Part shown: positions 1-64,000 of the stretch, one piece after another | Numbering within the stretch: the stretch's first letter is position 1 | Layout of the letters: each line of letters opens with the position of its first letter | From: Nitratiruptor sp. YY09-18 | GTDB taxonomy: Bacteria > Campylobacterota > Campylobacteria > Campylobacterales > Nitratiruptoraceae | Assembly (NCBI RefSeq): GCF_016593235.1 | Contig: NZ_AP023065.1 | Location: forward strand, 1,178,001-1,242,000 | Reading direction: 5' to 3' | DNA: 64,000 nt | Notes under the pieces: model-generated | The model's database searches: none | The model's input: the letters and a program-made list of their open reading frames with translations, nothing else | What the model was told of the DNA's origin: nothing | Position numbers and translations under genes: made by a program

Positions 1-724
1 TCAAAAATCCTGCAGTATCATCAAGTCTTGCAACAAGGTCAAGGAGATATACATTGTCACCAACAATTACTACCGGGTTGATTTCTAGGTAAGCAAAATT
101 GAGATCTCTAAAAAATTTATAAAAATTGACTGCAAAATTTGCATATGTCTCTTTTTTGTCTTCAGGAATATCTGATGGGATATTCTCTTTAATAATCTTT
201 TCAATCTCTTCATCACTTGCATCGATAGGGATTTTAACTTCAACTACCTTATCCCAATTCTCTTCAACTTCCATACCACCATGTGCACTCATGTACAGAA
301 CATCATAGTTCTCATCAAGGGTAGTAGCAGCGATATAGTACTCTTCATCTTCAGTATGTGGCGTAAAAGGCTCTACAATAAAATGAGTCAAGTAACCTTT
401 TTGACCGCTAAGAAGTGTAGTCTCTTGGCTTCTCTTTTCATCGATCCATTTTGCAGCATCTTCTAAAGTAACATCGCCTGGTTTGTTTACTTTAAAAAGA
501 ACAAGGTTGTTCTTCCCTCTTTTACCAAAAAGCATATCAGGTTTTGCAACCAATGGTTTGTCTTTGAGCCACTCATTTCCAGGCTCCTCAGCCTTTTTCT
601 TGAGTTCTTCTCCGCTAGTTACCAACACAGATTCAAAAGGGTACTTGAGAGGAGCAAAGTATTTATCCCAGTTTTGGGCAAATAGTTTTTTGCCGTCATA
701 TTCACGTATCGCTCTTTGAGCCAT
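1..724 (-). CDS. aclB: ATP-citrate lyase small (ATP-grasp) subunit, 3' end cut by window
   Basis: The first 241 residues can be read (MAQRAIREYDGKKLFAQNW...); the rest lies beyond base 1. They align by eye along their whole length with the N-terminal part of ATP-citrate lyase, which is SucC-like with an ATP-grasp fold. Shared landmarks are VAKPDMLFGKRGK, a FIVEPFTPH segment and LEINPVVI...VYLLDLVARLDDTA. The enzyme cleaves citrate to acetyl-CoA and oxaloacetate using ATP and CoA, and in Campylobacterota it drives the reductive TCA cycle together with a larger AclA subunit. The ATG at 724-722 is preceded by a good AAGGAG ribosome site. The gene was found by reverse translation of the region, because its open frame runs off the window edge. 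Family assignment is firm; which of the two acl genes comes next cannot be seen. Confidence 0.93.
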   Translation of the reverse strand, partial: MAQRAIREYDGKKLFAQNWDKYFAPLKYPFESVLVTSGEELKKKAEEPGNEWLKDKPLVAKPDMLFGKRGKNNLVLFKVNKPGDVTLEDAAKWIDEKRSQETTLLSGQKGYLTHFIVEPFTPHTEDEEYYIAATTLDENYDVLYMSAHGGMEVEENWDKVVEVKIPIDASDEEIEKIIKENIPSDIPEDKKETYANFAVNFYKFFRDLNFAYLEINPVVIVGDNVYLLDLVARLDDTAGFL

Positions 725-750
725 TGAATCTCCTTCTAATAATTTGTGCT

Positions 751-756
751 ATTCTA
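751..756 (-). promoter_or_regulatory. Candidate -10 element for aclB
   Basis: On the minus strand TAGAAT lies about 27 bases upstream of the aclB start, in an AT-rich 119-base gap (725-843). No clear -35 is visible, which is common for Campylobacterota sigma-70 promoters. I see nothing else in this gap. Confidence 0.4.
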
Positions 757-843
757 TCATGGAATGTGCTGAAGATATAAGGAAAGGTAAGGTGATTTTT
801 CTATTTTAATTTTTAATGTTTAATTTTGTTACATCTTATGATT

Positions 844-2010
844 TTAGCTACTATTTTTATTACTTTTAGTAACATATACTTCTCCAAGATTTATGTCATG
901 AAAATAAATAGTTAATCTATTGCCTCTTTGTTTGTTAAGGAGATTTTCTTTGCAGTATTTAATCCCATAAAAGCGTAACTCCCTTTGTAAGCTTGCTTTT
1001 TTGGTATCGATGCATTTTATGCCTTCACTTTTTAAGCTTTTTGCAAGGGCTCTGGCAAAGTAATTTTCATACAAAAAGTGTTTACGGACAGGCAAATAAG
1101 CAAAGAGATATTCATTAAAGATCAAAGCTATATCGTTGATGAGAAGTGCACCAACTACAATAACAATAGCTATGAGGAGATTTCTTCTATATTTTGGAAG
1201 TCTCACGCGCAGTGTCTGCAAAAAGAGTCTTACCATCAAAATTGTGCCTAAAACTGCATAAGGCGCAAAATCCTCCAAAGAGACCTTTTGGCGAAAAGAG
1301 AGAAAAAGTGCTATCAAAAAAGATGTACCGCTAATAAACCAGACGATATCTTTTTGCTCCTTGATTAATATCCGATAAATCACATAGAAAAAATATAAAA
1401 AAAGAAGTGGCGAAAAGATTGCACTAAAGAGCGCAAAGGTATCGAAAAAGTAGTTTTGCGGTTTACCTCTAAAATCAAATCCATAGAGCAAGTACGAAAG
1501 AGTGGCAAATGCAAAATAGGCATATGAGAAGTTTCTATTTTTTTTATATAAATAGTAAAACCCCACAGCAATAAATAGAATCAAAAAACTTTTATGCAAA
1601 AAGAGAAGAAAAAATGCAAAACCGAGAGCCCAGAACTCGTTTTTGAAAAAAAGAAGCAAATAGATAAGTATAAAAAAGAGAATAAAAGGCGCATAGGAGA
1701 TGACTACTCCAGCAGTTAGTACTGCTGGAAGCAAAGAAAAAAGAACCGTAGCAAACAGCGCATCTTTTTCGTTTTGAAGATATTTTTTGCTAATTAAAAA
1801 AAAGAGATAGATATTTGCTAGCATCAAAATAGTTGATGGTAAACGGACAGCTATGAGATTGCTTCCAAATAGCTGATAAAAAAAGCGGTATATATAGTGG
1901 ATCCAGTGGTGTGATTCAAAAAGTATCTTTGTCTCTTCGCTCCCAATTCCTAAGCGAGAAGCATTAAAAAAAAGTACAAGAGCGTAGAAAAAGAGATAGA
2001 GATAGATCAT
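844..2010 (-). CDS. GT-C fold membrane glycosyltransferase-like protein (ArnT/PMT type)
   Basis: A 388-residue polytopic protein of about ten hydrophobic segments. After the first membrane segment comes GSEETKILFESHHWIHYIYRFFYQLFGSNLIAVRLPSTI. This matches the layout of the first loop of GT39/GT83-type enzymes: an acidic residue, then an aromatic-rich stretch, then a 'xxRLPS' segment before the second helix. Such proteins move sugars from polyprenyl-phosphate donors onto lipids or proteins on the outer face of the inner membrane. The substrate cannot be told. The ATG overlaps the stop codon of the preceding trpG-like gene (ATGA), so the two are translationally coupled, although no functional link to chorismate metabolism is obvious. 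The fold call is fairly sure; activity is unproven. Confidence 0.65.
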   Translation of the reverse strand: MIYLYLFFYALVLFFNASRLGIGSEETKILFESHHWIHYIYRFFYQLFGSNLIAVRLPSTILMLANIYLFFLISKKYLQNEKDALFATVLFSLLPAVLTAGVVISYAPFILFFILIYLLLFFKNEFWALGFAFFLLFLHKSFLILFIAVGFYYLYKKNRNFSYAYFAFATLSYLLYGFDFRGKPQNYFFDTFALFSAIFSPLLFLYFFYVIYRILIKEQKDIVWFISGTSFLIALFLSFRQKVSLEDFAPYAVLGTILMVRLFLQTLRVRLPKYRRNLLIAIVIVVGALLINDIALIFNEYLFAYLPVRKHFLYENYFARALAKSLKSEGIKCIDTKKASLQRELRFYGIKYCKENLLNKQRGNRLTIYFHDINLGEVYVTKSNKNSS

Positions 2011-2576
2011 AATTGTAAAAAATTATCTAATATTTCATATCCGTATTCGCTCATTATCGATTCAGGGTGAAACTGGACTCCATAGATTGGCTTTCCCTCC
2101 ACTTCAAGAGCCATAATCTCTTTGTCATCTTTACTTCGTGCAGTCGGCTTGATTGTTGCTGGGAGGTTTTGCGGATTGACCACAAGAGAATGGTAGCGAG
2201 TTGCACGAAATTCTGCAGGTAGCTTATCGAATATTTTTGTATCTTGTAAAACTTCTATCTGCGAAGTTTTACCATGCATCATATTTTTTGCTTGAATAAT
2301 CTCTCCACCAAAAGCCTGGGCAATTGTTTGATGTCCAAGACATATGCCTAGAATTGGCTTTCTATCAGCAAATTTTCTCACTACATCCAGACTCACTCCA
2401 GCCTCATTTGGAGTCGCAGGGCCTGGAGAAATGATGATCTTTTCAGGGTTGAGTTTTTCAATTGCAGCAACACTCAGTTCATCATTGCGAATTACCTTGA
2501 GATTGGCTCCAAGTTCGAGGCAATACTGCACAATGTTATACGTAAAGCTATCATAGTTATCAATCATGAGTATCAT
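2007..2576 (-). CDS. trpG: Anthranilate/aminodeoxychorismate synthase glutaminase subunit
   Basis: A 189-residue class I glutamine amidotransferase. The catalytic triad is visible: nucleophile Cys in GICLGHQ, and the His-Glu pair in FHPES near the C-terminus. MILMIDNYDSFTYNIVQ is the typical TrpG/PabA N-terminus, and HGKTS and YHSLVV also fit the family. It supplies ammonia from glutamine to a chorismate-using partner (TrpE or PabB), which is not in this window. Whether it serves tryptophan, folate or both (trpG or pabA) cannot be decided from sequence alone. It starts inside the 3' end of the phosphoribosyltransferase gene (17-base overlap) with AAGGG seven bases upstream of the ATG. Confidence 0.92.
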   Translation of the reverse strand: MILMIDNYDSFTYNIVQYCLELGANLKVIRNDELSVAAIEKLNPEKIIISPGPATPNEAGVSLDVVRKFADRKPILGICLGHQTIAQAFGGEIIQAKNMMHGKTSQIEVLQDTKIFDKLPAEFRATRYHSLVVNPQNLPATIKPTARSKDDKEIMALEVEGKPIYGVQFHPESIMSEYGYEILDNFLQL

Positions 2577-3009
2577 GTAGATCCCTTGCCCAAAAAAAGT
2601 CTATCCATTCATCAGCATATTGTACAAAAAAATCTGGTCTATACCTTGCACTCGGTTTATAAAAGAGTGCAGCGCTTTTGTAGATGATGTCTGGAAACTT
2701 GCTCTTTAGTTCATCCATTACTTGCTGCAGTGTATCACCACTATCGACAATCTCATCAACGACTAACACCCTCTTGTGACAAGAGAGATCTGGAGTGTTT
2801 GCAAGAGTCACACATGCAAGCTTCTTTTGACCCTCATACCCTATTGCATTGATAGTATAGACTGCGCGAATATCAAAATATTCACCTAAAAAATGTCCAA
2901 GTGTCAATCCACCTCTACTTATTGCCACAATTGCATCAAAATCCTCATCGATTCTTTTTATAAGACTTTTTACATCTTGCAAAAACTCATCATAGCTGTA
3001 ATAGCGCAT
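2560..3009 (-). CDS. Purine-type phosphoribosyltransferase (Gpt/Hpt-like)
   Basis: A 149-residue type I phosphoribosyltransferase. The PRPP-binding signature is clear: VLVVDEIVDSGDTL (hydrophobic stretch, two acidic residues, then Gly-Asp-Thr). An N-terminal AISRGGL segment precedes it, and the C-terminal FFWARDLHD is typical of xanthine/guanine/hypoxanthine salvage enzymes. It is likely to salvage a purine base with PRPP; the preferred base is unclear. The frame opens earlier at a TTG (3015), but I chose the ATG at 3009, whose A is the last base of the mqnE stop codon (TAATG), which implies translational re-initiation. It is the second gene of the mqnE operon. Confidence 0.82.
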   Translation of the reverse strand: MRYYSYDEFLQDVKSLIKRIDEDFDAIVAISRGGLTLGHFLGEYFDIRAVYTINAIGYEGQKKLACVTLANTPDLSCHKRVLVVDEIVDSGDTLQQVMDELKSKFPDIIYKSAALFYKPSARYRPDFFVQYADEWIDFFWARDLHDTHD

Positions 3010-4070
3010 TACCAAACTTTGATCTCATTATAGAGACTATCACGCTCTACTGGGATAAACCCACTATCTTTAATGAATGCAACAAACTCTTCAAGCGGTA
3101 CACCATTACGGCTTGGCGCACCGGCAGCACTCTGAATTGCTTCTCGCTCTATTGTTCCATCTAAATCGTCTGCACCAAACTCTTGCGCAACGAGAGCGAG
3201 ATTGAGAGTAGAAGTAGCCCAGTAGGCCTTGATGTGAGGAATGTTGTCAAGCAAAATTCTCGCAATTGCAATGGTTTTGAGATACTCTTGACCTGTGACA
3301 AAGTTTTGAACATTGAGATAATTATTCTCTTTTTGATAGATGAGCGGAATGAAGCAGTTAAACCCTCCTGTCTCATCTTGGAGATTACGAAGTCGAAGCA
3401 TATGATCTATACGATGCTCTCTTTTCTCTACATGACCAAAAAGCATTGTAGCATTGCTTTTACGCCCTCTTTCGTGCCAGAGTCGGTGGATCCGCAGCCA
3501 CTCCTGGCTTGAGACTTTTCCTTTGCATATATAGTCTCTCACCTCTTCATCAAAGATCTCCGCCCCACCCCCTGGCATACTATCCACACCATTTTCTATC
3601 ATTTTATCGATTATCTCTTCAAATTTAAGACCATACTCTTTAGCTAGGAAATTCACCTCTGCAGCTGTGAGAGCTTTGATATGGATATGGGGAAACTGCT
3701 CTTTGATTTTGCGAAATATTCCCATATACCACACAATCCCTGCCTGGTCATTGTGAGCTGAGACGATATGCACCTCTTTGATACCGCGTTTGCTTGCATC
3801 TTCTACAATTGCTAGAATCTCATCATGGCTCATTGTATAAGGATTTGGATTTTTGCGATTTGCACTAAAAGCACAGAATTTGCAGATATCTTTGCAGATA
3901 TTTGTAGGATTTATGTGGCGGTTGATATTGAAAAAGCTCTTATTCCCATAGAGCTCTTTACGTCTTTTGTCTGCATATTTTGCAAGAGTAAAGAGATCTA
4001 AATCATAGAGTCTCACTCCGTCTTCAAAATCAAGCCTCTTGCCAGATTCGAGTTTATCAAGTAGATCCAT
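3009..4070 (-). CDS. mqnE: Aminofutalosine synthase (radical SAM)
   Basis: A 353-residue radical SAM enzyme. The cluster motif is NICKDICKFCAFS (CxxxCxxC), preceded by FNINRHINPTN, which is diagnostic for MqnE rather than MqnC. PGGGAEIFDEEVR, NATMLFGHVE and LQDETGGFNCFIPL follow in family order. MqnE joins the enolpyruvyl benzoate made by MqnA to SAM-derived adenosine to give aminofutalosine, an early step of the futalosine route to menaquinone, the usual quinone of Campylobacterota. Length is normal. It is the first gene of a four-gene minus-strand operon whose promoter is part of the palindrome at 4091-4102. The start is the ATG at 4070 with a GGTGAGGGG-type ribosome site. Confidence 0.95.
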   Translation of the reverse strand: MDLLDKLESGKRLDFEDGVRLYDLDLFTLAKYADKRRKELYGNKSFFNINRHINPTNICKDICKFCAFSANRKNPNPYTMSHDEILAIVEDASKRGIKEVHIVSAHNDQAGIVWYMGIFRKIKEQFPHIHIKALTAAEVNFLAKEYGLKFEEIIDKMIENGVDSMPGGGAEIFDEEVRDYICKGKVSSQEWLRIHRLWHERGRKSNATMLFGHVEKREHRIDHMLRLRNLQDETGGFNCFIPLIYQKENNYLNVQNFVTGQEYLKTIAIARILLDNIPHIKAYWATSTLNLALVAQEFGADDLDGTIEREAIQSAAGAPSRNGVPLEEFVAFIKDSGFIPVERDSLYNEIKVW

Positions 4071-4090
4071 ATTCCCCTCACCTTAATTTT

Positions 4091-4102
4091 GTATAATTAT
4101 AC
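4091..4102. promoter_or_regulatory. Palindromic bidirectional -10 element between mqnE and glnD
   Basis: GTATAATTATAC is a perfect 12-base palindrome. It presents TATAAT to the plus strand at 4092-4097 (toward glnD) and TATAAT to the minus strand at 4096-4101 (toward mqnE), with two bases shared. Both predicted transcripts would have leaders of only 15-20 nucleotides. It is the only promoter-like sequence in the 47-base gap. Confidence 0.6.
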
Positions 4103-4117
4103 AAAAAAAGGAGATGC

Positions 4118-6637
4118 TTGGATATCAAGCTCCAAATAGAAGAACTCCTCGATACAGGCGCAAGCGATCACGAAATATCAAAAAGAGTCAAATCTACTAT
4201 ACAAGATTATTTTCATCACCTCGAAGAAGTCTTTGATCAAACACAAGGCAAAGATTTTTTGGTCAAACATACTAAATATATTGATAGTCTCATACAGATC
4301 ATTTTTCGTGTAGCTATTCGCAAACTCTTTGGTATCTATGCTCCACTTTCTAACACTATTCCGATTACATTGGTAGCTCTTGGAAGTTATGGACGTGAAC
4401 AGCTTGCACCCTATTCAGACATAGACTTGATGATAGTCTATGAGGATGTCAAAGGATTTAATACTAAGGAAATTATAGAAAAGGTTCTCTATATTATCTG
4501 GGATACCGGCCTTAAGCTTGGCCATAGGGTCCATAAGATTGGTGAACTCCAAGAGGTAGCTAACAGCGACAATACGATCAAAACTGCCCTCATAGAGTCG
4601 CGCTATATAGTGGGAAGTAAATATTTGTGGTTTAAGATCGAAAGTGAACTTGGCAAGATCCGCCACACAAACCAAAAGGAGTTCATCTTCCAAAAGATGC
4701 AAGAGGCAGAAAATAGGCGCAAAAAATATCCACTCAATATGCAGCCATATATCAAAGAGGGAGTTGGAGGTCTTAGAGATAGTAATCTTTTATATTGGAT
4801 AGCAAATGTGCTCTATGGCGTACGCTCACTTAAAGATTTGCAAGGAAAGCTTTTTAGTGAAGAGGAGTACAAAGAGTATAGAGTGGCTTTGGAATGGCTC
4901 TTTCGCTTACGCTCTGCTTTGCATTTGGTAGCGAAGAAAAAAGAGGATAGGCTTCTTTTTGAGTATATTCCTGAACTTGTGCAAAAACTTGATGTCAAGG
5001 GTGCGACTTCACAAAAGAAACAGCAAAATCTCATGACTAAAACATTTCAAGCGATGCATACTATAGACCAATTTTCTCAAATTTTTACGAAAAAAATGGT
5101 AGGAAAATTCCTCTTTAATCCTCAAAATTTTACACTTTTAAAAAATAGAAGAGTAGCTGATGGGGTGTATCTTTGTGATGAGAAGTTCTATGCTTCATTT
5201 CAGTGCCGCTCTCACCCTCTCAAAAAGCTCCTAGAAGTTGTGATAAACAACGCATTTAATGCATCTGATCCTAGCTTTGTCTACTATAGTTCAAAGAGCA
5301 AAAGTTCCAAAATTCTTTCGCAATCAAATGCGAAGCTTGTAAAAAAACTCTTTTATAAAGAGAAGCTCTATCCTGCTCTCAAACTTCTTCACCAAAGCAA
5401 ACTCTTGCCTGTCGTCGTGCCGCCAATGAAAAAAGTCATGCATATGCCACAATTTGATGGCTACCATCAGTTTCCTGTGGATCTACACTCCATTGCCTGT
5501 GTTGAAGCGCTTGAAAATATCAAAGATCCTTTTTTGCAAGAGCTCTACCAGACTTTAAGCAGTGATGAGAAGGCTATGCTCAAACTCATCACACTCTTGC
5601 ATGATAGCGGCAAGGGTAGGAGACAAAGACACCACGAAGTAGGAGCAAAACTGCTCAAATCCTATGCGCAAAAACTTGGATTTGCTCAAGAGTTAATAGA
5701 AACAGGAGCGATCCTTATCAAGCATCATACAGATATGACAGAGACCGCTTACAATAAAGATATCCATAGCGAAAAGGTGGTTCTCTCTTTTGTAGCGCCT
5801 CTGAAAACAAAAAAGCGCCTCGATATGCTCTATCTGCTCACATATGCAGATGTTAACGGTGTAGGAAAAAATGTTTATAGCTCGTACAACGCAAAACTCC
5901 TACGCGACCTCTATAATCTCAGCTTAGAGGCTTTAGCAAATGAAAAAATCCTTGATGAAGTGAGCAGAAGACTACGCAAAGAAAATACCCTCAAGCGACA
6001 CAAAGATTTCCAAGCTCTTCCAAAACTTTTGCAGCGCAAAATTCTCTCCATCGAATCAAATCTCTTTTTTATCCGCCATACGAGTAGCGAAATTATCGAC
6101 ATTGCAAAAAGAGCATATGAGACACAAAAATACTCCTATCATATCTGGAATGATGAGTATCTCAAGATTGAGATAATTCGTCAAGTTCCAATAAACCTTG
6201 GATATCTTCTTGGGAAACTCTCCTATCTCGATGTTGCATCCATGGAGGTATTTAAGCTCTTTGATGAACGCAAATATTTTCGTATCGAATTTTTAGAAAC
6301 AGATGAACAAAATATCGATTATATTCGTCAAGTAATTGAAAACTCCTTTGATATGAGCAAAAAAATAAAGCTATCAAAGCCGATAATAGACCAAAGTGGC
6401 ATAAAAATCGAGTGTAACCACTCTAAAACTTACGCCATGATGAGCCTAGAAGCCCCCAACCAAAAGGGACTTTTGGCATATGTCTCAAAAATTTTTGATG
6501 AGTTTGGTATCGATATTGCTACTGCAAAAATCAATACCATTCGCAATAAAGCGAAAGATCTTTTTTTGATAGAGAAAAATGGAAAGTTTTGTTCTAAAAA
6601 AGAAGAGATTTTGGAAAAGTTAGTAGGAGTGAACTAG
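4118..6637 (+). CDS. glnD: Bifunctional PII uridylyltransferase/uridylyl-removing enzyme
   Basis: An 839-residue protein with the full GlnD layout. A nucleotidyltransferase domain near residue 90 has GSYGREQLAPYSDIDLMIV (GS-x-G-R...SDxD metal site). An HD phosphohydrolase domain near residue 495 has LLHDSGKGRRQRHHEVG. C-terminal ACT-type segments include YAMMSLEAPNQKGLLAYVS. GlnD senses glutamine and controls nitrogen metabolism by adding or removing UMP on PII. The start is a TTG at 4118 directly behind AAAGGAGA; a nearer ATG at 4113 is out of frame. The stop overlaps the glmS start by one base, suggesting co-expression of nitrogen sensing with glutamine-consuming hexosamine synthesis. Confidence 0.93.
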   Translation: MDIKLQIEELLDTGASDHEISKRVKSTIQDYFHHLEEVFDQTQGKDFLVKHTKYIDSLIQIIFRVAIRKLFGIYAPLSNTIPITLVALGSYGREQLAPYSDIDLMIVYEDVKGFNTKEIIEKVLYIIWDTGLKLGHRVHKIGELQEVANSDNTIKTALIESRYIVGSKYLWFKIESELGKIRHTNQKEFIFQKMQEAENRRKKYPLNMQPYIKEGVGGLRDSNLLYWIANVLYGVRSLKDLQGKLFSEEEYKEYRVALEWLFRLRSALHLVAKKKEDRLLFEYIPELVQKLDVKGATSQKKQQNLMTKTFQAMHTIDQFSQIFTKKMVGKFLFNPQNFTLLKNRRVADGVYLCDEKFYASFQCRSHPLKKLLEVVINNAFNASDPSFVYYSSKSKSSKILSQSNAKLVKKLFYKEKLYPALKLLHQSKLLPVVVPPMKKVMHMPQFDGYHQFPVDLHSIACVEALENIKDPFLQELYQTLSSDEKAMLKLITLLHDSGKGRRQRHHEVGAKLLKSYAQKLGFAQELIETGAILIKHHTDMTETAYNKDIHSEKVVLSFVAPLKTKKRLDMLYLLTYADVNGVGKNVYSSYNAKLLRDLYNLSLEALANEKILDEVSRRLRKENTLKRHKDFQALPKLLQRKILSIESNLFFIRHTSSEIIDIAKRAYETQKYSYHIWNDEYLKIEIIRQVPINLGYLLGKLSYLDVASMEVFKLFDERKYFRIEFLETDEQNIDYIRQVIENSFDMSKKIKLSKPIIDQSGIKIECNHSKTYAMMSLEAPNQKGLLAYVSKIFDEFGIDIATAKINTIRNKAKDLFLIEKNGKFCSKKEEILEKLVGVN

Positions 6638-8436
6638 TGTGCGGAATTGTTGGGTATGTAGGAAGTAATGATATTAAAAACTTTTTACTTGAAGGTCTCA
6701 AAGAGCTTGAGTATAGAGGCTACGATAGTGCCGGGATGGCGATTTTGCAAGATGATAGTCTCAAAATCTGCAAAGCGGTAGGAAAACTAGAAAATCTGCA
6801 GAAGAAGTGCCAAGATATAAAAGTAGATGGTTTTGGTGTAGGAATAGCACACACAAGATGGGCAACTCATGGTAAACCCACTGAACTCAACGCCCACCCC
6901 CATTTTGGCGAATTTAGCTACGTAGTGCATAACGGAATTATAGAAAACTACAAAGAGCTCAAAGAGAGCCTCGATGCAAAGTTTGTAAGCCAAACAGATA
7001 CTGAAGTGATCGTGCATCTTTTTGAAAAGAACATCGAAGAGCTCAAAGACCCTCTCAAAGCTTTTAAAGCTACAATCGATGCCCTCAAAGGTGCATACGC
7101 AATTTTACTCATTACAAAAGCTGCGCCAGACAAGATCTTTTTTGCCAAAGAGGGCTCACCCCTTATAGTAGGAAGAAATGGGGATGAGATCTACTTTGCT
7201 TCAAGCGATGCTCCACTCATTGGATATGCAAAAGAGGTGCACTACCTTGAAGATGGAGAGTGGGGAGTAGTACAAAGAGGCGAGGTGCAGCTCTTTTCGC
7301 ACGATCAAAAAATCGAACCAGAATTTAAGCCTCTTACAATCAATAAAGAGCTAGCACAAAAAGGTGGCTATCGCTTCTTTATGGAAAAAGAGATATATGA
7401 GCAAAGTGATGTGATCACTGAGACGATGATGGGTCGCATCACTGAAAATGGTGTTGATTTTGAAGAGATTGACGAAGAGTATCTCAAAGGAATCACCTCT
7501 ATAAAAATCTGCGCATGTGGAACCAGCTACCATGCAGGACTGAGTGGGGCTTATTTGATTGAAAAACTTGCAAGAGTTCCGGTCACATGTGAAATTGCAA
7601 GCGAGTTTCGCTATAAAGACCCCGTACTTCATAAAGATACCCTCTTTATCGTCATTAGCCAAAGTGGTGAGACAGCTGATACGCTTGAAGCTCTCAAGAT
7701 GGCTAAGAATGCTGGGCTTAAAACTTTGGCAATATGCAATGTAGATAACTCTTCAATCGTACGCCTAGCAGATCGCACTATTCTAACTCGGGCTGGTATC
7801 GAAAAAGGTGTAGCAAGCACTAAAGCCTTCACGACACAAGTGATGGTGCTGTGGATGTTTGCTCTATACCTAGCACAAAGTGCAAAAACGCTCGATGAGT
7901 CACAACACAAAAAAGAACTAGAAGCGATCATGCATACTCCTCATGCACTCAAAGTAGATGAGAATATGCATGAACGACTCAAGAGACTTTCAAAGCGCTA
8001 TCTCCATGGACATGGATTTTTCTTTATAGGCAGAGACATATTCTTCCCACTTGCCCTTGAGGGTGCGCTTAAGCTCAAAGAGATCAGCTATCTCCATGCT
8101 GAAGGATATCCAGCTGGAGAGATGAAGCATGGACCTATAGCCCTAGCCGATCCTGAGCTCTTTACCATAGCTCTCATGCCAAAAAATCTTCTCTACGACA
8201 AAATCAAAAGCAACGTAGAAGAGCTCAGTGCAAGAGATTCGACAATATGTGCTATTAGTTCTTTGGAGTTTGATCTGGCTGATGATTTTGTTCGCATCCA
8301 TGAGTGGGACCACTTCATGCTTGAGTATTACGAGATGGCAGTTGTATTGCAGCTACTAGCAATGGAGATAGCTATTAGGCTTGGTAATGACGTAGATATG
8401 CCAAGGAACCTGGCAAAATCAGTAACGGTGGAGTAA
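6637..8436 (+). CDS. glmS: Glutamine-fructose-6-phosphate aminotransferase (isomerizing)
   Basis: A 599-residue GlmS of standard length. The GTG start at 6637 shares its first base with the glnD stop and gives MCGIVGYVG, so Cys2 becomes the N-terminal nucleophile after Met removal. The Ntn glutaminase domain contains HTRWATHG and NGIIENY. Two SIS isomerase domains follow, with CGTSYHAG, SQSGETADTLEAL and EGALKLKEISYLHAEGYPAGEMKHGP. The C-terminus DMPRNLAKSVTVE is the conserved tail that closes the sugar site. The enzyme makes glucosamine-6-phosphate, feeding peptidoglycan and LPS. It is followed after one base by flgN, so the flgN-flgK pair is probably on the same transcript. Confidence 0.97.
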   Translation: MCGIVGYVGSNDIKNFLLEGLKELEYRGYDSAGMAILQDDSLKICKAVGKLENLQKKCQDIKVDGFGVGIAHTRWATHGKPTELNAHPHFGEFSYVVHNGIIENYKELKESLDAKFVSQTDTEVIVHLFEKNIEELKDPLKAFKATIDALKGAYAILLITKAAPDKIFFAKEGSPLIVGRNGDEIYFASSDAPLIGYAKEVHYLEDGEWGVVQRGEVQLFSHDQKIEPEFKPLTINKELAQKGGYRFFMEKEIYEQSDVITETMMGRITENGVDFEEIDEEYLKGITSIKICACGTSYHAGLSGAYLIEKLARVPVTCEIASEFRYKDPVLHKDTLFIVISQSGETADTLEALKMAKNAGLKTLAICNVDNSSIVRLADRTILTRAGIEKGVASTKAFTTQVMVLWMFALYLAQSAKTLDESQHKKELEAIMHTPHALKVDENMHERLKRLSKRYLHGHGFFFIGRDIFFPLALEGALKLKEISYLHAEGYPAGEMKHGPIALADPELFTIALMPKNLLYDKIKSNVEELSARDSTICAISSLEFDLADDFVRIHEWDHFMLEYYEMAVVLQLLAMEIAIRLGNDVDMPRNLAKSVTVE

Positions 8437-8437
8437 T

Positions 8438-8794
8438 ATGAACGCGCAAGAGCTTTTGAATCAGTTTATCGTAGAGTTGAAAAAAGAGAATAGGCTTCTC
8501 ATCGAAAGTGTTAAGGAAAAAGATGCTTCGAGCAGACTCATGGAAATAGTCCAGCGCAAAGAAGAGCTCTTGCGCCAAATACTCTCACTTGAAAAAGAGG
8601 AGGTAGAACCATACCAAGAGGAGCTACAGCTCATTGACGAACTTACAGAGCGCAATAAGAGTCTCGCAGTCAATAATATAGAATTTATCAATGACATCTT
8701 TGATGCCATTTATGCAGCCAACTCCCCCACAAAATATACAAAAGATGGTAATATAACTACATCCAAAGAGGGTTTTTTCAATAAGAAGGTGTAG
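8438..8794 (+). CDS. flgN: FlgN-like flagellar export chaperone
   Basis: A 118-residue, highly charged, all-helical protein (residues 1-100 predicted helix, no membrane segment). It sits directly upstream of flgK with a two-base gap. FlgN proteins are small cytoplasmic chaperones that hold FlgK and FlgL until the type III export gate takes them. Sequence conservation in the family is poor, so the call rests on size, the N-terminal helix pattern (LLNQFIVELKKENRLLIESVKEKD) and strict synteny with its main client. Confidence 0.75.
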   Translation: MNAQELLNQFIVELKKENRLLIESVKEKDASSRLMEIVQRKEELLRQILSLEKEEVEPYQEELQLIDELTERNKSLAVNNIEFINDIFDAIYAANSPTKYTKDGNITTSKEGFFNKKV

Positions 8795-8796
8795 TC

Positions 8797-10188
8797 ATGT
8801 CTCTTTTTAACCTACTTAATATCAACAGCCAGTCTCTCAACAGCTTTCAAAAAGGCATAGATCTTGTCAATAAAAATATAAATAATGTTAATAACAAAGA
8901 CTACTCCAAAGAGAGAGCTGTTTTTATCGAACTTGCAAACTATGGTGTCTCACTTGCTGAAGCGTACCGTATCTTTGATCAGCGCTACTTTGATCGCTAC
9001 ATACATGAAAACCAAAAGTATTCTTTTTACAATGAGGTTGCTTCATCTTTAGGCACTATTGAATCGATTTTTAATGATGTTCAAGGAAGTGGTTTTGCTG
9101 AAGAGTTTAACAAATACTACCTTGCAATCAATGATATTATCAACGAACCAGATAATATCCCTGCGCGCAATGCATTTATAGAGAGAGCAAAGGTTTTGAT
9201 ATCAAAATTTCAAAACAGCTACGAATCGCTCGAAAATGAAAAAGACAACCTCCATCTTGCTATGCAAAGTGAAGCTGATACCATCAACAACCTTACCCAA
9301 AATCTTGCACTCATTAATAAAAAAATAGCGGGTCAACCAAAAAATCTCATCCCAGAGCAAGAAAAGCTCAACTCACTGCTCAATGAGCGTGATAAACTCA
9401 TCAAAGAACTCAGCAAACATATCGATGTAAAGGTGCGCTACAATCCAAATCAGACAGCTGATATCTTCAGCGCCAAAGGGCATGCTCTCGTTCTGCATGA
9501 TAATAGCTATAAACTCAGCATCGATACTACCAACTCAAAAGACCTAGGATATGATCTCAAAACATTTTCAGCCAAAATCTCTATCAATGGACAAGAGTTG
9601 ACTGGCGATTTCGCTAAGGGTAGACTCAGTGCAAAACTGCAAGTAGAAAAAAGAATTGATGATACTATTACCAAACTCAACAAGCTCTTACACACTTTCG
9701 CTACAGAAAATAACAACGTTAATAAAAATGGATATGATCTTGTTGGAAATCAAGGCAAGGATATCTTTGCTTCTTCAGATACTACACAGCAGATAAACCT
9801 TGCTAATATCATAGTAGCCATCCAAAACCCTGAAGAGATTGCAGCTGCAAAAGATGCAGGCGACCTCCCAAATGATAATAGTAATATAAAAGATCTCTAT
9901 GCACTCAAAGACAAACCAATAACCGAACTTGACAATAAAACATTCTATAACTATTATATAAAGATGGTGAGTGATATTGCGAATGAGAAAAATCGCAATG
10001 AAGGTCTTGCGCAGGACACTGAGCAACTTGTCAATGCCTTGGATGATAAGTTACAAGAGATTGGTGGAGTCAATCTTGATGAGGAGCTAGTCAATCTTAC
10101 GCAGTTGCAGCGATCATACCAAGCAGCAGCACGAGTAATCAGTGTAACTGACAAGCTATTAGAAACTGTTATGAATATAATTCGCTAA
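8797..10188 (+). CDS. flgK: Flagellar hook-associated protein 1
   Basis: A 463-residue axial protein. The N-terminus (SLFNLLNINSQSLNSFQKGIDLVNKNINNVNNKDYSKERAVF) and C-terminus (NLDEELVNLTQLQRSYQAAARVISVTDKLLETVMNI) are the paired D0/D1 helices typical of FlgK, which joins hook to filament. It is clearly shorter than the roughly 600-residue proteins I recall for Helicobacter and Campylobacter, so the variable outer domains are reduced. It follows flgN by two bases with a weak AAGGTG ribosome site. flgL lies downstream but has its own sigma-28-type promoter. Confidence 0.93.
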   Translation: MSLFNLLNINSQSLNSFQKGIDLVNKNINNVNNKDYSKERAVFIELANYGVSLAEAYRIFDQRYFDRYIHENQKYSFYNEVASSLGTIESIFNDVQGSGFAEEFNKYYLAINDIINEPDNIPARNAFIERAKVLISKFQNSYESLENEKDNLHLAMQSEADTINNLTQNLALINKKIAGQPKNLIPEQEKLNSLLNERDKLIKELSKHIDVKVRYNPNQTADIFSAKGHALVLHDNSYKLSIDTTNSKDLGYDLKTFSAKISINGQELTGDFAKGRLSAKLQVEKRIDDTITKLNKLLHTFATENNNVNKNGYDLVGNQGKDIFASSDTTQQINLANIIVAIQNPEEIAAAKDAGDLPNDNSNIKDLYALKDKPITELDNKTFYNYYIKMVSDIANEKNRNEGLAQDTEQLVNALDDKLQEIGGVNLDEELVNLTQLQRSYQAAARVISVTDKLLETVMNIIR

Positions 10189-10212
10189 AATAAATCTGAA
10201 ACTAACCGATAA
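10186..10212 (+). promoter_or_regulatory. Sigma-28 (FliA) promoter for flgL
   Basis: TAAA at 10186-10189, a 15-base spacer, then ACCGATAA at 10205-10212. This matches the sigma-28 consensus TAAA-N15-GCCGATAA in 11 of 12 defined positions. The -35 overlaps the last codon and stop codon of flgK. The flgL start lies 28 bases downstream, behind AGAAGGG. Confidence 0.8.
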
Positions 10213-10239
10213 TAACAAAAACTCTAAAAGAAGGGTATT

Positions 10240-11139
10240 ATGAGAGTAAGTAATAATCAGATTTATCATACATTCTTGAAGTATGATAAAACAAGACAAG
10301 CCAATATTGCCCGCTATACTAATCAGATAGCATCTGGCAAGCGCATTCTCAACCCATCTGATGATATCGTAGCTGTCGCAAAATCGCTCAAAGTCAAAGA
10401 GACTGCGAACGAAATTGATGGATATTTGCGCAATATCACTACAGTAGAAAATCATCAGATTGCAGCACAGACTTCTCTAACCAACATCTATGATGCAGCG
10501 CAGGATGCAAGAGCAGAAATAGTGCGTCTCCTCAATCATGGAGTCCTGGATCAAGAGGATGCAGAGATTGTCGATGATTATCTCCAAGGGCTCAAAAACT
10601 ATATCATTGACCAAGCAAATACGAAAATTGGAGATACCTATCTCTTTTCTGGTACCAAGAGTGACATAAGGCCCTTTAATCTAGATGGAACATATAATGG
10701 TAATGAAACGACACAAACTGTTCCTGTGTCCAAAGGGTATGAAGTAGACAGCACATTCAATGGCAAAGAGGCTCTTGGTGTTGACACACAATCAGGCAAG
10801 ATAAAAGTAGTGGAGATAATAGACCGTATTCATGACAAAATTCAAGCAGGTACGCTTACTGGTATCGATGACTCATGGCTTGAAGAGTTTGATCAAGGAA
10901 TGGAAGAGATATCCAAGCATCACTCATTCATCGGTAGTCAACAAAAAAATGTTGAAGACTTCAAACTTCAACATGAAATGTATAAAACTGTGTATAATGA
11001 TATGATCGCAAAATTTGAAGATGCAGATGTAGCTGAAGCAGTTGCCAAACTTGAACAATCAAAAGTGGCATACGAAGCATCTATGGCAGTCTTCTCACAA
11101 AATAAAGATCTCTCTTTACTTAAATACTTCGCAGCTTAA
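10240..11139 (+). CDS. flgL: Flagellar hook-associated protein 3
   Basis: A 299-residue flagellin-family junction protein. MRVSNNQIYHTFLKYDKTRQANIARYTNQIASGKRILNPSDDIVAVAKSLKVK is a typical FlgL N-terminal helix with the SGKRILNPSDD turn shared with flagellins. YLFSGTKSDIRPF and a C-terminal helix (AEAVAKLEQSKVAYEASMAVFSQ) follow. It connects FlgK to the filament. It is expressed from the sigma-28-type promoter just upstream, in line with a late-gene role. Its stop codon overlaps the stop of the convergent fliT-like gene at a shared TTAA (11136-11139), and no hairpin terminator is visible between them. Confidence 0.92.
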   Translation: MRVSNNQIYHTFLKYDKTRQANIARYTNQIASGKRILNPSDDIVAVAKSLKVKETANEIDGYLRNITTVENHQIAAQTSLTNIYDAAQDARAEIVRLLNHGVLDQEDAEIVDDYLQGLKNYIIDQANTKIGDTYLFSGTKSDIRPFNLDGTYNGNETTQTVPVSKGYEVDSTFNGKEALGVDTQSGKIKVVEIIDRIHDKIQAGTLTGIDDSWLEEFDQGMEEISKHHSFIGSQQKNVEDFKLQHEMYKTVYNDMIAKFEDADVAEAVAKLEQSKVAYEASMAVFSQNKDLSLLKYFAA

Positions 11140-11345
11140 AATCTATACTTTTTGAGGCTCTCTTGTTGCTGGAGAGCCTCAGCTTTTTTCTTTTTCTCTT
11201 TTTCAATACAATCGATAATATAGTCAATTTGCTGTAGTATCTTTGGAAGTTTTTGTGTATCTAGAGAGGTAAAGTCAATACTATTTAATTGTTGGAGTTG
11301 TTTTTGTGCTTCATCGAGATTGTCATTTTGCAGAGCAATTTGCAA
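11136..11345 (-). CDS. fliT: FliT-like small flagellar chaperone (start uncertain)
   Basis: A short, helical, Gln- and Lys-rich product downstream of fliS. The first conventional start in frame is the TTG at 11345 (69 residues), but no good ribosome site precedes it. The frame is open upstream into the fliS 3' end, where an ATC codon at 11375 sits seven bases behind a strong GGAGG and would add IKSIEQILDLL. That addition completes the amphipathic helix (SIEQILDLLQIALQNDNLDEAQ) expected at the start of FliT-type proteins. FliT chaperones FliD and in some bacteria controls flagellar expression. The call rests on position after fliD-fliS and on helix pattern, not on strong identity. Confidence 0.5.
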   Translation of the reverse strand: MQIALQNDNLDEAQKQLQQLNSIDFTSLDTQKLPKILQQIDYIIDCIEKEKKKKAEALQQQESLKKYRF

Positions 11346-11362
11346 AAGATCGAGGATCTGCT

Positions 11363-11728
11363 CTATACTTTTGATTGTATCCCCTCCCAGCCTTCTTTGA
11401 GATTTGACAAAATCTCTATGAGGTCATCTATAAGTTGTGCATCATTCTTTGTGTGCACTTCAAAGAGACTTCTATCGATAAAATCATACAGTGCATGTAA
11501 ATTTGTTGCAATTTCGCCACCATTTTTAAAATCAAGCGAACTATCAAGGGCTCTGATAATATCGCTTACTTTTGTAATGTTGCCGATTTTAGATTTGATA
11601 TCACCATTTTTTATATCCTCTTTTGCTGCTTTCAAGCATACTATTGCTTTCTCGTAGAGCAAAATCACCTGTTGCAATGGTGAAGCAGTCTGCACACTGT
11701 TTTTCATATATGCATCAAGAGGGTTCAT
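11363..11728 (-). CDS. fliS: Flagellin export chaperone FliS
   Basis: A 121-residue FliS of normal length. MNPLDAYMKNSVQTASPLQQVILLYEKAIVCLKAAKEDI is the conserved N-terminal half, where the A-Y segment and the LLY(E/D)(G/K)A motif bind the flagellin C-terminal helix. FliS keeps flagellin monomers unfolded and monomeric before export. It follows fliD by nine bases, and its last codons overlap the possible extended start of the fliT-like gene. No promoter of its own was seen, so it is probably read with flaG-fliD. Confidence 0.92.
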   Translation of the reverse strand: MNPLDAYMKNSVQTASPLQQVILLYEKAIVCLKAAKEDIKNGDIKSKIGNITKVSDIIRALDSSLDFKNGGEIATNLHALYDFIDRSLFEVHTKNDAQLIDDLIEILSNLKEGWEGIQSKV

Positions 11729-11737
11729 CTATATCCT

Positions 11738-13045
11738 TTACTGTTTAGTATCTTTTGGCAAAATTGCACTGAGTCTTGAGCGCACATCATTCATCTGTGC
11801 AAGAAGTGAATCAAGATTAATAAACTGTTTTTTTAGTATTTCGCTCTCTTTATCAATTCTTTTGATGATTTGCTCGATACTATCTTCATATTTTTGTATT
11901 TTTCTTTGATAGTTTTTCTCTTTTTGCTTGATTGTTCCTTGAGGATCAAAGAGGAAGTCAAGATATGGCTCAAGAGCTATTTTTACTTCATCTATTGTAT
12001 TTTTCAATGCATCTTTATCGTTTTTTAGAAGGGATGCAAACTCATTGCTACGCAAAGATATGTGCCCATTGGTATGATCTACATCAATGAGTCCTTTTTC
12101 CATAAAGGGAGTGAGCTTATTAAAAATTGTTGCATGTATTGAATGCAAAGAATAATCACCACTCAACTCCCCATCTTTTCCACTCTTTTCTTTGATGTAA
12201 TCCACCAATGAATTATATGCACTAAAGAGATCTTCAATAGCTTGCTTTGGAGCCTCACTATCTTGCTCTATAGCTATTTGAACAGGATCACTGCTCTCTT
12301 TTTTGACAGTGATATCTATCCCATCAATAACATTAGAAAAGGTATTTGTTTGTGATGTAACCTGCTGACCATAAATATCGATCACAGCATTTTGGGCGGT
12401 TTGTACATGAGAAGCATTATAGCTGCTACCAAGTTGCAGTTGATCGAGAAGATCACCAGTATCACTAAAGTTTATCTGATTGCTCTCTCCAGTGTTAGTT
12501 GAAGAGATAATAAGCTTATAACTGCTTCCATTGTAAAAAACAGAAGCATTAGCTTCGTTTGTAGCTTGATTGATTTTGCTTGCAATACTATCAAGAGTAT
12601 CAGTTGCGGTATAGTCAACAGCAATGTCTTGACCATTGATGCTGAGTGTCAAAGTACCATCTTGCGTAGCTACTGCATCTGTGCGATTGGTCTTGCCAGC
12701 TTGCGATAGCCAGATATCATTTGAAGCAAGTTGTGAAACAGTAAAGGAGAGCTTTGTAGGATTTACTTTGCTCTCATTTGTGATACTTACCCCTGCTACA
12801 TCTTCATTGCTCACATTTACTGTTTTTTGATCAACAATTGATCCATCTTTGATTGCATCAAACTTTTTCTTGAAATCTTCGAGCATATTTGCAAAAGTCT
12901 TGAAAGCAGATTCTGCCTTCTTGACTTTTTCCTCTTTTTGCTGGATTACATCGACTTGCTGGAATTTAAGTTGTTGATATTTTTGAAGAATTTGCTGGTA
13001 GTCAAACTGTCCACTTAGATTGCTAAGATAGATCTCTCCAGCCAT
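11738..13045 (-). CDS. fliD: Filament cap protein FliD
   Basis: A 435-residue FliD. The N-terminus (GEIYLSNLSGQFDYQQILQKYQQLKFQQVDVIQQKEEKVKKAESAF) and C-terminus (KYEDSIEQIIKRIDKESEILKKQFINLDSLLAQMND) are coiled-coil legs. The middle is beta-rich with repeated N-, S- and T-rich stretches, and the SASKINQATNEANASVFYNG-type segment is typical of the FliD_N region. The protein caps the growing filament and helps flagellin fold in place. It is preceded by flaG with a two-base gap and followed by fliS, the usual flaG-fliD-fliS order. Confidence 0.93.
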   Translation of the reverse strand: MAGEIYLSNLSGQFDYQQILQKYQQLKFQQVDVIQQKEEKVKKAESAFKTFANMLEDFKKKFDAIKDGSIVDQKTVNVSNEDVAGVSITNESKVNPTKLSFTVSQLASNDIWLSQAGKTNRTDAVATQDGTLTLSINGQDIAVDYTATDTLDSIASKINQATNEANASVFYNGSSYKLIISSTNTGESNQINFSDTGDLLDQLQLGSSYNASHVQTAQNAVIDIYGQQVTSQTNTFSNVIDGIDITVKKESSDPVQIAIEQDSEAPKQAIEDLFSAYNSLVDYIKEKSGKDGELSGDYSLHSIHATIFNKLTPFMEKGLIDVDHTNGHISLRSNEFASLLKNDKDALKNTIDEVKIALEPYLDFLFDPQGTIKQKEKNYQRKIQKYEDSIEQIIKRIDKESEILKKQFINLDSLLAQMNDVRSRLSAILPKDTKQ

Positions 13046-13047
13046 CG

Positions 13048-13413
13048 CTAAGCCTTCTTCTCAAACAAGAGCCCAGTTATCTCATCGATATACTTAGCAA
13101 TTTTGAGGACAGATTCTGGTGGTAGCTGACGAATTACTTCTTTTGATTCATTATCTACTATCTTGACCACCTGTATTCCTGTGTCTTTATCTATCTCAAC
13201 GCGGAGCGAAGAATTGAATAGCTGCATTTTTTGATTGAATTTTTCTATCGTTTTTTTAATTATATCATTTTGTGTTTGAGGATTAAGCTTTTGAAAGAAT
13301 TCTTCATCACTAAGAGTTTTTTGCTCTTGTGGAGTAAACTCTTTTTGTGCACTGTTGGCTGTGTGCATATCAAGTGCAGCCTGCATAGAACTAATAGCTT
13401 TGACGTCCATCAT
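13048..13413 (-). CDS. flaG: FlaG family protein
   Basis: A 121-residue protein whose C-terminal half (NSSLRVEIDKDTGIQVVKIVDNESKEVIRQLPPESVLKIAKYIDEITGLLFEKKA) is the complete FlaG domain signature. FlaG affects filament length in several bacteria; its exact role is unclear. Tandem ATGs lie at 13413 and 13410, and the second is better placed behind AGGAG. It is separated from flagellin by a structured 60-base spacer containing two inverted repeats, so its expression probably depends on read-through from the flagellin promoter. Confidence 0.85.
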   Translation of the reverse strand: MMDVKAISSMQAALDMHTANSAQKEFTPQEQKTLSDEEFFQKLNPQTQNDIIKKTIEKFNQKMQLFNSSLRVEIDKDTGIQVVKIVDNESKEVIRQLPPESVLKIAKYIDEITGLLFEKKA

Positions 13414-13427
13414 ACTCTCCTCGATTC

Positions 13428-13455
13428 CTTAGCTAAACCCTCTAGCTTAGCTAAG
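13428..13455 (-). repeat. Inverted repeat in the flagellin-flaG spacer
   Basis: CTTAGCTAA (13428-13436) and TTAGCTAAG (13447-13455) are perfect 9-base inverted arms around a 10-base loop. On the minus-strand transcript this would form a hairpin just upstream of the flaG ribosome site, downstream of the stronger hairpin at 13460-13481. Confidence 0.6.
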
Positions 13456-13459
13456 AAAT

Positions 13460-13481
13460 CGATAAGGGATATCCCTTATCG
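13460..13481 (-). terminator. Hairpin at the flagellin stop codon
   Basis: A perfect 22-base palindrome (CGATAAGGGAT followed by its exact complement). Read on the minus strand, it includes the last flagellin codon and the TAA stop. Only a short ATTTCTT follows, so it may be an attenuator or an mRNA 3'-end stabiliser rather than a full terminator. It would let flagellin be made in excess over flaG-fliD-fliS. Confidence 0.55.
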
Positions 13482-14330
13482 AAGAAGTTGCAAGACAAGT
13501 TGAGATTGCTGATTTGCTTGTGCAAGCATAGCGGTACCAGACTGCATAAGAATGTTGTTTTTCGTAAACTCTGCCATCTCTTTAGCAAAGTCTACATTTC
13601 TAATGCGTCCCTCTGCATCACTAGTATTAACGCGTGCAGTTTCGTTGTTTGAGATAATCTTTTCAAGCTCAATTTGTGCAGAACCAAAATTTGCAGCTTG
13701 ATTATCTATTGCTTTGATGAGATTATCAACTGTTTCTATCGATGTATTTGCATTATCTGTGGTAGTTACATCTATTTTATATCCTGTTTTTCCTACTGTC
13801 ACTGTTGAAGGGCTTGATCCATCAGCACCCGCTTTAGCTGTTGCGGTAGCAGAGGTAATAGTGAGATGTTGATCTTTTCTACCACCATAGTGAATTGTAA
13901 ACGTATTTGGCGAACTACCAAAAATATTTGTACCATTAAACTCTGTATCAGAAAAGATTTTTCCAATTGCATCTACAAGCTTGTTAATATCTTGCTGCAA
14001 TGCTTCCCTACTATCACTGTCAGTCGTATTTGCCGCTTGGATCGTTTTTGATTTTACATCATTGAGAATATTATAGACCTCAGTCAAGCTTCCTTGTGCA
14101 ATCTGTGCAATACTCACTCCATCTTGCGCATTTCTTGTACCTTGATCAAGTGATACAGCGTAAGTTTTGAGCTGATCAGCAATGAAGAGTCCAGCTGCAT
14201 CATCAGCAGCACGATTGATTCTATGACCTGTTGCAAGTCTTTCAAGATTTTTGTTAACCTGCGCTTCAGTCTTGAGCAAATTCGCATGTGTGAAGTCAGA
14301 CTGGAAGTTGTAGTTGATTTTGAGTGCCAT
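13476..14330 (-). CDS. Flagellin
   Basis: A 284-residue flagellin. The D0/D1 N-terminus has NLERLATGHRINRAADDAAGLFIADQL and the C-terminus has GRIRNVDFAKEMAEFTKNNILMQSGTAMLAQANQQSQLVLQLLR. Only about 100 variable residues lie between them, so the filament surface domain is small compared with the 500-plus residues usual in Helicobacter and Campylobacter. The segment NDVKSKTIQAAN occupies the place of the TLR5-recognised QRVRELAVQSAN of Salmonella and lacks its key Arg. A strong AGGAGG site precedes the ATG. The sigma-28-type promoter lies in the 3' end of the neighbouring glycosyltransferase gene. The symbol (flaA or fliC) is left open. Confidence 0.95.
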   Translation of the reverse strand: MALKINYNFQSDFTHANLLKTEAQVNKNLERLATGHRINRAADDAAGLFIADQLKTYAVSLDQGTRNAQDGVSIAQIAQGSLTEVYNILNDVKSKTIQAANTTDSDSREALQQDINKLVDAIGKIFSDTEFNGTNIFGSSPNTFTIHYGGRKDQHLTITSATATAKAGADGSSPSTVTVGKTGYKIDVTTTDNANTSIETVDNLIKAIDNQAANFGSAQIELEKIISNNETARVNTSDAEGRIRNVDFAKEMAEFTKNNILMQSGTAMLAQANQQSQLVLQLLR

Positions 14331-14361
14331 TTTCTGCCTCCTGATTTTTTTTACACTTCTA

Positions 14362-14388
14362 GTATCGGAGGCAAAAATTATTTTTTTA
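14362..14388 (-). promoter_or_regulatory. Sigma-28 (FliA) promoter for flagellin
   Basis: Minus strand: TAAA (plus-strand 14385-14388), a 15-base spacer, then TCCGATAC (14362-14369). It matches TAAA-N15-GCCGATAA in all four -35 positions and in the CCGATA core. The -35 and part of the spacer are inside the last codons of the glycosyltransferase gene ending at 14378. Confidence 0.8.
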
Positions 14389-15838
14389 GTAAATGACGGA
14401 TTTTTTCTGACTCTTTTTGATAACCTCCTTCATCTATTGCAACAAGTAGATTTTGTAATCCTGCGCTATTTTTGCACATTTGTACAACATCCATAAAATA
14501 TCTTATAGCTTCTGAATAGTTTTGCTCATGTATTGCAACTACACCCAATATTTCTTTTGCCTTGCAAGAATGTGGATTGCTATGCAACAAATTCATTGCC
14601 ATTTTTTTAGCTTTCTCCCACTCTTTTTTTTCTAGATAAATATGTAATTTTTTTATTAAAAATATTTCATTGTGAAATATCTTTATTAACTTATCCAGAA
14701 ATTTTTCATACTTTTCATTTTTATATTTTTCATAAAGAGACAAAAGAAGCAATCCAAAAAAGAGTGTCTTCTCTTTTTTCCATTTTTGCCAAATTACAGG
14801 TATATCCTCATCTGTAAAAAGTTCAAAACAACGATTTTGTGACATTTGGTAAAAATCATTGATTTTATCAATTATAGCGGTGTTTTTCTGGATATGTAAA
14901 GTGCCAAGAACTTTAGCAGCTTTTAAAAAATATTTTTTGGCCAATTCTTTTTTCTTTGTTTTATACAACAGCTGAATATAGATAACAATTAAATCAGGTA
15001 TTTTTTCAAAATAATCTTGAGAATTTTGAAGGAGTTCTAAAGCTTGTTGAAATTTACCACTTTGCATATAAATAAGCGTAATATAATAGAGTCCATAGAT
15101 TTTCATAAACTCAAGTGAATCCTCCGTAACTTCATCTTTCATAACCAAAAACTTTGCAATAAATTTTTGAGCCTCTTTTGATAAAGAGGGATCAAAATGG
15201 GTCAATATTGCATAGGATTGCAAAATATAAAAAAGTCTATCAAATCGCTTATTTTTATCTTTTATTGTTACTATATCATGTAACAGTAGTTCCAAATTTC
15301 TCAATGCTTTTTGCTTTTGTACATTCTCATCTTGGTATCCAAAATGATTTACATAAACTGGTAATAAAAGCGACATTTTTGTATTAAGCTGTTCATGAAT
15401 TTTTCCAGTCCAAAAAATCTCTGATACATTACGATGGATAAAAGCTTGGGTAGAGACAGCCTTCACTACACCATCAAATCCAAAATTTTTAATATGAACT
15501 CCTACAACTTTAATCTCTTCTTTATTCTTACTTCTCTCCCAATGGAGTAAAAATTTCTGAAACTTCTCAAACTCTTTGTCTTCGAGCTCGAAGTCCGCAT
15601 CAAAGTGCCATATCCACTCGCCTTCACATTTACTTATCGCATAATTTCTTGCATCCGCAAAACCGTTCCACTCCTTTTCATACACCTTGCAACCATACTC
15701 TTTGGCTATCTCTATACTTCGATCCGTTGATCCGGTATCGACAACTATAATCTCATCAAATTTTCCTTGCAAGCTTTTTAAAAGCCTTGGAAGATTCTCC
15801 TCCTCGTTTTTCATAATTAGTGCGGCTGATATTTTCAT
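14378..15838 (-). CDS. Family 2 glycosyltransferase with helical-repeat tail
   Basis: A 486-residue protein. Residues 1-100 are a GT-A nucleotide-sugar domain: ISAALIMKNEEENLPRLLKSL, EIIVVDTGSTDRS and WIWHFDADFELED (DAD metal motif), all intact. From about residue 200 on it is helical with TPR-like repeats (SCKAKEILGVVAIHEQNYSEAIRYFM). This class of 'GT2 plus TPR' protein is often found near flagellin or surface-glycan genes and resembles the SunS/WcaA-like group. It overlaps the upstream fusion gene by four bases (ATGA). Its position immediately before flagellin, with the flagellin promoter in its 3' end, suggests flagellin or surface glycosylation; the target is not shown. Confidence 0.8.
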   Translation of the reverse strand: MKISAALIMKNEEENLPRLLKSLQGKFDEIIVVDTGSTDRSIEIAKEYGCKVYEKEWNGFADARNYAISKCEGEWIWHFDADFELEDKEFEKFQKFLLHWERSKNKEEIKVVGVHIKNFGFDGVVKAVSTQAFIHRNVSEIFWTGKIHEQLNTKMSLLLPVYVNHFGYQDENVQKQKALRNLELLLHDIVTIKDKNKRFDRLFYILQSYAILTHFDPSLSKEAQKFIAKFLVMKDEVTEDSLEFMKIYGLYYITLIYMQSGKFQQALELLQNSQDYFEKIPDLIVIYIQLLYKTKKKELAKKYFLKAAKVLGTLHIQKNTAIIDKINDFYQMSQNRCFELFTDEDIPVIWQKWKKEKTLFFGLLLLSLYEKYKNEKYEKFLDKLIKIFHNEIFLIKKLHIYLEKKEWEKAKKMAMNLLHSNPHSCKAKEILGVVAIHEQNYSEAIRYFMDVVQMCKNSAGLQNLLVAIDEGGYQKESEKIRHLLKK

Positions 15839-17718
15839 GACCAGTACTTTTGTATAAATTCATTTTTATTCCCTTCATAGCTATTTGCTATGGTTTGTAT
15901 TCTCCTCTCTATCGCCTTGGTATCGATACCAAATCTCTTGGCAATTTCTTGGCTTTCAGATTTCAAAGGATTTAAAAGATATGCAGCTCTTGCATAATTT
16001 TTTGCTTGCTGGAGATCTTCACTCTTTAGAGCCAACACATAATAAAAAAGCCAAAAATTCTCAAATCCTCTCAATGATACATCATCTATAGTTTCTCGCA
16101 TAAGAAGTTTTTTGATTTTTTGATATCTTTTAAGCATTTTTTTTAGCTTTTCATTCTCTTTCACATATTCCATTGCGTATGTGGCGATAGCTATGTTGTC
16201 ACACTGCAAAGCTTGAAAAAATTTCTCTCTTGCAATATCCTCAGATTGGGGAATATGCTCAAATCCATAGTAAAGTGCATTGAGTCCATCAAAATATATT
16301 AAAAGACTAGAAGATAGCTTTTGTTTCATCTTCTTTATATCATCAAGATGATAATAGATCTCCTCAAACCCATAGCGATCCAAATTTATCCTCATAGCCA
16401 AAGATTCATAACTTCTATCAGCCTTGTGGATCTCTGTTACTCCGGAATTGGTCGCCTCATCGACTCTATACCATACTACAATCTCTTCAAGGTGTTTGAA
16501 CAGAGCACTCTTCGCTGTTCGTATCCAAAACTCAAAATCCTGGGCTCGATCAAATCTCTCGTCATATCCATCATATTTTTTATATAGCGTTTTTTTTACC
16601 ATCGATCCTGGATTTGGGATGGCAGATCCTAGGCTCGAAAACAATCTTTGAAGCAACGTAGCTGAATTTTGATAATAATCGTGAGGCTTTAGCAAATGAT
16701 TTTCTTCACCAAACATTTGAAGATTACCATAAATAATATCAGGCATGGGCTCTACATCATTCAACAAATCGACATATCTTTGCAATATATTTGGCATCAA
16801 TCTATCATCATCATCAAGCCATAAAATATACTCCCCTCTGGCTTCTTCTATACATTTATTGCGTGTATAGGGTCTTCCTCTATTTTTCTCATTAGCAAAA
16901 AAGCGGATTTTTGGACTATGAAATTCCTCAACTATCTCTTGGGTATTTTCTTCCGATCCATCATCCACTACGACAATTTCATACTGTTCATAATTTTGAT
17001 CCAACACACTTTGCAGTGCTTCACGCAAAAGCTTTTTTCTATTGTATGTCGCAATTGCTATCGTAATCAATGGCTCGTAACTGTTTTTTTTGAAGTAGAG
17101 CTTTGCCGTACCCTTTTGTGTCTCGTAATACTCACTTCGTAAATTGTAATCATCACGCAACCATTTTTGAACGATTTTTCGCTCTTCTTCTCTACTGGCG
17201 TCATCAAGTAAAATAAGTGTTTTATCACCCATAAACTTGCGCAGCAGTGGAAGAGCCGGATAGCGAGCCAAGGGCTGCGTATCCATTGGGGGACCATCTA
17301 CTAGTAAAATATCTATAGAAGTATCAATGTGTAGTTGTGAGATATCGTACCACAGCCACTCATCCTCGTCTATCACATAGTATTTCAAAGGAGCGTAAAG
17401 AGGCACGACAATATCCAAAAGATTATGCAGTTTGAGTTCGTTTTTCGTTTTTTTTAAATAGTCATAGCTGTGATCGAGTGAGATAATCTTCGAATGGGGA
17501 GAATATTTTTTCAGCAGATATGCCATCAAAACGGTAGAGACCCCACTACCACATTCGACTATCAATAACTCTTCATTAGTTTGGATTTTTTTTAATATTT
17601 CACGGTATACAATTTTCATAAAATCAGCACTAGCCGCCCATCCACCCAATCGATTGAGTGGGTAGTGAAGATCGATAAATGCTAAGATCTGTTCAAAATC
17701 CTCTAGCTGATGCTCCAT
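15835..17718 (-). CDS. Methyltransferase-like / family 2 glycosyltransferase fusion
   Basis: A fusion of about 627 residues. The first ~220 residues look like a class I SAM-dependent methyltransferase of the Methyltransf_24 type: LLIVECGSGVSTVLMAYLLKKY, IISLDHS and DILLVDGPP. Residues ~220-340 are a GT2 domain with ITIAIATYNRKKLLREALQS, IVVVDDGSEENTQ and YILWLDDDDRLM, intact catalytic Asp motifs. The C-terminal ~200 residues are helical. The frame opens at 17745, but the ATG at 17718 is preceded by AAAGG at the right distance and gives a normal N-terminus (MEHQLEDFEQ). It is the first gene of the two-gene operon leading to flagellin and is divergent from a third GT-fold gene. Confidence 0.78.
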   Translation of the reverse strand: MEHQLEDFEQILAFIDLHYPLNRLGGWAASADFMKIVYREILKKIQTNEELLIVECGSGVSTVLMAYLLKKYSPHSKIISLDHSYDYLKKTKNELKLHNLLDIVVPLYAPLKYYVIDEDEWLWYDISQLHIDTSIDILLVDGPPMDTQPLARYPALPLLRKFMGDKTLILLDDASREEERKIVQKWLRDDYNLRSEYYETQKGTAKLYFKKNSYEPLITIAIATYNRKKLLREALQSVLDQNYEQYEIVVVDDGSEENTQEIVEEFHSPKIRFFANEKNRGRPYTRNKCIEEARGEYILWLDDDDRLMPNILQRYVDLLNDVEPMPDIIYGNLQMFGEENHLLKPHDYYQNSATLLQRLFSSLGSAIPNPGSMVKKTLYKKYDGYDERFDRAQDFEFWIRTAKSALFKHLEEIVVWYRVDEATNSGVTEIHKADRSYESLAMRINLDRYGFEEIYYHLDDIKKMKQKLSSSLLIYFDGLNALYYGFEHIPQSEDIAREKFFQALQCDNIAIATYAMEYVKENEKLKKMLKRYQKIKKLLMRETIDDVSLRGFENFWLFYYVLALKSEDLQQAKNYARAAYLLNPLKSESQEIAKRFGIDTKAIERRIQTIANSYEGNKNEFIQKYWS

Positions 17719-17781
17719 AATAAAACCTTTATTAATCAAAATCATTTAATTTTAGCTAAAATAAAAACAAAAAGGCTTAAT

Positions 17782-18981
17782 ATGACTTTTGATATATGTA
17801 TAATTAATAAAAACAGTAACAACTCAGATAAAACAATTAAATCTCTTGAAGAAAATAGCGAGTATATCTCACAAATAATAGTTTCAGGTTCAAGTAACAA
17901 TGAAAATATAAAATCTCTCCAAATAACTTCCAATAATGAAGCCGATCATCGCAATGCTTGTTTAGAAACTGCACAAAGTGAATATATCCTATGGCTAAGT
18001 CCCAATATAGAGCTTGAAGATGAGACATTAGAGGAATTTACTGATATTTTAGAAGATGTGGAAGATGTAGACTTTATATATCCCAATGAAGTCTTTATCG
18101 ACAAAGTTGATGAGCATATAAAAAATTATGAAGATTGGTATGGCAAAGAAGAGCTTCTCCTTCAAAGCCTCTCACTAGAAAATCATCTTCCAAACTGGGC
18201 GGTACTCACTAAAAAAAGCACGCTAGAAAAACTTGGAGGATTTGACCCAAGATACAATGATTACTCTTTTTATGCACTCATTTATAAAAATCTCAAAAAT
18301 CTTACTCTCAAACTCTCTGATCTAAGCTTCGTGAACCATTATATGCATGAATCTTTTATTGATACCTCATATCGCAGTAGACTCGTGCAAGATATTTTGG
18401 ATCAATACTCTTTGCAAGAGATTTTCCCAAAACTCAATTGGGATAATGAGCCTCTTGCACTCACAACTGCCAATACACTCATAGGTGATACATTGGCAAA
18501 ATATTACGACTATTTCAACGCTGCATCATTCTATCGCAATGCAATGCTAAGTTTCCACAATCAAGAGACACTCAAAAAACTCATAGATGCTTATATACAG
18601 ATGGGGCTTTTTGATGAAGCAAGAAAACTTCTTGAGACGCAAGATGTTGTGCAAGAGCTGCAAGAAGAGCTTATAAACCGTATTGATCAGACTGAAAAAC
18701 TTGTACAAAATATTGAAAAGGCAGTCCAAGAAGGAGAGGCTGCACAGATCTTGACGCTAGCAAATGATATAATATCTTATTATAAGGGTGCACCTATTTA
18801 TAATGTACTAGGTGTTATCCATACTCTCAAAGGTGATCTAGAAAATGCCTATAATTATTTCTATAAAGCTGCAACGATTAATCCTCTTGACCAAGATATT
18901 TTGGCAAATCTTGCCGAAATAGCTAAAAAAATAGGTAAAGAGGAAGAAGTTATAGGACTTTATGAAAGACTCACAAAATAA
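17782..18981 (+). CDS. Degenerate GT2-fold protein with TPR tail
   Basis: A 399-residue paralogue of the two glycosyltransferases encoded opposite. The fold pattern is kept (FDICIINKNSN, then YILWLSPNIELED, then a GGFDPRYND segment), but the metal and nucleotide motifs are lost. Where the active enzymes have VVDTGSTD or VVDDGSEEN it has IVSGSSNN, and where they have DAD or DDDD it has SPN. TPR-like repeats follow (YNVLGVIHTLKGDLENAYNYFYKAATINPLDQDILANLAEIAKKIG). It is probably not a glycosyltransferase; it may bind a glycoprotein or assist its active paralogues. The start chosen is the ATG at 17782 behind AAAGG, not the frame opening at 17710. It is read with the PilZ gene (eight-base gap). 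Confidence 0.7.
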   Translation: MTFDICIINKNSNNSDKTIKSLEENSEYISQIIVSGSSNNENIKSLQITSNNEADHRNACLETAQSEYILWLSPNIELEDETLEEFTDILEDVEDVDFIYPNEVFIDKVDEHIKNYEDWYGKEELLLQSLSLENHLPNWAVLTKKSTLEKLGGFDPRYNDYSFYALIYKNLKNLTLKLSDLSFVNHYMHESFIDTSYRSRLVQDILDQYSLQEIFPKLNWDNEPLALTTANTLIGDTLAKYYDYFNAASFYRNAMLSFHNQETLKKLIDAYIQMGLFDEARKLLETQDVVQELQEELINRIDQTEKLVQNIEKAVQEGEAAQILTLANDIISYYKGAPIYNVLGVIHTLKGDLENAYNYFYKAATINPLDQDILANLAEIAKKIGKEEEVIGLYERLTK

Positions 18982-18989
18982 GGATAGAG

Positions 18990-20027
18990 ATGCAAGAAAA
19001 TCTCAGCCGTTTCGATACACTTAAACTTGCTACGCAATACTGGCATGGAGATGAGACTACAACAAAACTCATCGTCGTGCTTTTTATTTTGGCTCTTATA
19101 ATCTTTTTCATAGCTGGCTTTTATATGCAAAAACGCATGCGGGAGCGTAACCTCAAGCGCTACTTCGTGACATTTGCCAAAGAAAAAGAGCTCACAGATG
19201 AAGAGATAAAGATTTTGTGGGATTATTCACATAAAATGGAGCGAGACCCTATTTTGGTGCTTGAATTTAAAGCGCCTTTTGAAAAAGTTATCGATATCTA
19301 TATCAAAGAAAATCCGAATGCAGATGAAAACATCATAAAAGATATGCGCCGCAAGCTCGACTTTGAGGTGCTTAGTCCCCATGTGCCACTTGTAACTACA
19401 AAAGATATAGAGATTTTTCAAAATGGGCGCATGATATTTGCTAATAACAAAAGCATTAATGTCGCGCTCTATGACAAAGATGAGAAGTTTATGTATTGGG
19501 TAGCAATCGATAATGATGTACCAGCAGATGTACATCCAGGCGAATATGTCAAAATCGTCTTCATTCGCAATGAAGACGGTATTTATACTATAGAAGTACC
19601 AATTGCTGAAATTCTAAGAGACAACGGTAAAACTCTCATCAAGCTCCCACATACCTTCGATCTTCATAGAGTACAGCGAAGAGAATCTCCACGGGTAAAA
19701 GTCAACAAGCCAGCAAAAATGATCATTGAAGAGACCCCTATTGATGTGACAATTATAGATATAAGTACTGGCGGAGCGAAAATCTGTACTAACGACAAAA
19801 ATGATGTTCTCAAAAAGATTAAATATGGAGAGGAGGCTATACTGGAATTTAAGCTAGATAATAGATTTTATAGTCTCAAAGCAAAAGTCTTAGAGATTGA
19901 TAGAAGGCCAAAGAGCACATGCTTGAGATTTTTATTTGATGGTGTTCCAGAAGATATAAAAGATGAGCTATTGGAATTTGTACAAAAAGAGCAACTCAAG
20001 CTTGCTCACATAAAAAGGAAACAATGA
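18990..20027 (+). CDS. Membrane-anchored PilZ-domain protein (c-di-GMP effector)
   Basis: A 345-residue protein. One transmembrane segment lies at about residues 27-46 (LIVVLFILALIIFFIAGFYM). A middle region of ~180 residues resembles the N-terminal module of YcgR-type flagellar brakes only in layout. A C-terminal PilZ domain has the two c-di-GMP motifs, QRRESPRVKV (RxxxR) and DISTGGAKI (D/NxSxxG). Such proteins respond to cyclic di-GMP, and here it sits in one operon with a diguanylate cyclase and two flagellar accessory genes. An AAGGA ribosome site precedes the ATG; the stop overlaps the next start by four bases. Assignment of the PilZ domain is firm; a motor role is inferred from context. 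Confidence 0.82.
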   Translation: MQENLSRFDTLKLATQYWHGDETTTKLIVVLFILALIIFFIAGFYMQKRMRERNLKRYFVTFAKEKELTDEEIKILWDYSHKMERDPILVLEFKAPFEKVIDIYIKENPNADENIIKDMRRKLDFEVLSPHVPLVTTKDIEIFQNGRMIFANNKSINVALYDKDEKFMYWVAIDNDVPADVHPGEYVKIVFIRNEDGIYTIEVPIAEILRDNGKTLIKLPHTFDLHRVQRRESPRVKVNKPAKMIIEETPIDVTIIDISTGGAKICTNDKNDVLKKIKYGEEAILEFKLDNRFYSLKAKVLEIDRRPKSTCLRFLFDGVPEDIKDELLEFVQKEQLKLAHIKRKQ

Positions 20028-20449
20028 AAATCAAAAGCCTCAAGCTCGCTATCAAGCAAAAAAAGTTCAAAATGGATGCATTAGGAGCGCAGATCACTGC
20101 CCTCCTGCACGAAATAGATGAAAAAGAGCAGCTGCTACAAGCAAACAAAGATAAAAGAGAAAAGATCGCCCATAGTAATGTCACTCGGGTTTTTGATATA
20201 GAAAATGCATTGCTCGTGTTAGAAGAGCTAAAAAGAAAAGATGATACAATTTTACAAGAAATTGAAGCATTAGAAGAAAAGATTGTGAATTTGCGCAAAG
20301 AGCTTGCACAGCTTCTTGGTGAGAAGCAAGCTCTAGAAAAACTTATATCTAAAATCAATAATGAAAATGCATCGCAGCAAACTGCACAGGAGAATGAATT
20401 AGCCAATGAGAACTTTTTACGCAAAAATACTCCTCATATTATCTCTTAG
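20024..20449 (+). CDS. fliJ: FliJ-like coiled-coil export component
   Basis: A 141-residue protein, nearly all coiled coil (heptads from about residue 30 to 115, e.g. DDTILQEIEALEEKIVNLRKELAQL). The N-terminus MKIKSLKLAIKQKKFKMDALGAQI is of the FliJ type. FliJ is the stalk subunit of the FliI ATPase ring and links it to FlhA. Coiled coils are easily confused, but size, the basic N-terminus and pairing with a MotE-like secreted protein agree with the HP0256-HP0257 pair as I recall it from Helicobacter pylori. It overlaps both neighbours (4 and 44 bases). Confidence 0.6.
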   Translation: MKIKSLKLAIKQKKFKMDALGAQITALLHEIDEKEQLLQANKDKREKIAHSNVTRVFDIENALLVLEELKRKDDTILQEIEALEEKIVNLRKELAQLLGEKQALEKLISKINNENASQQTAQENELANENFLRKNTPHIIS

Positions 20450-20855
20450 CTCTTTGCTTTTCGCAAATGTCCAAAAAAAAGAGCTGCAAAAAGAGCTCCA
20501 ACGGCTCGAAAAGCTCCATGCAATTATCAAGGAGAAGCTAGAGCAAAATAGACAAGTTTTGCAAAAGATTCAAGAAGAAAAAGCTGCTCTGCAAAAACTC
20601 AAAAAAGAGCTTGAGAATGAAAAAAAAGCTATAAATAACGAACGTTTCAAAAAACTTGCAAAAGATTTTGAGAACATGGATCCAGAATACGCAGGGGAAA
20701 AACTCTCTAAAATGCAAGATCCCCATATTGCAGCATATATTCTTTATAATATGAATTCGCGCAAAGCTGGTGAAGCACTCAACTTCGTCGAACCAGAGGC
20801 GCTCAATAAAATCACTAAAATTTTGATACACTTGCGCAACAATGACAAAAAATAG
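20406..20855 (+). CDS. Secreted MotE/FlgX-like protein (MgtE_N-type domain)
   Basis: A 149-residue protein with a signal peptide (MRTFYAKILLILSLSSLLFA), a coiled coil (residues ~22-80), and a C-terminal ~60-residue domain (FENMDPEYAGEKLSKMQDPHIAAYILYNMNSRKAGEALNFVEPEALNKITKIL) that resembles MgtE-N and FliG-type helical repeats. This layout is that of MotE and of the Campylobacterota stator chaperone called FlgX, periplasmic helpers of the motor stator. No mot genes are in this window. It lies between fliJ-like and the diguanylate cyclase, overlapping both, so all four genes appear translationally coupled. Function is inferred from architecture. Confidence 0.6.
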   Translation: MRTFYAKILLILSLSSLLFANVQKKELQKELQRLEKLHAIIKEKLEQNRQVLQKIQEEKAALQKLKKELENEKKAINNERFKKLAKDFENMDPEYAGEKLSKMQDPHIAAYILYNMNSRKAGEALNFVEPEALNKITKILIHLRNNDKK

Positions 20856-22296
20856 TCTTATCAAAAATTTGTTTTTCTTCCTCGTCTATATTACACTCAG
20901 CTCCCTTTTGGTCTACTATTTTTATGTAGACAAAAATAACAGGCTCCAAATTTATCTCGCGCAAAAGATCAACCAACTCTACGCTGAGTTTCGCGCCACC
21001 AAAAACACCTATGCGAAACTCTCTAGCCTTGCATATGATGAGATCACGAAAAATCCTCAATTTGTCGTATGGCTTGAAAACTATCCACAATACAAAAAGC
21101 AAATAGACACTTATATTGCGCCACACTTCTCCCTTCTCAAAAAATATTCCATAGCGCATCTGAGTATTTACGATCCTGCTGGTAATGTTATTGTCAGTAT
21201 GCATAAAAGAGCCAAAAAGACGAAGAAGAGTATTTTTGAAAGGGATGAGCAAAATAGTGAGCTTATCATAAAGTTCAAGCGCCCTATATATGCCAACAAC
21301 CGCCTCATCGCCCTTTTTGAGTCAGCTGTATCATACAATACAATTAAACAAGAACTCCAAAGACTCTTTGGAGCAGCATATGCATACATTGTCAAAGATA
21401 GCGTGATTGACAAGAGACTCATACATTATGGCAGCTATCTCTTTATCCAAAGCGATCTACATAAGAGATTTTTCTATGAAGAGCAGTCCCACAAATCTAC
21501 AAACTCAAAGCAAAAGTGGCTCATCCATCAAATTAATAGTCTCATCAAAAACAAAGCAGCACCACTTTTGGATAAGCAACAAAGCTTTGCCACAATTGCG
21601 AAGATTGGGGAAAATTACTACGTAGTATCATTCCTTGCGATAAAAGTCAATGATGCCCTAAGCTACCTCATCTCATACAAAAAAGATACAAACATCAAAA
21701 CATTTGATACAATTTTTTGGCAAAATGTGATCTTAAGTAATATTGTCTTACTCATTGCCCTTCTCTTTATCTACTATTTCATCCATATCAAGCAGAAGTT
21801 TGAAACACTTGCAATTACAGATAAACTGACAGGTCTTTACAACCGCAATAAGTTCTATAAAACGGCACAGCAAGAGATCAACCGTGCCACAAGACACCAA
21901 AGACCACTCTCACTCATTATATTCGACATCGATAACTTTAAAAAGATCAACGACACCTACGGCCACGATGTAGGGGATTACGTGCTCAAAACCATAGCAA
22001 AACTTGTACACAAGAATATTCGCAAATATGATTATGCTTTTCGGTGGGGTGGTGAAGAGTTTATCATCCTCTCACCAGAGACTTCTGCAAAAGAGGCTAT
22101 GAAACTAGCTGAAAAAATTCGCAATCTTATCGCTCAGTATAGATTTGATAAGGTGGGAAAAGTAACAATTAGTCTGGGGGTAGCTGAATTTGACAAAGAG
22201 AGTGATAAGCATATAGATGCAGTGATCAAAAGAGCAGACAGTGCATTGTATCTATCCAAAAAAGATGGAAAAAATCGCACAACTTTAGCCGTTTAG
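20842..22296 (+). CDS. Transmembrane diguanylate cyclase with periplasmic sensor
   Basis: A 484-residue protein. A transmembrane helix lies near residues 9-27, a ~260-residue periplasmic domain without a recognised motif follows, then a second helix (NIVLLIALLFIYYFIHI) and a GGDEF domain. The active-site motif is GGEEF at residues 403-407, in the order TDKLTGLYNRNKF, FDIDNFKKINDTYGHDVGD, RWGGEEF. RKYD at residues 394-397 is a proper RxxD inhibitory site, so product feedback is likely. It should make cyclic di-GMP, presumably read by the PilZ protein three genes upstream. The 3' end overlaps that of flhB by 12 bases in convergent orientation. Confidence 0.93.
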   Translation: MTKNSLIKNLFFFLVYITLSSLLVYYFYVDKNNRLQIYLAQKINQLYAEFRATKNTYAKLSSLAYDEITKNPQFVVWLENYPQYKKQIDTYIAPHFSLLKKYSIAHLSIYDPAGNVIVSMHKRAKKTKKSIFERDEQNSELIIKFKRPIYANNRLIALFESAVSYNTIKQELQRLFGAAYAYIVKDSVIDKRLIHYGSYLFIQSDLHKRFFYEEQSHKSTNSKQKWLIHQINSLIKNKAAPLLDKQQSFATIAKIGENYYVVSFLAIKVNDALSYLISYKKDTNIKTFDTIFWQNVILSNIVLLIALLFIYYFIHIKQKFETLAITDKLTGLYNRNKFYKTAQQEINRATRHQRPLSLIIFDIDNFKKINDTYGHDVGDYVLKTIAKLVHKNIRKYDYAFRWGGEEFIILSPETSAKEAMKLAEKIRNLIAQYRFDKVGKVTISLGVAEFDKESDKHIDAVIKRADSALYLSKKDGKNRTTLAV

Positions 22297-23340
22297 GCCG
22301 CGCTTTTTGTAGATTTTCGCAAAGATTTTTGCAATTGCTTGGTAGAGGTTTTCAGGGACATAGTCACCAATCTCACACGATTGATACAAAGCTCTGGCTA
22401 GTGGTGGATTTTCCTCGATTGGAATTCCGTGTGCTTTTGCCTCCTCTTTGATACGCAACGCCACAAAATCTACCCCTTTAGCTACGACCTTCGGTGCTTG
22501 CATTGCGCCTCTTTTGTATGCAAGAGCTACTGCAAAGTGCTCTGGGTTTGTGATAACTACATCAGCCTTTGCTACTTCAGCCATCATTCTTGTAAGACTC
22601 ATCTCCCGCATCTTTTTGCGTATTGCAGATTTGATCTGTGGGTTACCCTCATAGAGCTTTTGCTCCTCTTTTATCTCTTGCTTGCTCATTTTGATGCTCT
22701 CTTCAAACTCATACTTGCGGAAAAAAAAGTCGATAACTGCCACAGGAATCGAAAGCAGTGCAAATCCCAAAACCATAACAAGGGTATATTTGATTAAAAT
22801 ATAGGAATCACTGTAGAGTGGCGTGGCACTAAAACGAAAAACATCTTCCAAAAGATATGTTACGAGATAGTAAGAAACTGCTGTTGCTACAAGGAGTTTG
22901 AGAAGATTTTTGAACAGTTCAAAAAGGACTTTGAGTGAAAAGAGTCGCTTGAGTCCGGAGATGGGATTGATCTTTTCTAGTTTTGGCATAAGAGGCTTCC
23001 AAGTGATATGAAAACCAACTTGTACTACATTTGCAGCAACTCCAATCACAAGAAGCGTAAGAAAAATAGGAGCGAGTAAAATTGCCAAATCATACACTAT
23101 CTCTTTGACTATCAGATAATTATTCTCCGGAATATTTGCAAGAGGATTGCTAAAAAAATGGACAAAGAGCGTATAGAGTTTCTTGAATGCAAAAGGGATA
23201 TAGAATAAAAAGAGCAAGAAAACCGACACCAAAGAGGCGCTGATGGCTATATCCATGCTTTTAGCCACTTGCCCCTCTTCGCGAGCCTTCTCACGTCTTC
23301 GGGGGGTGGCCTTTTCGGTCTTGTCTGGCTCTTTTGCCAT
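22285..23340 (-). CDS. flhB: Flagellar export gate/switch protein FlhB
   Basis: A 351-residue FlhB. The N-terminus EPDKTEKATPRRREKAREEGQVAKS is the family hallmark; four membrane helices follow, then a cytoplasmic domain. The autocleavage site reads NPEH (Asn265-Pro266) instead of the usual NPTH; the reacting Asn and Pro are kept. FlhB switches export specificity from rod/hook to filament substrates when FliK signals hook completion. It is the last gene of the large minus-strand cluster, one base after fliR, and converges on the diguanylate cyclase gene. Confidence 0.95.
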   Translation of the reverse strand: MAKEPDKTEKATPRRREKAREEGQVAKSMDIAISASLVSVFLLFLFYIPFAFKKLYTLFVHFFSNPLANIPENNYLIVKEIVYDLAILLAPIFLTLLVIGVAANVVQVGFHITWKPLMPKLEKINPISGLKRLFSLKVLFELFKNLLKLLVATAVSYYLVTYLLEDVFRFSATPLYSDSYILIKYTLVMVLGFALLSIPVAVIDFFFRKYEFEESIKMSKQEIKEEQKLYEGNPQIKSAIRKKMREMSLTRMMAEVAKADVVITNPEHFAVALAYKRGAMQAPKVVAKGVDFVALRIKEEAKAHGIPIEENPPLARALYQSCEIGDYVPENLYQAIAKIFAKIYKKRGLNG

Positions 23341-23341
23341 A

Positions 23342-24118
23342 TCAGTTTCCTATATGCTTGATAAAATACAGTATATCTGCATTGAGATTTTGCAGATAGC
23401 TTACTCCTAAGTATACAATAATAGAAGCTCCAGCAGCGAGCGCTGCAATACCTACAAATATCTGCAAAGGCAAACCAACTATAAAGACATTGATTTGCGG
23501 AATGAGTCTATTCACAAGAGCTAAAGCCACATTGATAAGATATAAAATAAGAGCAAAAGGAAACGCAAGCTTGAAAGCTAAAGTAAATATTGTGATGGAG
23601 TTTTGTATAACATAGTGCCAAAAACCTGAATGGAGATGCTGCATAGTTAACGGGTAGTGTTCGAAACTGGCAAAAAGCGTAGCTACAAAATACTCATATG
23701 CCCCACTTACAAAAAAGATCATATAAAAAAGCATGATAAAAAACTTGCTAAGCACAGAAACCTGTCCATATGTTGGATCGAAGATATTGACGACAGTAAT
23801 TCCCATAAAATAGCTTATAATTTCTGCAGCATAGCTAAAAGCAGATATGAAAAAGTTTGCAAGAAGCCCAAGTGCAAATCCCACTAACAGCTCTTTAAAG
23901 ATCAAAAATATAAAATCCCACACTCCAAGATTTTGCAACTGTAGGTGAATATCGAGATTTTGGACAGCAAAAAAAGCCAAAGAGACTACAAGCAAGATTT
24001 TAACATTGCGTGGAAGCATAGCAGTATTGATAAATGGAAAAGCCATTAGTACTGCGATAACACGAGTGAAAACAAGAGCAAGCGCAACAGCTTGATCTGG
24101 TGTGATAATCGGTGTCAT
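23342..24118 (-). CDS. fliR: Flagellar export gate protein FliR
   Basis: A 258-residue FliR with about six hydrophobic segments and the family pattern FTRVIAVLMAFPFINTAMLPRNVKILLVVSLAF near the N-terminus. The C-terminal LPLQIFVGIAALAAGASIIVYLG also fits. FliR forms the export gate core with FliP and FliQ. It starts within the fliQ stop codon (ATGA) and is followed by flhB after one base. Confidence 0.95.
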   Translation of the reverse strand: MTPIITPDQAVALALVFTRVIAVLMAFPFINTAMLPRNVKILLVVSLAFFAVQNLDIHLQLQNLGVWDFIFLIFKELLVGFALGLLANFFISAFSYAAEIISYFMGITVVNIFDPTYGQVSVLSKFFIMLFYMIFFVSGAYEYFVATLFASFEHYPLTMQHLHSGFWHYVIQNSITIFTLAFKLAFPFALILYLINVALALVNRLIPQINVFIVGLPLQIFVGIAALAAGASIIVYLGVSYLQNLNADILYFIKHIGN

Positions 24119-24384
24119 CGAATGAGTGTAACTAATGCATCAAATATTGAGTGAAAATAGTCAATCAAAGTCACATACATCCACGATCCAAAAATGATGA
24201 GCGCTGCTACTGTGGCGACAATTTTTGGAATGAATGTGAGCGTCATCTCCTGGATCTGCGTGGCTGCTTGGAATATACTAACTAGCATTCCCACACCAAA
24301 TGCAACCGCTAAGACAGGTGCACCTACCAAAAGTGCAATTTTGAGCATCTGTTCAGTAAGAGTAATAACCTGATCAAGATTCAT
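24115..24384 (-). CDS. fliQ: Flagellar export gate protein FliQ
   Basis: An 89-residue protein with two membrane helices (MLKIALLVGAPVLAVAFGVGMLVSIFQAATQIQEMTLTFIPKIVATVAALIIFGSWM). FQAATQIQEMTLTFIPK is the conserved FliQ loop. It surrounds the FliP-FliR pore. ATGA overlaps join it to fliP upstream and fliR downstream. Confidence 0.96.
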   Translation of the reverse strand: MNLDQVITLTEQMLKIALLVGAPVLAVAFGVGMLVSIFQAATQIQEMTLTFIPKIVATVAALIIFGSWMYVTLIDYFHSIFDALVTLIR

Positions 24385-25097
24385 TTGTAACTCACTATAA
24401 GTGCTTTAATTAACAGTTCCCATCCATCAGATAGTATAAAGAGAATAAGCTTAAATGGAAGTGAAATCATCATCGGCGGTATCATCATCATACCCATCGA
24501 CATCAATATACTGGCTACTAACATATCGATGACCAAAAAAGGCAAAAAGACCACAAATGTCACTTCGAAGGCTATCTTTATCTCGCTTACCATAAATGCA
24601 GGGATAAGAGTCGAGAGTGAAATATCTTCGTAATTTTTGGGCTTTTCTTTGGCAATATCCAAAAAGAGCTTAATATCTTTTTTTTCTGTATTGTTGATCA
24701 GGAACTTTTTTAGCGGTTTGACCGCCCTCTCCACTGCTTCCATATCATTAATCTGCTTATTGATATATGGCTGAATAGCTTGGGTATTTATCTGATTGAA
24801 TACTGGCTGCATGATAAAAAATGTAATGAAGAGTGAGAGTGCTATGATGACCTGATTGGGAGGAGATTGGGGGATACCTAAAGCATGGCGCAAGAGTGAT
24901 AGAACAATCACAATACGTGTAAAAGAAGTGATAGAGATTAAAATGGCAGGGGCAAGACTAAGTATAGTTATAAGAAATAAGATTTTGAGCGTAACATCAA
25001 GATCTTTGAGCTGTTCTAGGGTCTGGTCTAAAACGCCAGTGGCAGCAAAAAGTGGAAAAGGGAGTATGAGTAAAAAAAGAAGAAGTTTTTTAGGCAT
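24381..25097 (-). CDS. fliP: Flagellar export gate protein FliP
   Basis: A 238-residue FliP with a cleavable signal peptide (PKKLLLFLLILPFPLFAATG). The conserved core includes SFTRIVIVLSLLRHALGIPQSPPNQVIIALSLFITFFIM, and the C-terminal half has VVFLPFLVIDMLVASILMSMGMMMIPPMMISLPFKLILFIL. Five FliP subunits form the export pore. The ATG lies inside the last codons of fliO (eight-base overlap). Length is normal. Confidence 0.96.
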   Translation of the reverse strand: MPKKLLLFLLILPFPLFAATGVLDQTLEQLKDLDVTLKILFLITILSLAPAILISITSFTRIVIVLSLLRHALGIPQSPPNQVIIALSLFITFFIMQPVFNQINTQAIQPYINKQINDMEAVERAVKPLKKFLINNTEKKDIKLFLDIAKEKPKNYEDISLSTLIPAFMVSEIKIAFEVTFVVFLPFLVIDMLVASILMSMGMMMIPPMMISLPFKLILFILSDGWELLIKALIVSYK

Positions 25098-25344
25098 CTT
25101 TCCACTCTTTTATTAGCTTCATCCCTTGTTCATCATGCGCTATGAGCATAGTTGTATCTTTTACTTTTATGAGATAGAGAAACCTATTTTTCCCTAAAAC
25201 TTTTGTCTCCAAAACCTCAATCTCTTTGCCACCAGATTTGAACTTTGGCTGAAAGTTGGAAACATAATAATAGATCGCATAGAGTATTATAACAAGAAGA
25301 GTGAAAGAGGCTAAAAATTTGATAATTTCATAATTATCTAGCAA
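25090..25344 (-). CDS. fliO: FliO-like export gate assembly protein
   Basis: An 84-residue protein with one N-terminal membrane helix (IKFLASFTLLVIILYAIYYYVS) and a small cytoplasmic domain (IEVLETKVLGKNRFLYLIKVKDTTMLIAHDEQGMKLIKEW), the pattern of FliO, which helps the FliP ring assemble. FliO is poorly conserved; the position between fliN and fliP supports the call. The start is a TTG at 25344 overlapping the fliN end, with GAGGA nine bases upstream; no ATG is available before the membrane segment. Confidence 0.8.
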   Translation of the reverse strand: MLDNYEIIKFLASFTLLVIILYAIYYYVSNFQPKFKSGGKEIEVLETKVLGKNRFLYLIKVKDTTMLIAHDEQGMKLIKEWKDA

Positions 25345-25585
25345 GATCGATGATCCTCACTCCATATTTTTCATTGGCTATAACCATCTCTCCGATTGCA
25401 AAAGGTTTATTGTTGAGTTGCACATCTATATACTCATCGATATTTTTTTCTAATTCAATTACATCGCCCTCTTTTAAAGACAAAATCTCTACGAGAAGCT
25501 TTTTGACTCTTCCAATTTCAATATTAAATCGTAGATTTACATCTTTTAAAAAATCGATCTGTGGATTTTGAGGATTTTTCATCAT
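25334..25585 (-). CDS. fliN: Flagellar C-ring protein FliN (short, second SpoA-domain gene)
   Basis: An 83-residue protein that is essentially one SpoA (surface presentation of antigens) domain: LRFNIEIGRVKKLLVEILSLKEGDVIELEKNIDEYIDVQLNNKPFAIGEMVIANEKYGVRIIDL. A second, longer SpoA gene lies next to fliM (45485-45967). This agrees with Campylobacterota, which carry both FliN and FliY. It lies between fliL and fliO. Tandem ATGs at 25585 and 25582 are both possible. Confidence 0.85.
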   Translation of the reverse strand: MMKNPQNPQIDFLKDVNLRFNIEIGRVKKLLVEILSLKEGDVIELEKNIDEYIDVQLNNKPFAIGEMVIANEKYGVRIIDLAR

Positions 25586-25587
25586 GG

Positions 25588-26100
25588 TTAAGCCGTTTGT
25601 ATTACAAAATCTGTAAAGTATATATTTTTTACGCCACCAATTGGAAGTATCGCATTGACTCTTTTTAAAATCTGCTCTTTAAGCTCCTCTATACCTTCTG
25701 CAGTTCTGAGCTCTTTTGATGACTTGGTAAAAAGGAGGGTCGTGATGGCATCTTTGACTTGGGGGAGACGTTTTTCTAGCTCAGCTTTGATCTTCTCATC
25801 TTGCACATCCAATACTATAGTGACTTTAAGATAGCGATCAGCATCTTTATCTTGGAGGTTGACAATGAAGGTACCTACATCAAATTGCACACCAAGATCT
25901 TCAACATTTTTGATCTCTTCGACAACTTTTTCAGCCTTTTTCTCTTTTTGTTTCTCCTCTTTTTGCTTATCGAGAACCAAAAATTTGTAGGCTGCTCCCC
26001 CACCTGCTCCAATAATTACAAGAAGCAGAACAAGAATGATGATAAGCTTTTTCTTACCACCTTTCTTCTCCTCTTGCTGCTCATTTGTTTCTTCAGCCAT
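25588..26100 (-). CDS. fliL: Flagellar basal-body protein FliL
   Basis: A 170-residue protein with a charged cytoplasmic start, one membrane helix (KLIIILVLLLVIIGAGGGAAYKFLV), a Lys/Glu-rich linker, and a periplasmic domain (FDVGTFIVNLQDKDADRYLKVTIVLDVQDEKIKAELEKRLPQVKDAITTLL). FliL surrounds and stabilises the stator. It starts behind AAAGG, 17 bases after flgE, and precedes fliN. Confidence 0.93.
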   Translation of the reverse strand: MAEETNEQQEEKKGGKKKLIIILVLLLVIIGAGGGAAYKFLVLDKQKEEKQKEKKAEKVVEEIKNVEDLGVQFDVGTFIVNLQDKDADRYLKVTIVLDVQDEKIKAELEKRLPQVKDAITTLLFTKSSKELRTAEGIEELKEQILKRVNAILPIGGVKNIYFTDFVIQTA

Positions 26101-26117
26101 CAGACGCCTTTAAAGTT

Positions 26118-27353
26118 TTATCGTTTTATATCCATCGTGGTCTGTAAGATCTGATCTGAAGTGGTGATTGTTTTTGCACTTGCTTGATAGGCTCTTTGTG
26201 CTGTGATGAGGTTGATAAACTCTTTTGAGATATCGACGTTACTCATCTCAAGCATCCCACTTCTGATCTTACTGATAACACCACCTGGTACTATTATCGG
26301 CGTAAATGTTTTTTGATTAGGCAGGTAGAGATTATCCCCTTTTCTAATAAGAATCTCTTTGTCTTTGAATGTGGCAACTCCTAAGCGTGCAATATCTTTG
26401 ACCTGGCCATTGGTATATGAGCCTTTAACAACACCATCTTCAGAAACAGAGATGTTCATCAAATCACCCTTACCATAGCCATCTTGTTGTGAGTAGAAGA
26501 TGAAGTCAGAGGCAACTTGACGTATATGATTAAAGTCAATATCAATCTTCATTGGGGAACTTGCTCCAGTTGTTACTGGATATGAAGCACTAAGCGTATT
26601 TCCAGATGTCAAGTTTCCATTAGTATCAAATGTTAAACTATTTTTATTATCAGTATTATCGTTATCAATAAATGAATGCACATCCCAGTTATTAGCACTT
26701 GTTTTTACAAAATAGAAATAGAGAGTATGCTGATTTCCTAAGCTATCATATACCGGCATTGTGTTGACGTAGTTATAACTAGAAGAATCATTACGTGAAA
26801 AAGTAGTATTCGCAGGAACAGGTACACTTGAATCAAGATTTGTAGGCTCTTCAAAAGAGACTTTTGACGTAGTTTTAGGTGCAAGTGAACTTGGAATATT
26901 GACATTTCCCAGCGCACCTGCCATATTGCCATGCTCATCAAGAGCCCATCCTTGAAGCTTATATCCTGATTGATTGATGATATCACCATTAGCATCAAGT
27001 CTGAAGTTTCCATCGCGTGTGTAGTATACAAGATCAGCTACACTAGGGCTTCTCACCATAAAAAATCCCTCACCATCAAGTGCCATAGAGAGAGGCTCGT
27101 TCGTGTTTTTGAATGAACCTTGAGTAAAATCTTTTGAAGTAGAGCCTACATAGACACCTCCACCTATCTCCATATTCTTTGGTGCACCGCCAGAAGAATA
27201 GGTAGTCAGTGAGCTTGAAACCAAATCATCGAAATTTACTCGTTCTTGTTTGTATCCAGTGGTGTTAACATTAGCAATATTATCTGAAATGACTGAGAGC
27301 CACTGTTTGTTTGAATTAAGTCCTGTATTGCCTGTATAGAATGATTGTAGCAT
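26118..27353 (-). CDS. flgE: Flagellar hook protein FlgE
   Basis: A 411-residue hook protein. N-terminal SFYTGNTGLNSNKQWLSVISDNIANVNTTGYKQERVNF is the flagellar rod/hook motif. The DGEGFFMVRSP...YTRDGNFRLDANGDIINQSGYKLQGW core follows, and the C-terminus is GMLEMSNVDISKEFINLITAQRAYQASAKTITTSDQILQTTMDIKR. It is much shorter than the ~720-residue FlgE proteins I recall from Helicobacter. It follows the hook-cap gene flgD after two bases. Confidence 0.94.
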   Translation of the reverse strand: MLQSFYTGNTGLNSNKQWLSVISDNIANVNTTGYKQERVNFDDLVSSSLTTYSSGGAPKNMEIGGGVYVGSTSKDFTQGSFKNTNEPLSMALDGEGFFMVRSPSVADLVYYTRDGNFRLDANGDIINQSGYKLQGWALDEHGNMAGALGNVNIPSSLAPKTTSKVSFEEPTNLDSSVPVPANTTFSRNDSSSYNYVNTMPVYDSLGNQHTLYFYFVKTSANNWDVHSFIDNDNTDNKNSLTFDTNGNLTSGNTLSASYPVTTGASSPMKIDIDFNHIRQVASDFIFYSQQDGYGKGDLMNISVSEDGVVKGSYTNGQVKDIARLGVATFKDKEILIRKGDNLYLPNQKTFTPIIVPGGVISKIRSGMLEMSNVDISKEFINLITAQRAYQASAKTITTSDQILQTTMDIKR

Positions 27354-27355
27354 GA

Positions 27356-28006
27356 TTAAACTCCTATTGTAATTATCTTATTGAGCTCTATTGAGCCTTT
27401 TGCAAATTTGGCTAAAATATTTGCACTATCTTTTTCAATACCTTCGATAAGAGCAGTTGAAACAACCTTCGCATGTATATTTTGTGAACCATCATGTGCT
27501 ACTACACTCACTTTATAGTAACCATCTTTAATATCTTCATTTTCAAGAGCAAATTTATAGGATTTGTTTGCTTGGAGATTATGAAAAGTAGCAGAATCAA
27601 CTATATTATTTTCATCATCATAGATATAGACTGTAGCGTCTGTCGCATCTTTTGGTAATGAAAAAGATACTTCACTCTTGCCATCTTCTACATACGTCAT
27701 ATCACCTTCGTAACTGACTTTCTTACCAATCATATTTGTTGCATTGAGAAAGAGTGCATCTGTTCCGCTCAGTTTATTGACTGAATCTTCGAAGTTTTTC
27801 ATCACTTCTAATTCGCGTAGTTTTACCGTATTATCGATAAACTTTGAGATATCTTGCGCTTCGAAAGGGTCTTGAAACTGGAATGAAGCAAGTAAAACTT
27901 TGAGGAAACCTTCTTGATCGATTTGTGAATTATCGTAAGAAGAGTCGTAAACTTTAATTTCTTTCCCTCCATATGCCTTGAGGGTATCTATGGCACCTGT
28001 TTGCAT
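27356..28006 (-). CDS. flgD: Hook-cap (scaffold) protein FlgD
   Basis: A 216-residue FlgD. Near the N-terminus is DQEGFLKVLLASFQFQDPFEAQDISKFIDNTVKLRELEVMKNF, the conserved FlgD helix pair, followed by a beta-rich domain with VYIYDDENNIVDSATFHNLQANKSYKFAL. It caps the growing hook. AAGGA precedes the ATG. It is the only gene in the large cluster with a sizeable upstream gap (81 bases), which holds a probable promoter. Confidence 0.92.
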   Translation of the reverse strand: MQTGAIDTLKAYGGKEIKVYDSSYDNSQIDQEGFLKVLLASFQFQDPFEAQDISKFIDNTVKLRELEVMKNFEDSVNKLSGTDALFLNATNMIGKKVSYEGDMTYVEDGKSEVSFSLPKDATDATVYIYDDENNIVDSATFHNLQANKSYKFALENEDIKDGYYKVSVVAHDGSQNIHAKVVSTALIEGIEKDSANILAKFAKGSIELNKIITIGV

Positions 28007-28042
28007 AGTTTTTCCTTGGAGCCTTACATTATGGTATTCACG

Positions 28043-28048
28043 ATTGTA
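28043..28048 (-). promoter_or_regulatory. Candidate -10 element upstream of flgD
   Basis: Minus-strand TACAAT (5 of 6 to TATAAT) lies about 36 bases before the flgD ATG in the only large gap (28007-28087) of the cluster. The upstream part is very AT-rich with a run of eight T. No GG-N10-GC sigma-54 pattern is seen in this gap. Confidence 0.4.
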
Positions 28049-28087
28049 ACCGAAAAAAAATTAATTAAACTTTAAAATTAATAAATT

Positions 28088-29386
28088 TTAATAATTTTCT
28101 ATCATTTTTATGAGATTTTCTAACTCTTTAAAGCTTTCTGTAAGATTTTTCTTGACATTGATAGGCTGTTTGAGGAAGTTTTCTATATCTTGAATATGGT
28201 CTATTGCTCTATCAAGCTGCACAGATGAACCCTTTTTGTAAAGACCCATATGTATCATATCCTCTGCTTCAGTGTAAGATGCTAGAAGTGAGATAAATTT
28301 GCTCTGGAGTACTAGCTTTTCTTCATCTACGAGTTGCGGTGTAAGGCGGCTGATACTTTTGAGGACATCAACTGCTGGAAAAATCCTCTTTTGGGCTATT
28401 TTTTTCGATAAGACAATATGCCCATCCAAAAAGCCTACAGCTGCATCGGCCACAGGATCAGTTGATACTTCATCACCTTCTACTAATACTGTATAGATTC
28501 CTGTAATACTCCCTTTGTTTTGGAATGTTCCAGCTTGTTCGATGATTTTTGGTAGCAGTGAAAAAACTGAAGGTGTATAGCCCTTGGATGTGGGCGGCTC
28601 TCCAATAGCTAGCCCAATTTCTCTTTGTGCCATTGCAAGACGAGTAAGAGAGTCAACAAGAAAAAGAACATTTCTGTTTTTATTAGAAAAGTAATTGGCT
28701 ATTGCTATCGCTACATACACTGCCCGAAGCTTTGCCAAAGGGGTTTGGTCACTTGTAGCTGTTACGACTACAGATTTTTGCAAACCCTCTTGAGTAAGAT
28801 TGTCTTCTATGAACTCTCTTACCTCTCTCCCCCGCTCTCCAATAAGCGCTATAACATTTACATCTGCTTCGGTATAACGCGATATCATACCAAGAAGCGT
28901 ACTCTTCCCTACTCCAGCACCTGCAAAGATACCGATTCTTTGCCCTTTTCCTATTGTAAGAAGTGAATTAATTGAGCGTATTCCGATATCAAGCGGCTCA
29001 CTTATGCGGCCTCTTTGCATAGGATTGATTGGGTTGTTATGGAGATAGTATTTGTTTTCATAGCGCAGATACTCTTTATTAAGAGGATTACCAAATGGAT
29101 CAATGACAGTACCTAAAAGCTCTTCACCTACTCCTATATTGACCGGCTCAAGTGCTGCTTCGACAAAACTTCCAACCTTGACGCCTCTTGTATCATCATA
29201 AGCCATAAGAAGTGTTTTGCCATCTTTAAATCCTACCACTTCTGTCTCAAGACCACTCTCAAGATAGCATGAATCTCCAATGGAGACATTTGGCAAATAT
29301 GCTTCAATTATAGGTCCGCTTACACCGACAATACGACCCTTTGTGATAAATTTAGGTAAGTTTTTTAATCTCTCTTTTAATTTCAT
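28088..29386 (-). CDS. fliI: Flagellar export ATPase FliI
   Basis: A 432-residue F1-like ATPase. Walker A is GAGVGKST (residues 156-163), and IALIGERGREVREF and NVLFLVDSLTRLAMAQREIGLAIGEPPTSKGYTPSVF are FliI hallmarks. It energises substrate entry to the export gate with FliH and FliJ. The ATG lies 35 bases inside fliH. The transcript probably continues to flgD, although an 81-base gap with a candidate promoter intervenes. Confidence 0.97.
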   Translation of the reverse strand: MKLKERLKNLPKFITKGRIVGVSGPIIEAYLPNVSIGDSCYLESGLETEVVGFKDGKTLLMAYDDTRGVKVGSFVEAALEPVNIGVGEELLGTVIDPFGNPLNKEYLRYENKYYLHNNPINPMQRGRISEPLDIGIRSINSLLTIGKGQRIGIFAGAGVGKSTLLGMISRYTEADVNVIALIGERGREVREFIEDNLTQEGLQKSVVVTATSDQTPLAKLRAVYVAIAIANYFSNKNRNVLFLVDSLTRLAMAQREIGLAIGEPPTSKGYTPSVFSLLPKIIEQAGTFQNKGSITGIYTVLVEGDEVSTDPVADAAVGFLDGHIVLSKKIAQKRIFPAVDVLKSISRLTPQLVDEEKLVLQSKFISLLASYTEAEDMIHMGLYKKGSSVQLDRAIDHIQDIENFLKQPINVKKNLTESFKELENLIKMIENY

Positions 29387-30023
29387 CTTTTATAACGCCA
29401 ATTTTTTCTTTTATTCTATTCTCTATTTTAAAGTCGTGAAATTCAATAACAAATTCGTTGTCTTTGAGCTCATCATCCTGTTTGATTTCAACATTTTGGA
29501 AGCGCTTTTTGATAGGTTTATAAAGCCCTTTTGATACGCTTATGGAAAGTGGCATAAAGTTGTGGAAATCTTCAAGTAGTTTAGCAATAGCACTTTGGAC
29601 TGTAGGAGTATTTGACTCATCAATAAACAAAAACTCTAAAATCTCCTCGGTACTATCAAGAACAATATCAGAAAATTTCATCAAGAAGTTGTTGTATTTT
29701 TCTTCATACTCTTTTTCAAATCCTAGATACTTCTCTTGCAATTGCGCTAATTCTTTCTCTTTTTGCTCTTGCATGCTCTTTTGAAACTCTTGGAGTTTTT
29801 GCTCAAACTCTTTTTTGAGACTATTTGATGCATCTTCAAAGCCTTGATCATAACTCTCTTTAGAGACTTTATTGAGCAGCTCTTTATACTCTTGTTCAAG
29901 TTGCAAGATCTTCTCTTGATAGTATCTCTCTACCTCTTGTGCGCTTTTATGATCAATGTTTTTATCATCTTTTTTAGGATCTGGTTCATGAAATACTGAA
30001 AAGTCATCTAGATCTAATCTCAT
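29352..30023 (-). CDS. fliH: Flagellar export ATPase regulator FliH
   Basis: A 223-residue protein. A long coiled coil (residues ~30-120, e.g. QKLQEFQKSMQEQKEKELAQLQEKY) precedes a C-terminal V/F-ATPase stator-like domain ending in KKRFQNVEIKQDDELKDNEFVIEFHDFKIENRIKEKIGVI. FliH binds FliI and docks it to the C-ring. The frame opens at 30044, but the ATG at 30023, overlapping the fliF stop (ATGA) and preceded by GAGGG, is the likelier start. Confidence 0.9.
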   Translation of the reverse strand: MRLDLDDFSVFHEPDPKKDDKNIDHKSAQEVERYYQEKILQLEQEYKELLNKVSKESYDQGFEDASNSLKKEFEQKLQEFQKSMQEQKEKELAQLQEKYLGFEKEYEEKYNNFLMKFSDIVLDSTEEILEFLFIDESNTPTVQSAIAKLLEDFHNFMPLSISVSKGLYKPIKKRFQNVEIKQDDELKDNEFVIEFHDFKIENRIKEKIGVIKDEIKREIKKLT

Positions 30024-31651
30024 TTGCCCTCTTCTTTTATCCATTTACTGATGACATCTGCAACGAGTTCTGGACTCTCTTGCGCTATCTCAATAATACG
30101 CTGATATGCTGGCTCTTGCTCAATTGAAAATGATTGCTGCTCTTGCTCATGATACTTCGCAGCTGCTTGCGCAGCTCTGTGCATCGCTTCACCATCTTGG
30201 CCTTGCAGTTGTGCTAGCTGGGCCTCTTCAAGTGCTGCTCTTTTCGCGCGCTTCGCTTTCATTATCATAAAAATAATAAGCCCAAGGAGAATGAGAGAGA
30301 GCAGTGCAATTGCCCCAAGCAAGAGGAGGTTTTTTTGTAAGAAACTACTAGCTCCCATACTCTCTTGCTCCATACTCCCTTGCTCACTCTCAAACGGCAC
30401 ACTCACTACTGTCACCTCATCGCCACGCTTTGGATCATAGCCAATGGCACTTTTGATAAGTTGCTCATATGTTTTGAGCTCCTCTTTGCTGCGAGGTATA
30501 TATTTTGTAGTGATGCTATTGTTTTTGTCTACTTGTTTAATGTATTTACCATCGATTAATACACCTACACTTATACGCTTGATCTTAAAAATATTCTGTT
30601 TTGTTACGATATAGGATTTTGAAACATCATAATTTGTTGTTGTATCTTTTTTACTTTTATCTTGCAAGAGTGATTGATTGTTTGTTTTGATAGTTGCTGG
30701 CACATTTGTAGGAGTTCCTGGAGCACCAGCTTGTTGTTTTGCATAACCTTTGTTCTTTTCTTGGATCTTACGCTCACTTATGACAGCTACTTGGTCTGGA
30801 TTGACGAGTTCATCTTTTTTGTTCACACTTGCTGCTTCTACATCTACACTTGCACGCACTACTACCTTTTGAGGACCTAGTGCGCGAGCAAGCATCGACT
30901 GCACGCTCTTTTCTATCTCATGCTTGAGCCTACGCTTGATTTTGACGAGATCTCCTGCCTCTTCATTATCCTTTTGGGCAACAAGATCAGATAAGACTCG
31001 GCCTTTATTATCAACGACAGTGACATTTTGAGGTTTGAGTTTTGGCACTGCATGAGAAACTAAGAAAATTATTGCTTTGACCTGCTCTTTGCTCAGATCC
31101 TTTCCGGGCCAGAGTGAGACAATCACACTCGCTTTGGCTTCATCCTCTTCTCTAGCAAATATAGAGTCTTGCGGCAAAGCGATATTGACTTTTGCATCTT
31201 TTATCGCATCGATCTTTTTAATAGTACGAACCAGCTCACCTTCAATAGCACGGATATAGTTGATATTCTCTTGGAAGTGGGTAGTACCCATTTTGGGCTC
31301 ATTGAATATCTCAAATCCCACAGTTTTCGATGATGGCAAGCCTTTTGCCGCAAGTTTGAGCCTGATATCATAAATCTTGTCTTTTGGCACAAGTATAATC
31401 GATCCGTCACCTTCAATTTTATATGGGATCTTCTCCTCTTGCAAAACAGTGAGAATCTGCCCTGCATCATCGGGACTGAGATGTGAATAGAGTACTCCAT
31501 AGTTTTGTGAAGCGATATTGCGCATCAAAAGTGCACTAAGAAGCAAAATTATTGCAAGAAGCGCCAACCCCAAAAAGAGATTTTTTAAAAAGTTCTCACT
31601 CTTAGCAAAGTTTTTAATTTTTTCTTGAATTTTGTTTAGATCTAGCGCCAA
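30020..31651 (-). CDS. fliF: Flagellar MS-ring protein FliF
   Basis: A 543-residue MS-ring protein. The first membrane helix lies near residues 25-45 (LFLGLALLAIILLLSALLM), followed by the YscJ/FliF ring-building domains (NYGVLYSHLSPDDAGQILTVLQEEKIPYKIEGDGSIILVPKDKIYDIRLKLAAKGLP). A second membrane helix lies near 440, and the C-terminal FliG-binding tail ends PELVADVISKWIKEEGK. The start is a TTG at 31651 with a good AAGGTGA; no ATG exists before the first helix. It follows fliE by nine bases. Confidence 0.96.
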   Translation of the reverse strand: MALDLNKIQEKIKNFAKSENFLKNLFLGLALLAIILLLSALLMRNIASQNYGVLYSHLSPDDAGQILTVLQEEKIPYKIEGDGSIILVPKDKIYDIRLKLAAKGLPSSKTVGFEIFNEPKMGTTHFQENINYIRAIEGELVRTIKKIDAIKDAKVNIALPQDSIFAREEDEAKASVIVSLWPGKDLSKEQVKAIIFLVSHAVPKLKPQNVTVVDNKGRVLSDLVAQKDNEEAGDLVKIKRRLKHEIEKSVQSMLARALGPQKVVVRASVDVEAASVNKKDELVNPDQVAVISERKIQEKNKGYAKQQAGAPGTPTNVPATIKTNNQSLLQDKSKKDTTTNYDVSKSYIVTKQNIFKIKRISVGVLIDGKYIKQVDKNNSITTKYIPRSKEELKTYEQLIKSAIGYDPKRGDEVTVVSVPFESEQGSMEQESMGASSFLQKNLLLLGAIALLSLILLGLIIFMIMKAKRAKRAALEEAQLAQLQGQDGEAMHRAAQAAAKYHEQEQQSFSIEQEPAYQRIIEIAQESPELVADVISKWIKEEGK

Positions 31652-31660
31652 CTACTCACC

Positions 31661-31948
31661 TTATACCTGTATTCTCATGATCTCTTGATAGGCTTCGAGA
31701 GCTTTGTTACGCACTTCAGTAAGTAGTCGCAAGGAGATGTCAGATTTTTCTATTGTAGTCATAAGCTCAACCATATTCTCTACATCGCCTTTGAGAATCT
31801 GCTCTTGAGCTTTACTAGCAGCTTTCAAGTCACTATTCACATCTGCTATAAATTCACCCAAAATCTCTCCAAAATCGCTTTGGTTCTGCTTTTGCTGAAT
31901 ATTTTGTAAATTATTGGCTGCAACTGCTGAGATATTTTCTATTTTCAT
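31661..31948 (-). CDS. fliE: Rod-MS ring adaptor FliE
   Basis: A 95-residue FliE. The C-terminal half (LKAASKAQEQILKGDVENMVELMTTIEKSDISLRLLTEVRNKALEAYQEIMRIQV) is the diagnostic FliE segment. It links the MS ring to the proximal rod. It lies between flgC (three-base gap) and fliF. Confidence 0.95.
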   Translation of the reverse strand: MKIENISAVAANNLQNIQQKQNQSDFGEILGEFIADVNSDLKAASKAQEQILKGDVENMVELMTTIEKSDISLRLLTEVRNKALEAYQEIMRIQV

Positions 31949-31951
31949 CTC

Positions 31952-32359
31952 TTACACCTTTATTATTTCTAAACTCTTTAAAAGCATATCTTTATGTGTA
32001 TTAAAAGCGGTAAGATTTGCCTCATAGGTTCGCATAGCAGAGATCATATCTACCATCTCTCGCATTGGATCGATGTTTGGTAGTTTTACATAACCATTTT
32101 TATCAGCGAGGGGATTTTGCGGATCAAATTTGAGCTTGTATGGACTTTGATCTTCGATAACTTCTTTGATAGCTACTTTAGAAAGTGGGACTCCATTTTG
32201 ACTATCAAGAATCTGCTCAAAGACTGGAATCTTTCTTCTATATGGATTTCCGTTGTCATCTACTGCATCGATATTTGCTAAGTTGCTAGAAATTATATCC
32301 ATGCGGTACTTTTGGACTGAGAGTCCTGTCTGTGCAACCTCTAAGCCTTTAAAAATCAT
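31952..32359 (-). CDS. flgC: Proximal rod protein FlgC
   Basis: A 135-residue rod protein. IFKGLEVAQTGLSVQKYRMDIISSNLANIDAVDDNGNPYRRKIPVF at the N-terminus and EMVDMISAMRTYEANLTAFNTHKDMLLKSLEI at the C-terminus are FlgC signatures. It sits between flgB and fliE in the standard flgB-flgC-fliE order. Confidence 0.95.
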   Translation of the reverse strand: MIFKGLEVAQTGLSVQKYRMDIISSNLANIDAVDDNGNPYRRKIPVFEQILDSQNGVPLSKVAIKEVIEDQSPYKLKFDPQNPLADKNGYVKLPNIDPMREMVDMISAMRTYEANLTAFNTHKDMLLKSLEIIKV

Positions 32360-32361
32360 CT

Positions 32362-32727
32362 TTATCTCCCACTTATTGCAAGTTTGAGTTTTGCAAACTC
32401 TTTTTTGAGATTCTCGCCCAAAGCTTTATACATGATAGAACTCTCTGCTAGTTTTGCGAGCTCCTCTTGGATATCGACTCTATTATCATCATATCCACGA
32501 ATACGACCCTCTTCTATCTCTTTGAAGCTCTTTTGTGGCTCTGATGGATCGATATGGCGTGGATCATCTCTTTTAAGAGCCATGTGGGATGTAAGCTCTT
32601 GTTCAAATACGAGATCTTTTGGTTTAAAACCTGGAGTATCTGCATTTGCAATATTACTTTGGATCACTTTGGAGCGCTCAAGGTAGAAACTCGCCATTGA
32701 TGAAAGATTATCGATTTTATCCCACAT
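32362..32727 (-). CDS. flgB: Proximal rod protein FlgB
   Basis: A 121-residue rod protein. MASFYLERSKVIQSNIANADTPGFKPKDLVFEQEL and a C-terminal helix ending YKALGENLKKEFAKLKLAISG are typical of FlgB. The ATG overlaps the stop of the upstream TPR gene (TAATG), with GAGGA ahead of it, so the rod genes are translationally coupled to that gene. Confidence 0.94.
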   Translation of the reverse strand: MWDKIDNLSSMASFYLERSKVIQSNIANADTPGFKPKDLVFEQELTSHMALKRDDPRHIDPSEPQKSFKEIEEGRIRGYDDNRVDIQEELAKLAESSIMYKALGENLKKEFAKLKLAISGR

Positions 32728-34631
32728 TATTCATCCTCTATCTGCTTTTGCAGTTTTGCATCTTCTATAGCTATTTTAGCTAAATTATACCAAGAATTTG
32801 AGCAACCATTAACATTTTTCATTAATTCCTGTGCTAAGTCTACTTTTCCAAGTCTCACGTATGAAAGCGCAAGAACACTTGAGAGGAAACAGTCACTATG
32901 CATCTGATTTGAAAGTGGCTGCAAAATCTCTATTATTGTTCCATAAAGCTCTTTTTCAATCAGTTTTTGTACAAGATCATGCAAAAACTTCTGTACAACA
33001 GGATCTTTGTAATTTTTTATAAAGTCCTCTTTATAATTTACAAAGAGATTCTTATCGATTCTATCTTGCTTAAGCTGCAAAACTGCCTCAAAAATAACGG
33101 CATAAAAATCTTTGGCACATCCACTCACAGCTTTTTGCAAAACATCCCTACAATCAAGACTAAGTATGTAGCAGATTTGTGCTTTTGACTTATAATATTT
33201 ACAATCATGCTTTTGTATATTATCCAATATTTCATAAGATTTTTTATACTCTTTTGCTTCATAGTAAAAATTTGCCAGTTCATAATAAAGATCATCATCT
33301 CTATACTTTTGTGTAAGTTTTTGCAGCAAATCTATCGCCTCTTTTTTACTCTTACACTTTTTGAGATTTTGAACAATTTGCAAGAGAGTTGCTTTTGGAA
33401 ATACATTGATAAAAAAATCTCTATTTGCAGTATAAAGCTGGCAGATATGCTTATCTTTTACAATATATGGCTCCCATAATCTTCTAAAATACTCAATCTG
33501 CTCAAATTTTAGGGAGTTTGGGTTGACAAGTGAAAGCTCCCATGCAAGGCGCGTGTAGAGTTTGTCACTACCTATCTCAAATGTCTCGAGTCCAAAATTG
33601 GCCAGTGCAAAAATTCCTATATAGTTTGTACGATTTTTCACTAACGTCTCTACAATAAAGCGTAAAGGATCTTGTAAAAATGGATCATCAAGGTATTTTT
33701 TGATGTAGTGAGCTAGCTTCTTATCTTGCTTTATGAGGTAGAGAAGTTTAAGCTTGGCAACAGTTGCGAGCTTGCTCTTTGGAAAGGTTTTAATGAGACG
33801 GATATAGTAATTTGCACTGCTATGGTAATCTTTTTGTAAAAATTTTATATCTCCAAGTCTAAGAAGCGATTTTTGTATCACCTCTTTGTTGCGTACATAA
33901 GTGAGAATGCGGCGAAAGAGTAGCTCACTAAAGCGATAATCGCCATATCTGTATGCACTCTCTGCAACGAGATAGTAGTATTGTGGATTTTCTATGAGAT
34001 AACTCTCGAACTCTTTGTATGTCTTTTTGAAAAATTGGAGTGCCTTTTTATAATCCTTTTTAGCAAAGTAGTACATTCCTTGTAAGAAGCTAAACTCTTT
34101 TTGCTGCTTCGCTGAGAGCTGTTCGATATTTAAAATTACGTAATATTTGGTTGCAAGATCCATCTTGCCTAACCACACTGCACTACGCAAAAGACCCATG
34201 AGGATATTGAGTTTTTCACTTTTATCGATACTCTTTTCCAAGGCCATCTTATAGCTTGTGTAGGCTCTTTCAAAAAAACCTAGATTTTCATAAATGAGAC
34301 CCTTGAGGTAGTAATATTTTGCATCCTTTTTCCCACCTTTTGCCACATAGAGATTGAGATAGTTGACAGCACTCCATAAATACTTCTTATCGCCTATTCG
34401 CTTGCCAATATAGAGATAAGTATAGGCAAGCATGAAAAGAGAAGGAAGAAAATACTTCGATTTTGGATATTTGATGATATAGTTGAATTCGTCAAGAGCT
34501 TGATAGTATGAACCGACACGAAAATCGTGAAGAGCATTTTTGTAGATTTTGTCTAAGACTTTTGGAGTAACAGTTTGAGCAGTAGCAAAAACTACTGCAA
34601 AGAGCAACAACAGATGCTTAAACTTTGACAT
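32727..34631 (-). CDS. Periplasmic TPR protein of the flagellar cluster, possibly PflA-like
   Basis: About 634 residues with an N-terminal signal peptide (SKFKHLLLLFAVVFATAQ) and then nothing but helical repeats of TPR type, for example KYYYLKGLIYENLGFFERAYTSYKMALEKS and LLRLGDIKFLQKDYHSSANYYIRLIKTFPKSKLATVAKLKLLYLI. The frame opens at 34670, but the ATG at 34631 behind GGAG starts the signal peptide properly. Layout and size resemble the PflA disk protein that helps scaffold stators in Campylobacter and Helicobacter; I cannot confirm homology by eye. It is locked into the flagellar operon between fliK (14-base overlap) and flgB (one-base overlap), which argues for a motor role. Confidence 0.7.
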   Translation of the reverse strand: MSKFKHLLLLFAVVFATAQTVTPKVLDKIYKNALHDFRVGSYYQALDEFNYIIKYPKSKYFLPSLFMLAYTYLYIGKRIGDKKYLWSAVNYLNLYVAKGGKKDAKYYYLKGLIYENLGFFERAYTSYKMALEKSIDKSEKLNILMGLLRSAVWLGKMDLATKYYVILNIEQLSAKQQKEFSFLQGMYYFAKKDYKKALQFFKKTYKEFESYLIENPQYYYLVAESAYRYGDYRFSELLFRRILTYVRNKEVIQKSLLRLGDIKFLQKDYHSSANYYIRLIKTFPKSKLATVAKLKLLYLIKQDKKLAHYIKKYLDDPFLQDPLRFIVETLVKNRTNYIGIFALANFGLETFEIGSDKLYTRLAWELSLVNPNSLKFEQIEYFRRLWEPYIVKDKHICQLYTANRDFFINVFPKATLLQIVQNLKKCKSKKEAIDLLQKLTQKYRDDDLYYELANFYYEAKEYKKSYEILDNIQKHDCKYYKSKAQICYILSLDCRDVLQKAVSGCAKDFYAVIFEAVLQLKQDRIDKNLFVNYKEDFIKNYKDPVVQKFLHDLVQKLIEKELYGTIIEILQPLSNQMHSDCFLSSVLALSYVRLGKVDLAQELMKNVNGCSNSWYNLAKIAIEDAKLQKQIEDE

Positions 34632-36324
34632 CAACTCCGCTTCTGCTACTTTGTGTAGATCGAGATTCACTGCTGGTAAAAACTACTCTTTTTTCTCTAT
34701 CTTTGAGAGCTATGCGATATTTATCAAATCCGCTCTGAGTCATAACCTCATCTATAAACTCTTGCATATGCGCGTCGATATGCATATGCGCACCAGATAC
34801 AAACTGCATTTGCAATGAATTTTGTTGCATTTGCACATTGATGAGAGTATTTTCAATTTGGAGTTTAATCACTTGACGCTGGAATTGTGGCATGTGATGA
34901 TTTTGCTCAGGAGCTTCATGCGTGGTTGCTGTAGACTCAGCCATATTATGGGAATTTTCCATAAAATCTGACTGTACATCTGGCTGAGCATTGATCTGTA
35001 CTGACTGCTCTTTTGTTTGTAAAGTGTTATGTTTATGATCTTGCGCTACAAGATTCTCTTGGTTTGAAACTTTAAGAGGTTTGTCGTTTTCATTTTGTAA
35101 AACTTGAGATTTTTCACTTATAAGGATGTTTTTATTGATATTCACAGACTTTTTAATTAAAGATTTTTTCTCTTTTTGGAGATTGGCATTTTGACTGTGC
35201 TTTTTCGGATTCTGTACATTATTGAGAACTATTTGTGTAAAATTTTGCTGCAGATTTGTAGGATATCTATCTATACGAGAATTGACATGCTCATGCTGCG
35301 GTGCAGCGCTCTTTTGATGAAGCGCCACTTTTTGGTCTATATTTTTAGAAGTTTTTGAGCCATTACTAGCAATTGGACTCCTCTTTTGCTTCTTTGGTTG
35401 AAGAGCATCATGAGATACTTTTTGTTGGTTTTGTGTTTCAAAAACTTGAGATTTTTGCATACTATTTTGTAGCACACCGTTTACATTATGAAAATATGCA
35501 TTTTTATTTTGTAAAGTTTGTGAGACGTTCTTATTCTTTGTAGTCTGGGTAGCAGTATTCTGTTTCAATATATTTTCTAGAGGCACCTCTCCTTGCGTTT
35601 GAATTGAAGCAGTAGCTTGGTTCTCTTGGTGATGAACTATCTTTTGCGTTTGTGTATTTTTGCTAACTCCTCTTACCTTATGATCAATTTTATGTATCGG
35701 ATGTGAATTTGTTTTGTTTATGTTGTGTATTGCATGTTTTGAGAGATTGGTTTGAGCTCTTTTTACGAAATTTTTGTTTATTTTTGCTTTACTGATCTCT
35801 TTTTCTTGTATAACGTGGTCTACATTTTTGGTATTGACTTGTAATAGATCTACATCTTCTAATCTTTTTGCTTGAATATTTTTCGATTGCGTATTGTTAC
35901 TATTTAGCATATTTGCATGATGATGTTGCAATAGATTTTGCACTTTATCTTTTATTTTATTTTCTTGACGCACAGTTTGTAATTTTTGAACAAAAGAAGC
36001 TTGTGCACTACTATCTACTATGCTTTCTGACTCAACTGTATCTTCAGAATTATTCTGCGTTTGTAATTGAGTTAAGAAGTTATGTGTAACAGTACCATGA
36101 ACATTATCTGTATTACTTTTGTGATTTTTCATCTGCACCAAATATGCAGTAAGAGTTTTTTTGTCTTGAAAGAAGAAATTTTGTTTTTGCTCATTATTGT
36201 CATTGACAAGATTTTCTAGAAGTTTTTCAAATGCATCTCCACTACTCTTTTTACCAAATAGTAGAGTTTGCTTGAGAGAAGGTGTTGTGCTCTTTTGCAA
36301 AAGGAGACTAAGTATATCTTTCAC
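34618..36324 (-). CDS. fliK: Hook-length control protein FliK
   Basis: A 568-residue protein. Residues 1-450 are low-complexity and rich in Gln, Asn, His and Lys with many short repeats. The last ~100 residues form the FliK C-terminal (Flg_hook) domain: VIKLQIENTLINVQMQQNSLQMQFVSGAHMHIDAHMQEFIDEVMTQSGFDKYRIALKD. FliK is exported as a ruler and flips FlhB specificity when the hook is complete. The start is a GTG at 36324 overlapping the fliA stop (GTGA) with AGGAATTAGAGA before it. The low-complexity half is what is expected of an extended ruler and makes fine alignment unreliable. Confidence 0.85.
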   Translation of the reverse strand: MKDILSLLLQKSTTPSLKQTLLFGKKSSGDAFEKLLENLVNDNNEQKQNFFFQDKKTLTAYLVQMKNHKSNTDNVHGTVTHNFLTQLQTQNNSEDTVESESIVDSSAQASFVQKLQTVRQENKIKDKVQNLLQHHHANMLNSNNTQSKNIQAKRLEDVDLLQVNTKNVDHVIQEKEISKAKINKNFVKRAQTNLSKHAIHNINKTNSHPIHKIDHKVRGVSKNTQTQKIVHHQENQATASIQTQGEVPLENILKQNTATQTTKNKNVSQTLQNKNAYFHNVNGVLQNSMQKSQVFETQNQQKVSHDALQPKKQKRSPIASNGSKTSKNIDQKVALHQKSAAPQHEHVNSRIDRYPTNLQQNFTQIVLNNVQNPKKHSQNANLQKEKKSLIKKSVNINKNILISEKSQVLQNENDKPLKVSNQENLVAQDHKHNTLQTKEQSVQINAQPDVQSDFMENSHNMAESTATTHEAPEQNHHMPQFQRQVIKLQIENTLINVQMQQNSLQMQFVSGAHMHIDAHMQEFIDEVMTQSGFDKYRIALKDREKRVVFTSSESRSTQSSRSGVDVKV

Positions 36325-36953
36325 TCTCTAATTCCTGCCAATGACTTTTTGAGTTTATTGATAGCCTGCGTTTTTATCTGTGAAACCCGTGACTGCGAGA
36401 TTCCTAGAGCTTGGGCTATCTCTTTTGGCTCTTTCTCTTCAAAGAAAAACATCTGCAATGTTTTCTTCTCTTTTTCGCTCAGATCCTCCATAGCTTCAAC
36501 TAAAAAATCCATCATTTGTGAGCTAATAGCCTGATCTTCAGGTCCAATATCATCACTTATCATAATATCTATCAGCTTAGAAGAACCTTCATCACTGCTC
36601 AAAGCCTTATCCATACTAATCATAATCGCTAAATTTGAAAGAGGAACATCTTTGCCTTCCTCTTTCTCTTTTTTGATTTTTTCGCGCATGGAACGAGGCA
36701 TGATATGCAGACTTCGCAGATAATCCAAAATCTCTCCGCGGATTTTTATGTAGGCATATGTAGAAAACTGCGCTTTTGATTCATCAAATTTATCTATTGC
36801 TTTAATAAGCCCGATAATACCGGTATTGACAAGTTCATCAAACTCTATACCCGCATCACGAGGCAGCTTGAAATAGATCTTGGAAGCTACCTTCTTGACT
36901 AGTGCAGTGTTATCTAAAATTATCTGCTGTTTCTCTTCTACACTTACCCGCAT
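36321..36953 (-). CDS. fliA: Flagellar sigma factor FliA (sigma-28)
   Basis: About 210 residues. Region 2 reads FDELVNTGIIGLIKAIDKFDESKAQFSTYAYIKIRGEILDYLRSL, and region 4 has EKKTLQMFFFEEKEPKEIAQALGISQSRVSQIKTQAINKLKKSL. FliA drives late flagellar genes; matching promoters are visible before flagellin, flgL and the chemotaxis operon. The frame opens at 37034 inside flhG, but the ATG at 36953, sharing its A with the flhG stop (TGATG), gives the normal N-terminus. It sits in the order flhF-flhG-fliA-fliK. No flgM (anti-sigma factor) is in the window. Confidence 0.95.
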   Translation of the reverse strand: MRVSVEEKQQIILDNTALVKKVASKIYFKLPRDAGIEFDELVNTGIIGLIKAIDKFDESKAQFSTYAYIKIRGEILDYLRSLHIMPRSMREKIKKEKEEGKDVPLSNLAIMISMDKALSSDEGSSKLIDIMISDDIGPEDQAISSQMMDFLVEAMEDLSEKEKKTLQMFFFEEKEPKEIAQALGISQSRVSQIKTQAINKLKKSLAGIRE

Positions 36954-37798
36954 CAACTTTTTCCCATTAAAGTAAAGAGTTTCTTCCAAAAATTCTCTTC
37001 TAAAGGTTCTTGGAGTGAGAGCTCTTGTTGACATATCTTTCGCAAATTTTGTGTATAGCTATCTTTTGGATACTCCATAGTGATAAGTTTTTGCGCTCTG
37101 ACTGATTGGCGTAAATTGTTCGTAAATGGAAGGGTTCCCAATAACTCTATCTCAATGCCCAAAAACTTTTTGCATGAGACTTTGAGCTTGTTGTAAGTAT
37201 TCTCTCCCTCTTGCTCACTCCTGCACATATTGACAATGACTTTGAATTTATCATAACCAAAAATATTATAAATCGATTTCATGAGTGCATATGCATCCAT
37301 CATAGCTGTTGGCTCAGGTGTGGTGATAATATATGATTTATTGGAAGCTCGCAAAAACGCACTCACTTTCTCATCAATACCTGCACCAGTATCTATAATG
37401 ACGAAATCGTACCTATTAGAGATCTCATTGAGCTGATTGATGATTGACTGGATGGAGATATCATCGAGATCAAAGAGGTCATCTATTCCAGAAAAGCCCA
37501 TGAGTATATCAAATCCGTATACTTTTGTGATAACATCATCTATCTTTTCACCACTAAAGAGATCTTTGATACCCTTTTTGGCTTTACGATTGAGAAAAAG
37601 ATGTACATTTGCCATTCCGATATCTGCATCGATAAGGAGTATCTTTTTTTTGAACTCATTTGCCATGAGATAGGAAAAATTGACTGCAAAGTTAGTCTTG
37701 CCAACACCCCCTTTGCCACTGGCAATCGCGATAAATTTGCTGTTGCCTGTACTCTTTTGCGCTACAAGATCTCTCAAACCACTTGCTTGATCCATCAT
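36953..37798 (-). CDS. flhG: Flagellar number regulator FlhG (MinD-type ATPase)
   Basis: A 281-residue P-loop protein of the MinD/ParA class. The deviant Walker A is ASGKGGVGKTN, followed by LLIDADIGMANVHLFLN and FVIIDTGAGIDEKVSAFLRASNKSYIITTPEPTAMMDAYALMKSI. FlhG counteracts FlhF, sets flagellar number, and in Campylobacter also affects division-site placement. The start ATGATG overlaps the flhF stop, behind AGGTGAG. Confidence 0.95.
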   Translation of the reverse strand: MMDQASGLRDLVAQKSTGNSKFIAIASGKGGVGKTNFAVNFSYLMANEFKKKILLIDADIGMANVHLFLNRKAKKGIKDLFSGEKIDDVITKVYGFDILMGFSGIDDLFDLDDISIQSIINQLNEISNRYDFVIIDTGAGIDEKVSAFLRASNKSYIITTPEPTAMMDAYALMKSIYNIFGYDKFKVIVNMCRSEQEGENTYNKLKVSCKKFLGIEIELLGTLPFTNNLRQSVRAQKLITMEYPKDSYTQNLRKICQQELSLQEPLEENFWKKLFTLMGKS

Positions 37799-38970
37799 AA
37801 GCTCTCACCTAATATATAGTTTGCCATACGTTCTGGGGTCAATATACGAATATCTTCTGGCACCTTTTGACCGGTACTAATAAATGAAACGGGAATATCT
37901 GTCTTTATAGGGAGATTGAGCAAAATCCCTGGCTTGTATGTCTCATCGATTTTTGTAAAGAAAATATCGCTTATTGGGAAAAATGTTCGATAGCGATTGA
38001 CTATCTCAATCGCTTCAGAGTTTTTGTAGTTACAGCTAATTACCAATGAAATATCCATAAAATCACTTCCGCTACCCAAAATCTCCTTCATCTCCCCAAG
38101 TCTCCAGTAATCATAGTGGCTTCGCCCAACTGTATCGATAAGCACTACATCAATTCCGCTGAGGTTTTGCAGAGTTTTTTTGAGATTTTTTGAATCTGTA
38201 ATCGCAAAGAATGGAATATTGAGAATATTAGAAAAAGATCTTGCCTGCTGAATTGCTCCTACCTTGAAGGTATCGATGCTAATGACTGCAATTTTGAGCT
38301 TTTGATTAAGCACAAGTTCACTTGCGATTTTGAAGAGGTTTGTTGTTTTTCCAACCCCAGTGGGCCCTACAAAAGAGATCACCTTAAAAGCACCCTTTTG
38401 AATTTTCAAAGGCCCTTTGAATTTGATCTTTTTCTCTATAGCATTGACAAGAGCCTCTTTGAAAAAGGATGTATTGAGATCAAATTTATTCGCATCAATA
38501 TCGAGTCCACACGACTCTTTGACAAGCATTTTTGCCACTTTTGGATCTACATCTTTTTTTAGCAGCAATCGTATGAGATCGAGTGCGTCACCGGTAAACT
38601 CCTTGAACTCTTGTGCAAAATCGAGCTTGCTATTTTGCGCTGCATGTGCAGGTAGATCTAAAAGAGCAGAATCCCCTTTGACAATAGCATTTTTGAGTGG
38701 CTCAATCTTCTTGTCTATCATCTTTTCGATTTTTTCCAAAAACTTATCTATCTCTTCATTTTTTTCTTCTTTTGCCAAAACGTCAAAAAAACCCTCTTCT
38801 TGGGTAGGAACTTGGATGAAAAGTGCATATCTTTTCTTGCCAAGAAATGGGATAAAGCCCCGCTCATTCATTACTTCATAGCTAATGATTTTGACATCCT
38901 TGCCATACTCTCTCTTCGCTTGCGTAATAAGCTCGTCGAGATTGTTACCTTCGTACTTAACTATTTCCAT
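37795..38970 (-). CDS. flhF: Flagellar placement GTPase FlhF
   Basis: A 391-residue SRP-family GTPase. The basic N-terminal region is followed by the NG domain: GPTGVGKTTNLFKIASELVLNQKLKIAVISIDTFKVGAIQQARSF, VVLIDTVGRSHYD and FTKIDETYKPG. FlhF marks the pole and helps start MS-ring assembly. It overlaps flhA by 14 bases and flhG by four. Confidence 0.95.
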   Translation of the reverse strand: MEIVKYEGNNLDELITQAKREYGKDVKIISYEVMNERGFIPFLGKKRYALFIQVPTQEEGFFDVLAKEEKNEEIDKFLEKIEKMIDKKIEPLKNAIVKGDSALLDLPAHAAQNSKLDFAQEFKEFTGDALDLIRLLLKKDVDPKVAKMLVKESCGLDIDANKFDLNTSFFKEALVNAIEKKIKFKGPLKIQKGAFKVISFVGPTGVGKTTNLFKIASELVLNQKLKIAVISIDTFKVGAIQQARSFSNILNIPFFAITDSKNLKKTLQNLSGIDVVLIDTVGRSHYDYWRLGEMKEILGSGSDFMDISLVISCNYKNSEAIEIVNRYRTFFPISDIFFTKIDETYKPGILLNLPIKTDIPVSFISTGQKVPEDIRILTPERMANYILGESL

Positions 38971-41044
38971 CTAACTCTACCTTAGCTATCACATTGAGCT
39001 TCGTTTTTGGCTCTATCTCGTTATAAGAAAGCACTACAACATTTGGCAAATATGGCTCTAAAAGTTTTCGTATAAACCTGCGTACATTTGATGAAGTCAA
39101 AAGCACAGGCTGGCGCTGCTCAATAACAAACTTTTCGATATTTGCATTTATCTGCATGATAAAGTTTTGCAGTTTCGCTGGATCAATTGGCGGCAGATTA
39201 CCATTGTACTCTTTGATCTTTTCATAAAGATACTCTTCGCTTTTCGCACCAAGTGTAAGAGCATAGAGCACTCCATCCTTTGCATAGATCGAAGTAATGA
39301 GCCTTGCAAGACCTTCGCGCACAAATTCAGTCAAGATATCATTATCTGTGGTCTTGGTAATGTTATCTGCCAAAGTCTCAATGATAGTGAGAAGATCTTT
39401 GATAGGAATATGCTCTTTGAGAAGATTTTGCAATACCCGATGCAAGGTAGAGTATGGTACTTGCTCTGGTACAAGATCTTTGACGATTGGATACTTTTTC
39501 GCAAGCGCATCTACAAGCTCTTTTGTCTCACTTCTGCCCAGAATCTCATATGCATGGGATTTGAGCACCTCTGAGAGGTGTGTGATGATAACTGTTGGCA
39601 CATCCACCACTGTGAAGCCTAGCATTTTGGCTTTATCTTTTTGCGATTCATCTATCCAGTAGGCTTTGAGTCCAAAGGTTGGCTCAGTAGTCTCAATACC
39701 TTCAATTTTGCCTCTGGTGTTTCCTGTATCGATTGCAAGAAGTTTCCCTGGACTTACAACTCCCCTAGCAACTTCGATTCCACGTATGAGTATGCGATAC
39801 TCACCACTTTCAAGTTCGAGATTGTCTTTGATATGAATGAGTGGGATGATGATTCCCAGCTCTTTACTGAGCTGCTTTCTAAGTGACTTGATTCTCTTAA
39901 CTATCTCTCCACCCTGGCTATCGTCTACCAATGGAATGAGACCATAGCCAATCTCAAAAGATATAGTCTCTGGCTGGACGACAAAATCCTCCTCTTCCTC
40001 TTCAGCGCTTTGATTAATAATCTCTTTTGCTTTCTCTTCTGCTTCAAGTATCTCTCTTTTTTGCAGATCAAGCTGCATCATATAGCCGGTGATCGCAAGC
40101 ATAGAAGCGAGAATCATAAACGGAACAAAAGGCATACCAGGTACTATCGCCATAATGGCCAATGCCCCTGCAGTCATATACAAAGCTTTAGGATAGGATG
40201 TAAGTTGCGAAAAGATCTCTTTGCCAAGATTTTCAGTAGATACCGCACGCGTTACCATTAAACCGGCAGCAGTAGAGGTGATGAGGGACGGTATCTGGCT
40301 CACAAGCCCATCACCTACAGTAAGGAGTGTAAAGTTTGCGGTAGCAGTTGCGATATCCATACCGTGCTGGAACATCCCTATCGCAATACCGCCTATGATA
40401 TTGATAAGGGTAATAATAATCCCAGCCACAGCATCACCACGGATAAATTTACTCGCACCATCCATAGCCCCGTAAAAGTCAGCCTCTTTTGCTATCTCTT
40501 CGCGCCTTCTTTTGGCCTCCTCTTCATCGATAAGTCCAGCATTGAGATCAGCATCGATTGCCATCTGTTTCCCTGGCATCGCATCGAGCGTAAATCTGGC
40601 CCCCACTTCACTGATGCGCTCTGTACCTTTGGTAATGACTATAAAGTTGATAGTAACCAAAACAATAAAGACTATGATACCTACCACATAGTTACCACCA
40701 ACTACAAACTGCCCAAAACTCTCAATAAGTTTTCCTGCTGCATCTGGCCCCTCATGTCCGTGCAAGAGAATACGCCTCGTAGTAGCAACATTGAGTGAGA
40801 GACGAAAGAGTGTTGCAATGAGCAAAAGTGATGGAAATGCTGAAATTTTAAGAGGATTGTTGATATAGACCGTTGCCATGAGCATGACAAGAGAAAGTGT
40901 AATACTGGTAGTGAGTAAAATATCAAGTAAAAATGGTGGTACGGGAAGTACCATAGAGCCAAGGATGGCTAAAATGAGAACAATGATTATAGCATCACTA
41001 TGCTCATTGATTTTAGAAAATATAGATTCCACTTTTGCCGTCAT
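38957..41044 (-). CDS. flhA: Flagellar export gate protein FlhA
   Basis: A 695-residue FlhA. The membrane half contains the family signature LRLSLNVATTRRILLHGHEGPDAAGKLIESFGQFVVGGNYVVG (close to the FHIPEP region) and GARFTLDAMPGKQMAIDADLNAGLIDEEEAKRRR. The C-terminal cytoplasmic domain binds late chaperones (KSHAYEILGRSETKELVDALAKKYPIVKDLVPE). Length is normal. It starts inside the flgJ stop (ATGA). Confidence 0.97.
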   Translation of the reverse strand: MTAKVESIFSKINEHSDAIIIVLILAILGSMVLPVPPFLLDILLTTSITLSLVMLMATVYINNPLKISAFPSLLLIATLFRLSLNVATTRRILLHGHEGPDAAGKLIESFGQFVVGGNYVVGIIVFIVLVTINFIVITKGTERISEVGARFTLDAMPGKQMAIDADLNAGLIDEEEAKRRREEIAKEADFYGAMDGASKFIRGDAVAGIIITLINIIGGIAIGMFQHGMDIATATANFTLLTVGDGLVSQIPSLITSTAAGLMVTRAVSTENLGKEIFSQLTSYPKALYMTAGALAIMAIVPGMPFVPFMILASMLAITGYMMQLDLQKREILEAEEKAKEIINQSAEEEEEDFVVQPETISFEIGYGLIPLVDDSQGGEIVKRIKSLRKQLSKELGIIIPLIHIKDNLELESGEYRILIRGIEVARGVVSPGKLLAIDTGNTRGKIEGIETTEPTFGLKAYWIDESQKDKAKMLGFTVVDVPTVIITHLSEVLKSHAYEILGRSETKELVDALAKKYPIVKDLVPEQVPYSTLHRVLQNLLKEHIPIKDLLTIIETLADNITKTTDNDILTEFVREGLARLITSIYAKDGVLYALTLGAKSEEYLYEKIKEYNGNLPPIDPAKLQNFIMQINANIEKFVIEQRQPVLLTSSNVRRFIRKLLEPYLPNVVVLSYNEIEPKTKLNVIAKVELDGNS

Positions 41045-41322
41045 TTACTCTTCTCTTCATAGATGTTGAGAGCATTTTGAATATACTCTTTGATGCCTAG
41101 CTGATCACTATCACTGATAGCTTTAGCTATTTGCATATCAAACATATCCCAATACATCTTTGCTGAAAAATCGTGACCAAAGAGTGTGGAATCTTTTTCC
41201 AAACCCTTTCGCACCTCTTTTAATAATATATGCAAAAACTCCTCTTCAAAAGCCTTTGCCGCGTCAGCTTTCGATTTGATTTGCGAAAGAGCGTTGAGAT
41301 CCCAATATGTATCTATCTTCAT
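41041..41322 (-). CDS. flgJ: Rod-capping protein FlgJ, rod-binding domain only
   Basis: A 93-residue protein matching the N-terminal rod-binding domain of FlgJ: KAFEEEFLHILLKEVRKGLEKDSTLFGHDFSAKMYWDMFDMQIAKAIS. The peptidoglycan-hydrolase domain of enteric FlgJ is absent, as in other Campylobacterota. It lies between flgI and flhA; the stop overlaps the flhA start. Confidence 0.85.
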   Translation of the reverse strand: MKIDTYWDLNALSQIKSKADAAKAFEEEFLHILLKEVRKGLEKDSTLFGHDFSAKMYWDMFDMQIAKAISDSDQLGIKEYIQNALNIYEEKSK

Positions 41323-41331
41323 TTCCTACCT

Positions 41332-42417
41332 CTACATTATCACGATCTTAGCATGGAGTTTGCCAGATTTTTTTATTGCTTCGATTATTGCTATTAAGTC
41401 TCTGGGGGAGATTCCTAAATCATTAAGTGCTTTTACCAAATCCCGTAAAGTCGGAGATTTGATTGAAAAAATTCTACCATTTTCTTCTTTAATTGAAGTT
41501 GTAACATTCTGAGTCACCTTCGTCTTACCCCCACTGAGTGGTGCAGGTTGTGAGACTTTTGGCTCTTTTTTGACTGTGACATAGATATTGCCATGTGAGA
41601 TATACACAGGTGTATCAAGCTTTATATCACCACTCATGATCACCGTGCCAGTACGCTCGTATATCACAATAGTTGGCTCATTGACGCTTTCGATTGGCAA
41701 AGAGAGAATCTGTGAGACAAATTTCACTCTATCAGCCAGTGTAGCTGGAAAATCTACTCGCACAGTAGCTGCATCTATGGCATAAGCAAGCTCTTGTCCA
41801 AAAGTTTTATTGATTGACTCTACAATATTTTTAGCGAGTGTAAAAGATGGGTTTTTGAGTGTAAGAGTGATATATTTTTGTGAAGCAAAGCTATATGGGA
41901 GATTGCGCTCGATTATCGCACCATTTGGTATGATTGCTGTTGTTGTGAAGTTCTTGCGTATCTTCCCACCACGATTTGATTCACTGTATCCTCCACCAGT
42001 TGAGAGAGGCCCTTGGGCAAAAGCATAGAGCTTGTGGTCTGGACCAAAAAGAGGTGTGCGTATAAGCACGCCATTGCCGATATCTTTGGCATCACCTATG
42101 CTAGATACCGTTACATCTACAACCATCCCGCTCTTTGCAAACGGAGGCAGTTTTGCAGTGACCATCACAGCTGCAGCATTTTTGGTCTTTACATCTTTAG
42201 GATTGATATAAATTCCCATCTTTTTGAGCATATTCGCAATGCTTAAAAGTGTAAACTTTGTGGTAGTGCCATCACCTGTTCCTTGCAAGCCCACCACTAT
42301 GCCATAGCCAGTGATATAGTTCTCCCTCACTCCCACAACATTTGCTACTTCACCAATTGTAGTCTGTACCGCTTGGAGCCAGCTCAAAAAAAGTGTCAAA
42401 AATAGTAGTATTCTCAC
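41332..42417 (-). CDS. flgI: Flagellar P-ring protein FlgI
   Basis: About 361 residues. A signal peptide (RILLFLTLFLSWLQA) precedes TTIGEVANVVGVRENYITGYGIVVGLQGTGDGTT, and the family motifs VMVTAKLPPFAKSGMVVDVTVSSIGDAKDIGNGVL and GGGYS follow. It forms the periplasmic P ring. The frame opens at 42441, but AGAGAGG lies best for the GTG at 42417 (an ATG at 42423 directly abuts it), and a GTG start gives a standard signal peptide. The gene follows flgH closely. Confidence 0.93.
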   Translation of the reverse strand: MRILLFLTLFLSWLQAVQTTIGEVANVVGVRENYITGYGIVVGLQGTGDGTTTKFTLLSIANMLKKMGIYINPKDVKTKNAAAVMVTAKLPPFAKSGMVVDVTVSSIGDAKDIGNGVLIRTPLFGPDHKLYAFAQGPLSTGGGYSESNRGGKIRKNFTTTAIIPNGAIIERNLPYSFASQKYITLTLKNPSFTLAKNIVESINKTFGQELAYAIDAATVRVDFPATLADRVKFVSQILSLPIESVNEPTIVIYERTGTVIMSGDIKLDTPVYISHGNIYVTVKKEPKVSQPAPLSGGKTKVTQNVTTSIKEENGRIFSIKSPTLRDLVKALNDLGISPRDLIAIIEAIKKSGKLHAKIVIM

Positions 42418-42428
42418 AATCATCCTCT

Positions 42429-43103
42429 CTAAAATGGCCATATTTTCATCAATATTTGTGCCAGCCAGCCAGGTCGCTGGGTGGTATTCATAAACCCTTT
42501 TCCGTTATACTCTACATACATATCTGCAACTTTTGATGAATCGATCGTATTGTCAGCATTGACATATTGTGGGTTGACAATCCCTGAAATCTTTATATAT
42601 TGCGTGTCGTTATTGATCGTTACATACTTTTTCCCAACGATATAGAGATTGCCATTTGGATAGACTTTGACCACTCGTGCAGTAATTTTTGCTAAGAGTT
42701 TGGCGCTACGATTGGTACCTCCCTGTCCCTTGAAGGTGTTAGTAGAAGATTGCTTGAGGCCAAAGAGAGTCTCTTTCTTTGGCAGTTTTTTATCCATAAC
42801 AGTAGGTGCTGGAAAAGAGAGATCCATGGAGTTGCTTCTTGTGCTTTTTGTATTGGTAGTTCCTGCACCTTTGATATTTTCATTAACAACAATTGTAATA
42901 ATATCCCCTACATTATAGGCTTTTGCATCGCTAAAGAGATTATCATAGCCATTATAGAGCGATCCTGGTGCTTTATATTTTGGTTTTTGTATCTGTTCTT
43001 GTGCAATAGTCGGTGGCTTTGGTGCTTTATACTCCTTTTGTACACATCCACTAAAGAGCATCAATAGACAAATTGCACTACACCAGGTTTTAAAACCTTG
43101 CAT
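42429..43103 (-). CDS. flgH: Flagellar L-ring lipoprotein FlgH
   Basis: A 224-residue lipoprotein. The signal peptide ends in the lipobox LFSGC (Cys20), and PGSLYNGYDNLFSDAKAYNVGDIITIVVNENIKGAG is a FlgH signature, as is ARVVKVYPNGNLYIVGKKYVTINNDTQYIKISGIV. It forms the outer-membrane L ring. It overlaps the 3' end of flgA by 43 bases. Confidence 0.94.
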   Translation of the reverse strand: MQGFKTWCSAICLLMLFSGCVQKEYKAPKPPTIAQEQIQKPKYKAPGSLYNGYDNLFSDAKAYNVGDIITIVVNENIKGAGTTNTKSTRSNSMDLSFPAPTVMDKKLPKKETLFGLKQSSTNTFKGQGGTNRSAKLLAKITARVVKVYPNGNLYIVGKKYVTINNDTQYIKISGIVNPQYVNADNTIDSSKVADMYVEYNGKGFMNTTQRPGWLAQILMKIWPF

Positions 43104-43987
43104 TGTATAACCTTATTGGATGAGAGATTTTTGACTTTCACTATTTCACCAATAGCACCATCTTGAAGCGCCAAACCAAGAAGCTCTATTTGGATAGGCC
43201 CACGCTCATATATAATCTTGACATTTTTATGCCTTTTGACTGGATAGTCTGGTTTGATCATAGAAGATTTGATGATGCGGCCAGCTTTTATGTTGGTTGC
43301 AGCAAGAGATCCCACTACACTTTTTGGCAGTGTGATAGCAGAATTTGTCAGACGCACTCTTTTAGCCTCTACATCTTGCGCAGTTATAGGAGAGCCTCGA
43401 GGGATATCGTGCAAAGCCACATATGCCTTGCCATAGCGCTCTATCGTTACGCTCGCTCTTTTTGTAAGCAATTTCTTATTATCGGTGTAAATATCTATAT
43501 TTAAATAGATATGGCTAAAAGATTGGCTTGAAGGAGTTATTTTTATGCGCCAGTTTTGCACAGGCTTATCAAGAGTGACATGAATACGCTTTATTGTAAC
43601 ATCTTTATAGTGCTGCTTCACATACTCTTCTACCATTCTTACCAATTGCTCTTTTGTAAGGGGTGAGGCAGCAATGATGCTCACAGCATCCCCAACTATA
43701 TGAACTTTAGCGGGATTGATGAGAGACTCAGCCAAAGTAGACACTACTTCACTTTTACTTATTTTTCCGTCCGCAGTTGCTGTATGGCCTATAGGTAAGT
43801 TTGCTAAATACTCTTTTACTCTAATATCATCACTCTCAATGGTAGCGATATCAAAAAGGTGAATATCTTTTTTTACAACTATACTCTCTTTTAATACCAC
43901 CTTCGTATCACCCATAAGCGATAGAGCTATTAGCATCAATATCCAAATCTTACGACTTGAGATTTGCCACAGTACGGAGCATCTCAT
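43061..43987 (-). CDS. flgA: P-ring assembly chaperone FlgA
   Basis: Up to 308 residues. A hydrophobic signal (SSRKIWILMLIALSLMG) is followed by FlgA-type domains. The SAF segment ALHDIPRGSPITAQDVEAKRVRLTNSAITLPKSVVGSLAATNIKAGRIIKSSMI and the C-terminal GLALQDGAIGEIVKVKNLSSNKVIQCKVL are diagnostic. It is a periplasmic chaperone for FlgI. The ATG at 43987 lies 38 bases inside flgG and has no clear ribosome site; an in-frame ATG at 43936 would cut the signal short, so the exact start is uncertain. Confidence 0.88.
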   Translation of the reverse strand: MRCSVLWQISSRKIWILMLIALSLMGDTKVVLKESIVVKKDIHLFDIATIESDDIRVKEYLANLPIGHTATADGKISKSEVVSTLAESLINPAKVHIVGDAVSIIAASPLTKEQLVRMVEEYVKQHYKDVTIKRIHVTLDKPVQNWRIKITPSSQSFSHIYLNIDIYTDNKKLLTKRASVTIERYGKAYVALHDIPRGSPITAQDVEAKRVRLTNSAITLPKSVVGSLAATNIKAGRIIKSSMIKPDYPVKRHKNVKIIYERGPIQIELLGLALQDGAIGEIVKVKNLSSNKVIQCKVLKPGVVQFVY

Positions 43988-44750
43988 CTGCAGTTGTTAT
44001 TCCTTTTGAATTCATCTCATACGCTCTTTGCGCAACTATCAAATTCACCATCTCTTCTACAATATTGACATTTGAACTTTCCAAAAATCCTTGCGCAAGC
44101 TTTCCAAATCCATCAGTATTCGGATCACCCTCAACAGCTTCACCGCTTCCATCAGTCTCTATGAAGAGATTTTGTCCCAAAGCTTTGAGTCCCGAAGGGT
44201 TAATAAAGCGATAGAGTTTGATATCTCCAAGCTCTTCAACGGTCTGCTCACCTCCCTCATTGCGTACAGCTGTTACTTTACCATTAGGGCTTATCGAGAG
44301 GCTGACAAGGGTTTCAGGAGAGTTGATTTGAATATTTGGAATGAGCTTATACCCTTCTGGTGTGACAAGATACCCTTCAGGGTCAATTTGGAAATTTCCC
44401 GCTCTTGTATAGGCTTCACCGCCATCTGGCAGTTCAATTTTGAAAAAGCCCCTCCCCTCTATCGCAACATCGAGATCTCTTTGTGTCGTCTTGATGCTTC
44501 CTTGCGAGAAAACCTTGCTTACATCACTTACTCGCACACCCAAGCCTATTTGAATACCTGAAGGGACTCTATTACCATCAGCGCTCACGACACCTGGGTC
44601 TTTAACATTTTGATAGATGAGATCTTCAAAATTTGCTCTACTCTCTTTGAAGCCTACGGTATTTACATTTGCAATATTATGTGATACAACATCAAGATTT
44701 GTCTGCTGTGCACTCATTCCAGATGCCGAAGTCCAAAGTGCTCTAATCAT
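43950..44750 (-). CDS. flgG: Distal rod protein FlgG
   Basis: A 266-residue rod protein. MIRALWTSASGMSAQQTNLDVVSHNIANVNTVGFKESRANFEDLIYQNVKDPG, IEGRGFFKIELPDGGEAYTRAGNFQIDPEGYLVTPEGYKL and LESSNVNIVEEMVNLIVAQRAYEMNSKGITTADEMLRTVANLKS are textbook FlgG. It builds the distal rod through the P and L rings. It follows flgF by nine bases. Confidence 0.97.
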   Translation of the reverse strand: MIRALWTSASGMSAQQTNLDVVSHNIANVNTVGFKESRANFEDLIYQNVKDPGVVSADGNRVPSGIQIGLGVRVSDVSKVFSQGSIKTTQRDLDVAIEGRGFFKIELPDGGEAYTRAGNFQIDPEGYLVTPEGYKLIPNIQINSPETLVSLSISPNGKVTAVRNEGGEQTVEELGDIKLYRFINPSGLKALGQNLFIETDGSGEAVEGDPNTDGFGKLAQGFLESSNVNIVEEMVNLIVAQRAYEMNSKGITTADEMLRTVANLKS

Positions 44751-44759
44751 TTCCTCTCC

Positions 44760-45476
44760 TTACGCCTTGCCTATTTCATTGGTTTTTTGTGTGAGCTGGT
44801 CAAGATTTTTAATAATATTACTGTATATCTCAAATCTTCGCTGTGCTTCTATGAGTGAGGTTATCTCCAGCATTGGATTGACATTGCTTTGCTCAAGATA
44901 TCCTTGCTCTATTTTGGCATTTGCACTTGTAAGTGCAGTTTTGGCTCTGTAATAAGTATCTCCAACAGGCTCTACATCGCTTGTATCTACAAGACGTAGC
45001 TGAGCTACCTCTTCACCATCTTGATATATCTTGCCATCTTTTGCAATTTGGAGATCCTTTTGGGGATCGAGTATGATTGGTTTATTTTGCGTGCTCAACA
45101 CTGCATTGCCATTGCGATCGATAAGCTCTCCATTTGGAGTCAAAAAGAGGTGCCCACTTCGTGTCAAGAGCTGCGCATTATTGTTTGCAACGACCAAAAA
45201 TCCTTTACCATCAAGAGCAACATCAAGAGCTCTTTTAGTCTCTTTTAAGGCTCCTTGTTCAAGATCAACGAGTGAGCGCTCAAAGCGTGGAAATACAAAG
45301 AGGTGGTTGGCATCACCACTGTTTTCGGTAAGTCTTTGACTCATCTCTTTGATGAGCACTTTCTTAAAACCTTCAGTATTGACATTTGCCAAGTTGTTCG
45401 TGGTCTCATCGAGCTTCTCCATAGCCCTAGAGCCTCCAGTTGCTAGTACATACATTGCTTGAAGTTGTAATGCCAT
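44760..45476 (-). CDS. flgF: Proximal rod protein FlgF
   Basis: A 238-residue rod protein of the FlgF/FlgG type. ETTNNLANVNTEGFKKVLIKEM, LDGKGFLVVANNNAQLLTRSGHLFLTPNGELIDRNGNAVL and LEQSNVNPMLEITSLIEAQRRFEIYSNIIKNLDQLTQKT match FlgF more closely than FlgG. It precedes flgG. Confidence 0.9.
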   Translation of the reverse strand: MALQLQAMYVLATGGSRAMEKLDETTNNLANVNTEGFKKVLIKEMSQRLTENSGDANHLFVFPRFERSLVDLEQGALKETKRALDVALDGKGFLVVANNNAQLLTRSGHLFLTPNGELIDRNGNAVLSTQNKPIILDPQKDLQIAKDGKIYQDGEEVAQLRLVDTSDVEPVGDTYYRAKTALTSANAKIEQGYLEQSNVNPMLEITSLIEAQRRFEIYSNIIKNLDQLTQKTNEIGKA

Positions 45477-45484
45477 TATCTACC

Positions 45485-45967
45485 TCACATATCCAAAATT
45501 TTTAATCTATCTTCAGGGGTGATGATATGCGTAATACGTATACCAAAATTGTTCTTGACAGTATAAAGTTCCCCTTTTGCAATGACTCTGCCGTTGACTT
45601 TGAGATCTATTGGCTCATTGATATAGCGATCAAGTTCTATGATGCTGTTTGGATTAAGCTTGAGGATATCCTCTATAGGCATCGTAGTCGATCCAATCTC
45701 TACAGTGATTTCAAGTGGAATATCTAAAAGCATTGAGAGCTTGGAGTTTTCGCTCTTTTCGTAGTTGCCAAACTGGTCACTTCCATTATCTGTGCTGTAG
45801 CTCTCTTGCGCAAACTGCTGTGCCATGAGCTCATCTGGATTTGTACTCTCTTCATTAGAGACACTTGCCTCCTCGCTCTTCTCTTCATCCTCATTGGCGA
45901 GATCACCAAACTGCTGTGCCATCAACTCGTCAGGACTGAGATCTTTTTGCTCTTCACTCATCTTCAT
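45485..45967 (-). CDS. fliY: C-ring SpoA protein next to FliM (FliN/FliY)
   Basis: A 160-residue protein. The C-terminal SpoA domain reads LDIPLEITVEIGSTTMPIEDILKLNPNSIIELDRYINEPIDLKVNGRVIAKGELYTVKNNFGIRITHIITPEDRL. The acidic N-terminal 65 residues carry two copies of PDELMAQQF (residues 12-20 and 44-52). In Campylobacterota the fliM-linked gene is normally called fliY, but the CheC-like domain of longer FliY is missing here. It could equally be named fliN. It overlaps the fliM 3' end by 14 bases. Confidence 0.8.
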   Translation of the reverse strand: MKMSEEQKDLSPDELMAQQFGDLANEDEEKSEEASVSNEESTNPDELMAQQFAQESYSTDNGSDQFGNYEKSENSKLSMLLDIPLEITVEIGSTTMPIEDILKLNPNSIIELDRYINEPIDLKVNGRVIAKGELYTVKNNFGIRITHIITPEDRLKILDM

Positions 45968-46919
45968 CTTCCTTTACCACTTCTTGCTTGAGAAGTGCAG
46001 CATATTTGTCACGAACTTTTCCAAGCCTACAGATAAACTTCTCTTTATCTCCTACTATGAGTTTCACAGGATCCTCTTTGCTCACATCGAGCATTAACTC
46101 TGAACCTACTTCCCACTCAATGATCTCTTTCATAAAGTAGGTTTTTTTTGCTAGCTCAAGTGCAACAGTCACATCTGTCTCATTCACAAGCTGTGCGAGT
46201 TTTTCTTTCCAGACTTCATCAACCTCCCCTGAAAACTCACTATAGATCACATCTTTAATTGGCAAAAACATCCCTTGCGGGAAACAAAAGTATATAGGTG
46301 CCTCAAATCCATCGATATCGATGATCGCCTCACTGATAACAACCTTCTCATTCCCGCTTGTAATCTTGGCTAATGCAGGATTGAGCTCTGTGCTCTTCTT
46401 CTCGATCTGGATCTGATAGACATTGCTGAAAGTATCTTCGAAAGTCTGCAGTGCCAAATCGATAAAATCTTTTATCACATAGGTCTCAAGCTTTGTAAAT
46501 TCTCGTCCCTCAACTTTAAAAGGTTTTGCAGGGCCTCCAAACATGACACTAATGATTGTAAAGACCAAGCGGGAATCGACAACGAGCAAAGCTGTATCTT
46601 TGAGAGGCTTCATGGTAAAGAGGGTGTAGCTTGATGGCATAGGGATTTTGAACATAAAAGTATTAAAACGGGTGATATAGATGCTCTCTTTGGAGACCAT
46701 ATTGATTTTTGGCATAATTTTGCGGATCTCATCTCTAAACACTTTCACCCAGCGTTCAAAGATCAAATCCAGACCAGGAAGGCCTCCCTTTTTGATCGAT
46801 TCTAGTTGACTAAAATCGAAAGGCTGGAGATCTGAAGTAGTCTCTTGCTCTTGTGGTGCAGTATCGTCACCAAGGAGAGCGTCGATCTCTTCTTGAGATA
46901 AGAACTCTTGTTCAGACAT
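45954..46919 (-). CDS. fliM: Flagellar switch protein FliM
   Basis: About 321 residues. The N-terminal CheY-binding peptide LSQEEIDALLGD is intact (residues 7-18). The middle CheC-like domain contains GGLPGLDLIFERWVKVFRDEIRKIM and VFTIISVMFGGPAKPFKVEGREFTKLE, and the C-terminal SpoA domain starts VTVALELAKKTYFMKEIIEWEVG. The frame opens with a TTG at 46925; the ATG at 46919 behind GAGG is better. It is the first gene of the large minus-strand cluster, with its own sigma-70-like promoter. Confidence 0.96.
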   Translation of the reverse strand: MSEQEFLSQEEIDALLGDDTAPQEQETTSDLQPFDFSQLESIKKGGLPGLDLIFERWVKVFRDEIRKIMPKINMVSKESIYITRFNTFMFKIPMPSSYTLFTMKPLKDTALLVVDSRLVFTIISVMFGGPAKPFKVEGREFTKLETYVIKDFIDLALQTFEDTFSNVYQIQIEKKSTELNPALAKITSGNEKVVISEAIIDIDGFEAPIYFCFPQGMFLPIKDVIYSEFSGEVDEVWKEKLAQLVNETDVTVALELAKKTYFMKEIIEWEVGSELMLDVSKEDPVKLIVGDKEKFICRLGKVRDKYAALLKQEVVKEDEDE

Positions 46920-46948
46920 ATCCAACCTCTATATTAACATTTGTTCTT

Positions 46949-46977
46949 ATTATAATGTAAAAGCTGCAGATATGCAA
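46949..46977 (-). promoter_or_regulatory. Sigma-70-like promoter with UP element for fliM and the flagellar cluster
   Basis: Minus strand: TTGCAT (plus-strand 46972-46977), a 17-base spacer, then TATAAT (46949-46954), about 30 bases before the fliM ATG. Directly upstream (46980-47007) lies an almost pure A/T stretch of alternating A and T runs, as in UP elements. It is the only strong promoter seen for the 24-kb cluster. Confidence 0.65.
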
Positions 46978-47020
46978 TGTTTTTTTAAAATTTTTAAAAA
47001 ATTTTTGCTTATTGTTACTC

Positions 47021-48043
47021 TTAAAGATACTCCTCTCCGCTGCCGAAATCGATAACTCCCTTGTTGATAAGATTTTTGATCTCTTCTATGACCTTTTTCT
47101 GCGCCTTTTCTACATCGCTCTTTTTCACAGGTCCAAGTACTTCCATATCCTCTAAGAACATCTCAGCTGCACGCTTGGACATATTGGAGAGGAATTTATC
47201 CAAGATCTCTTGCGGAGCACCTTTGAGAGCAAGCATAAGGTCGTTTTTGTCAACATTTTTGAGGATCTCAATGATCGCGCGATTATCAAGTTTGACAATA
47301 TCTTCAAATTTAAACATACGCTCTTCTATATTGTCAGCCAAAATCTCATCCTCTTTGCGTACCTCTTCAAGAAGTTCTACTTGCACCTCTTTTGGAAGAG
47401 CATTGACTATTTCAGCTGCCACATCAATACCACTAAGGCTCTCCTCGTTACCAGCACCGATGGTAAGAAGCTCCTCTTCAAGTGTTGATGCTACAACTTT
47501 GAGCGTTTGTGAAGAGATCTTCTCAATCGATGCAATACGCTTGATAACCTCTTCTCTTACATTTGTCACACCGACTCGTTTTGGGATATACTGCAAAATC
47601 TCGGCAGCTTTTGATGGCTTGAGTTGTGAAAGAATGAGGGCAATAACCTGCGGATGTTCATCTTTGATAATATTGGCTACCATTTTCGCATCGAGCTTCT
47701 CAAGCTCTTTGAAGATCTCTTTACCCTCTTGCTCATCAAAAGTTTGTTCTAAAAGCTTTTGAAGCATTTCTTCAGGTAAGGCTTTTTTGAGTATGGATCG
47801 TAAATGATCTGGAGCAATTTTGAGAGGTGAAATATCTTTGAGATGAGCATACGCATCTTCAAGTACACCTTTGACTATATCTTTGTTGGGCGGTTCAAGT
47901 GAGAGGATAGTTTTGATAAGTCTTTCTATCTCATGCTCTTTTAAACTCTTAAAAATCTCTACTGTTACATCTTCAGGCAAAGATGAAACCAAAATCGCTG
48001 CTTTTTTTATTCCTGGAATATTTGCTGTTTCATTTTGCGCCAT
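47021..48043 (-). CDS. fliG: Flagellar switch protein FliG
   Basis: A 340-residue FliG. It contains KKAAILVSSLPEDVTVEIFKSLKEHEIERLIKTI, the middle-domain EHPQVIALILSQLKPSKAAEILQYIP, and the charged C-terminal torque helix region MFKFEDIVKLDNRAIIEILKNVDKNDLMLALKGAPQEILDKFLSNMSKRAAEMFLEDME. It couples the stator to the rotor. The frame opens with a TTG at 48058; the ATG at 48043 behind GAGGGA is chosen. It has its own promoter and is separated from fliM by 101 bases. Confidence 0.97.
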   Translation of the reverse strand: MAQNETANIPGIKKAAILVSSLPEDVTVEIFKSLKEHEIERLIKTILSLEPPNKDIVKGVLEDAYAHLKDISPLKIAPDHLRSILKKALPEEMLQKLLEQTFDEQEGKEIFKELEKLDAKMVANIIKDEHPQVIALILSQLKPSKAAEILQYIPKRVGVTNVREEVIKRIASIEKISSQTLKVVASTLEEELLTIGAGNEESLSGIDVAAEIVNALPKEVQVELLEEVRKEDEILADNIEERMFKFEDIVKLDNRAIIEILKNVDKNDLMLALKGAPQEILDKFLSNMSKRAAEMFLEDMEVLGPVKKSDVEKAQKKVIEEIKNLINKGVIDFGSGEEYL

Positions 48044-48073
48044 AAATAATTCCCTCAATTTTTAAATTAATCT

Positions 48074-48102
48074 ATTTTATTATTTTGATACGCAAAAATC
48101 AA
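48074..48102 (-). promoter_or_regulatory. Sigma-70-like promoter for fliG
   Basis: Minus strand: TTGATT (plus-strand 48097-48102), 17 bases, then TAAAAT (48074-48079), about 30 bases upstream of the fliG ATG. It physically overlaps the divergent sigma-28-type promoter at 48093-48118. Confidence 0.6.
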
Positions 48103-48118
48103 CTACAATTTCCGATAA
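48093..48118 (+). promoter_or_regulatory. Sigma-28-type promoter for the chemotaxis operon
   Basis: CAAA (48093-48096), 14 bases, then TCCGATAA (48111-48118), matching 7 of 8 positions of the GCCGATAA -10 and 3 of 4 of the -35, with a spacer one base short of the ideal. It lies 27 bases before the first gene. Weaker than the other two FliA sites, so somewhat less certain. Confidence 0.6.
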
Positions 48119-48144
48119 TGCTTAAAACCACAAAAGGGTTATCC

Positions 48145-48489
48145 ATGGAGAAGCACGATTTTGAGAACAAAAACCTTGAAATTGCCGCAACACATCTAAG
48201 AACAAGCAAAGAGGAGTTAAACCAGTGTGCAAACACTATTTTTGCAACACTCCAAAAACTCGAAAATATTGCGGATGAAAAGACGAAAAATGAGATTCTA
48301 GATGCTGTTGCTGCTTTACAGATGCAAGATATTATTACGCAGCGTCTTGATAAAGTTGCCTCTTTTTTGGCAATGATCGATAAAGAGGTAGCACTGCAAA
48401 GCGATAGCCAGTTTCTCGATCAGTTTGCCTGGGAAAATGAAGTAGACCAAGATGATGTAGACGCACTTTTTAATGAGTACAAAGGATAA
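48145..48489 (+). CDS. Short CheZ-like protein (putative CheY phosphatase)
   Basis: A 114-residue helical protein starting at the ATG at 48145 behind AAAGGG (the frame opens earlier at 48085). LDAVAALQMQDIITQRLDKVASFLAMID carries a D-x-x-x-Q pair (Asp62, Gln66), the spacing of the CheZ active site (Asp143/Gln147 in E. coli). The end, DQDDVDALFNEYKG, resembles the CheZ C-terminal peptide that binds CheY. It lacks the long four-helix extension of enteric CheZ. It is the first gene of the operon with cheA, cheW, cheV and cheY, which fits a phosphatase. Homology is remote; it could instead be an adaptor that shares the CheY-binding tail. Confidence 0.6.
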   Translation: MEKHDFENKNLEIAATHLRTSKEELNQCANTIFATLQKLENIADEKTKNEILDAVAALQMQDIITQRLDKVASFLAMIDKEVALQSDSQFLDQFAWENEVDQDDVDALFNEYKG

Positions 48490-48492
48490 TGC

Positions 48493-50547
48493 ATGCATAT
48501 TAATATCACTGAAGATATGCAAGAGATTCTCGAAGAGTTTATACAGGAGGCTGAAGAGATTTTAGAAAATCTCGACCAAGAGCTCATCGAACTAGAGAAC
48601 GACCCTACAAACAAAGATCTCCTCAACCAGATCTTTCGAGGAATTCATACACTCAAAGGTGGAGCTGGATTTTTAGGACTCGAGAGTATTATAAACCTTG
48701 CCCACGTGATTGAGAGTATCTTTGATAAACTGCGCAATGATCAGATGCAACTCGATTCTAATAAGATGGATATCATCTTGGAGGGGATCGATATACTTAA
48801 AAACTCTCTACGTTCACTCCAAGAGACGCATGAGATACCAGACCCTGAAGATATCAGTGATATAATGCAAAAGCTTCACGATCTTTTAGAAGACAAACTT
48901 CCCGAAACACAAGAGCAACCAAAAAGAGATGAACAATCAGCAATTGAGCAACAAAATGATGCTTCTGCGCAAGGCAATCATGAAGAAATGCAAAACGAAA
49001 GCCCCAAGGAAGAGGATAGCGATTTTGAGATCATATTCAAAGATGATGTAGATCCTGCTGTAGCTGAACTTATCAAAAAGTATCCAAATAAAAATATGAG
49101 CCAAATTCTCGATGAGCTTATCCTCCTTCCACCTGAAGAGCGGGATATGGATCTCATTCTCAAGCTCGATGAACTTATCTCCCAAGGTAAAGATATAGAT
49201 GATTTGGTACTAGAAAAGAGGCCAAAACCGAAAAAAGAAGCTCAAAAAGAAGAGCCTAAGCCTGCTCCCAAGCCGCAAAAAGCTCCTGAACCTGTAGCTG
49301 TGCAAAAAGCGGCTCCAAAACCAGCACAGCAACCTGTAAAGAAAAAAGAGGAGACTGAGACGATTCGCATCGATATCGATCGTATCTCCACACTCATGAA
49401 TCTCGTAGGAGAGCTTGTTCTTGATCGTAACCGTATCGTCAAACTCACTTCACGGTTTCGTACAAACTGCGGTGATCTCGAAGCCATCGAAGAGCTTAAT
49501 GAAGCGATAGCGGGTATGAGCAGGAGTGTATCTGATCTGCAAGAAGTGGTCATGAAGCTACGCATGCAGCCAGTGAAGCGTATTTTTAGCAAATTCCCGC
49601 GCATTGTAAGAGATTTGGCAAAAAAGGTTGGCAAAAAGATCAATCTCGAGCTCGAAGGTGAAGATACAGAGATCGATAGAAGTATACTCAATCAGCTAGA
49701 AGACCCACTCATTCACCTTGTGCGCAACTCCATAGATCATGGAATTGAGCCACCCCAGGATCGTGTAGCCAAAGGTAAACCCGAATATGGCACTATAATC
49801 CTCTCAGCTTTGCAAGAGGGTGATAGAATTATTGTGAGTATAGAAGATGATGGTCGCGGAATAGACCCAGAGAAGGTCAAACAAAAAGCAATAGAAAAAG
49901 GACTCATCAAACCTGAGCAAGCTGAGCAGATGAGTGACAAAGAGGTATTTGAGCTTATCTTTTTGCCTGGATTTAGCACTGCAAGCGAGGTGAGTGATCT
50001 GAGTGGTCGTGGTGTTGGTATGGATGTAGTTGCAAATACTATCCATGCCCTCCGCGGCGATATAGAGATCGATAGTAAACTTGGCAAAGGGACAAAAATC
50101 ACGATGAAATTGCCACTTACTGTAGCAATTATCCGCACACTTATGGTAGGAGTCAATGATCGAATCTTCGCAATACCGCTTTTTAGCGTTGTAGAGATTA
50201 TAAAATATCGCCCCCAAGATATCAAAGATGTAGGAACATACAAATCCTTGATGCTTAGAGACGATGTCTATCTCTTCTTCCATCTCAATGAACTCTTCGA
50301 TATCGAGAGCGAAAACGAAAACAAGTTTGTCATCATAATCAATATTGGCGAGAAACATATCGCTATAGCAGTTGATAATCTCTACGGTGAAGAGGAGATT
50401 GTCATCAAACCTCTTGGAGATATGCTCAAAGAGGTAAAAGGAATAGCAGGTGCTACTATTACAGGAGATGGGAAAGTGGTACTCATTTTGGATATTAAAT
50501 CACTCATAGATACAAAGCGTAACGATCTTATAGGAGTCGTTTCATGA
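48493..50547 (+). CDS. cheA: Chemotaxis histidine kinase CheA
   Basis: A 684-residue CheA. The Hpt (P1) domain has GIHTLKGGAGFLG with phospho-His52. An acidic linker and a Pro/Lys/Ala-rich stretch follow, then the dimerisation domain (IDIDRISTLMNLVGELVLDRNRI). The HATPase domain contains LIHLVRNSIDHGIE (N box), VSIEDDGRGIDPEKV (G1) and SDLSGRGVGMDVV (G2). The C-terminal CheW-like domain ends ILDIKSLIDTKRNDLIG. No receiver domain is fused at the C-terminus, unlike the CheA-REC fusion known from Helicobacter and Campylobacter. Four bases overlap cheW. Confidence 0.97.
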   Translation: MHINITEDMQEILEEFIQEAEEILENLDQELIELENDPTNKDLLNQIFRGIHTLKGGAGFLGLESIINLAHVIESIFDKLRNDQMQLDSNKMDIILEGIDILKNSLRSLQETHEIPDPEDISDIMQKLHDLLEDKLPETQEQPKRDEQSAIEQQNDASAQGNHEEMQNESPKEEDSDFEIIFKDDVDPAVAELIKKYPNKNMSQILDELILLPPEERDMDLILKLDELISQGKDIDDLVLEKRPKPKKEAQKEEPKPAPKPQKAPEPVAVQKAAPKPAQQPVKKKEETETIRIDIDRISTLMNLVGELVLDRNRIVKLTSRFRTNCGDLEAIEELNEAIAGMSRSVSDLQEVVMKLRMQPVKRIFSKFPRIVRDLAKKVGKKINLELEGEDTEIDRSILNQLEDPLIHLVRNSIDHGIEPPQDRVAKGKPEYGTIILSALQEGDRIIVSIEDDGRGIDPEKVKQKAIEKGLIKPEQAEQMSDKEVFELIFLPGFSTASEVSDLSGRGVGMDVVANTIHALRGDIEIDSKLGKGTKITMKLPLTVAIIRTLMVGVNDRIFAIPLFSVVEIIKYRPQDIKDVGTYKSLMLRDDVYLFFHLNELFDIESENENKFVIIINIGEKHIAIAVDNLYGEEEIVIKPLGDMLKEVKGIAGATITGDGKVVLILDIKSLIDTKRNDLIGVVS

Positions 50548-51053
50548 AAGATATTGAAGTTTTGGGACTCAGCGAACTTCCTGAAGAGAGTATCAAGGAA
50601 GAGAATCGCGTCATTGCATTTTTGCTCAACAATGAGCTTATTGGTATAGATATTAAAAACATCATCAAAATCACTAAAAAGCTAGAAATCACCCCTGTAC
50701 CAAAAACATCAGAGCATATCTTGGGTGTAATGAATCTGCGGGGAAACATTGTGCCTGTTGTCAATGTCAAGAAAATGCTCAATCTCCCTCATGCAGATGA
50801 TATCAATGAACAAGATCTCATTCTCATAATTGATTCAGAGATGGGACATGTGGGTCTCGTTATTGATAAAGTTGTAGGTGCAATTACAATTCAAGAAGAG
50901 GATATTCAGCCTGCACCTATTAACTCTATCGGTATCGATTCGCAATATATTATTGGTGTAATAGTGACTCATGAAGAGATAGGAAACAAAAATCTCCTTA
51001 TCCTTCTTGATATTGATAAGCTCTTCTATAATGATGAAGAGAAAGAGGAATAG
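50544..51053 (+). CDS. cheW: Chemotaxis coupling protein CheW
   Basis: A 169-residue CheW: NRVIAFLLNNELIGIDIKNIIKITKKLEITPVPKTSEHILGVMNLRGNIVPVVNVKKML is the conserved core, and GLVIDKVVGAITIQEEDIQPAP follows. It couples receptors to CheA. It overlaps cheA by four bases and precedes cheV by nine. Confidence 0.96.
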   Translation: MKDIEVLGLSELPEESIKEENRVIAFLLNNELIGIDIKNIIKITKKLEITPVPKTSEHILGVMNLRGNIVPVVNVKKMLNLPHADDINEQDLILIIDSEMGHVGLVIDKVVGAITIQEEDIQPAPINSIGIDSQYIIGVIVTHEEIGNKNLLILLDIDKLFYNDEEKEE

Positions 51054-51062
51054 AGGTTTGCT

Positions 51063-52022
51063 ATGAGAAAAAAAGAGTACTTGCCAAAGATTTTAGAAAC
51101 TGGAGCAAACGAGCTTGAGGTTATTGACTTTCGTATGTATGAAGAGCTCGAAGATGGCACGATTTACGAGTGGGTGCTTGGTGTAAATGTTGCGAAAGTC
51201 AAAGAGGTAATACAAAGACCCAGTAATATTTTTCGCTCACCTGGTATGCCACCAGAAGTTGAAGGACTCGCAAAAATCCGTGAAGAGGTTATCCCTATCG
51301 TGAACCTTGCTAAATGGATGAAAATAAAGGTACCGCAGCAAAAAAGCGATAAGTATGTCATAGTGATGGAATTTTTGCGTGAAGTCATAGGAGTTCTTGT
51401 TCATGAAGCAAAGAGGATTCGCCGTATAAAATGGGCCGATATCAAAAAACCTCCTGCAAGTATCGATGAAAAGCTTGGCGGCAAAGTAGTAGGAGTTATT
51501 GAGATAGAAGATGGACAACTCCTACTGCTTCTTGATTTTGAAGGAATTCTAGATGAGCTTGGAATGATCAAAGTCTTCAACGTAGAAGATAAAGAGGAGT
51601 ATGCGAAGAGTGAAAAATCTTACAATATCTTAATTTTAGATGATAGTCCAGTTGCACGCAAGATCATACGTAAGATCTTGGAAAAAGATGGACATAAAGT
51701 CTATGAGGTAGAGAGTGGAATCGAAGGATTGGAATATCTTGAGAGCTTGGCGCAGCAAGCAGAGCAAGAGGGAGTAGATATAACAGATAAATTGCAGCTA
51801 ATTATTAGCGATATAGAGATGCCTGGTATGGATGGTCTCACATTTACCAAAAAGGTCAAAGAGCATCCTGTATTTTCTAAAATCCCAATTGTTATCAACA
51901 CATCACTCTCAGATAAAGCAACAGTAGATAAGACACGCTTTGTCAATGCAGATGCACACCTTGTAAAATTTGACACAAAAGATCTCTTACATATTGTAAG
52001 AGAGTATGCGATAAAGAAATAG
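51063..52022 (+). CDS. cheV: Chemotaxis protein CheV (CheW-receiver fusion)
   Basis: A 319-residue protein. The CheW-like domain (residues ~10-175) has PSNIFRSPGMPPEVEGLAKIREEVIPIVNLAKWM. The receiver domain (~190-319) has YNILILDDSPVARKII, LIISDIEMPGMDG with the phospho-Asp, and HLVKFDTKDL with the conserved Lys. CheV proteins act as adaptable couplers, which matters in a system where no cheR or cheB is visible nearby. An AGAGG-type ribosome site precedes the ATG. Confidence 0.95.
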   Translation: MRKKEYLPKILETGANELEVIDFRMYEELEDGTIYEWVLGVNVAKVKEVIQRPSNIFRSPGMPPEVEGLAKIREEVIPIVNLAKWMKIKVPQQKSDKYVIVMEFLREVIGVLVHEAKRIRRIKWADIKKPPASIDEKLGGKVVGVIEIEDGQLLLLLDFEGILDELGMIKVFNVEDKEEYAKSEKSYNILILDDSPVARKIIRKILEKDGHKVYEVESGIEGLEYLESLAQQAEQEGVDITDKLQLIISDIEMPGMDGLTFTKKVKEHPVFSKIPIVINTSLSDKATVDKTRFVNADAHLVKFDTKDLLHIVREYAIKK

Positions 52023-52034
52023 GAGGAAGATTCA

Positions 52035-52433
52035 ATGGCATTACCCGAGAGAAATATAAAAATTTTGATAGTCGATGATGCACCCATGATCAGACGCATT
52101 CTCAAAAACCTCCTCAAAGAGATGGGATTTACAAATCTAGAAGAGGCTGAAGATGGTATGGTTGCACTGCAAAAACTCAGAAGTCAAAAGTTTGACTTTG
52201 TCATAACTGACTGGAATATGCCAAACCTCACAGGTATTGAACTTGTTCAAGAGATTCGCAAAGACCCAAATCTCAAACATATACCGATAATGATGGTGAC
52301 AGCAGAAGCAAAAAAAGAGAATATCATTCTCGCTCTCAAAAGTGGAGTCAATAACTATATTGTCAAACCATTTACGCCAGAAAATGTCAAAAACAAAATA
52401 GAAGCAATTTTTAGCGCTAAATCAAAAAAATAG
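52035..52433 (+). CDS. cheY: Chemotaxis response regulator CheY
   Basis: A 132-residue stand-alone receiver. All active-site residues are in place: Asp14-Asp15 (ILIVDDAPM), phospho-Asp59 (FVITDWNMP), Thr89 (MMVTAEA) and Lys111 (IVKPFT). No output domain is present. It should bind FliM to change motor rotation. AGGAGGA precedes the ATG. Confidence 0.97.
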   Translation: MALPERNIKILIVDDAPMIRRILKNLLKEMGFTNLEEAEDGMVALQKLRSQKFDFVITDWNMPNLTGIELVQEIRKDPNLKHIPIMMVTAEAKKENIILALKSGVNNYIVKPFTPENVKNKIEAIFSAKSKK

Positions 52434-52442
52434 GAGTCAACA

Positions 52443-53750
52443 ATGAGTAAAAAAGAGAACAGTATCCCTTGCGAAGATGCACTCAAAGCTTGCCAAAAAG
52501 AAAAGGATGCCCTCATAAAAAAAGATAAAGAGCGCTGGATAATAAGTGGTGAGAAACTTGCCGAAGGTATTTTCAACGCAGCTCTTGTCAAAACCGGCAT
52601 CTATCGCTTCAAAAACCGTTTTGCAAATTTCAATGAATCTTTTGGCAAGATCACAAAAACAAGTGATGAGAGTCTCAAAATTACAGATACTATTATGCAA
52701 AGTATTGCTGAAATTGAAAAAGCACAGAAAGAGACTACCAACGAGATAGATAATGGTGAGACAATTCTCAATAAAACAAACCGTGATATCCTCGATTCAG
52801 TCAAGGCGATGGATAACCTCACAAAAACTACAGAGGAGCTCAAACGTAAAATCAGTGGGATCGATCATGTCCTCAATGTTATACTAGAAATTACTGAGCA
52901 GACAAACCTCCTCGCTCTCAATGCTGCCATCGAAGCAGCAAGAGCTGGAGAAGTGGGAAGAGGCTTTGCTGTTGTTGCAGATGAAGTGCGTAAACTAGCT
53001 GAAAAAACAAGTAAGAGCGCAAGTGAGATACGCGAAGTGACAATTTCAGTAATGGATGAAATGGACAACACCTCAAAAGTTGTCAATAACGCTAAAACTA
53101 TTGTAGAAGATAGTGCTGAGGGAGCCAGTGGTGTTCTTAAAACTTTCCATAAAATCAAGCAAAATAGTGACAACGTGACAAATCTCATTAAAAGGCAGAT
53201 CGATCATACAAATAAGCAAAAAGAACATATCTACACATTTAGTCAAGAGATTCAAAAACTCAACGAAGACCTCAAACAAACACAAGAGCTTGCCAATGTC
53301 ACAGGTTTGAGGATACTCTCTACTATTGATTATATGAAAGAGGGAATCGATAGCTGTGCTGCATATCAAAAAGATGAGGCTGTAACAAAAGTGCTCAATG
53401 CAATTGAAGCTCACTCGATCTATATTACAAATGTAGCAAAAGTTGTTGAAGGCTATCAAGATATCACCCTTAAAGATTTTACTTCATGTGACTATGGTAA
53501 ATGGTTCTACTCTGGTGAAGCTTTTAAAGAGCTTCGTCCTTATGGTGATGAAGTGATAGCAATTTTGGAGGGTACCGAAGATATCCATAAAGATATTCAC
53601 AATCTGGCCCATGAACTTGTAAGACTCAAGAAAGAAAACAGAATGGATGAAGTTTTTGACAAATTCCATGAGCTCGCAGATACGGCAAGTGAACTTGTCA
53701 AAGAGCTTACAAAAATCTATGCAATCATTGCATCAAAAGAGCTTGATTAA
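52443..53750 (+). CDS. Cytoplasmic chemoreceptor with C-terminal CZB domain (TlpD-like)
   Basis: A 435-residue receptor with no membrane segment. The signalling tip is canonical ([47 protein letters not shown]). The C-terminal part has the chemoreceptor zinc-binding (CZB) pattern: [29 protein letters not shown] and [14 protein letters not shown], giving His, Cys, His and His ligands. This is the layout of Helicobacter TlpD, a soluble receptor tied to energy or oxidant sensing. The N-terminal ~50 residues contain two Cys ([11 protein letters not shown]). It follows cheY by nine bases, so it is likely made with the core signalling proteins. Confidence 0.92.
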
Positions 53751-53759
53751 AGGCTAACT

Positions 53760-55205
53760 ATGATTTATAAAAGCATCTATAACAAAAGAGGAATAGAGCC
53801 CAAAAATAGTGAATCACCTTTTGAGCTTCATGAGCTCTTTTTCTCTATTACTGATCCAAAAGGGATAATACTTACAAGTAATGATGTTTTCCAAAGAGTC
53901 TCAAAATTTGATTTTGAAGAGCTTATAAGAAAACCGCACAATGTCATTCGTCATCCAGATATGCCGCGAGCAATATTCAAAGCTTTGTGGGATACTATAC
54001 AACAGGGTAAACCTTTTATAGGCTATGTGAAGAATATGGCCAAAGATGGATCTTACTACTGGGTTTTAGCCGCAGTCTATCCGGTAATTGACAAAGAGGG
54101 CAATATCAAAAGTTATATTTCTTTACGACTCAAACCCTCCTCAAAACTCTTTGAAATAATCCCGCCTCTTTACAAAGAACTCTTAGAGCATGAACTCAAA
54201 AACGATATAGATGCAACACTAGAACTACTTGGTAAACGCCTCAAAGAGCTAGGCTTTGAGAGATATGACGATTTTGCAAAGCATGCATTTTTCCAAGAGA
54301 TCTTGAGTCGTGAAAAGATCTTGGCCAATAAGAGTGTACAAAACTGCCAAGTTGATTTGACTAAGGTGAATGAAGAAAATATAGAATTTATCGATCTTCT
54401 TTGTAATCTCCAGACTATCTTCTTCCGCATCAATCGCTACTTCAATGAGATTTTTAGCAAGGTCAATCTCTTCTTGAATCTCAATGATGAGCTCAATAAA
54501 AAGAGTAAGTTCATCTATGAACTTGCCGAAGATATCCGCTTGCTCTCTCTCAATGCCTCTATAGAGAGCTACAAAGTCAAGAAAGAGGGAGTGAGTTTCT
54601 CAACTCTCTCGCATGAGATGCGCAAAAATGCAGAGCTATGTGAGAGAAAGATCATACAGCTAAGTGAAATCATTGAAGATACCAAAAAAGATATCGAAGA
54701 TATAGGATTTAATATCCTCACATCCAAACTCATTATTGAGATGATAAATTTTTTCATCAAAGAGATGATTACAAACCTCTCTCATACCAATGTTAGCAAT
54801 GAGAAGAAAGAGGAGGTAGTCAATAATATCACTAGTCTTTTTAACTTGCTCATATCATATGCACAAAATCTTTCTAAAAATGTCTATGCATCAAAAAGTC
54901 AGCTGCGCTCAATGTTTTACAATATCCAAGAGCTCAATGTGCTCATCAACAGACTTGATTTCATTCATATAAACGGTCTTATTGAATCAGCACATACCAA
55001 AGAGGAAGGTGGTGGTTTTACTATTATCTTTTCACAAATGCTTAAGCTCATTGAAGCAGCAAAGCAAGAGATTATCAATTTAGAAGTGAGCATTACAAGT
55101 GCAAATGAAGAGAACCTCACAGTCAACCTTATCACCGATGTAGCGCAGCAAAAGATCGCAAAACTGCAAAAGCAGTATGCTGATATTTTCCAAAAAGTTA
55201 GCTAA
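53760..55205 (+). CDS. PAS protein with two degenerate chemoreceptor-tip motifs
   Basis: A 481-residue soluble protein. Residues ~20-135 are an Aer-type PAS domain (KPHNVIRHPDMPRAIFKALWDTIQQGKPFIGYVKNMAKDGSYYWVLA). Then comes a long helical region with two segments that follow the receptor hairpin-tip pattern without its invariant residues: LAEDIRLLSLNASIESYKVKKEGVSFSTLSHEMRK (about 255-289) and LINRLDFIHINGLIESAHTKEEGGGFTIIFSQMLKL (about 395-430). Neither keeps the usual [11 protein letters not shown]...[10 protein letters not shown] residues, so normal CheA/CheW binding is doubtful. It is the last gene of the chemotaxis operon, nine bases after the CZB receptor. It may redox-tune that receptor or antagonise the array. 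Its 3' end overlaps the convergent ParA-like gene by eight bases. Confidence 0.75.
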   Translation: MIYKSIYNKRGIEPKNSESPFELHELFFSITDPKGIILTSNDVFQRVSKFDFEELIRKPHNVIRHPDMPRAIFKALWDTIQQGKPFIGYVKNMAKDGSYYWVLAAVYPVIDKEGNIKSYISLRLKPSSKLFEIIPPLYKELLEHELKNDIDATLELLGKRLKELGFERYDDFAKHAFFQEILSREKILANKSVQNCQVDLTKVNEENIEFIDLLCNLQTIFFRINRYFNEIFSKVNLFLNLNDELNKKSKFIYELAEDIRLLSLNASIESYKVKKEGVSFSTLSHEMRKNAELCERKIIQLSEIIEDTKKDIEDIGFNILTSKLIIEMINFFIKEMITNLSHTNVSNEKKEEVVNNITSLFNLLISYAQNLSKNVYASKSQLRSMFYNIQELNVLINRLDFIHINGLIESAHTKEEGGGFTIIFSQMLKLIEAAKQEIINLEVSITSANEENLTVNLITDVAQQKIAKLQKQYADIFQKVS

Positions 55206-56007
55206 CTTCTAATACCTCATCAAGCTTGGCAAAAGCCGGCTTGAGCACACGCTCGCTATACTTTTCGCAATCAGTTTTGAGAGATTTTTTGAAGCTAAGG
55301 CGCTTTATCTCATCTTTGCTTGCACCTTTGGCAATAGCATCTTTGAGCTCTTTGTCTATATCCATCGGCTCTTTTGCAAACTCCCAAAGTGTAAGCCCAA
55401 ATGCTCTTGAATACTTGATCGCATCACTATCAGCTAGCACGAGATAGTTGCGATCTTTCTCATCCACATAATTGATGAGGCCCTTGGTATCAAAAAAGCC
55501 ATACTTATCGCCTAAGAAGATATCAAATTGCGATTCGAGCTCTCTTGTCTCATTCCAACGATTGAGAGCAAAGATAGTCTTGATATCTGGATTTGCATTT
55601 TTCATGCGCTGATAGATATTGAGTGCACTGGTAGCATCAAGTTCACCATCCATGAGGGGAATAACAACTGCATCGAGTGCATAGATCATGCCGCTATCTA
55701 CCAAAGCATCCATGATATAAACTGCTGTCTTATTTGCTCCAATATCCATGACGATATTGTTCTCTAGCAGCAAAATATCTCGCAGCTCTTCACGTAGATC
55801 CTGCCCAGCTACGCCGATACGCTCTAGCCAGACAAGTTTACTCTTTTCAAAAGAGATACTATCCTCATTCTCATCGTCAAATTCAAAAAAAGATACAGGA
55901 TTTTGCGATTTTTGGTAGAGATAGGGAGCAATGAGCTGCATACTGATGGTGCTTTTTCCTACACCACCTTTTGTGTTGATGACAGCTACTTTATAGATTT
56001 TTTGCAT
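55198..56007 (-). CDS. ParA/MinD-type ATPase next to the chemotaxis operon
   Basis: A 269-residue P-loop ATPase with deviant Walker A (VINTKGGVGKSTISMQL), a Walker A' region (NIVMDIGANKTAVYIMDALVDSG) and a conserved-looking AVVIPLMDGELDATSALNIYQRM. No parB or parS is visible. ParA-family proteins that sit beside chemotaxis genes (ParC in Vibrio, PpfA in Rhodobacter) position receptor arrays; the adjacent soluble receptor and PAS protein make a PpfA-like role possible. It could instead be a stand-alone plasmid-type ParA. The ATG overlaps one arm of an 11-bp inverted repeat that also covers the -10 region. Confidence 0.75.
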   Translation of the reverse strand: MQKIYKVAVINTKGGVGKSTISMQLIAPYLYQKSQNPVSFFEFDDENEDSISFEKSKLVWLERIGVAGQDLREELRDILLLENNIVMDIGANKTAVYIMDALVDSGMIYALDAVVIPLMDGELDATSALNIYQRMKNANPDIKTIFALNRWNETRELESQFDIFLGDKYGFFDTKGLINYVDEKDRNYLVLADSDAIKYSRAFGLTLWEFAKEPMDIDKELKDAIAKGASKDEIKRLSFKKSLKTDCEKYSERVLKPAFAKLDEVLEVS

Positions 56008-56040
56008 AATTACCTCGTGGATGCTTTTTGAGGTAATTAT
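56006..56040 (-). promoter_or_regulatory. Operator-like inverted repeat over the ParA-like gene promoter and start
   Basis: ATAATTACCTC (56006-56016) and GAGGTAATTAT (56030-56040) are perfect 11-bp inverted arms around a 13-base spacer. On the minus strand one arm contains most of the TATAAT -10 (56036-56041), and the other contains the GAGG ribosome site and the first bases of the ATG. Suited to binding of an autorepressor. Confidence 0.6.
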
Positions 56041-56045
56041 ACCAA

Positions 56046-56066
56046 AAGCGAGGAATCTCCCCGCTT
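56046..56066 (-). terminator. Hairpin terminator overlapping the mrp stop codon
   Basis: Minus strand: AAGCGGGG, loop AGATT, CCTCGCTT, followed by TTGG. The eight-base stem has one mismatch. The mrp TAA stop begins in the 5' arm. Confidence 0.5.
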
Positions 56067-57231
56067 AGTGGCTACATCCACATCCGCCCTCGCTGTGACC
56101 TCCGCCTTGGTTGTTGCCGCTTGTTGAGCATGCGCTCACTCCTGGAGGAGTTGTAGGCTGGATAGCTTCGTTGCTTGCTCCACCCTCTTCATTCACTTTT
56201 TCTATGAAATGCCAGAGCTTATTGGCTGCTTGGTGGTAGCGTTTTGATGTTTCACTCTCAGGATGATAAAAGACCACAGGTTTCCCTTCATCTCCACCCT
56301 CTCTAATTGCTGGCTCAATAGGTATTTCACCCAGTACACTTGTTCCATACTCTAGAGCTACATCGTGCGCAGTCCCTTTACCGAAAATATCACTCTCAGT
56401 ACTACAATTTGGACAGATAAATCCACTCATGTTCTCCACAATTCCAGCGATTGGAATATGGAGTTTTTTGAACATATCAAGGCTGCGTCTGCTATCATCG
56501 AGGCTTACCATCTGTGGAGTAGTGACTGTCACACCAGCTGTAACTGGAACGCTTTGTGCGAGTGTCAGCTGTGCATCACCTGTTCCTGGAGGCATATCGA
56601 TAAAGAGTACATCAAGATCGCTCCACAAAATATCACGCAAGAACTGTTCGATCGCTTTCATAACCATTGCACCACGCCAGATAAGTGACTGCCCCTCTTC
56701 CATGAGTACACCCATACTCATCACTTCTACACCATACTTTGTCTCAATAGGTTTAACTTTATTGCCCACAACCTCTGGCTGGACACCAAGAATCCCCATC
56801 ATACGCGGGATATTTGGTCCATAGATATCGGCATCAAGAATTCCTACCTTTTTGCCCTGCATCGCTGTAGCAATTGCAAGGTTTACTGTAGTAGTTGATT
56901 TACCAACACCACCTTTACCACTACTTACCATCACGAAGTTTTTCACTTGTGGCGCAAGGTTTTTACCTCTGCTTGATGTCTCCCTTGGCATTTTTGGCTG
57001 ATGAATATTGACAACAACCTCTTTTGCACCTTCAAGTTCGAGCTTTTTTGTGATCTCATCACGCAGCTGCTGTGCCACTTCTGGAGCACTTGAAGTGATA
57101 TCGAGTTCTACAAATACTCTATCACCACTCACTTCTACCGCTTTTACAAAACCAAATGTCACTATATCTTTGGTAAAACCAGGATATGCAACAGTGCTTA
57201 AAACCTCTTTTACTTTTGCTTCATTTAGCAT
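56065..57231 (-). CDS. mrp: Mrp/ApbC iron-sulfur cluster carrier ATPase
   Basis: A 388-residue protein. An N-terminal MIP18/DUF59-like domain (~1-75) precedes the Mrp ATPase: SSGKGGVGKSTT (residues ~103-114), LDADIYGPNIPRMMGI, DMPPGTGDAQLTL and the cluster-binding FICPNCSTESDIFGKG (CxxC). The enzyme carries Fe-S clusters to client proteins such as the radical SAM enzymes MqnE and ThiC encoded here. The last ~20 residues are a Gly/His/Cys tail (GGGHSEGGCGCSH), a possible extra metal site. It lies upstream of the ParA-like gene with a hairpin between. Confidence 0.95.
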   Translation of the reverse strand: MLNEAKVKEVLSTVAYPGFTKDIVTFGFVKAVEVSGDRVFVELDITSSAPEVAQQLRDEITKKLELEGAKEVVVNIHQPKMPRETSSRGKNLAPQVKNFVMVSSGKGGVGKSTTTVNLAIATAMQGKKVGILDADIYGPNIPRMMGILGVQPEVVGNKVKPIETKYGVEVMSMGVLMEEGQSLIWRGAMVMKAIEQFLRDILWSDLDVLFIDMPPGTGDAQLTLAQSVPVTAGVTVTTPQMVSLDDSRRSLDMFKKLHIPIAGIVENMSGFICPNCSTESDIFGKGTAHDVALEYGTSVLGEIPIEPAIREGGDEGKPVVFYHPESETSKRYHQAANKLWHFIEKVNEEGGASNEAIQPTTPPGVSACSTSGNNQGGGHSEGGCGCSH

Positions 57232-57327
57232 AACACTGCTCCTTTAATCATATAATTCGGATAAATTTTATCTTATTTAACTTTAATTGAAATTAATTTT
57301 TGAGGTAATTGGGGGAATTTTATTTAT

Positions 57328-59906
<2,579 letters not shown>

Positions 59907-59910
<4 letters not shown>

Positions 59911-60797
59911 GAGTACTCATAGTTGAAAATGAGATATATCTTGCACAAAGTATTTCCTCAAAACTGAGTGAACAGGGCTTTAGCTGTGAAATTGCAGCCA
60001 GTATCCAGGATGCTACACAAGATGGAGAGTATGACATAGTCTTGCTCTCTACCAACATAAACGGGCAGGAGTTTCTCCCTGTTATTGAAAAGTATAAAGA
60101 TAAAATCATTATCTTGCTTGTTTCATATATCTCACAAGATACCGTTTCAGAACCTTTGCAAAAGGGAGCAAACGACTATATCCTCAAGCCATTCATGATA
60201 GAAGAGCTTATTCGCAAGATCAAACACTTCATCGAGCATGAAAAACTGCAGCAAGAAAACCGCGCTTACAAAGAGTATGTACGCCATACATTCAAAGATT
60301 TCCAACCGCAAGACATCTCTATAAAAGAGCAGTTTCCACTCTTTATCAAAACAAATTATCAAAAATTTGCTGACTATTACGCTTTTAGTCTCAGTGAACT
60401 ACTTCAAGAGCCATTTCACTTCTACTCCCTTGCAGACAAAAGAGCGATAAATAGACTAAAAAGTGAAAAAAATTCACAACTTCTCTACATCACAGATTTC
60501 CAAACACTTAAAAAGAGTGAAAGAGCGCACTTTTTAGAGATAATTAAAGATAAAAGAGCAATTGTTTCGACTACAGACAACATTGAAGAGGAGATTCCAT
60601 ATAAAATCTTGGAGCTGCGCAGTGACAATAAAGTCTTTGATAGAAATGATATTTTAACGATTGATGAGTATGTCAAATATATCATAATCAATTATCAAAA
60701 CAAATTTCCTGATACTGTTCTTTCCAAAAAGCTAGGTATTTCGCGCAAGAGTCTGTGGGAAAAAAGGAAAAAGTATGAAATCTTCAAAAAGAAATAG
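59907..60797 (+). CDS. Atypical response regulator of the HP1021/Cj1608 type
   Basis: A 296-residue protein with an N-terminal receiver fold and a C-terminal Fis-like helix-turn-helix (TVLSKKLGISRKSLWEKRKKYEI). The phospho-acceptor position is Ser48 (DIVLLSTN where DIVLLDxN is expected), the switch Thr position is Ser73, and the acidic pocket is partly kept (VENE); Lys94 remains (ILKPF). Phosphorylation at the usual site is therefore impossible. Size, position after ispDF and this feature match HP1021 of Helicobacter pylori and Cj1608 of Campylobacter jejuni, which control many genes and the DnaA-oriC step. The 3' end overlaps the next gene by 23 bases. Confidence 0.85.
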
Positions 60798-61962
60798 ACT
60801 TTTTATAGACCGTGAAGCCCTTGCGACTCTCGCTTTGGTCCAAGAGGGTCTTTTGAGTCCAGTCGATAAACTCATGAATTCCAAAGAAGCTAAAGAGGTT
60901 GATAGCACCAAAGAGTATAGAGGCAAATCTTTCCCTTTCTCCTTTATCCTTGCTCCCAGCGGTAAAAAGAATCAAGAAATACTCCAATCTCTCAAGCCAG
61001 GCGAAATAGTAGATCTTTATGAAAACAATATAAAAGTTGGTGAAGTCGAAACTGAAGAGGTTTTTACAATTGATCCCCTTGAGAGACTTAAAAATATCTA
61101 CGGAACATCAGATACTTCCCACCCAGGTATTGCTACAACACTTCAAAGACTTGGCAATTATGCAATAAGTGGAAAGTTTCATGTGGAGTTTGGGGATATT
61201 AAAAAAGCAAAAGAGCTCGTACAAGCAAAAAAACGTGAACTCAAGGCCAAAAACACAGCTGCGATCATGCTTGCAGCCAAACCTTTACATAGAGCCCATG
61301 AGAGACTTATTCGCCTCACCCTAGAAGAGAACGATCTTGTTGTTCTTTTTTTGCTCAAACCCTATGTAAATGAGAAGTTCTCGTACGAGCTGCGTTATCA
61401 AACATTGGAATATTTTGTCAAAAACTATCTTCCTAAAAACCGTGTACTTATAGTCCCGCTTGAAAACACCTATATCTTTGCTGGTTTTAATGAACTTATC
61501 CTCGATGCAATTGTTGCGCAAAACTTTGGCTGTAACCGCTTGGTAGTTGGGAAAAATCATGCAGGTTTGGGTCTTTACTATGACAAAAACAGCGTAAAGA
61601 GTATTTTCGATGACCTCAAAGGTATCTCAATAGATATACAAACAGTGAGCGAATTTGTCTACTGCGATGAGTGCAAGACGCTTGTGAGTACCAACACCTG
61701 TCCTCACGGCTCTCACCATCATATTTCATATCATGCTGACTCAATTCTCGAACTCCTCGAGCTTGGGATTTTGCCACCTGCAGTATTGGTGCGTAAAGAG
61801 ATTAGTGCAATTATTTTAAGTGAACTCTTTCCAAATCGATTTAAAAATCTCGAAAAACTCTTTGCAGACCTCATCCCAAATCCAGGACTCATGGTTAAGC
61901 ATAACGAGAGAGATTTTTATATAGAACTTATGAAACTTTACCAGACCACTTCACTCACATAA
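60775..61962 (+). CDS. ATP sulfurylase-family protein with altered active-site motif
   Basis: A 395-residue protein of the Sat family. The N-terminal PUA-like domain includes LFIDREALATLALVQEGLLSPV and TSDTSHPGIA. The catalytic region has AAKPLHRAHERL, where active Sat has QTRNPxHRAHE, and VVGKNHAGLGLYYD, where VGRDHAG is usual. His172 and His175 remain, but the Arg of QxRN is replaced. A zinc-site pattern (CDECKTL...CPH, Cys297, Cys300, Cys309) is present. It lies between the HP1021-like regulator and pgpA, the same position as the Sat homologue Cj1609. Normal sulfate adenylylation is doubtful. Confidence 0.78.
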   Translation: MKSSKRNRLFIDREALATLALVQEGLLSPVDKLMNSKEAKEVDSTKEYRGKSFPFSFILAPSGKKNQEILQSLKPGEIVDLYENNIKVGEVETEEVFTIDPLERLKNIYGTSDTSHPGIATTLQRLGNYAISGKFHVEFGDIKKAKELVQAKKRELKAKNTAAIMLAAKPLHRAHERLIRLTLEENDLVVLFLLKPYVNEKFSYELRYQTLEYFVKNYLPKNRVLIVPLENTYIFAGFNELILDAIVAQNFGCNRLVVGKNHAGLGLYYDKNSVKSIFDDLKGISIDIQTVSEFVYCDECKTLVSTNTCPHGSHHHISYHADSILELLELGILPPAVLVRKEISAIILSELFPNRFKNLEKLFADLIPNPGLMVKHNERDFYIELMKLYQTTSLT

Positions 61963-61970
61963 GGATAACG

Positions 61971-62429
61971 ATGCGAAGATGCTTTCTGACAGGCTGCTAT
62001 AGCGGGCTTTTACCAAAAGCACCTGGCACTTGGGGGACACTCTTTGGCGCATTACTAGCATGGGTGATACTTCTCTTTTTGCCTCAATCTACTCTCTTCT
62101 ATCTCGTCATTCTCACTACTATCATTGCTATCAAAGAGATCGATAAATTTGAGCAGCAAACAGGCATCCATGATGATCCATCAATCGTTATCGATGAGAT
62201 TGCAGGTATTTGGCTAGCTATTTCTATCCTCCCATCTACAAATCCGATCTGGATAGCTCTTGCATTTTTCTTCTTTCGCTTTTTTGATATCAAAAAGCCT
62301 TCATATATAGGCAAACTCGATAAGTTGCCAGGCGGATTTGGGGTGATGGCAGATGATCTATTGGCTGGAGTATTAGCTGGGCTTTGTGCAGGAGTTATCT
62401 ATGTAGCTTTTATGCACTATGTTGTATAA
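61971..62429 (+). CDS. pgpA: Phosphatidylglycerophosphatase A
   Basis: A 152-residue membrane protein. SGLLPKAPGTWGTLFGALLAW and IVIDEIAGIWLA, RFFDIKKPSYIGKLDKLPGGFGVMADDLLAGVLAG are PgpA hallmarks (acidic residues of the phosphatase site). It dephosphorylates phosphatidylglycerophosphate in the inner membrane. It follows the Sat-like gene by eight bases. Confidence 0.95.
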   Translation: MRRCFLTGCYSGLLPKAPGTWGTLFGALLAWVILLFLPQSTLFYLVILTTIIAIKEIDKFEQQTGIHDDPSIVIDEIAGIWLAISILPSTNPIWIALAFFFFRFFDIKKPSYIGKLDKLPGGFGVMADDLLAGVLAGLCAGVIYVAFMHYVV

Positions 62430-62449
62430 TTGAAAAAAGGAGGTATATG

Positions 62450-63067
62450 ATGAAAAAACTACTGATCATTTTCCTTAGTTCTCTCGCTCTTTTTGCAAGT
62501 AGCTATACAGGCTTTATGAAACTATCAAAGGGCGATTGGGCCAAGTATGAGATCTATACAGATCAGGGTAAATTTGTAATGACAACAAAGTTTTTGGGAA
62601 CTACAAAATATAAGGGACTCAAAGTCAATATAGTAGAGACGGAAGCCAATGGTGTAGTGACACAATATTGGAGTGCAGTGGGAAATGATAGAGCAATCCA
62701 AAAGGTTATCACAAAAACTCCTCAAGGTATCATGTGCATGAGTGAAGAGATGATAGGTGCTATGCATGTAAACAAGGGCTCTGGGTACCACACAACTACT
62801 CCAAAAGAGTATAGCCCCCAAAAACCAAATATAAAGTTTACTACATATACTCTCCCAAACGGGAAAAAGATCAAAGTAGCTATATTTAAAAATAGAGAGA
62901 GTGAAGTGTGGGTAAGCTCAGAAGTACCTTTCGGCATTGTACTAGCAAAAGAGCATGGAAAAACTGTTATGAAGCTTATTGATTTTGGAAGTGGCGCAAA
63001 AGCTGCTATACCTTTGCGCGCTGCTCTTAGCTGCAGTGCTCCAGCATTTCCCCAATTACCAATGTAA
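62450..63067 (+). CDS. Secreted protein of unknown function
   Basis: About 205 residues. A clear signal peptide (KKLLIIFLSSLALFASSY) is followed by a beta-rich domain (GFMKLSKGDWAKYEIYTDQGKFVMTTKFLGTTKYKGLKVNIVETEANGV). The C-terminus is SCSAPAFPQLP. I recognise no family. Two ATGs in tandem follow AAAGGAGG, and the second (62450) has the better spacing; the frame opens upstream at 62384 inside pgpA. It is probably exported to the periplasm. A short hairpin follows its stop. Confidence 0.75.
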   Translation: MKKLLIIFLSSLALFASSYTGFMKLSKGDWAKYEIYTDQGKFVMTTKFLGTTKYKGLKVNIVETEANGVVTQYWSAVGNDRAIQKVITKTPQGIMCMSEEMIGAMHVNKGSGYHTTTPKEYSPQKPNIKFTTYTLPNGKKIKVAIFKNRESEVWVSSEVPFGIVLAKEHGKTVMKLIDFGSGAKAAIPLRAALSCSAPAFPQLPM

Positions 63068-63069
63068 AT

Positions 63070-63088
63070 GAGCAGGTCACTCCTGCTC
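63070..63088. terminator. Hairpin between convergent genes
   Basis: GAGCAGG and CCTGCTC, a perfect seven-base stem with loop TCACT. It lies two bases after the stop of the secreted-protein gene; the minus-strand stop of the next gene (TCA at 63077) is in the loop. No T-tract is obvious on the plus strand, so termination efficiency is uncertain. Confidence 0.45.
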
Positions 63089-63541
63089 TGCCTCTTCAAT
63101 ATCCTCTTTGATAGCGTTGAGAAGTTTTTTGAATTTTTCGTACTTTTTGATATTTGGCTCAAAAAATTCACAGCTTCTTAGAAATATCTCTTGGAGTTTT
63201 TCATAGACGCTTATCTTCTCTTGTGCTGTCATATCCACCGCATCGATGAACGCCTGAAAACTCTCTTTTCCTGTAATTGAGCGCAAAATATCGCGCAGCA
63301 TCCTCTTGCGCTCACGCACCATCACATCTTCACCCATGCGAAGACCAATCACTTTGATATCGAGCCTGCTAAAGTAGACGCCACACTTCACAGGAGCAAG
63401 CATATTTTTTTGGATCGACTCGATGAACCCTTCAGCTTCGGCTTCACTTTCACAAGCTATCTCGCACTGCTCCTCTTTTATCTCTTTGACAGCTTTGAGT
63501 GCATCAAAGTCTTTCTTGAGATCATCAAAATTTATATCCAT
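63077..63541 (-). CDS. Hypothetical protein, helical, charged
   Basis: A 154-residue soluble protein. The first 40 residues are acidic (MDINFDDLKKDFDALKAVKEIKEEQCEIACESEAEAEGFI), a short beta-like stretch follows (VKCGVYFSRLDIKVIGLRMGEDVMV), and the rest is charged helix. No family recognised. The start ATG follows the upstream gene by three bases, and the two form a minus-strand operon with the partial zinc-ribbon gene. Confidence 0.7.
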   Translation of the reverse strand: MDINFDDLKKDFDALKAVKEIKEEQCEIACESEAEAEGFIESIQKNMLAPVKCGVYFSRLDIKVIGLRMGEDVMVRERKRMLRDILRSITGKESFQAFIDAVDMTAQEKISVYEKLQEIFLRSCEFFEPNIKKYEKFKKLLNAIKEDIEEAEQE

Positions 63542-63544
63542 TCT

Positions 63545-63904
63545 CTACCCTTTTATATTTTGTGTCAGTTCTAGTAGTTTTATATCATCAATCGGAGTTA
63601 CATAAGAAGAGGTAATGAGCTCAAGAGTATCGTCATGTTTGATACTCATGAGCACCACACCCTCTTGATTGAAATGCTCTGCAGCCATCTTCTGATACTC
63701 TGGCATGAAAATGGTCACTTCTACTTTGGATTGAGGAAGGTTATTGATAAAAAATCCAAAATCCTCTTCATTGATGTTGATACCGATCATCATGAGATTG
63801 CGATCAGCTATCTCTTTGTTTACTGTACTGATAAACTGTTTCCCAAAGCAGTCTTTTCCTGCTACTGCGATGAGTTTTTTCCCATGAATATCACTTGGAT
63901 TCAT
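63545..63904 (-). CDS. Hypothetical protein
   Basis: A 119-residue protein (MNPSDIHGKKLIAVAGKDCFGKQFISTVNKEIADRNLMMIGININEEDFGFFINNLPQ). The alternating strand-helix pattern looks like a small Rossmann-like alpha/beta fold, but I recognise no motif. The frame opens at 63958; the ATG at 63904, overlapping the preceding stop (ATGA) behind GGGGG, is preferred. Co-transcribed with the zinc-ribbon gene upstream and the 154-residue gene downstream. Confidence 0.65.
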   Translation of the reverse strand: MNPSDIHGKKLIAVAGKDCFGKQFISTVNKEIADRNLMMIGININEEDFGFFINNLPQSKVEVTIFMPEYQKMAAEHFNQEGVVLMSIKHDDTLELITSSYVTPIDDIKLLELTQNIKG

Positions 63905-64000
63905 TCGATCCCCCATAAAGATTTTGCCTCTTCCTCTTCGATTTTGCAGCGAGGACAAACCTGCTCGCCACTAAAATAGGTAAATGGATTGCCACAATCG
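63901..64000 (-). CDS. Zinc-ribbon protein, 5' part outside window
   Basis: The last 32 residues are visible: CGNPFTYFSGEQVCPRCKIEEEE and a stop at 63901. Two Cys near the start and CPRC form part of a zinc ribbon. Small proteins of this type occur in several families, so no function is proposed. The stop overlaps the next start. Confidence 0.6.
   Translation of the reverse strand, partial: DCGNPFTYFSGEQVCPRCKIEEEEAKSLWGIE

Follow-up and report, generated by a model that had tools for sequence, protein, structure and literature searches.

A short CheZ-like protein encoded directly ahead of cheA in the chemotaxis operon of Nitratiruptor sp. YY09-18

The swimming signal CheY-P is turned off by the enzyme CheZ. 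The first gene of a chemotaxis operon in Nitratiruptor sp. YY09-18 encodes a predicted 114 amino acid protein, termed P0001 here, which is very probably a short CheZ homologue truncated at the tip of its hairpin, and which most likely dephosphorylates the CheY-P of its own operon. The case for this reading comes from the D-x-x-x-Q catalytic pair, the C-terminal tail, profile links in both directions with the remote CheZ proteins of Campylobacterota (the Helicobacter pylori type) and the gene position before cheA. These bear out the CheZ-like reading that had been proposed from the nucleotide sequence and its open reading frames (the preliminary description).

The gene, its operon and its distribution

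The stretch of DNA analyzed is 64,000 nt in length, spans positions 1,178,001–1,242,000 of contig NZ_AP023065.1 and is termed the window; the genome that holds it, G000, is 1.76 Mb in size. The P0001 open reading frame has an ATG start and a TAA stop codon, and the sequence AAAGGG is found six bases 5′ of the ATG. The cheA start codon is 3 nt past the stop codon of P0001. The open reading frame at the head of the operon is real, as had been described. The gene order is cheZ-like, cheA, cheW, cheV, cheY, a CZB chemoreceptor and a PAS protein. Features of the locus are as follows.

48145–48489, + strand: short CheZ-like protein P0001, 114 aa (open reading frame; kept in 20 of 22 family genomes)
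48169–48264, + strand: predicted hairpin helix 1, residues 9–40 (AlphaFold)
48277–48387, + strand: predicted hairpin helix 2, residues 45–81, with a break at 58–59 (AlphaFold)
48328–48342, + strand: D-x-x-x-Q pair, Asp62–Gln66 (invariant in 20 of 20 copies; aligned with the remote CheZ pair)
48424–48444, + strand: FAWENEV box, residues 94–100 (F94, W96 and E99 invariant)
48448–48480, + strand: predicted C-terminal tail helix, residues 102–112, candidate CheY-binding segment (alignment, AlphaFold, tail matrix)
48493–50547, + strand: cheA, with Hpt, H-kinase_dim, HATPase_c and CheW domains (domain matches)
50544–51053, + strand: cheW (domain match)
51063–52022, + strand: cheV, with CheW and receiver domains (domain match)
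52035–52433, + strand: cheY, presumed substrate, 52% identity to E. coli CheY (domain match, alignment)
52443–53750, + strand: chemoreceptor with MCP signalling and CZB domains (domain match)
53760–55205, + strand: PAS protein with a weak MCP-signal match below the cut-off (domain match)
45954–46925, − strand: fliM, presumed CheY-P target, with an N-terminal LSQEEIDALL segment (domain match)

Asp62 is encoded at positions 48328–48330 and Gln66 at 48340–48342, both within ALQMQDIITQRLDKV, and the C-terminal sequence of P0001 is EVDQDDVDALFNEYKG. Alignment of the operon CheY with E. coli CheY shows that the segments DWNMPN and MVTAEAKKENII are unchanged.

Sixty genomes were searched for homologues of P0001. 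Of the 22 genomes in the family (Nitratiruptor type), 20 have one, i.e. the window genome, 13 of 15 others of the same genus and all six genomes of two sister genera; outside of the family the 60 genomes gave two weak matches. In all 20 carriers the next open reading frame is cheA, at a gap of 3–10 nt. The two family genomes that have no homologue (G006 and G009) also have no CheA dimerisation domain, and the other 20 have one each. A scan of genome contigs returned 12 Campylobacterota-type records and one Rhodocyclales MAG, and a tblastn search against plasmids gave zero matches.

The family copies are 30%–57% identical to P0001 and have chain lengths of 107–122 aa, with the exception of L020 (genus g3), which is 171 aa. 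The alignment of the 20 copies has 13 invariant columns and these include D62, Q66, R67, F94, W96, E99, Q102 and D106. Three of these residues are in the FAWENEV box that precedes the tail. A counterpart of this box was not noticed in remote or canonical CheZ, and a role as a replacement contact is speculation.

The operon belongs to the F14 type. The available text of a survey of the phylum reports that the native F3 system, in which cheZ precedes trhP, was lost in Nitratiruptor, that an F14 cluster was acquired from Aquificota along with the flagellar genes, and that Nitratiruptor has F14-CheY as its sole CheY (PMC9321776). The parts available of this and a second phylum survey (PMC9239204) name no phosphatase for F14. 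A published description of the P0001 protein was not found in the literature covered, in which few subscription papers are represented; the supplementary tables of PMC9321776 may list the protein. Searches of the 22 family genomes gave no above-cut-off CheZ, and no CheX (PF13690) or CheC (PF04509) at E ≤ 0.001, where positive controls were matched. P0001 itself matches neither CheC nor CheX, and identity with either of these was rejected on the strength of these searches.

Profile comparisons with CheZ

Searched as a single sequence against Pfam, NCBIfam and PDB, P0001 gave nothing of note and CheZ was not named. A profile of the family was then compared with 397 Campylobacterota genomes and matched 33 of them at E ≤ 0.01, where about four matches are expected by chance (own arithmetic). 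Eleven of the 33 are the family itself. Of the 22 outside matches, the 19 with loci given were read, and 18 are CheZ or short CheZ-like open reading frames: eight remote CheZ of 228–281 aa (L059–L062, L066, L067, L070, L072), a remote CheZ of 161 aa (L063), six open reading frames of 111–118 aa from another Campylobacterota family, f9, which have the same motif (L055, L056, L064, L065, L068, L071), and three other short open reading frames with the motif D-I-[LI]-[TS]-Q (L057, L058, L069). The nineteenth, L073, was left unclassified. The three other short open reading frames (L058:1450–1860, L069:1423–1842 and L057) are 136, 139 and 119 aa in length with tails EFF, DFF and ELF, respectively, and the first two adjoin receiver-domain-like open reading frames.

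The reverse search was made with a profile (A3) of 15 remote CheZ and four short f9 forms. At a threshold of E ≤ 0.1 A3 has matches, most of them very strong, in 333 of the 397 genomes, and many f9 genomes show three matches each to the remote CheZ profile; among the 11 family genomes of the sample it gives weak matches in four and none in seven. In the window genome the single match at E ≤ 1 is the P0001 gene (E = 0.0103, positions 48199–48477, residues 19–111). Over the 22 family genomes the five best rows are again this gene (G018, G004, G008, G017, G000), four further rows are in longer open reading frames and 14 genomes have no match. A3 recovers five of the 20 family copies and misses 15.

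Profile-profile alignment links the family to the f9 forms (seven rows, the 161 aa form included; probability 96.5, E = 7.9e-10), to the three other short open reading frames (92.7, E = 4.2e-7) and to the 15 remote CheZ (90.5, E = 1.4e-6), where the first two sets and seven of the 15 remote rows had been found with the family's own profile; with only the eight remote CheZ picked by Pfam the values are 40.3 and E = 2.9e-4. The alignment with 21 canonical CheZ is not significant (6.4, E = 0.0057). D62 and Q66 fall on the D-x-x-x-Q pair of every partner. Controls consisted of the reversed target and of shuffles in seven-column blocks, 100 for each set. No shuffle reached the real score for the f9 forms, the 15 remote CheZ or the other short open reading frames, one did so for the eight remote CheZ and five for canonical CheZ. 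For the first four sets the reversed target fell far short of the real score, and for canonical CheZ it exceeded it. Homology of P0001 to the remote CheZ of Campylobacterota is thus supported by these sequence profile scores and their controls. A profile comparison had been put forward in the preliminary description as a check, and its outcome is a link to remote CheZ with the catalytic pair in register. Homology to E. coli CheZ would follow through a chain, i.e. from the link between remote and canonical CheZ (94.8, E = 4.9e-8), as there is no significant direct match.

In Pfam searches CheZ is the family that most members match (five of 20 at E ≤ 1, best 1e-5), e.g. L019 (E = 0.0033) and L016 (E = 0.017), and unrelated helical families also give low values, e.g. 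REC1 with L016 (E = 1.4e-4). L015, L017, L018 and two f9 forms show no Pfam CheZ at E ≤ 0.1. The curated cut-off of Pfam CheZ (PF04344) is 30.7 bits. P0001 has no match to it, the best member (L020) scores 25.9 bits, a remote CheZ (L023) is also under it at 26.0 bits and none of the 60 relatives is above it. P0001 is not filed under PF04344 because this cut-off is not reached. Compared with PDB, the family profile gives nine weak helical matches, from which E. coli CheZ (1KMI) is absent though it is present in the library; A3 has 1KMI as second of 42 matches (E = 0.046), among coiled coils.

A separate observation is of three chemoreceptor-like proteins of Pseudomonadota-type genomes (L043:512–1732, L076 and L103), in which QFQD[IV]xxQ follows the MCP signalling hairpin and the last residues are IELF. 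Weak Pfam CheZ matches are found in L076 (E = 0.018) and L103 (E = 4.3e-4), and the L043 gene precedes cheY and cheA. From their sequences these proteins may bear a CheZ-like module.

Predicted structure and comparison with known CheZ proteins

An AlphaFold model of P0001 made with the 20-row alignment has helices at residues 9–40, 45–57 and 60–81, a short helix at 88–94 in the linker and a tail helix at 102–112 (mean pLDDT 79.7, pTM 0.66; block means of 62, 62 and 50 from residue 91 on). Hairpin, linker and C-terminal helix are all predicted to be present. The absence of a long helical hairpin, as first described, therefore stands as regards length, but a hairpin as such is predicted. The model of remote CheZ L023 displays the same order, with helices at 55–115 and 120–187 and a tail helix at 212–223 (pLDDT 71.2, pTM 0.44). 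The catalytic Asp is about 20 residues past the turn in P0001 versus about 44 in L023, thus each arm of the P0001 hairpin is about 24 residues shorter. By these models P0001 would have no counterpart of the N-terminal region of remote CheZ, and its hairpin would be shorter at the distal tip by about 24 residues in each arm.

Fold searches with the P0001 model (Foldseek, VIA-align, BFVD) gave generic hairpins among the matches listed. The remote CheZ model did no better, solved CheZ being likewise absent among its matches listed, and these searches therefore argue neither for nor against CheZ.

Remote CheZ shares with P0001 the D-x-x-x-Q pair on the second hairpin helix, the linker and an acidic-hydrophobic C-terminal tail helix. 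It differs in chain length (207–281 aa in the 15 aligned versus 114 aa, and P0001 is indeed the smaller protein, as had been described), in an N-terminal segment of the MTQEELDALM type, in the longer arms and in gene position, since in the F3 genomes of the survey text available it precedes trhP (PMC9321776) whereas P0001 precedes cheA. H. pylori CheZ can do without its N-terminal region but requires D189, Q193 and the C-terminal region (PMC11237671, available part). The parts that P0001 has kept and lost fit these requirements.

The small size is shared. CheZ homologues of 111–118 aa are present in f9, a family of the same order that also has the 161 aa form L063, and these homologues have the same motif and no hairpin tip. 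Unlike P0001, they display the motif as QD[LI][HFY]RQK, as in remote CheZ, with which their alignment has E = 2e-29; in the three-gene neighbourhoods seen, the gene is accompanied by a chemoreceptor and an open reading frame which we take to be truD-like, and not by cheA. In the alignment of the f9 forms with remote CheZ both flanks match and the gap spans the hairpin tip, so that at the sequence level the tip shortening appears more clearly in them than in P0001. The objection that a short hairpin rules out CheZ was rejected on account of this alignment, in which the missing stretch is at the tip. Three CheZ sequences above the Pfam cut-off (L094, L095 and L096; 216, 192 and 207 aa) each align to the profile as two segments with a gap of about 30 positions between them, which suggests shortened hairpins in canonical CheZ too.

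E. coli CheZ (PF04344, 1KMI) has D143 and Q147 over D62 and Q66 of P0001, within the non-significant alignment, and a similar tail. It is however 214 aa in length with a hairpin at 35–168, the tip of which docks CheA-short (PMC7750401, in the text available), and the P0001 form should therefore not localise in that way. According to the same source the hairpin of Azorhizobium caulinodans CheZ falls about 25 residues short of the E. coli one, thus hairpin length is known to vary. That protein differs from P0001 in its 236 aa chain, its long N-terminal helix and its hairpin at 87–195 (PMC7750401), about 109 residues versus about 73 in the AlphaFold model of P0001.

The Asp62–Gln66 pair is present where it had been placed, is invariant in 20 of 20 family copies and is in register with the remote CheZ pair. 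A motif A-x-x-F-Q precedes the catalytic Asp of CheZ according to the available part of PMC7750401, and the comparable sequence of P0001 is ALQMQD. In looser form, A..[FMLY][QE]D, the pattern is found in eight of 20 family members, three of 15 remote, none of seven f9 and 20 of 21 canonical CheZ.

The likeness of the C-terminal end to a CheY-binding tail holds in part. The tail is conserved, and a position matrix from 20 canonical CheZ tails puts P0001 second among the 303 open frames of the window. The value for P0001 is however below zero (−4.9), as are those of 17 of 20 family members in all. Most other members of the same genus score below P0001, and only L015, L018 and L020, from the sister genera, are above zero. 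The tail of L015 ends in EQNDVDDILKSYGL and that of E. coli CheZ in SQDQVDDLLDSLGF.

Proposed function and alternatives

In E. coli, CheZ is a dimer with a four-helix bundle; its Asp pairs with a lysine of CheY and its Gln enters the active site. By analogy with E. coli and H. pylori CheZ, two P0001 hairpins would form a four-helix bundle. CheA would load CheY with phosphate and P0001 would unload it. The tail helix may catch the FliM-binding face of CheY-P, Asp62 would pair with the conserved CheY lysine (Lys94 of the window CheY, which corresponds to Lys92 of E. coli) and Gln66 would enter the active site of CheY and place the attacking water at phospho-Asp59.

Alternatively, P0001 may bind CheY-P without catalysis, holding it near the array or competing with FliM, while CheY itself, or CheV acting as a phosphate sink, would take care of dephosphorylation. 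The presence in the operon of CheV with its receiver domain, and a hairpin far shorter than in remote CheZ, are compatible with this. The alternative is nevertheless considered unlikely, as both catalytic residues, which a mere binder could do without, show no variation among 20 copies that have 30%–57% identity to P0001.

It is less likely still that P0001 is a helical-hairpin protein of the flagellar system with no relationship to CheZ, e.g. an export chaperone or FliJ-like helper, whose likeness to CheZ is due to chance. Generic hairpins in the Foldseek and VIA-align searches and weak Pfam FliJ matches in two of 20 members (best E = 0.012) point in this direction, however the remote CheZ links withstand the reversed and block-shuffled controls, 18 of the 19 outside matches read are CheZ-like, and the gene is placed before cheA and lost jointly with it.

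In the systems studied, the substrate of CheZ is CheY. That P0001 is a CheZ-type phosphatase acting mainly on another receiver domain, e.g. that of the CheV encoded in the operon, is very improbable in view of this and of the E. coli residues that CheY keeps around the known CheZ contact.

The preferred reading, a short CheZ homologue acting on CheY-P, has a possible wider extension, which is put forward tentatively and at somewhat less than even confidence. P0001 would be the unnamed CheY-P phosphatase of F14-class operons, carried into Nitratiruptor together with the Aquificota flagellar and chemotaxis cluster. Together with the 111–118 aa forms and the QFQDxxxQ segments of the three chemoreceptors, it would show that about 70 residues of hairpin and a tail of 12 residues make up the working core of CheZ, and that this module has been repeatedly trimmed and re-used.

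As single-sequence Pfam and NCBIfam searches miss P0001, other short CheZ may be filed as hypothetical proteins. For genomes in which CheX, CheC and above-cut-off CheZ were not found, P0001 offers a candidate phosphatase for the F14 operon. A natural homologue with about half of the hairpin and no N-terminal region also points to a minimal catalytic unit of CheZ.

What the first reader, a model, noticed from the sequence alone, without database searches (positions are those of the whole stretch)
53760..55205. PAS protein with two tandem degenerate receptor-tip motifs in the chemotaxis operon
The product has an Aer-type PAS domain and then two segments (nt 54522-54639 and 54942-55065) that follow the chemoreceptor hairpin-tip heptad pattern but lose its invariant residues. 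A receptor normally has one tip; two in one chain is unusual, and the losses suggest it does not engage CheA/CheW in the standard way. As a co-expressed neighbour of an intact CZB receptor, it could be an array antagonist, a redox-sensing partner, or a structural spacer. Sequence observation is direct; function is inference.
Basis: partly seen in the sequence, partly recalled or inferred. Interest (0 to 1): 0.7.

Follow-up and report, generated by a model that had tools for sequence, protein, structure and literature searches.

The report
Two-tipped single-chain PAS chemoreceptor
A soluble bacterial sensor with a flavin-type redox domain carries, in one protein chain, two different copies of the chemoreceptor tip that normally come from two identical subunits, so it looks like a natural 'receptor dimer in one chain' in a chemotaxis operon of a Nitratiruptor-type bacterium.

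Summary
The 481-aa product has an Aer-type PAS domain with nearly all FAD-contact residues kept, then two chemoreceptor tip motifs (residues 253-296 and 393-436). Tip 1 matches PF00015 just below the cut-off. Tip 2 is invisible to PF00015 but matches a chemoreceptor profile in the correct register by profile-profile comparison. The tips are not decayed: they are the most conserved part of the protein (35/44 and 28/44 positions invariant in 18 orthologues, against 47/103 in the PAS). The turns are 140 residues apart, the four arms are similar in length, and indels in 37 homologues fall only at the three predicted turns. AlphaFold gives a single-chain, four-helix, up-down-up-down bundle with both tips at the same end (pLDDT about 72). 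Best reading: a natural single-chain pseudo-dimer of the receptor signalling domain with two specialised tips, giving redox input to the array. This differs from DosM, whose two tips sit at opposite ends. The gene closes the cheZ-like-A-W-V-Y-CZB-receptor operon in four relatives read in full. A second family with the same architecture sits in a different chemotaxis operon, so array function is likely. Binding to CheA/CheW and stoichiometry are untested.

The parts
53760..55205 (+). whole gene: PAS + single-chain double-hairpin (481 aa)
   Evidence: ORF; orthologues in all 11 sampled genomes of the family (this one included)
53826..54134 (+). Aer-type PAS (residues 23-125), predicted FAD-binding redox sensor
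   Evidence: PF08447; Aer PAS 8dik; FAD contacts G35, H60, R64, W77, N92, R123 invariant in family A (contacts from PMC9668731)
54135..54329 (+). post-PAS helices (126-190); PAS plus these helices resembles short stand-alone CetB-like PAS proteins
   Evidence: AF2 helices 129-188; class-wide hits over about 13-173 in about 160-210-aa frames
54372..54515 (+). arm N1 of hairpin 1 (205-252)
   Evidence: AF2; conservation
54516..54647 (+). tip 1 (253-296), turn near 275
   Evidence: PF00015; hhalign; 35/44 positions invariant
54648..54779 (+). arm C1 (297-340)
   Evidence: AF2 helix 278-340
54780..54812 (+). middle reversal loop (341-351): variable, with 5-9-residue indels between families
   Evidence: AF2 break 341-346
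54813..54935 (+). arm N2 (352-392; AF2 helix 347-411)
54936..55067 (+). tip 2 (393-436), turn near 415
   Evidence: hhalign in register; 28/44 invariant
55068..55175 (+). arm C2 (437-472)
   Evidence: AF2 helix 418-472
52443..53750 (+). canonical soluble CZB chemoreceptor, directly upstream (about 10-nt gap)
   Evidence: PF00015 1e-37 and CZB 4e-9; CZB kept in relatives
52035..52433 (+). cheY
   Evidence: sequence; synteny
51063..52022 (+). cheV (CheW + receiver)
50544..51053 (+). cheW
48493..50547 (+). cheA, the only CheW-domain kinase in the genome
48085..48489 (+). small CheZ-like protein (QDIITQR motif), 134 aa
   Evidence: sequence reading; no Pfam hit (inference)

Best explanation
It is a soluble, Aer/CetB-like redox sensor whose output module is a single-chain pseudo-dimer of a chemoreceptor signalling domain. 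A FAD-binding PAS (inferred from residues) reads the cell's redox state. Behind it, hairpin 1 (205-340, tip 1) and hairpin 2 (347-472, tip 2) pack in cis as one antiparallel four-helix bundle about 10 heptads long, with both tips at the same end. They take the places that two identical subunits hold in an ordinary receptor dimer. Because the two tips are encoded separately they have diverged into two fixed, different sequences, so each chain is a built-in heterodimer. Most likely it enters the chemotaxis array next to the CZB receptor at the CheA/CheW/CheV layer and biases CheA with redox state. Shown: architecture, conservation, operon linkage, a second family in another chemotaxis operon. 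Predicted by model: bundle topology. Inferred: FAD, array insertion, direction of the effect on CheA.
For: Both tips in register with canonical receptors. N381-to-N381 spacing exactly 140 in 18/18 orthologues, 131-136 in family B. Indels in 37 homologues over residues 215-445 only at 275, 343-351 and 416-417, i.e. the three turns of an up-down-up-down bundle. AF2 full length (pLDDT 64.5) and the 199-481 fragment (72.5) give helices 235-275, 278-340, 347-411, 418-472; best structural matches of the fragment are designed single-chain four-helix bundles (8d9o Z 17.6, 2.1 A over 194 residues). Tips are the most conserved parts. Aer FAD contacts kept (PMC9668731). No transmembrane-grade segment: the highest KD19 value, 1.51, lies inside arm C1. 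Same gene order in four neighbourhoods read in full; MCP upstream in the others. Family B, with the same architecture, lies between cheR and a kinase-cheD-cheB block in another chemotaxis operon. Engineered single-chain Tsr~Tsr signals and clusters (PMC4692393), so the design is workable.
Against: Model confidence is moderate, from 10 close sequences. A monomer prediction tends to fold any four helices in cis and cannot exclude a homodimer with hairpins paired in trans. Tip 2 is weak as a receptor match. The hairpin-tip residues G390 and E391 of Tsr are changed in tip 1 and in most tip 2 sequences (E391 is Glu in 7/18 tip 2). No interaction data. Arms are shorter than in the neighbouring receptor.
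Confidence: 0.6

Rival explanations
1. DosM-like double-ended receptor: hairpins joined end to end, one tip at each end of a rod, bridging two CheA/CheW layers.
For: DosM is the known natural receptor with two signalling domains, and some Nitratiruptor carry a partial F9 set with DosM (PMC9321776, PMC7534058).
Against: C1 and N2 are not continuous: variable, indel-bearing loop at 343-351 and AF2 reversal. No triple CheW in this genome: only three CheW domains, in CheA, CheW and CheV. PAS input present, whereas 98% of DosM homologues lack sensory domains (PMC9321776).
Confidence: 0.08
2. Conventional homodimer in trans: two chains pair hairpin 1 with hairpin 1' and hairpin 2 with hairpin 2', giving two tethered receptor-like bundles or an eight-helix assembly.
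For: Ordinary receptors and Aer are homodimers; engineered single-chain receptors swap subunits (PMC4692393).
Against: The short loop and equal arms favour cis packing; the AF2 fragment folds as one bundle. Neither is decisive.
Confidence: 0.2
3. Receptor mimic that antagonises or caps the array: its altered tips join trimers or CheW but cannot activate CheA.
For: Changes at R388, G390 and R394 in both tips, and at E391 in tip 1 and most tip 2 sequences. C. jejuni CetZ, a cytoplasmic PAS receptor, opposes CetAB (PMC3558505).
Against: No direct evidence; compatible with the single-chain topology, so it is a rival about sign, not structure.
Confidence: 0.1
4. Helical output domain that left the chemotaxis array and serves another partner, keeping receptor ancestry only.
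For: An orphan family-B copy in this genome lies away from chemotaxis genes; both tips diverged.
Against: Tip conservation above that of the PAS; residence in two different chemotaxis operons.
Confidence: 0.1

Closest known systems
Engineered single-chain Tsr~Tsr receptors (Mowery et al. 2015, PMC4692393)
   Same: two receptor signalling subunits in one chain; shows such a chain can signal and cluster
   Different: engineered, transmembrane, identical canonical tips, long linker; here natural, soluble, unlike tips, about 6-residue loop
[quoted passage not shown] centenum and others, cited in PMC4692393)
   Same: two signalling hairpins in one soluble chain
   Different: according to that paper their function is unknown; not compared by sequence here
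DosM, F9 class (PMC7534058, PMC9321776)
   Same: two signalling domains in one soluble chain in a chemotaxis cluster
   Different: rod with one tip at each end, nearly always without sensory domain; here tips predicted at the same end, with a PAS
Aer, E. coli
   Same: PAS with the same FAD-contact residues and receptor output
   Different: Aer has a membrane anchor, HAMP and one canonical tip
CetA/CetB, C. jejuni (PMC2628428)
   Same: Campylobacterota energy-taxis PAS; PAS plus helices resembles the short stand-alone PAS proteins of the class (CetB identity recalled, not tested)
   Different: CetB is PAS only and works through CetA; here the PAS is fused to its own tip bundle

Membership tests
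MCP signalling domain (PF00015) | score above the Pfam gathering cut-off | tested here: not met
   33.0 against 34.6 bits for this protein; paralogue L002 passes with 36.4; best orthologue E=2e-11
MCP signalling domain (PF00015) | canonical invariant tip (N..LALNAA.EAARAGE.GRGF) | tested here: not met
   both tips altered at R388, R394 and mostly G390; E391 changed in tip 1 and in 11/18 of tip 2
MCP signalling domain (PF00015) | homologous antiparallel hairpin in register | tested here: met
   hhalign 95-96% (tip 1), 47-82% (tip 2)
Aer-type FAD PAS | FAD-contact residues H53, R57, W70, N85, R115 | tested here: met
   H60, R64, W77, N92, R123 invariant in family A (PMC9668731)
Aer | membrane anchor and HAMP | tested here: not met
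   no HAMP hit; max KD19 1.51, in arm C1
DosM / F9 class | two signalling domains in one chain | tested here: met
   (degenerate form)
DosM / F9 class | tips at opposite ends of a continuous rod | tested here: inconclusive
   AF2 and indel pattern point to a reversal loop; no experiment
DosM / F9 class | triple CheW (CheW3) partner in the genome | tested here: not met
   three CheW domains only, in CheA, CheW and CheV
single-chain receptor pseudo-dimer | two hairpins of equal arm length joined by a short loop, tips level | tested here: met
   (prediction and sequence)
single-chain receptor pseudo-dimer | monomeric in solution, binds CheA/CheW | not testable with these tools
   needs protein
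F14 chemosensory class | Nitratiruptor single large flagellar plus chemotaxis cluster | not tested
   orthologues are from Nitratiruptor MAGs and fliM/fliG adjoin cheA; PMC9321776 assigns F14 to this genus; CheA was not classified here

The most novel reading that the evidence does not exclude
A natural obligate 'heterodimeric' chemoreceptor made from one chain, in which one tip has specialised for the trimer axis and the other for the CheA/CheW-facing position, so that the two roles which identical residues must share in ordinary receptors are separated by evolution, with a redox PAS as input.
Probability: 0.3. Interest if true: 0.8.

Novelty: new variant of a known kind. Interest (0 to 1): 0.58.

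Why it matters
In receptor trimers of dimers the two identical subunits sit in different surroundings, one at the trimer axis and one facing CheA/CheW, and it is hard to separate the roles of the same residues (this is why Parkinson's group built single-chain Tsr, PMC4692393). A natural single-chain pair with two separately evolving, strongly conserved tips would show which tip residues belong to which role, and would give a small soluble, possibly monomeric receptor module for structure work.

Tried and rejected
Chance or simple coiled-coil similarity: rejected for tip 1 (0/40 block-shuffles) and unlikely for tip 2 (0/40, 0/40, 1/40). Pseudogene or decay: rejected, tips are the most conserved segments. 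Recent internal duplication: not supported; tip halves match each other only weakly (score 23.7, 2/60 shuffles reach it), so any duplication is old. PDB fold search of the fragment did not rank chemoreceptor tips first (Foldseek 2ch7 at E 0.08; VIA list dominated by generic four-helix bundles): uninformative for such folds because chemoreceptor chains in the PDB are half-bundles. Plasmid search with the C-terminal region: no match. Literature searches for Tsr tip contact residues gave little, so statements on G390, E391 and R388 rest partly on general knowledge and on the reference list of PMC4692393. Other phyla, including Aquificota, the proposed donor of the Nitratiruptor cluster, could not be searched.

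Full report
Observation. The ORF 53760-55205 encodes 481 aa. Residues 23-125 are a PAS domain (PF08447 5e-13) whose closest solved relative is the PAS of E. coli Aer (8dik, 4e-30; about 43% identity in the Foldseek hit). The side chains that touch FAD in Aer (H53, R57, W70, N85, R115; position 28 where glycine stabilises; PMC9668731) correspond to H60, R64, W77, N92, R123 and G35, all invariant in the 11 aligned orthologues. M69 of Aer is Leu here. FAD binding is inferred, not shown.

The two tips. Tip 1 scores 33.0 bits against PF00015 (cut-off 34.6) and all orthologues match. Tip 2 alone does not match PF00015. Profile-profile comparison with 20 canonical receptor hairpins gives 95-96% for tip 1 and 47-82% for tip 2, both exactly in register at the Tsr-N381 position, while reversed alignments score 17 or less. 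When 7-column blocks are permuted, which keeps coiled-coil character, the real score is reached in 0/40 (tip 1), 0/40 and 0/40 (tip 2, family A and A+B) and 1/40 (tip 2, family B).

The losses are specific, not decay. In 18 family-A proteins tip 1 reads RLLSLNASIESYKVKKEGVSFSTLS and tip 2 DFIHINGLIESAHT..GGGFTIIFSQ. N381, E385 and F396 (Tsr numbering) are kept in both; R388 is K and H, G390 mostly K, R394 V and mostly G. The position of N376 is Arg in tip 1 and Asp in tip 2 in all 18, a possible built-in pair. Invariant positions: tip 1 35/44, tip 2 28/44, PAS 47/103, arms about 6-13 of 43-46, middle loop 0/9.

Topology. The N381 positions are 140 residues apart in all 18 and 131-136 apart in family B. 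In an alignment of 37 proteins, indels between residues 215 and 445 occur only at 275 (tip 1 turn), 343-351 and 416-417 (tip 2 turn). AlphaFold on the full chain (pLDDT 64.5) and on 199-481 (72.5) gives helices 235-275, 278-340, 347-411 and 418-472. The best matches are designed single-chain four-helix bundles (Z 17.6, 2.1 A over 194 residues; Z 16.8 for the full model); such Z values for helical bundles show arrangement, not kinship. A chain that goes up-down-up-down with equal arms puts both tips at the same end, as in an ordinary receptor dimer. Caveats: shallow alignment of close sequences, no residue above 90, monomer modelling only.

Context. The gene follows the CZB receptor by about 10 nt and ends an operon cheZ-like, cheA, cheW, cheV, cheY, CZB receptor, this gene; fliG and fliM are divergent upstream, a MinD-like ATPase is convergent downstream. 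The same order is present in four relatives read in full (L071-L074); an MCP gene lies just upstream in the other short loci, with CZB in the five tested. Orthologues came from Nitratiruptor MAGs. In the f8 genomes read (L067-L070) it lies in a different chemotaxis cluster: cheY, cheW, membrane receptor, an 87-aa protein, cheA, cheR, this gene, a HisKA/HATPase protein, cheD, cheB (in L070 two unrelated genes intervene). Two independent chemotaxis neighbourhoods argue for an array role. This genome has a second, orphan copy (C1:100548-101834), three canonical receptors and three CheW domains in CheA, CheW and CheV, hence no F9 triple CheW.

Reading. The simplest account is a natural single-chain pseudo-dimer with a redox PAS. 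[quoted passage not shown] DosM, the studied natural case, is a rod with a tip at each end (PMC7534058); the reversal loop here argues for the other arrangement. Whether the two unlike tips divide the trimer-axis and CheA/CheW roles is the interesting open point, given that one subunit of each dimer faces the axis and the other the periphery (PMC4692393). It is an inference.

Verdict. New variant of a known kind, moderately high interest.

Noticed in passing
G000 C1:100548-101834 (L002, L076): Orphan paralogue of the second family (441 aa) in the same genome, beside a ribosome-small-subunit-GTPase-like gene and away from chemotaxis genes; also in G013 (L075).
   Followed up: partly
L067:9601-10440, L068:7058-7864, L069:9926-10753: In the other family the double-tip gene is followed by a short soluble HisKA/HATPase histidine kinase before cheD-cheB, an unusual member of a chemotaxis operon.
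   Followed up: partly
L067:5053-5313 and equivalents in L068-L070: Conserved 87-aa protein between the receptor and cheA with no Pfam match.
   Followed up: no
window 48085-48489: 134-aa CheZ-like protein with a QDIITQR motif but no Pfam match; much more divergent between relatives (31-49% identity) than its neighbours.
   Followed up: no
window 55198-56007: Convergent MinD/ParA-like ATPase whose end overlaps the end of the double-tip gene by 8 nt; kept downstream in all four relatives read (one carries an extra gene between them).
   Followed up: no
G000 C1:822357-822839 (L049): Membrane chemoreceptor (659 aa) with a cheR gene nearby, outside the main operon.
   Followed up: no
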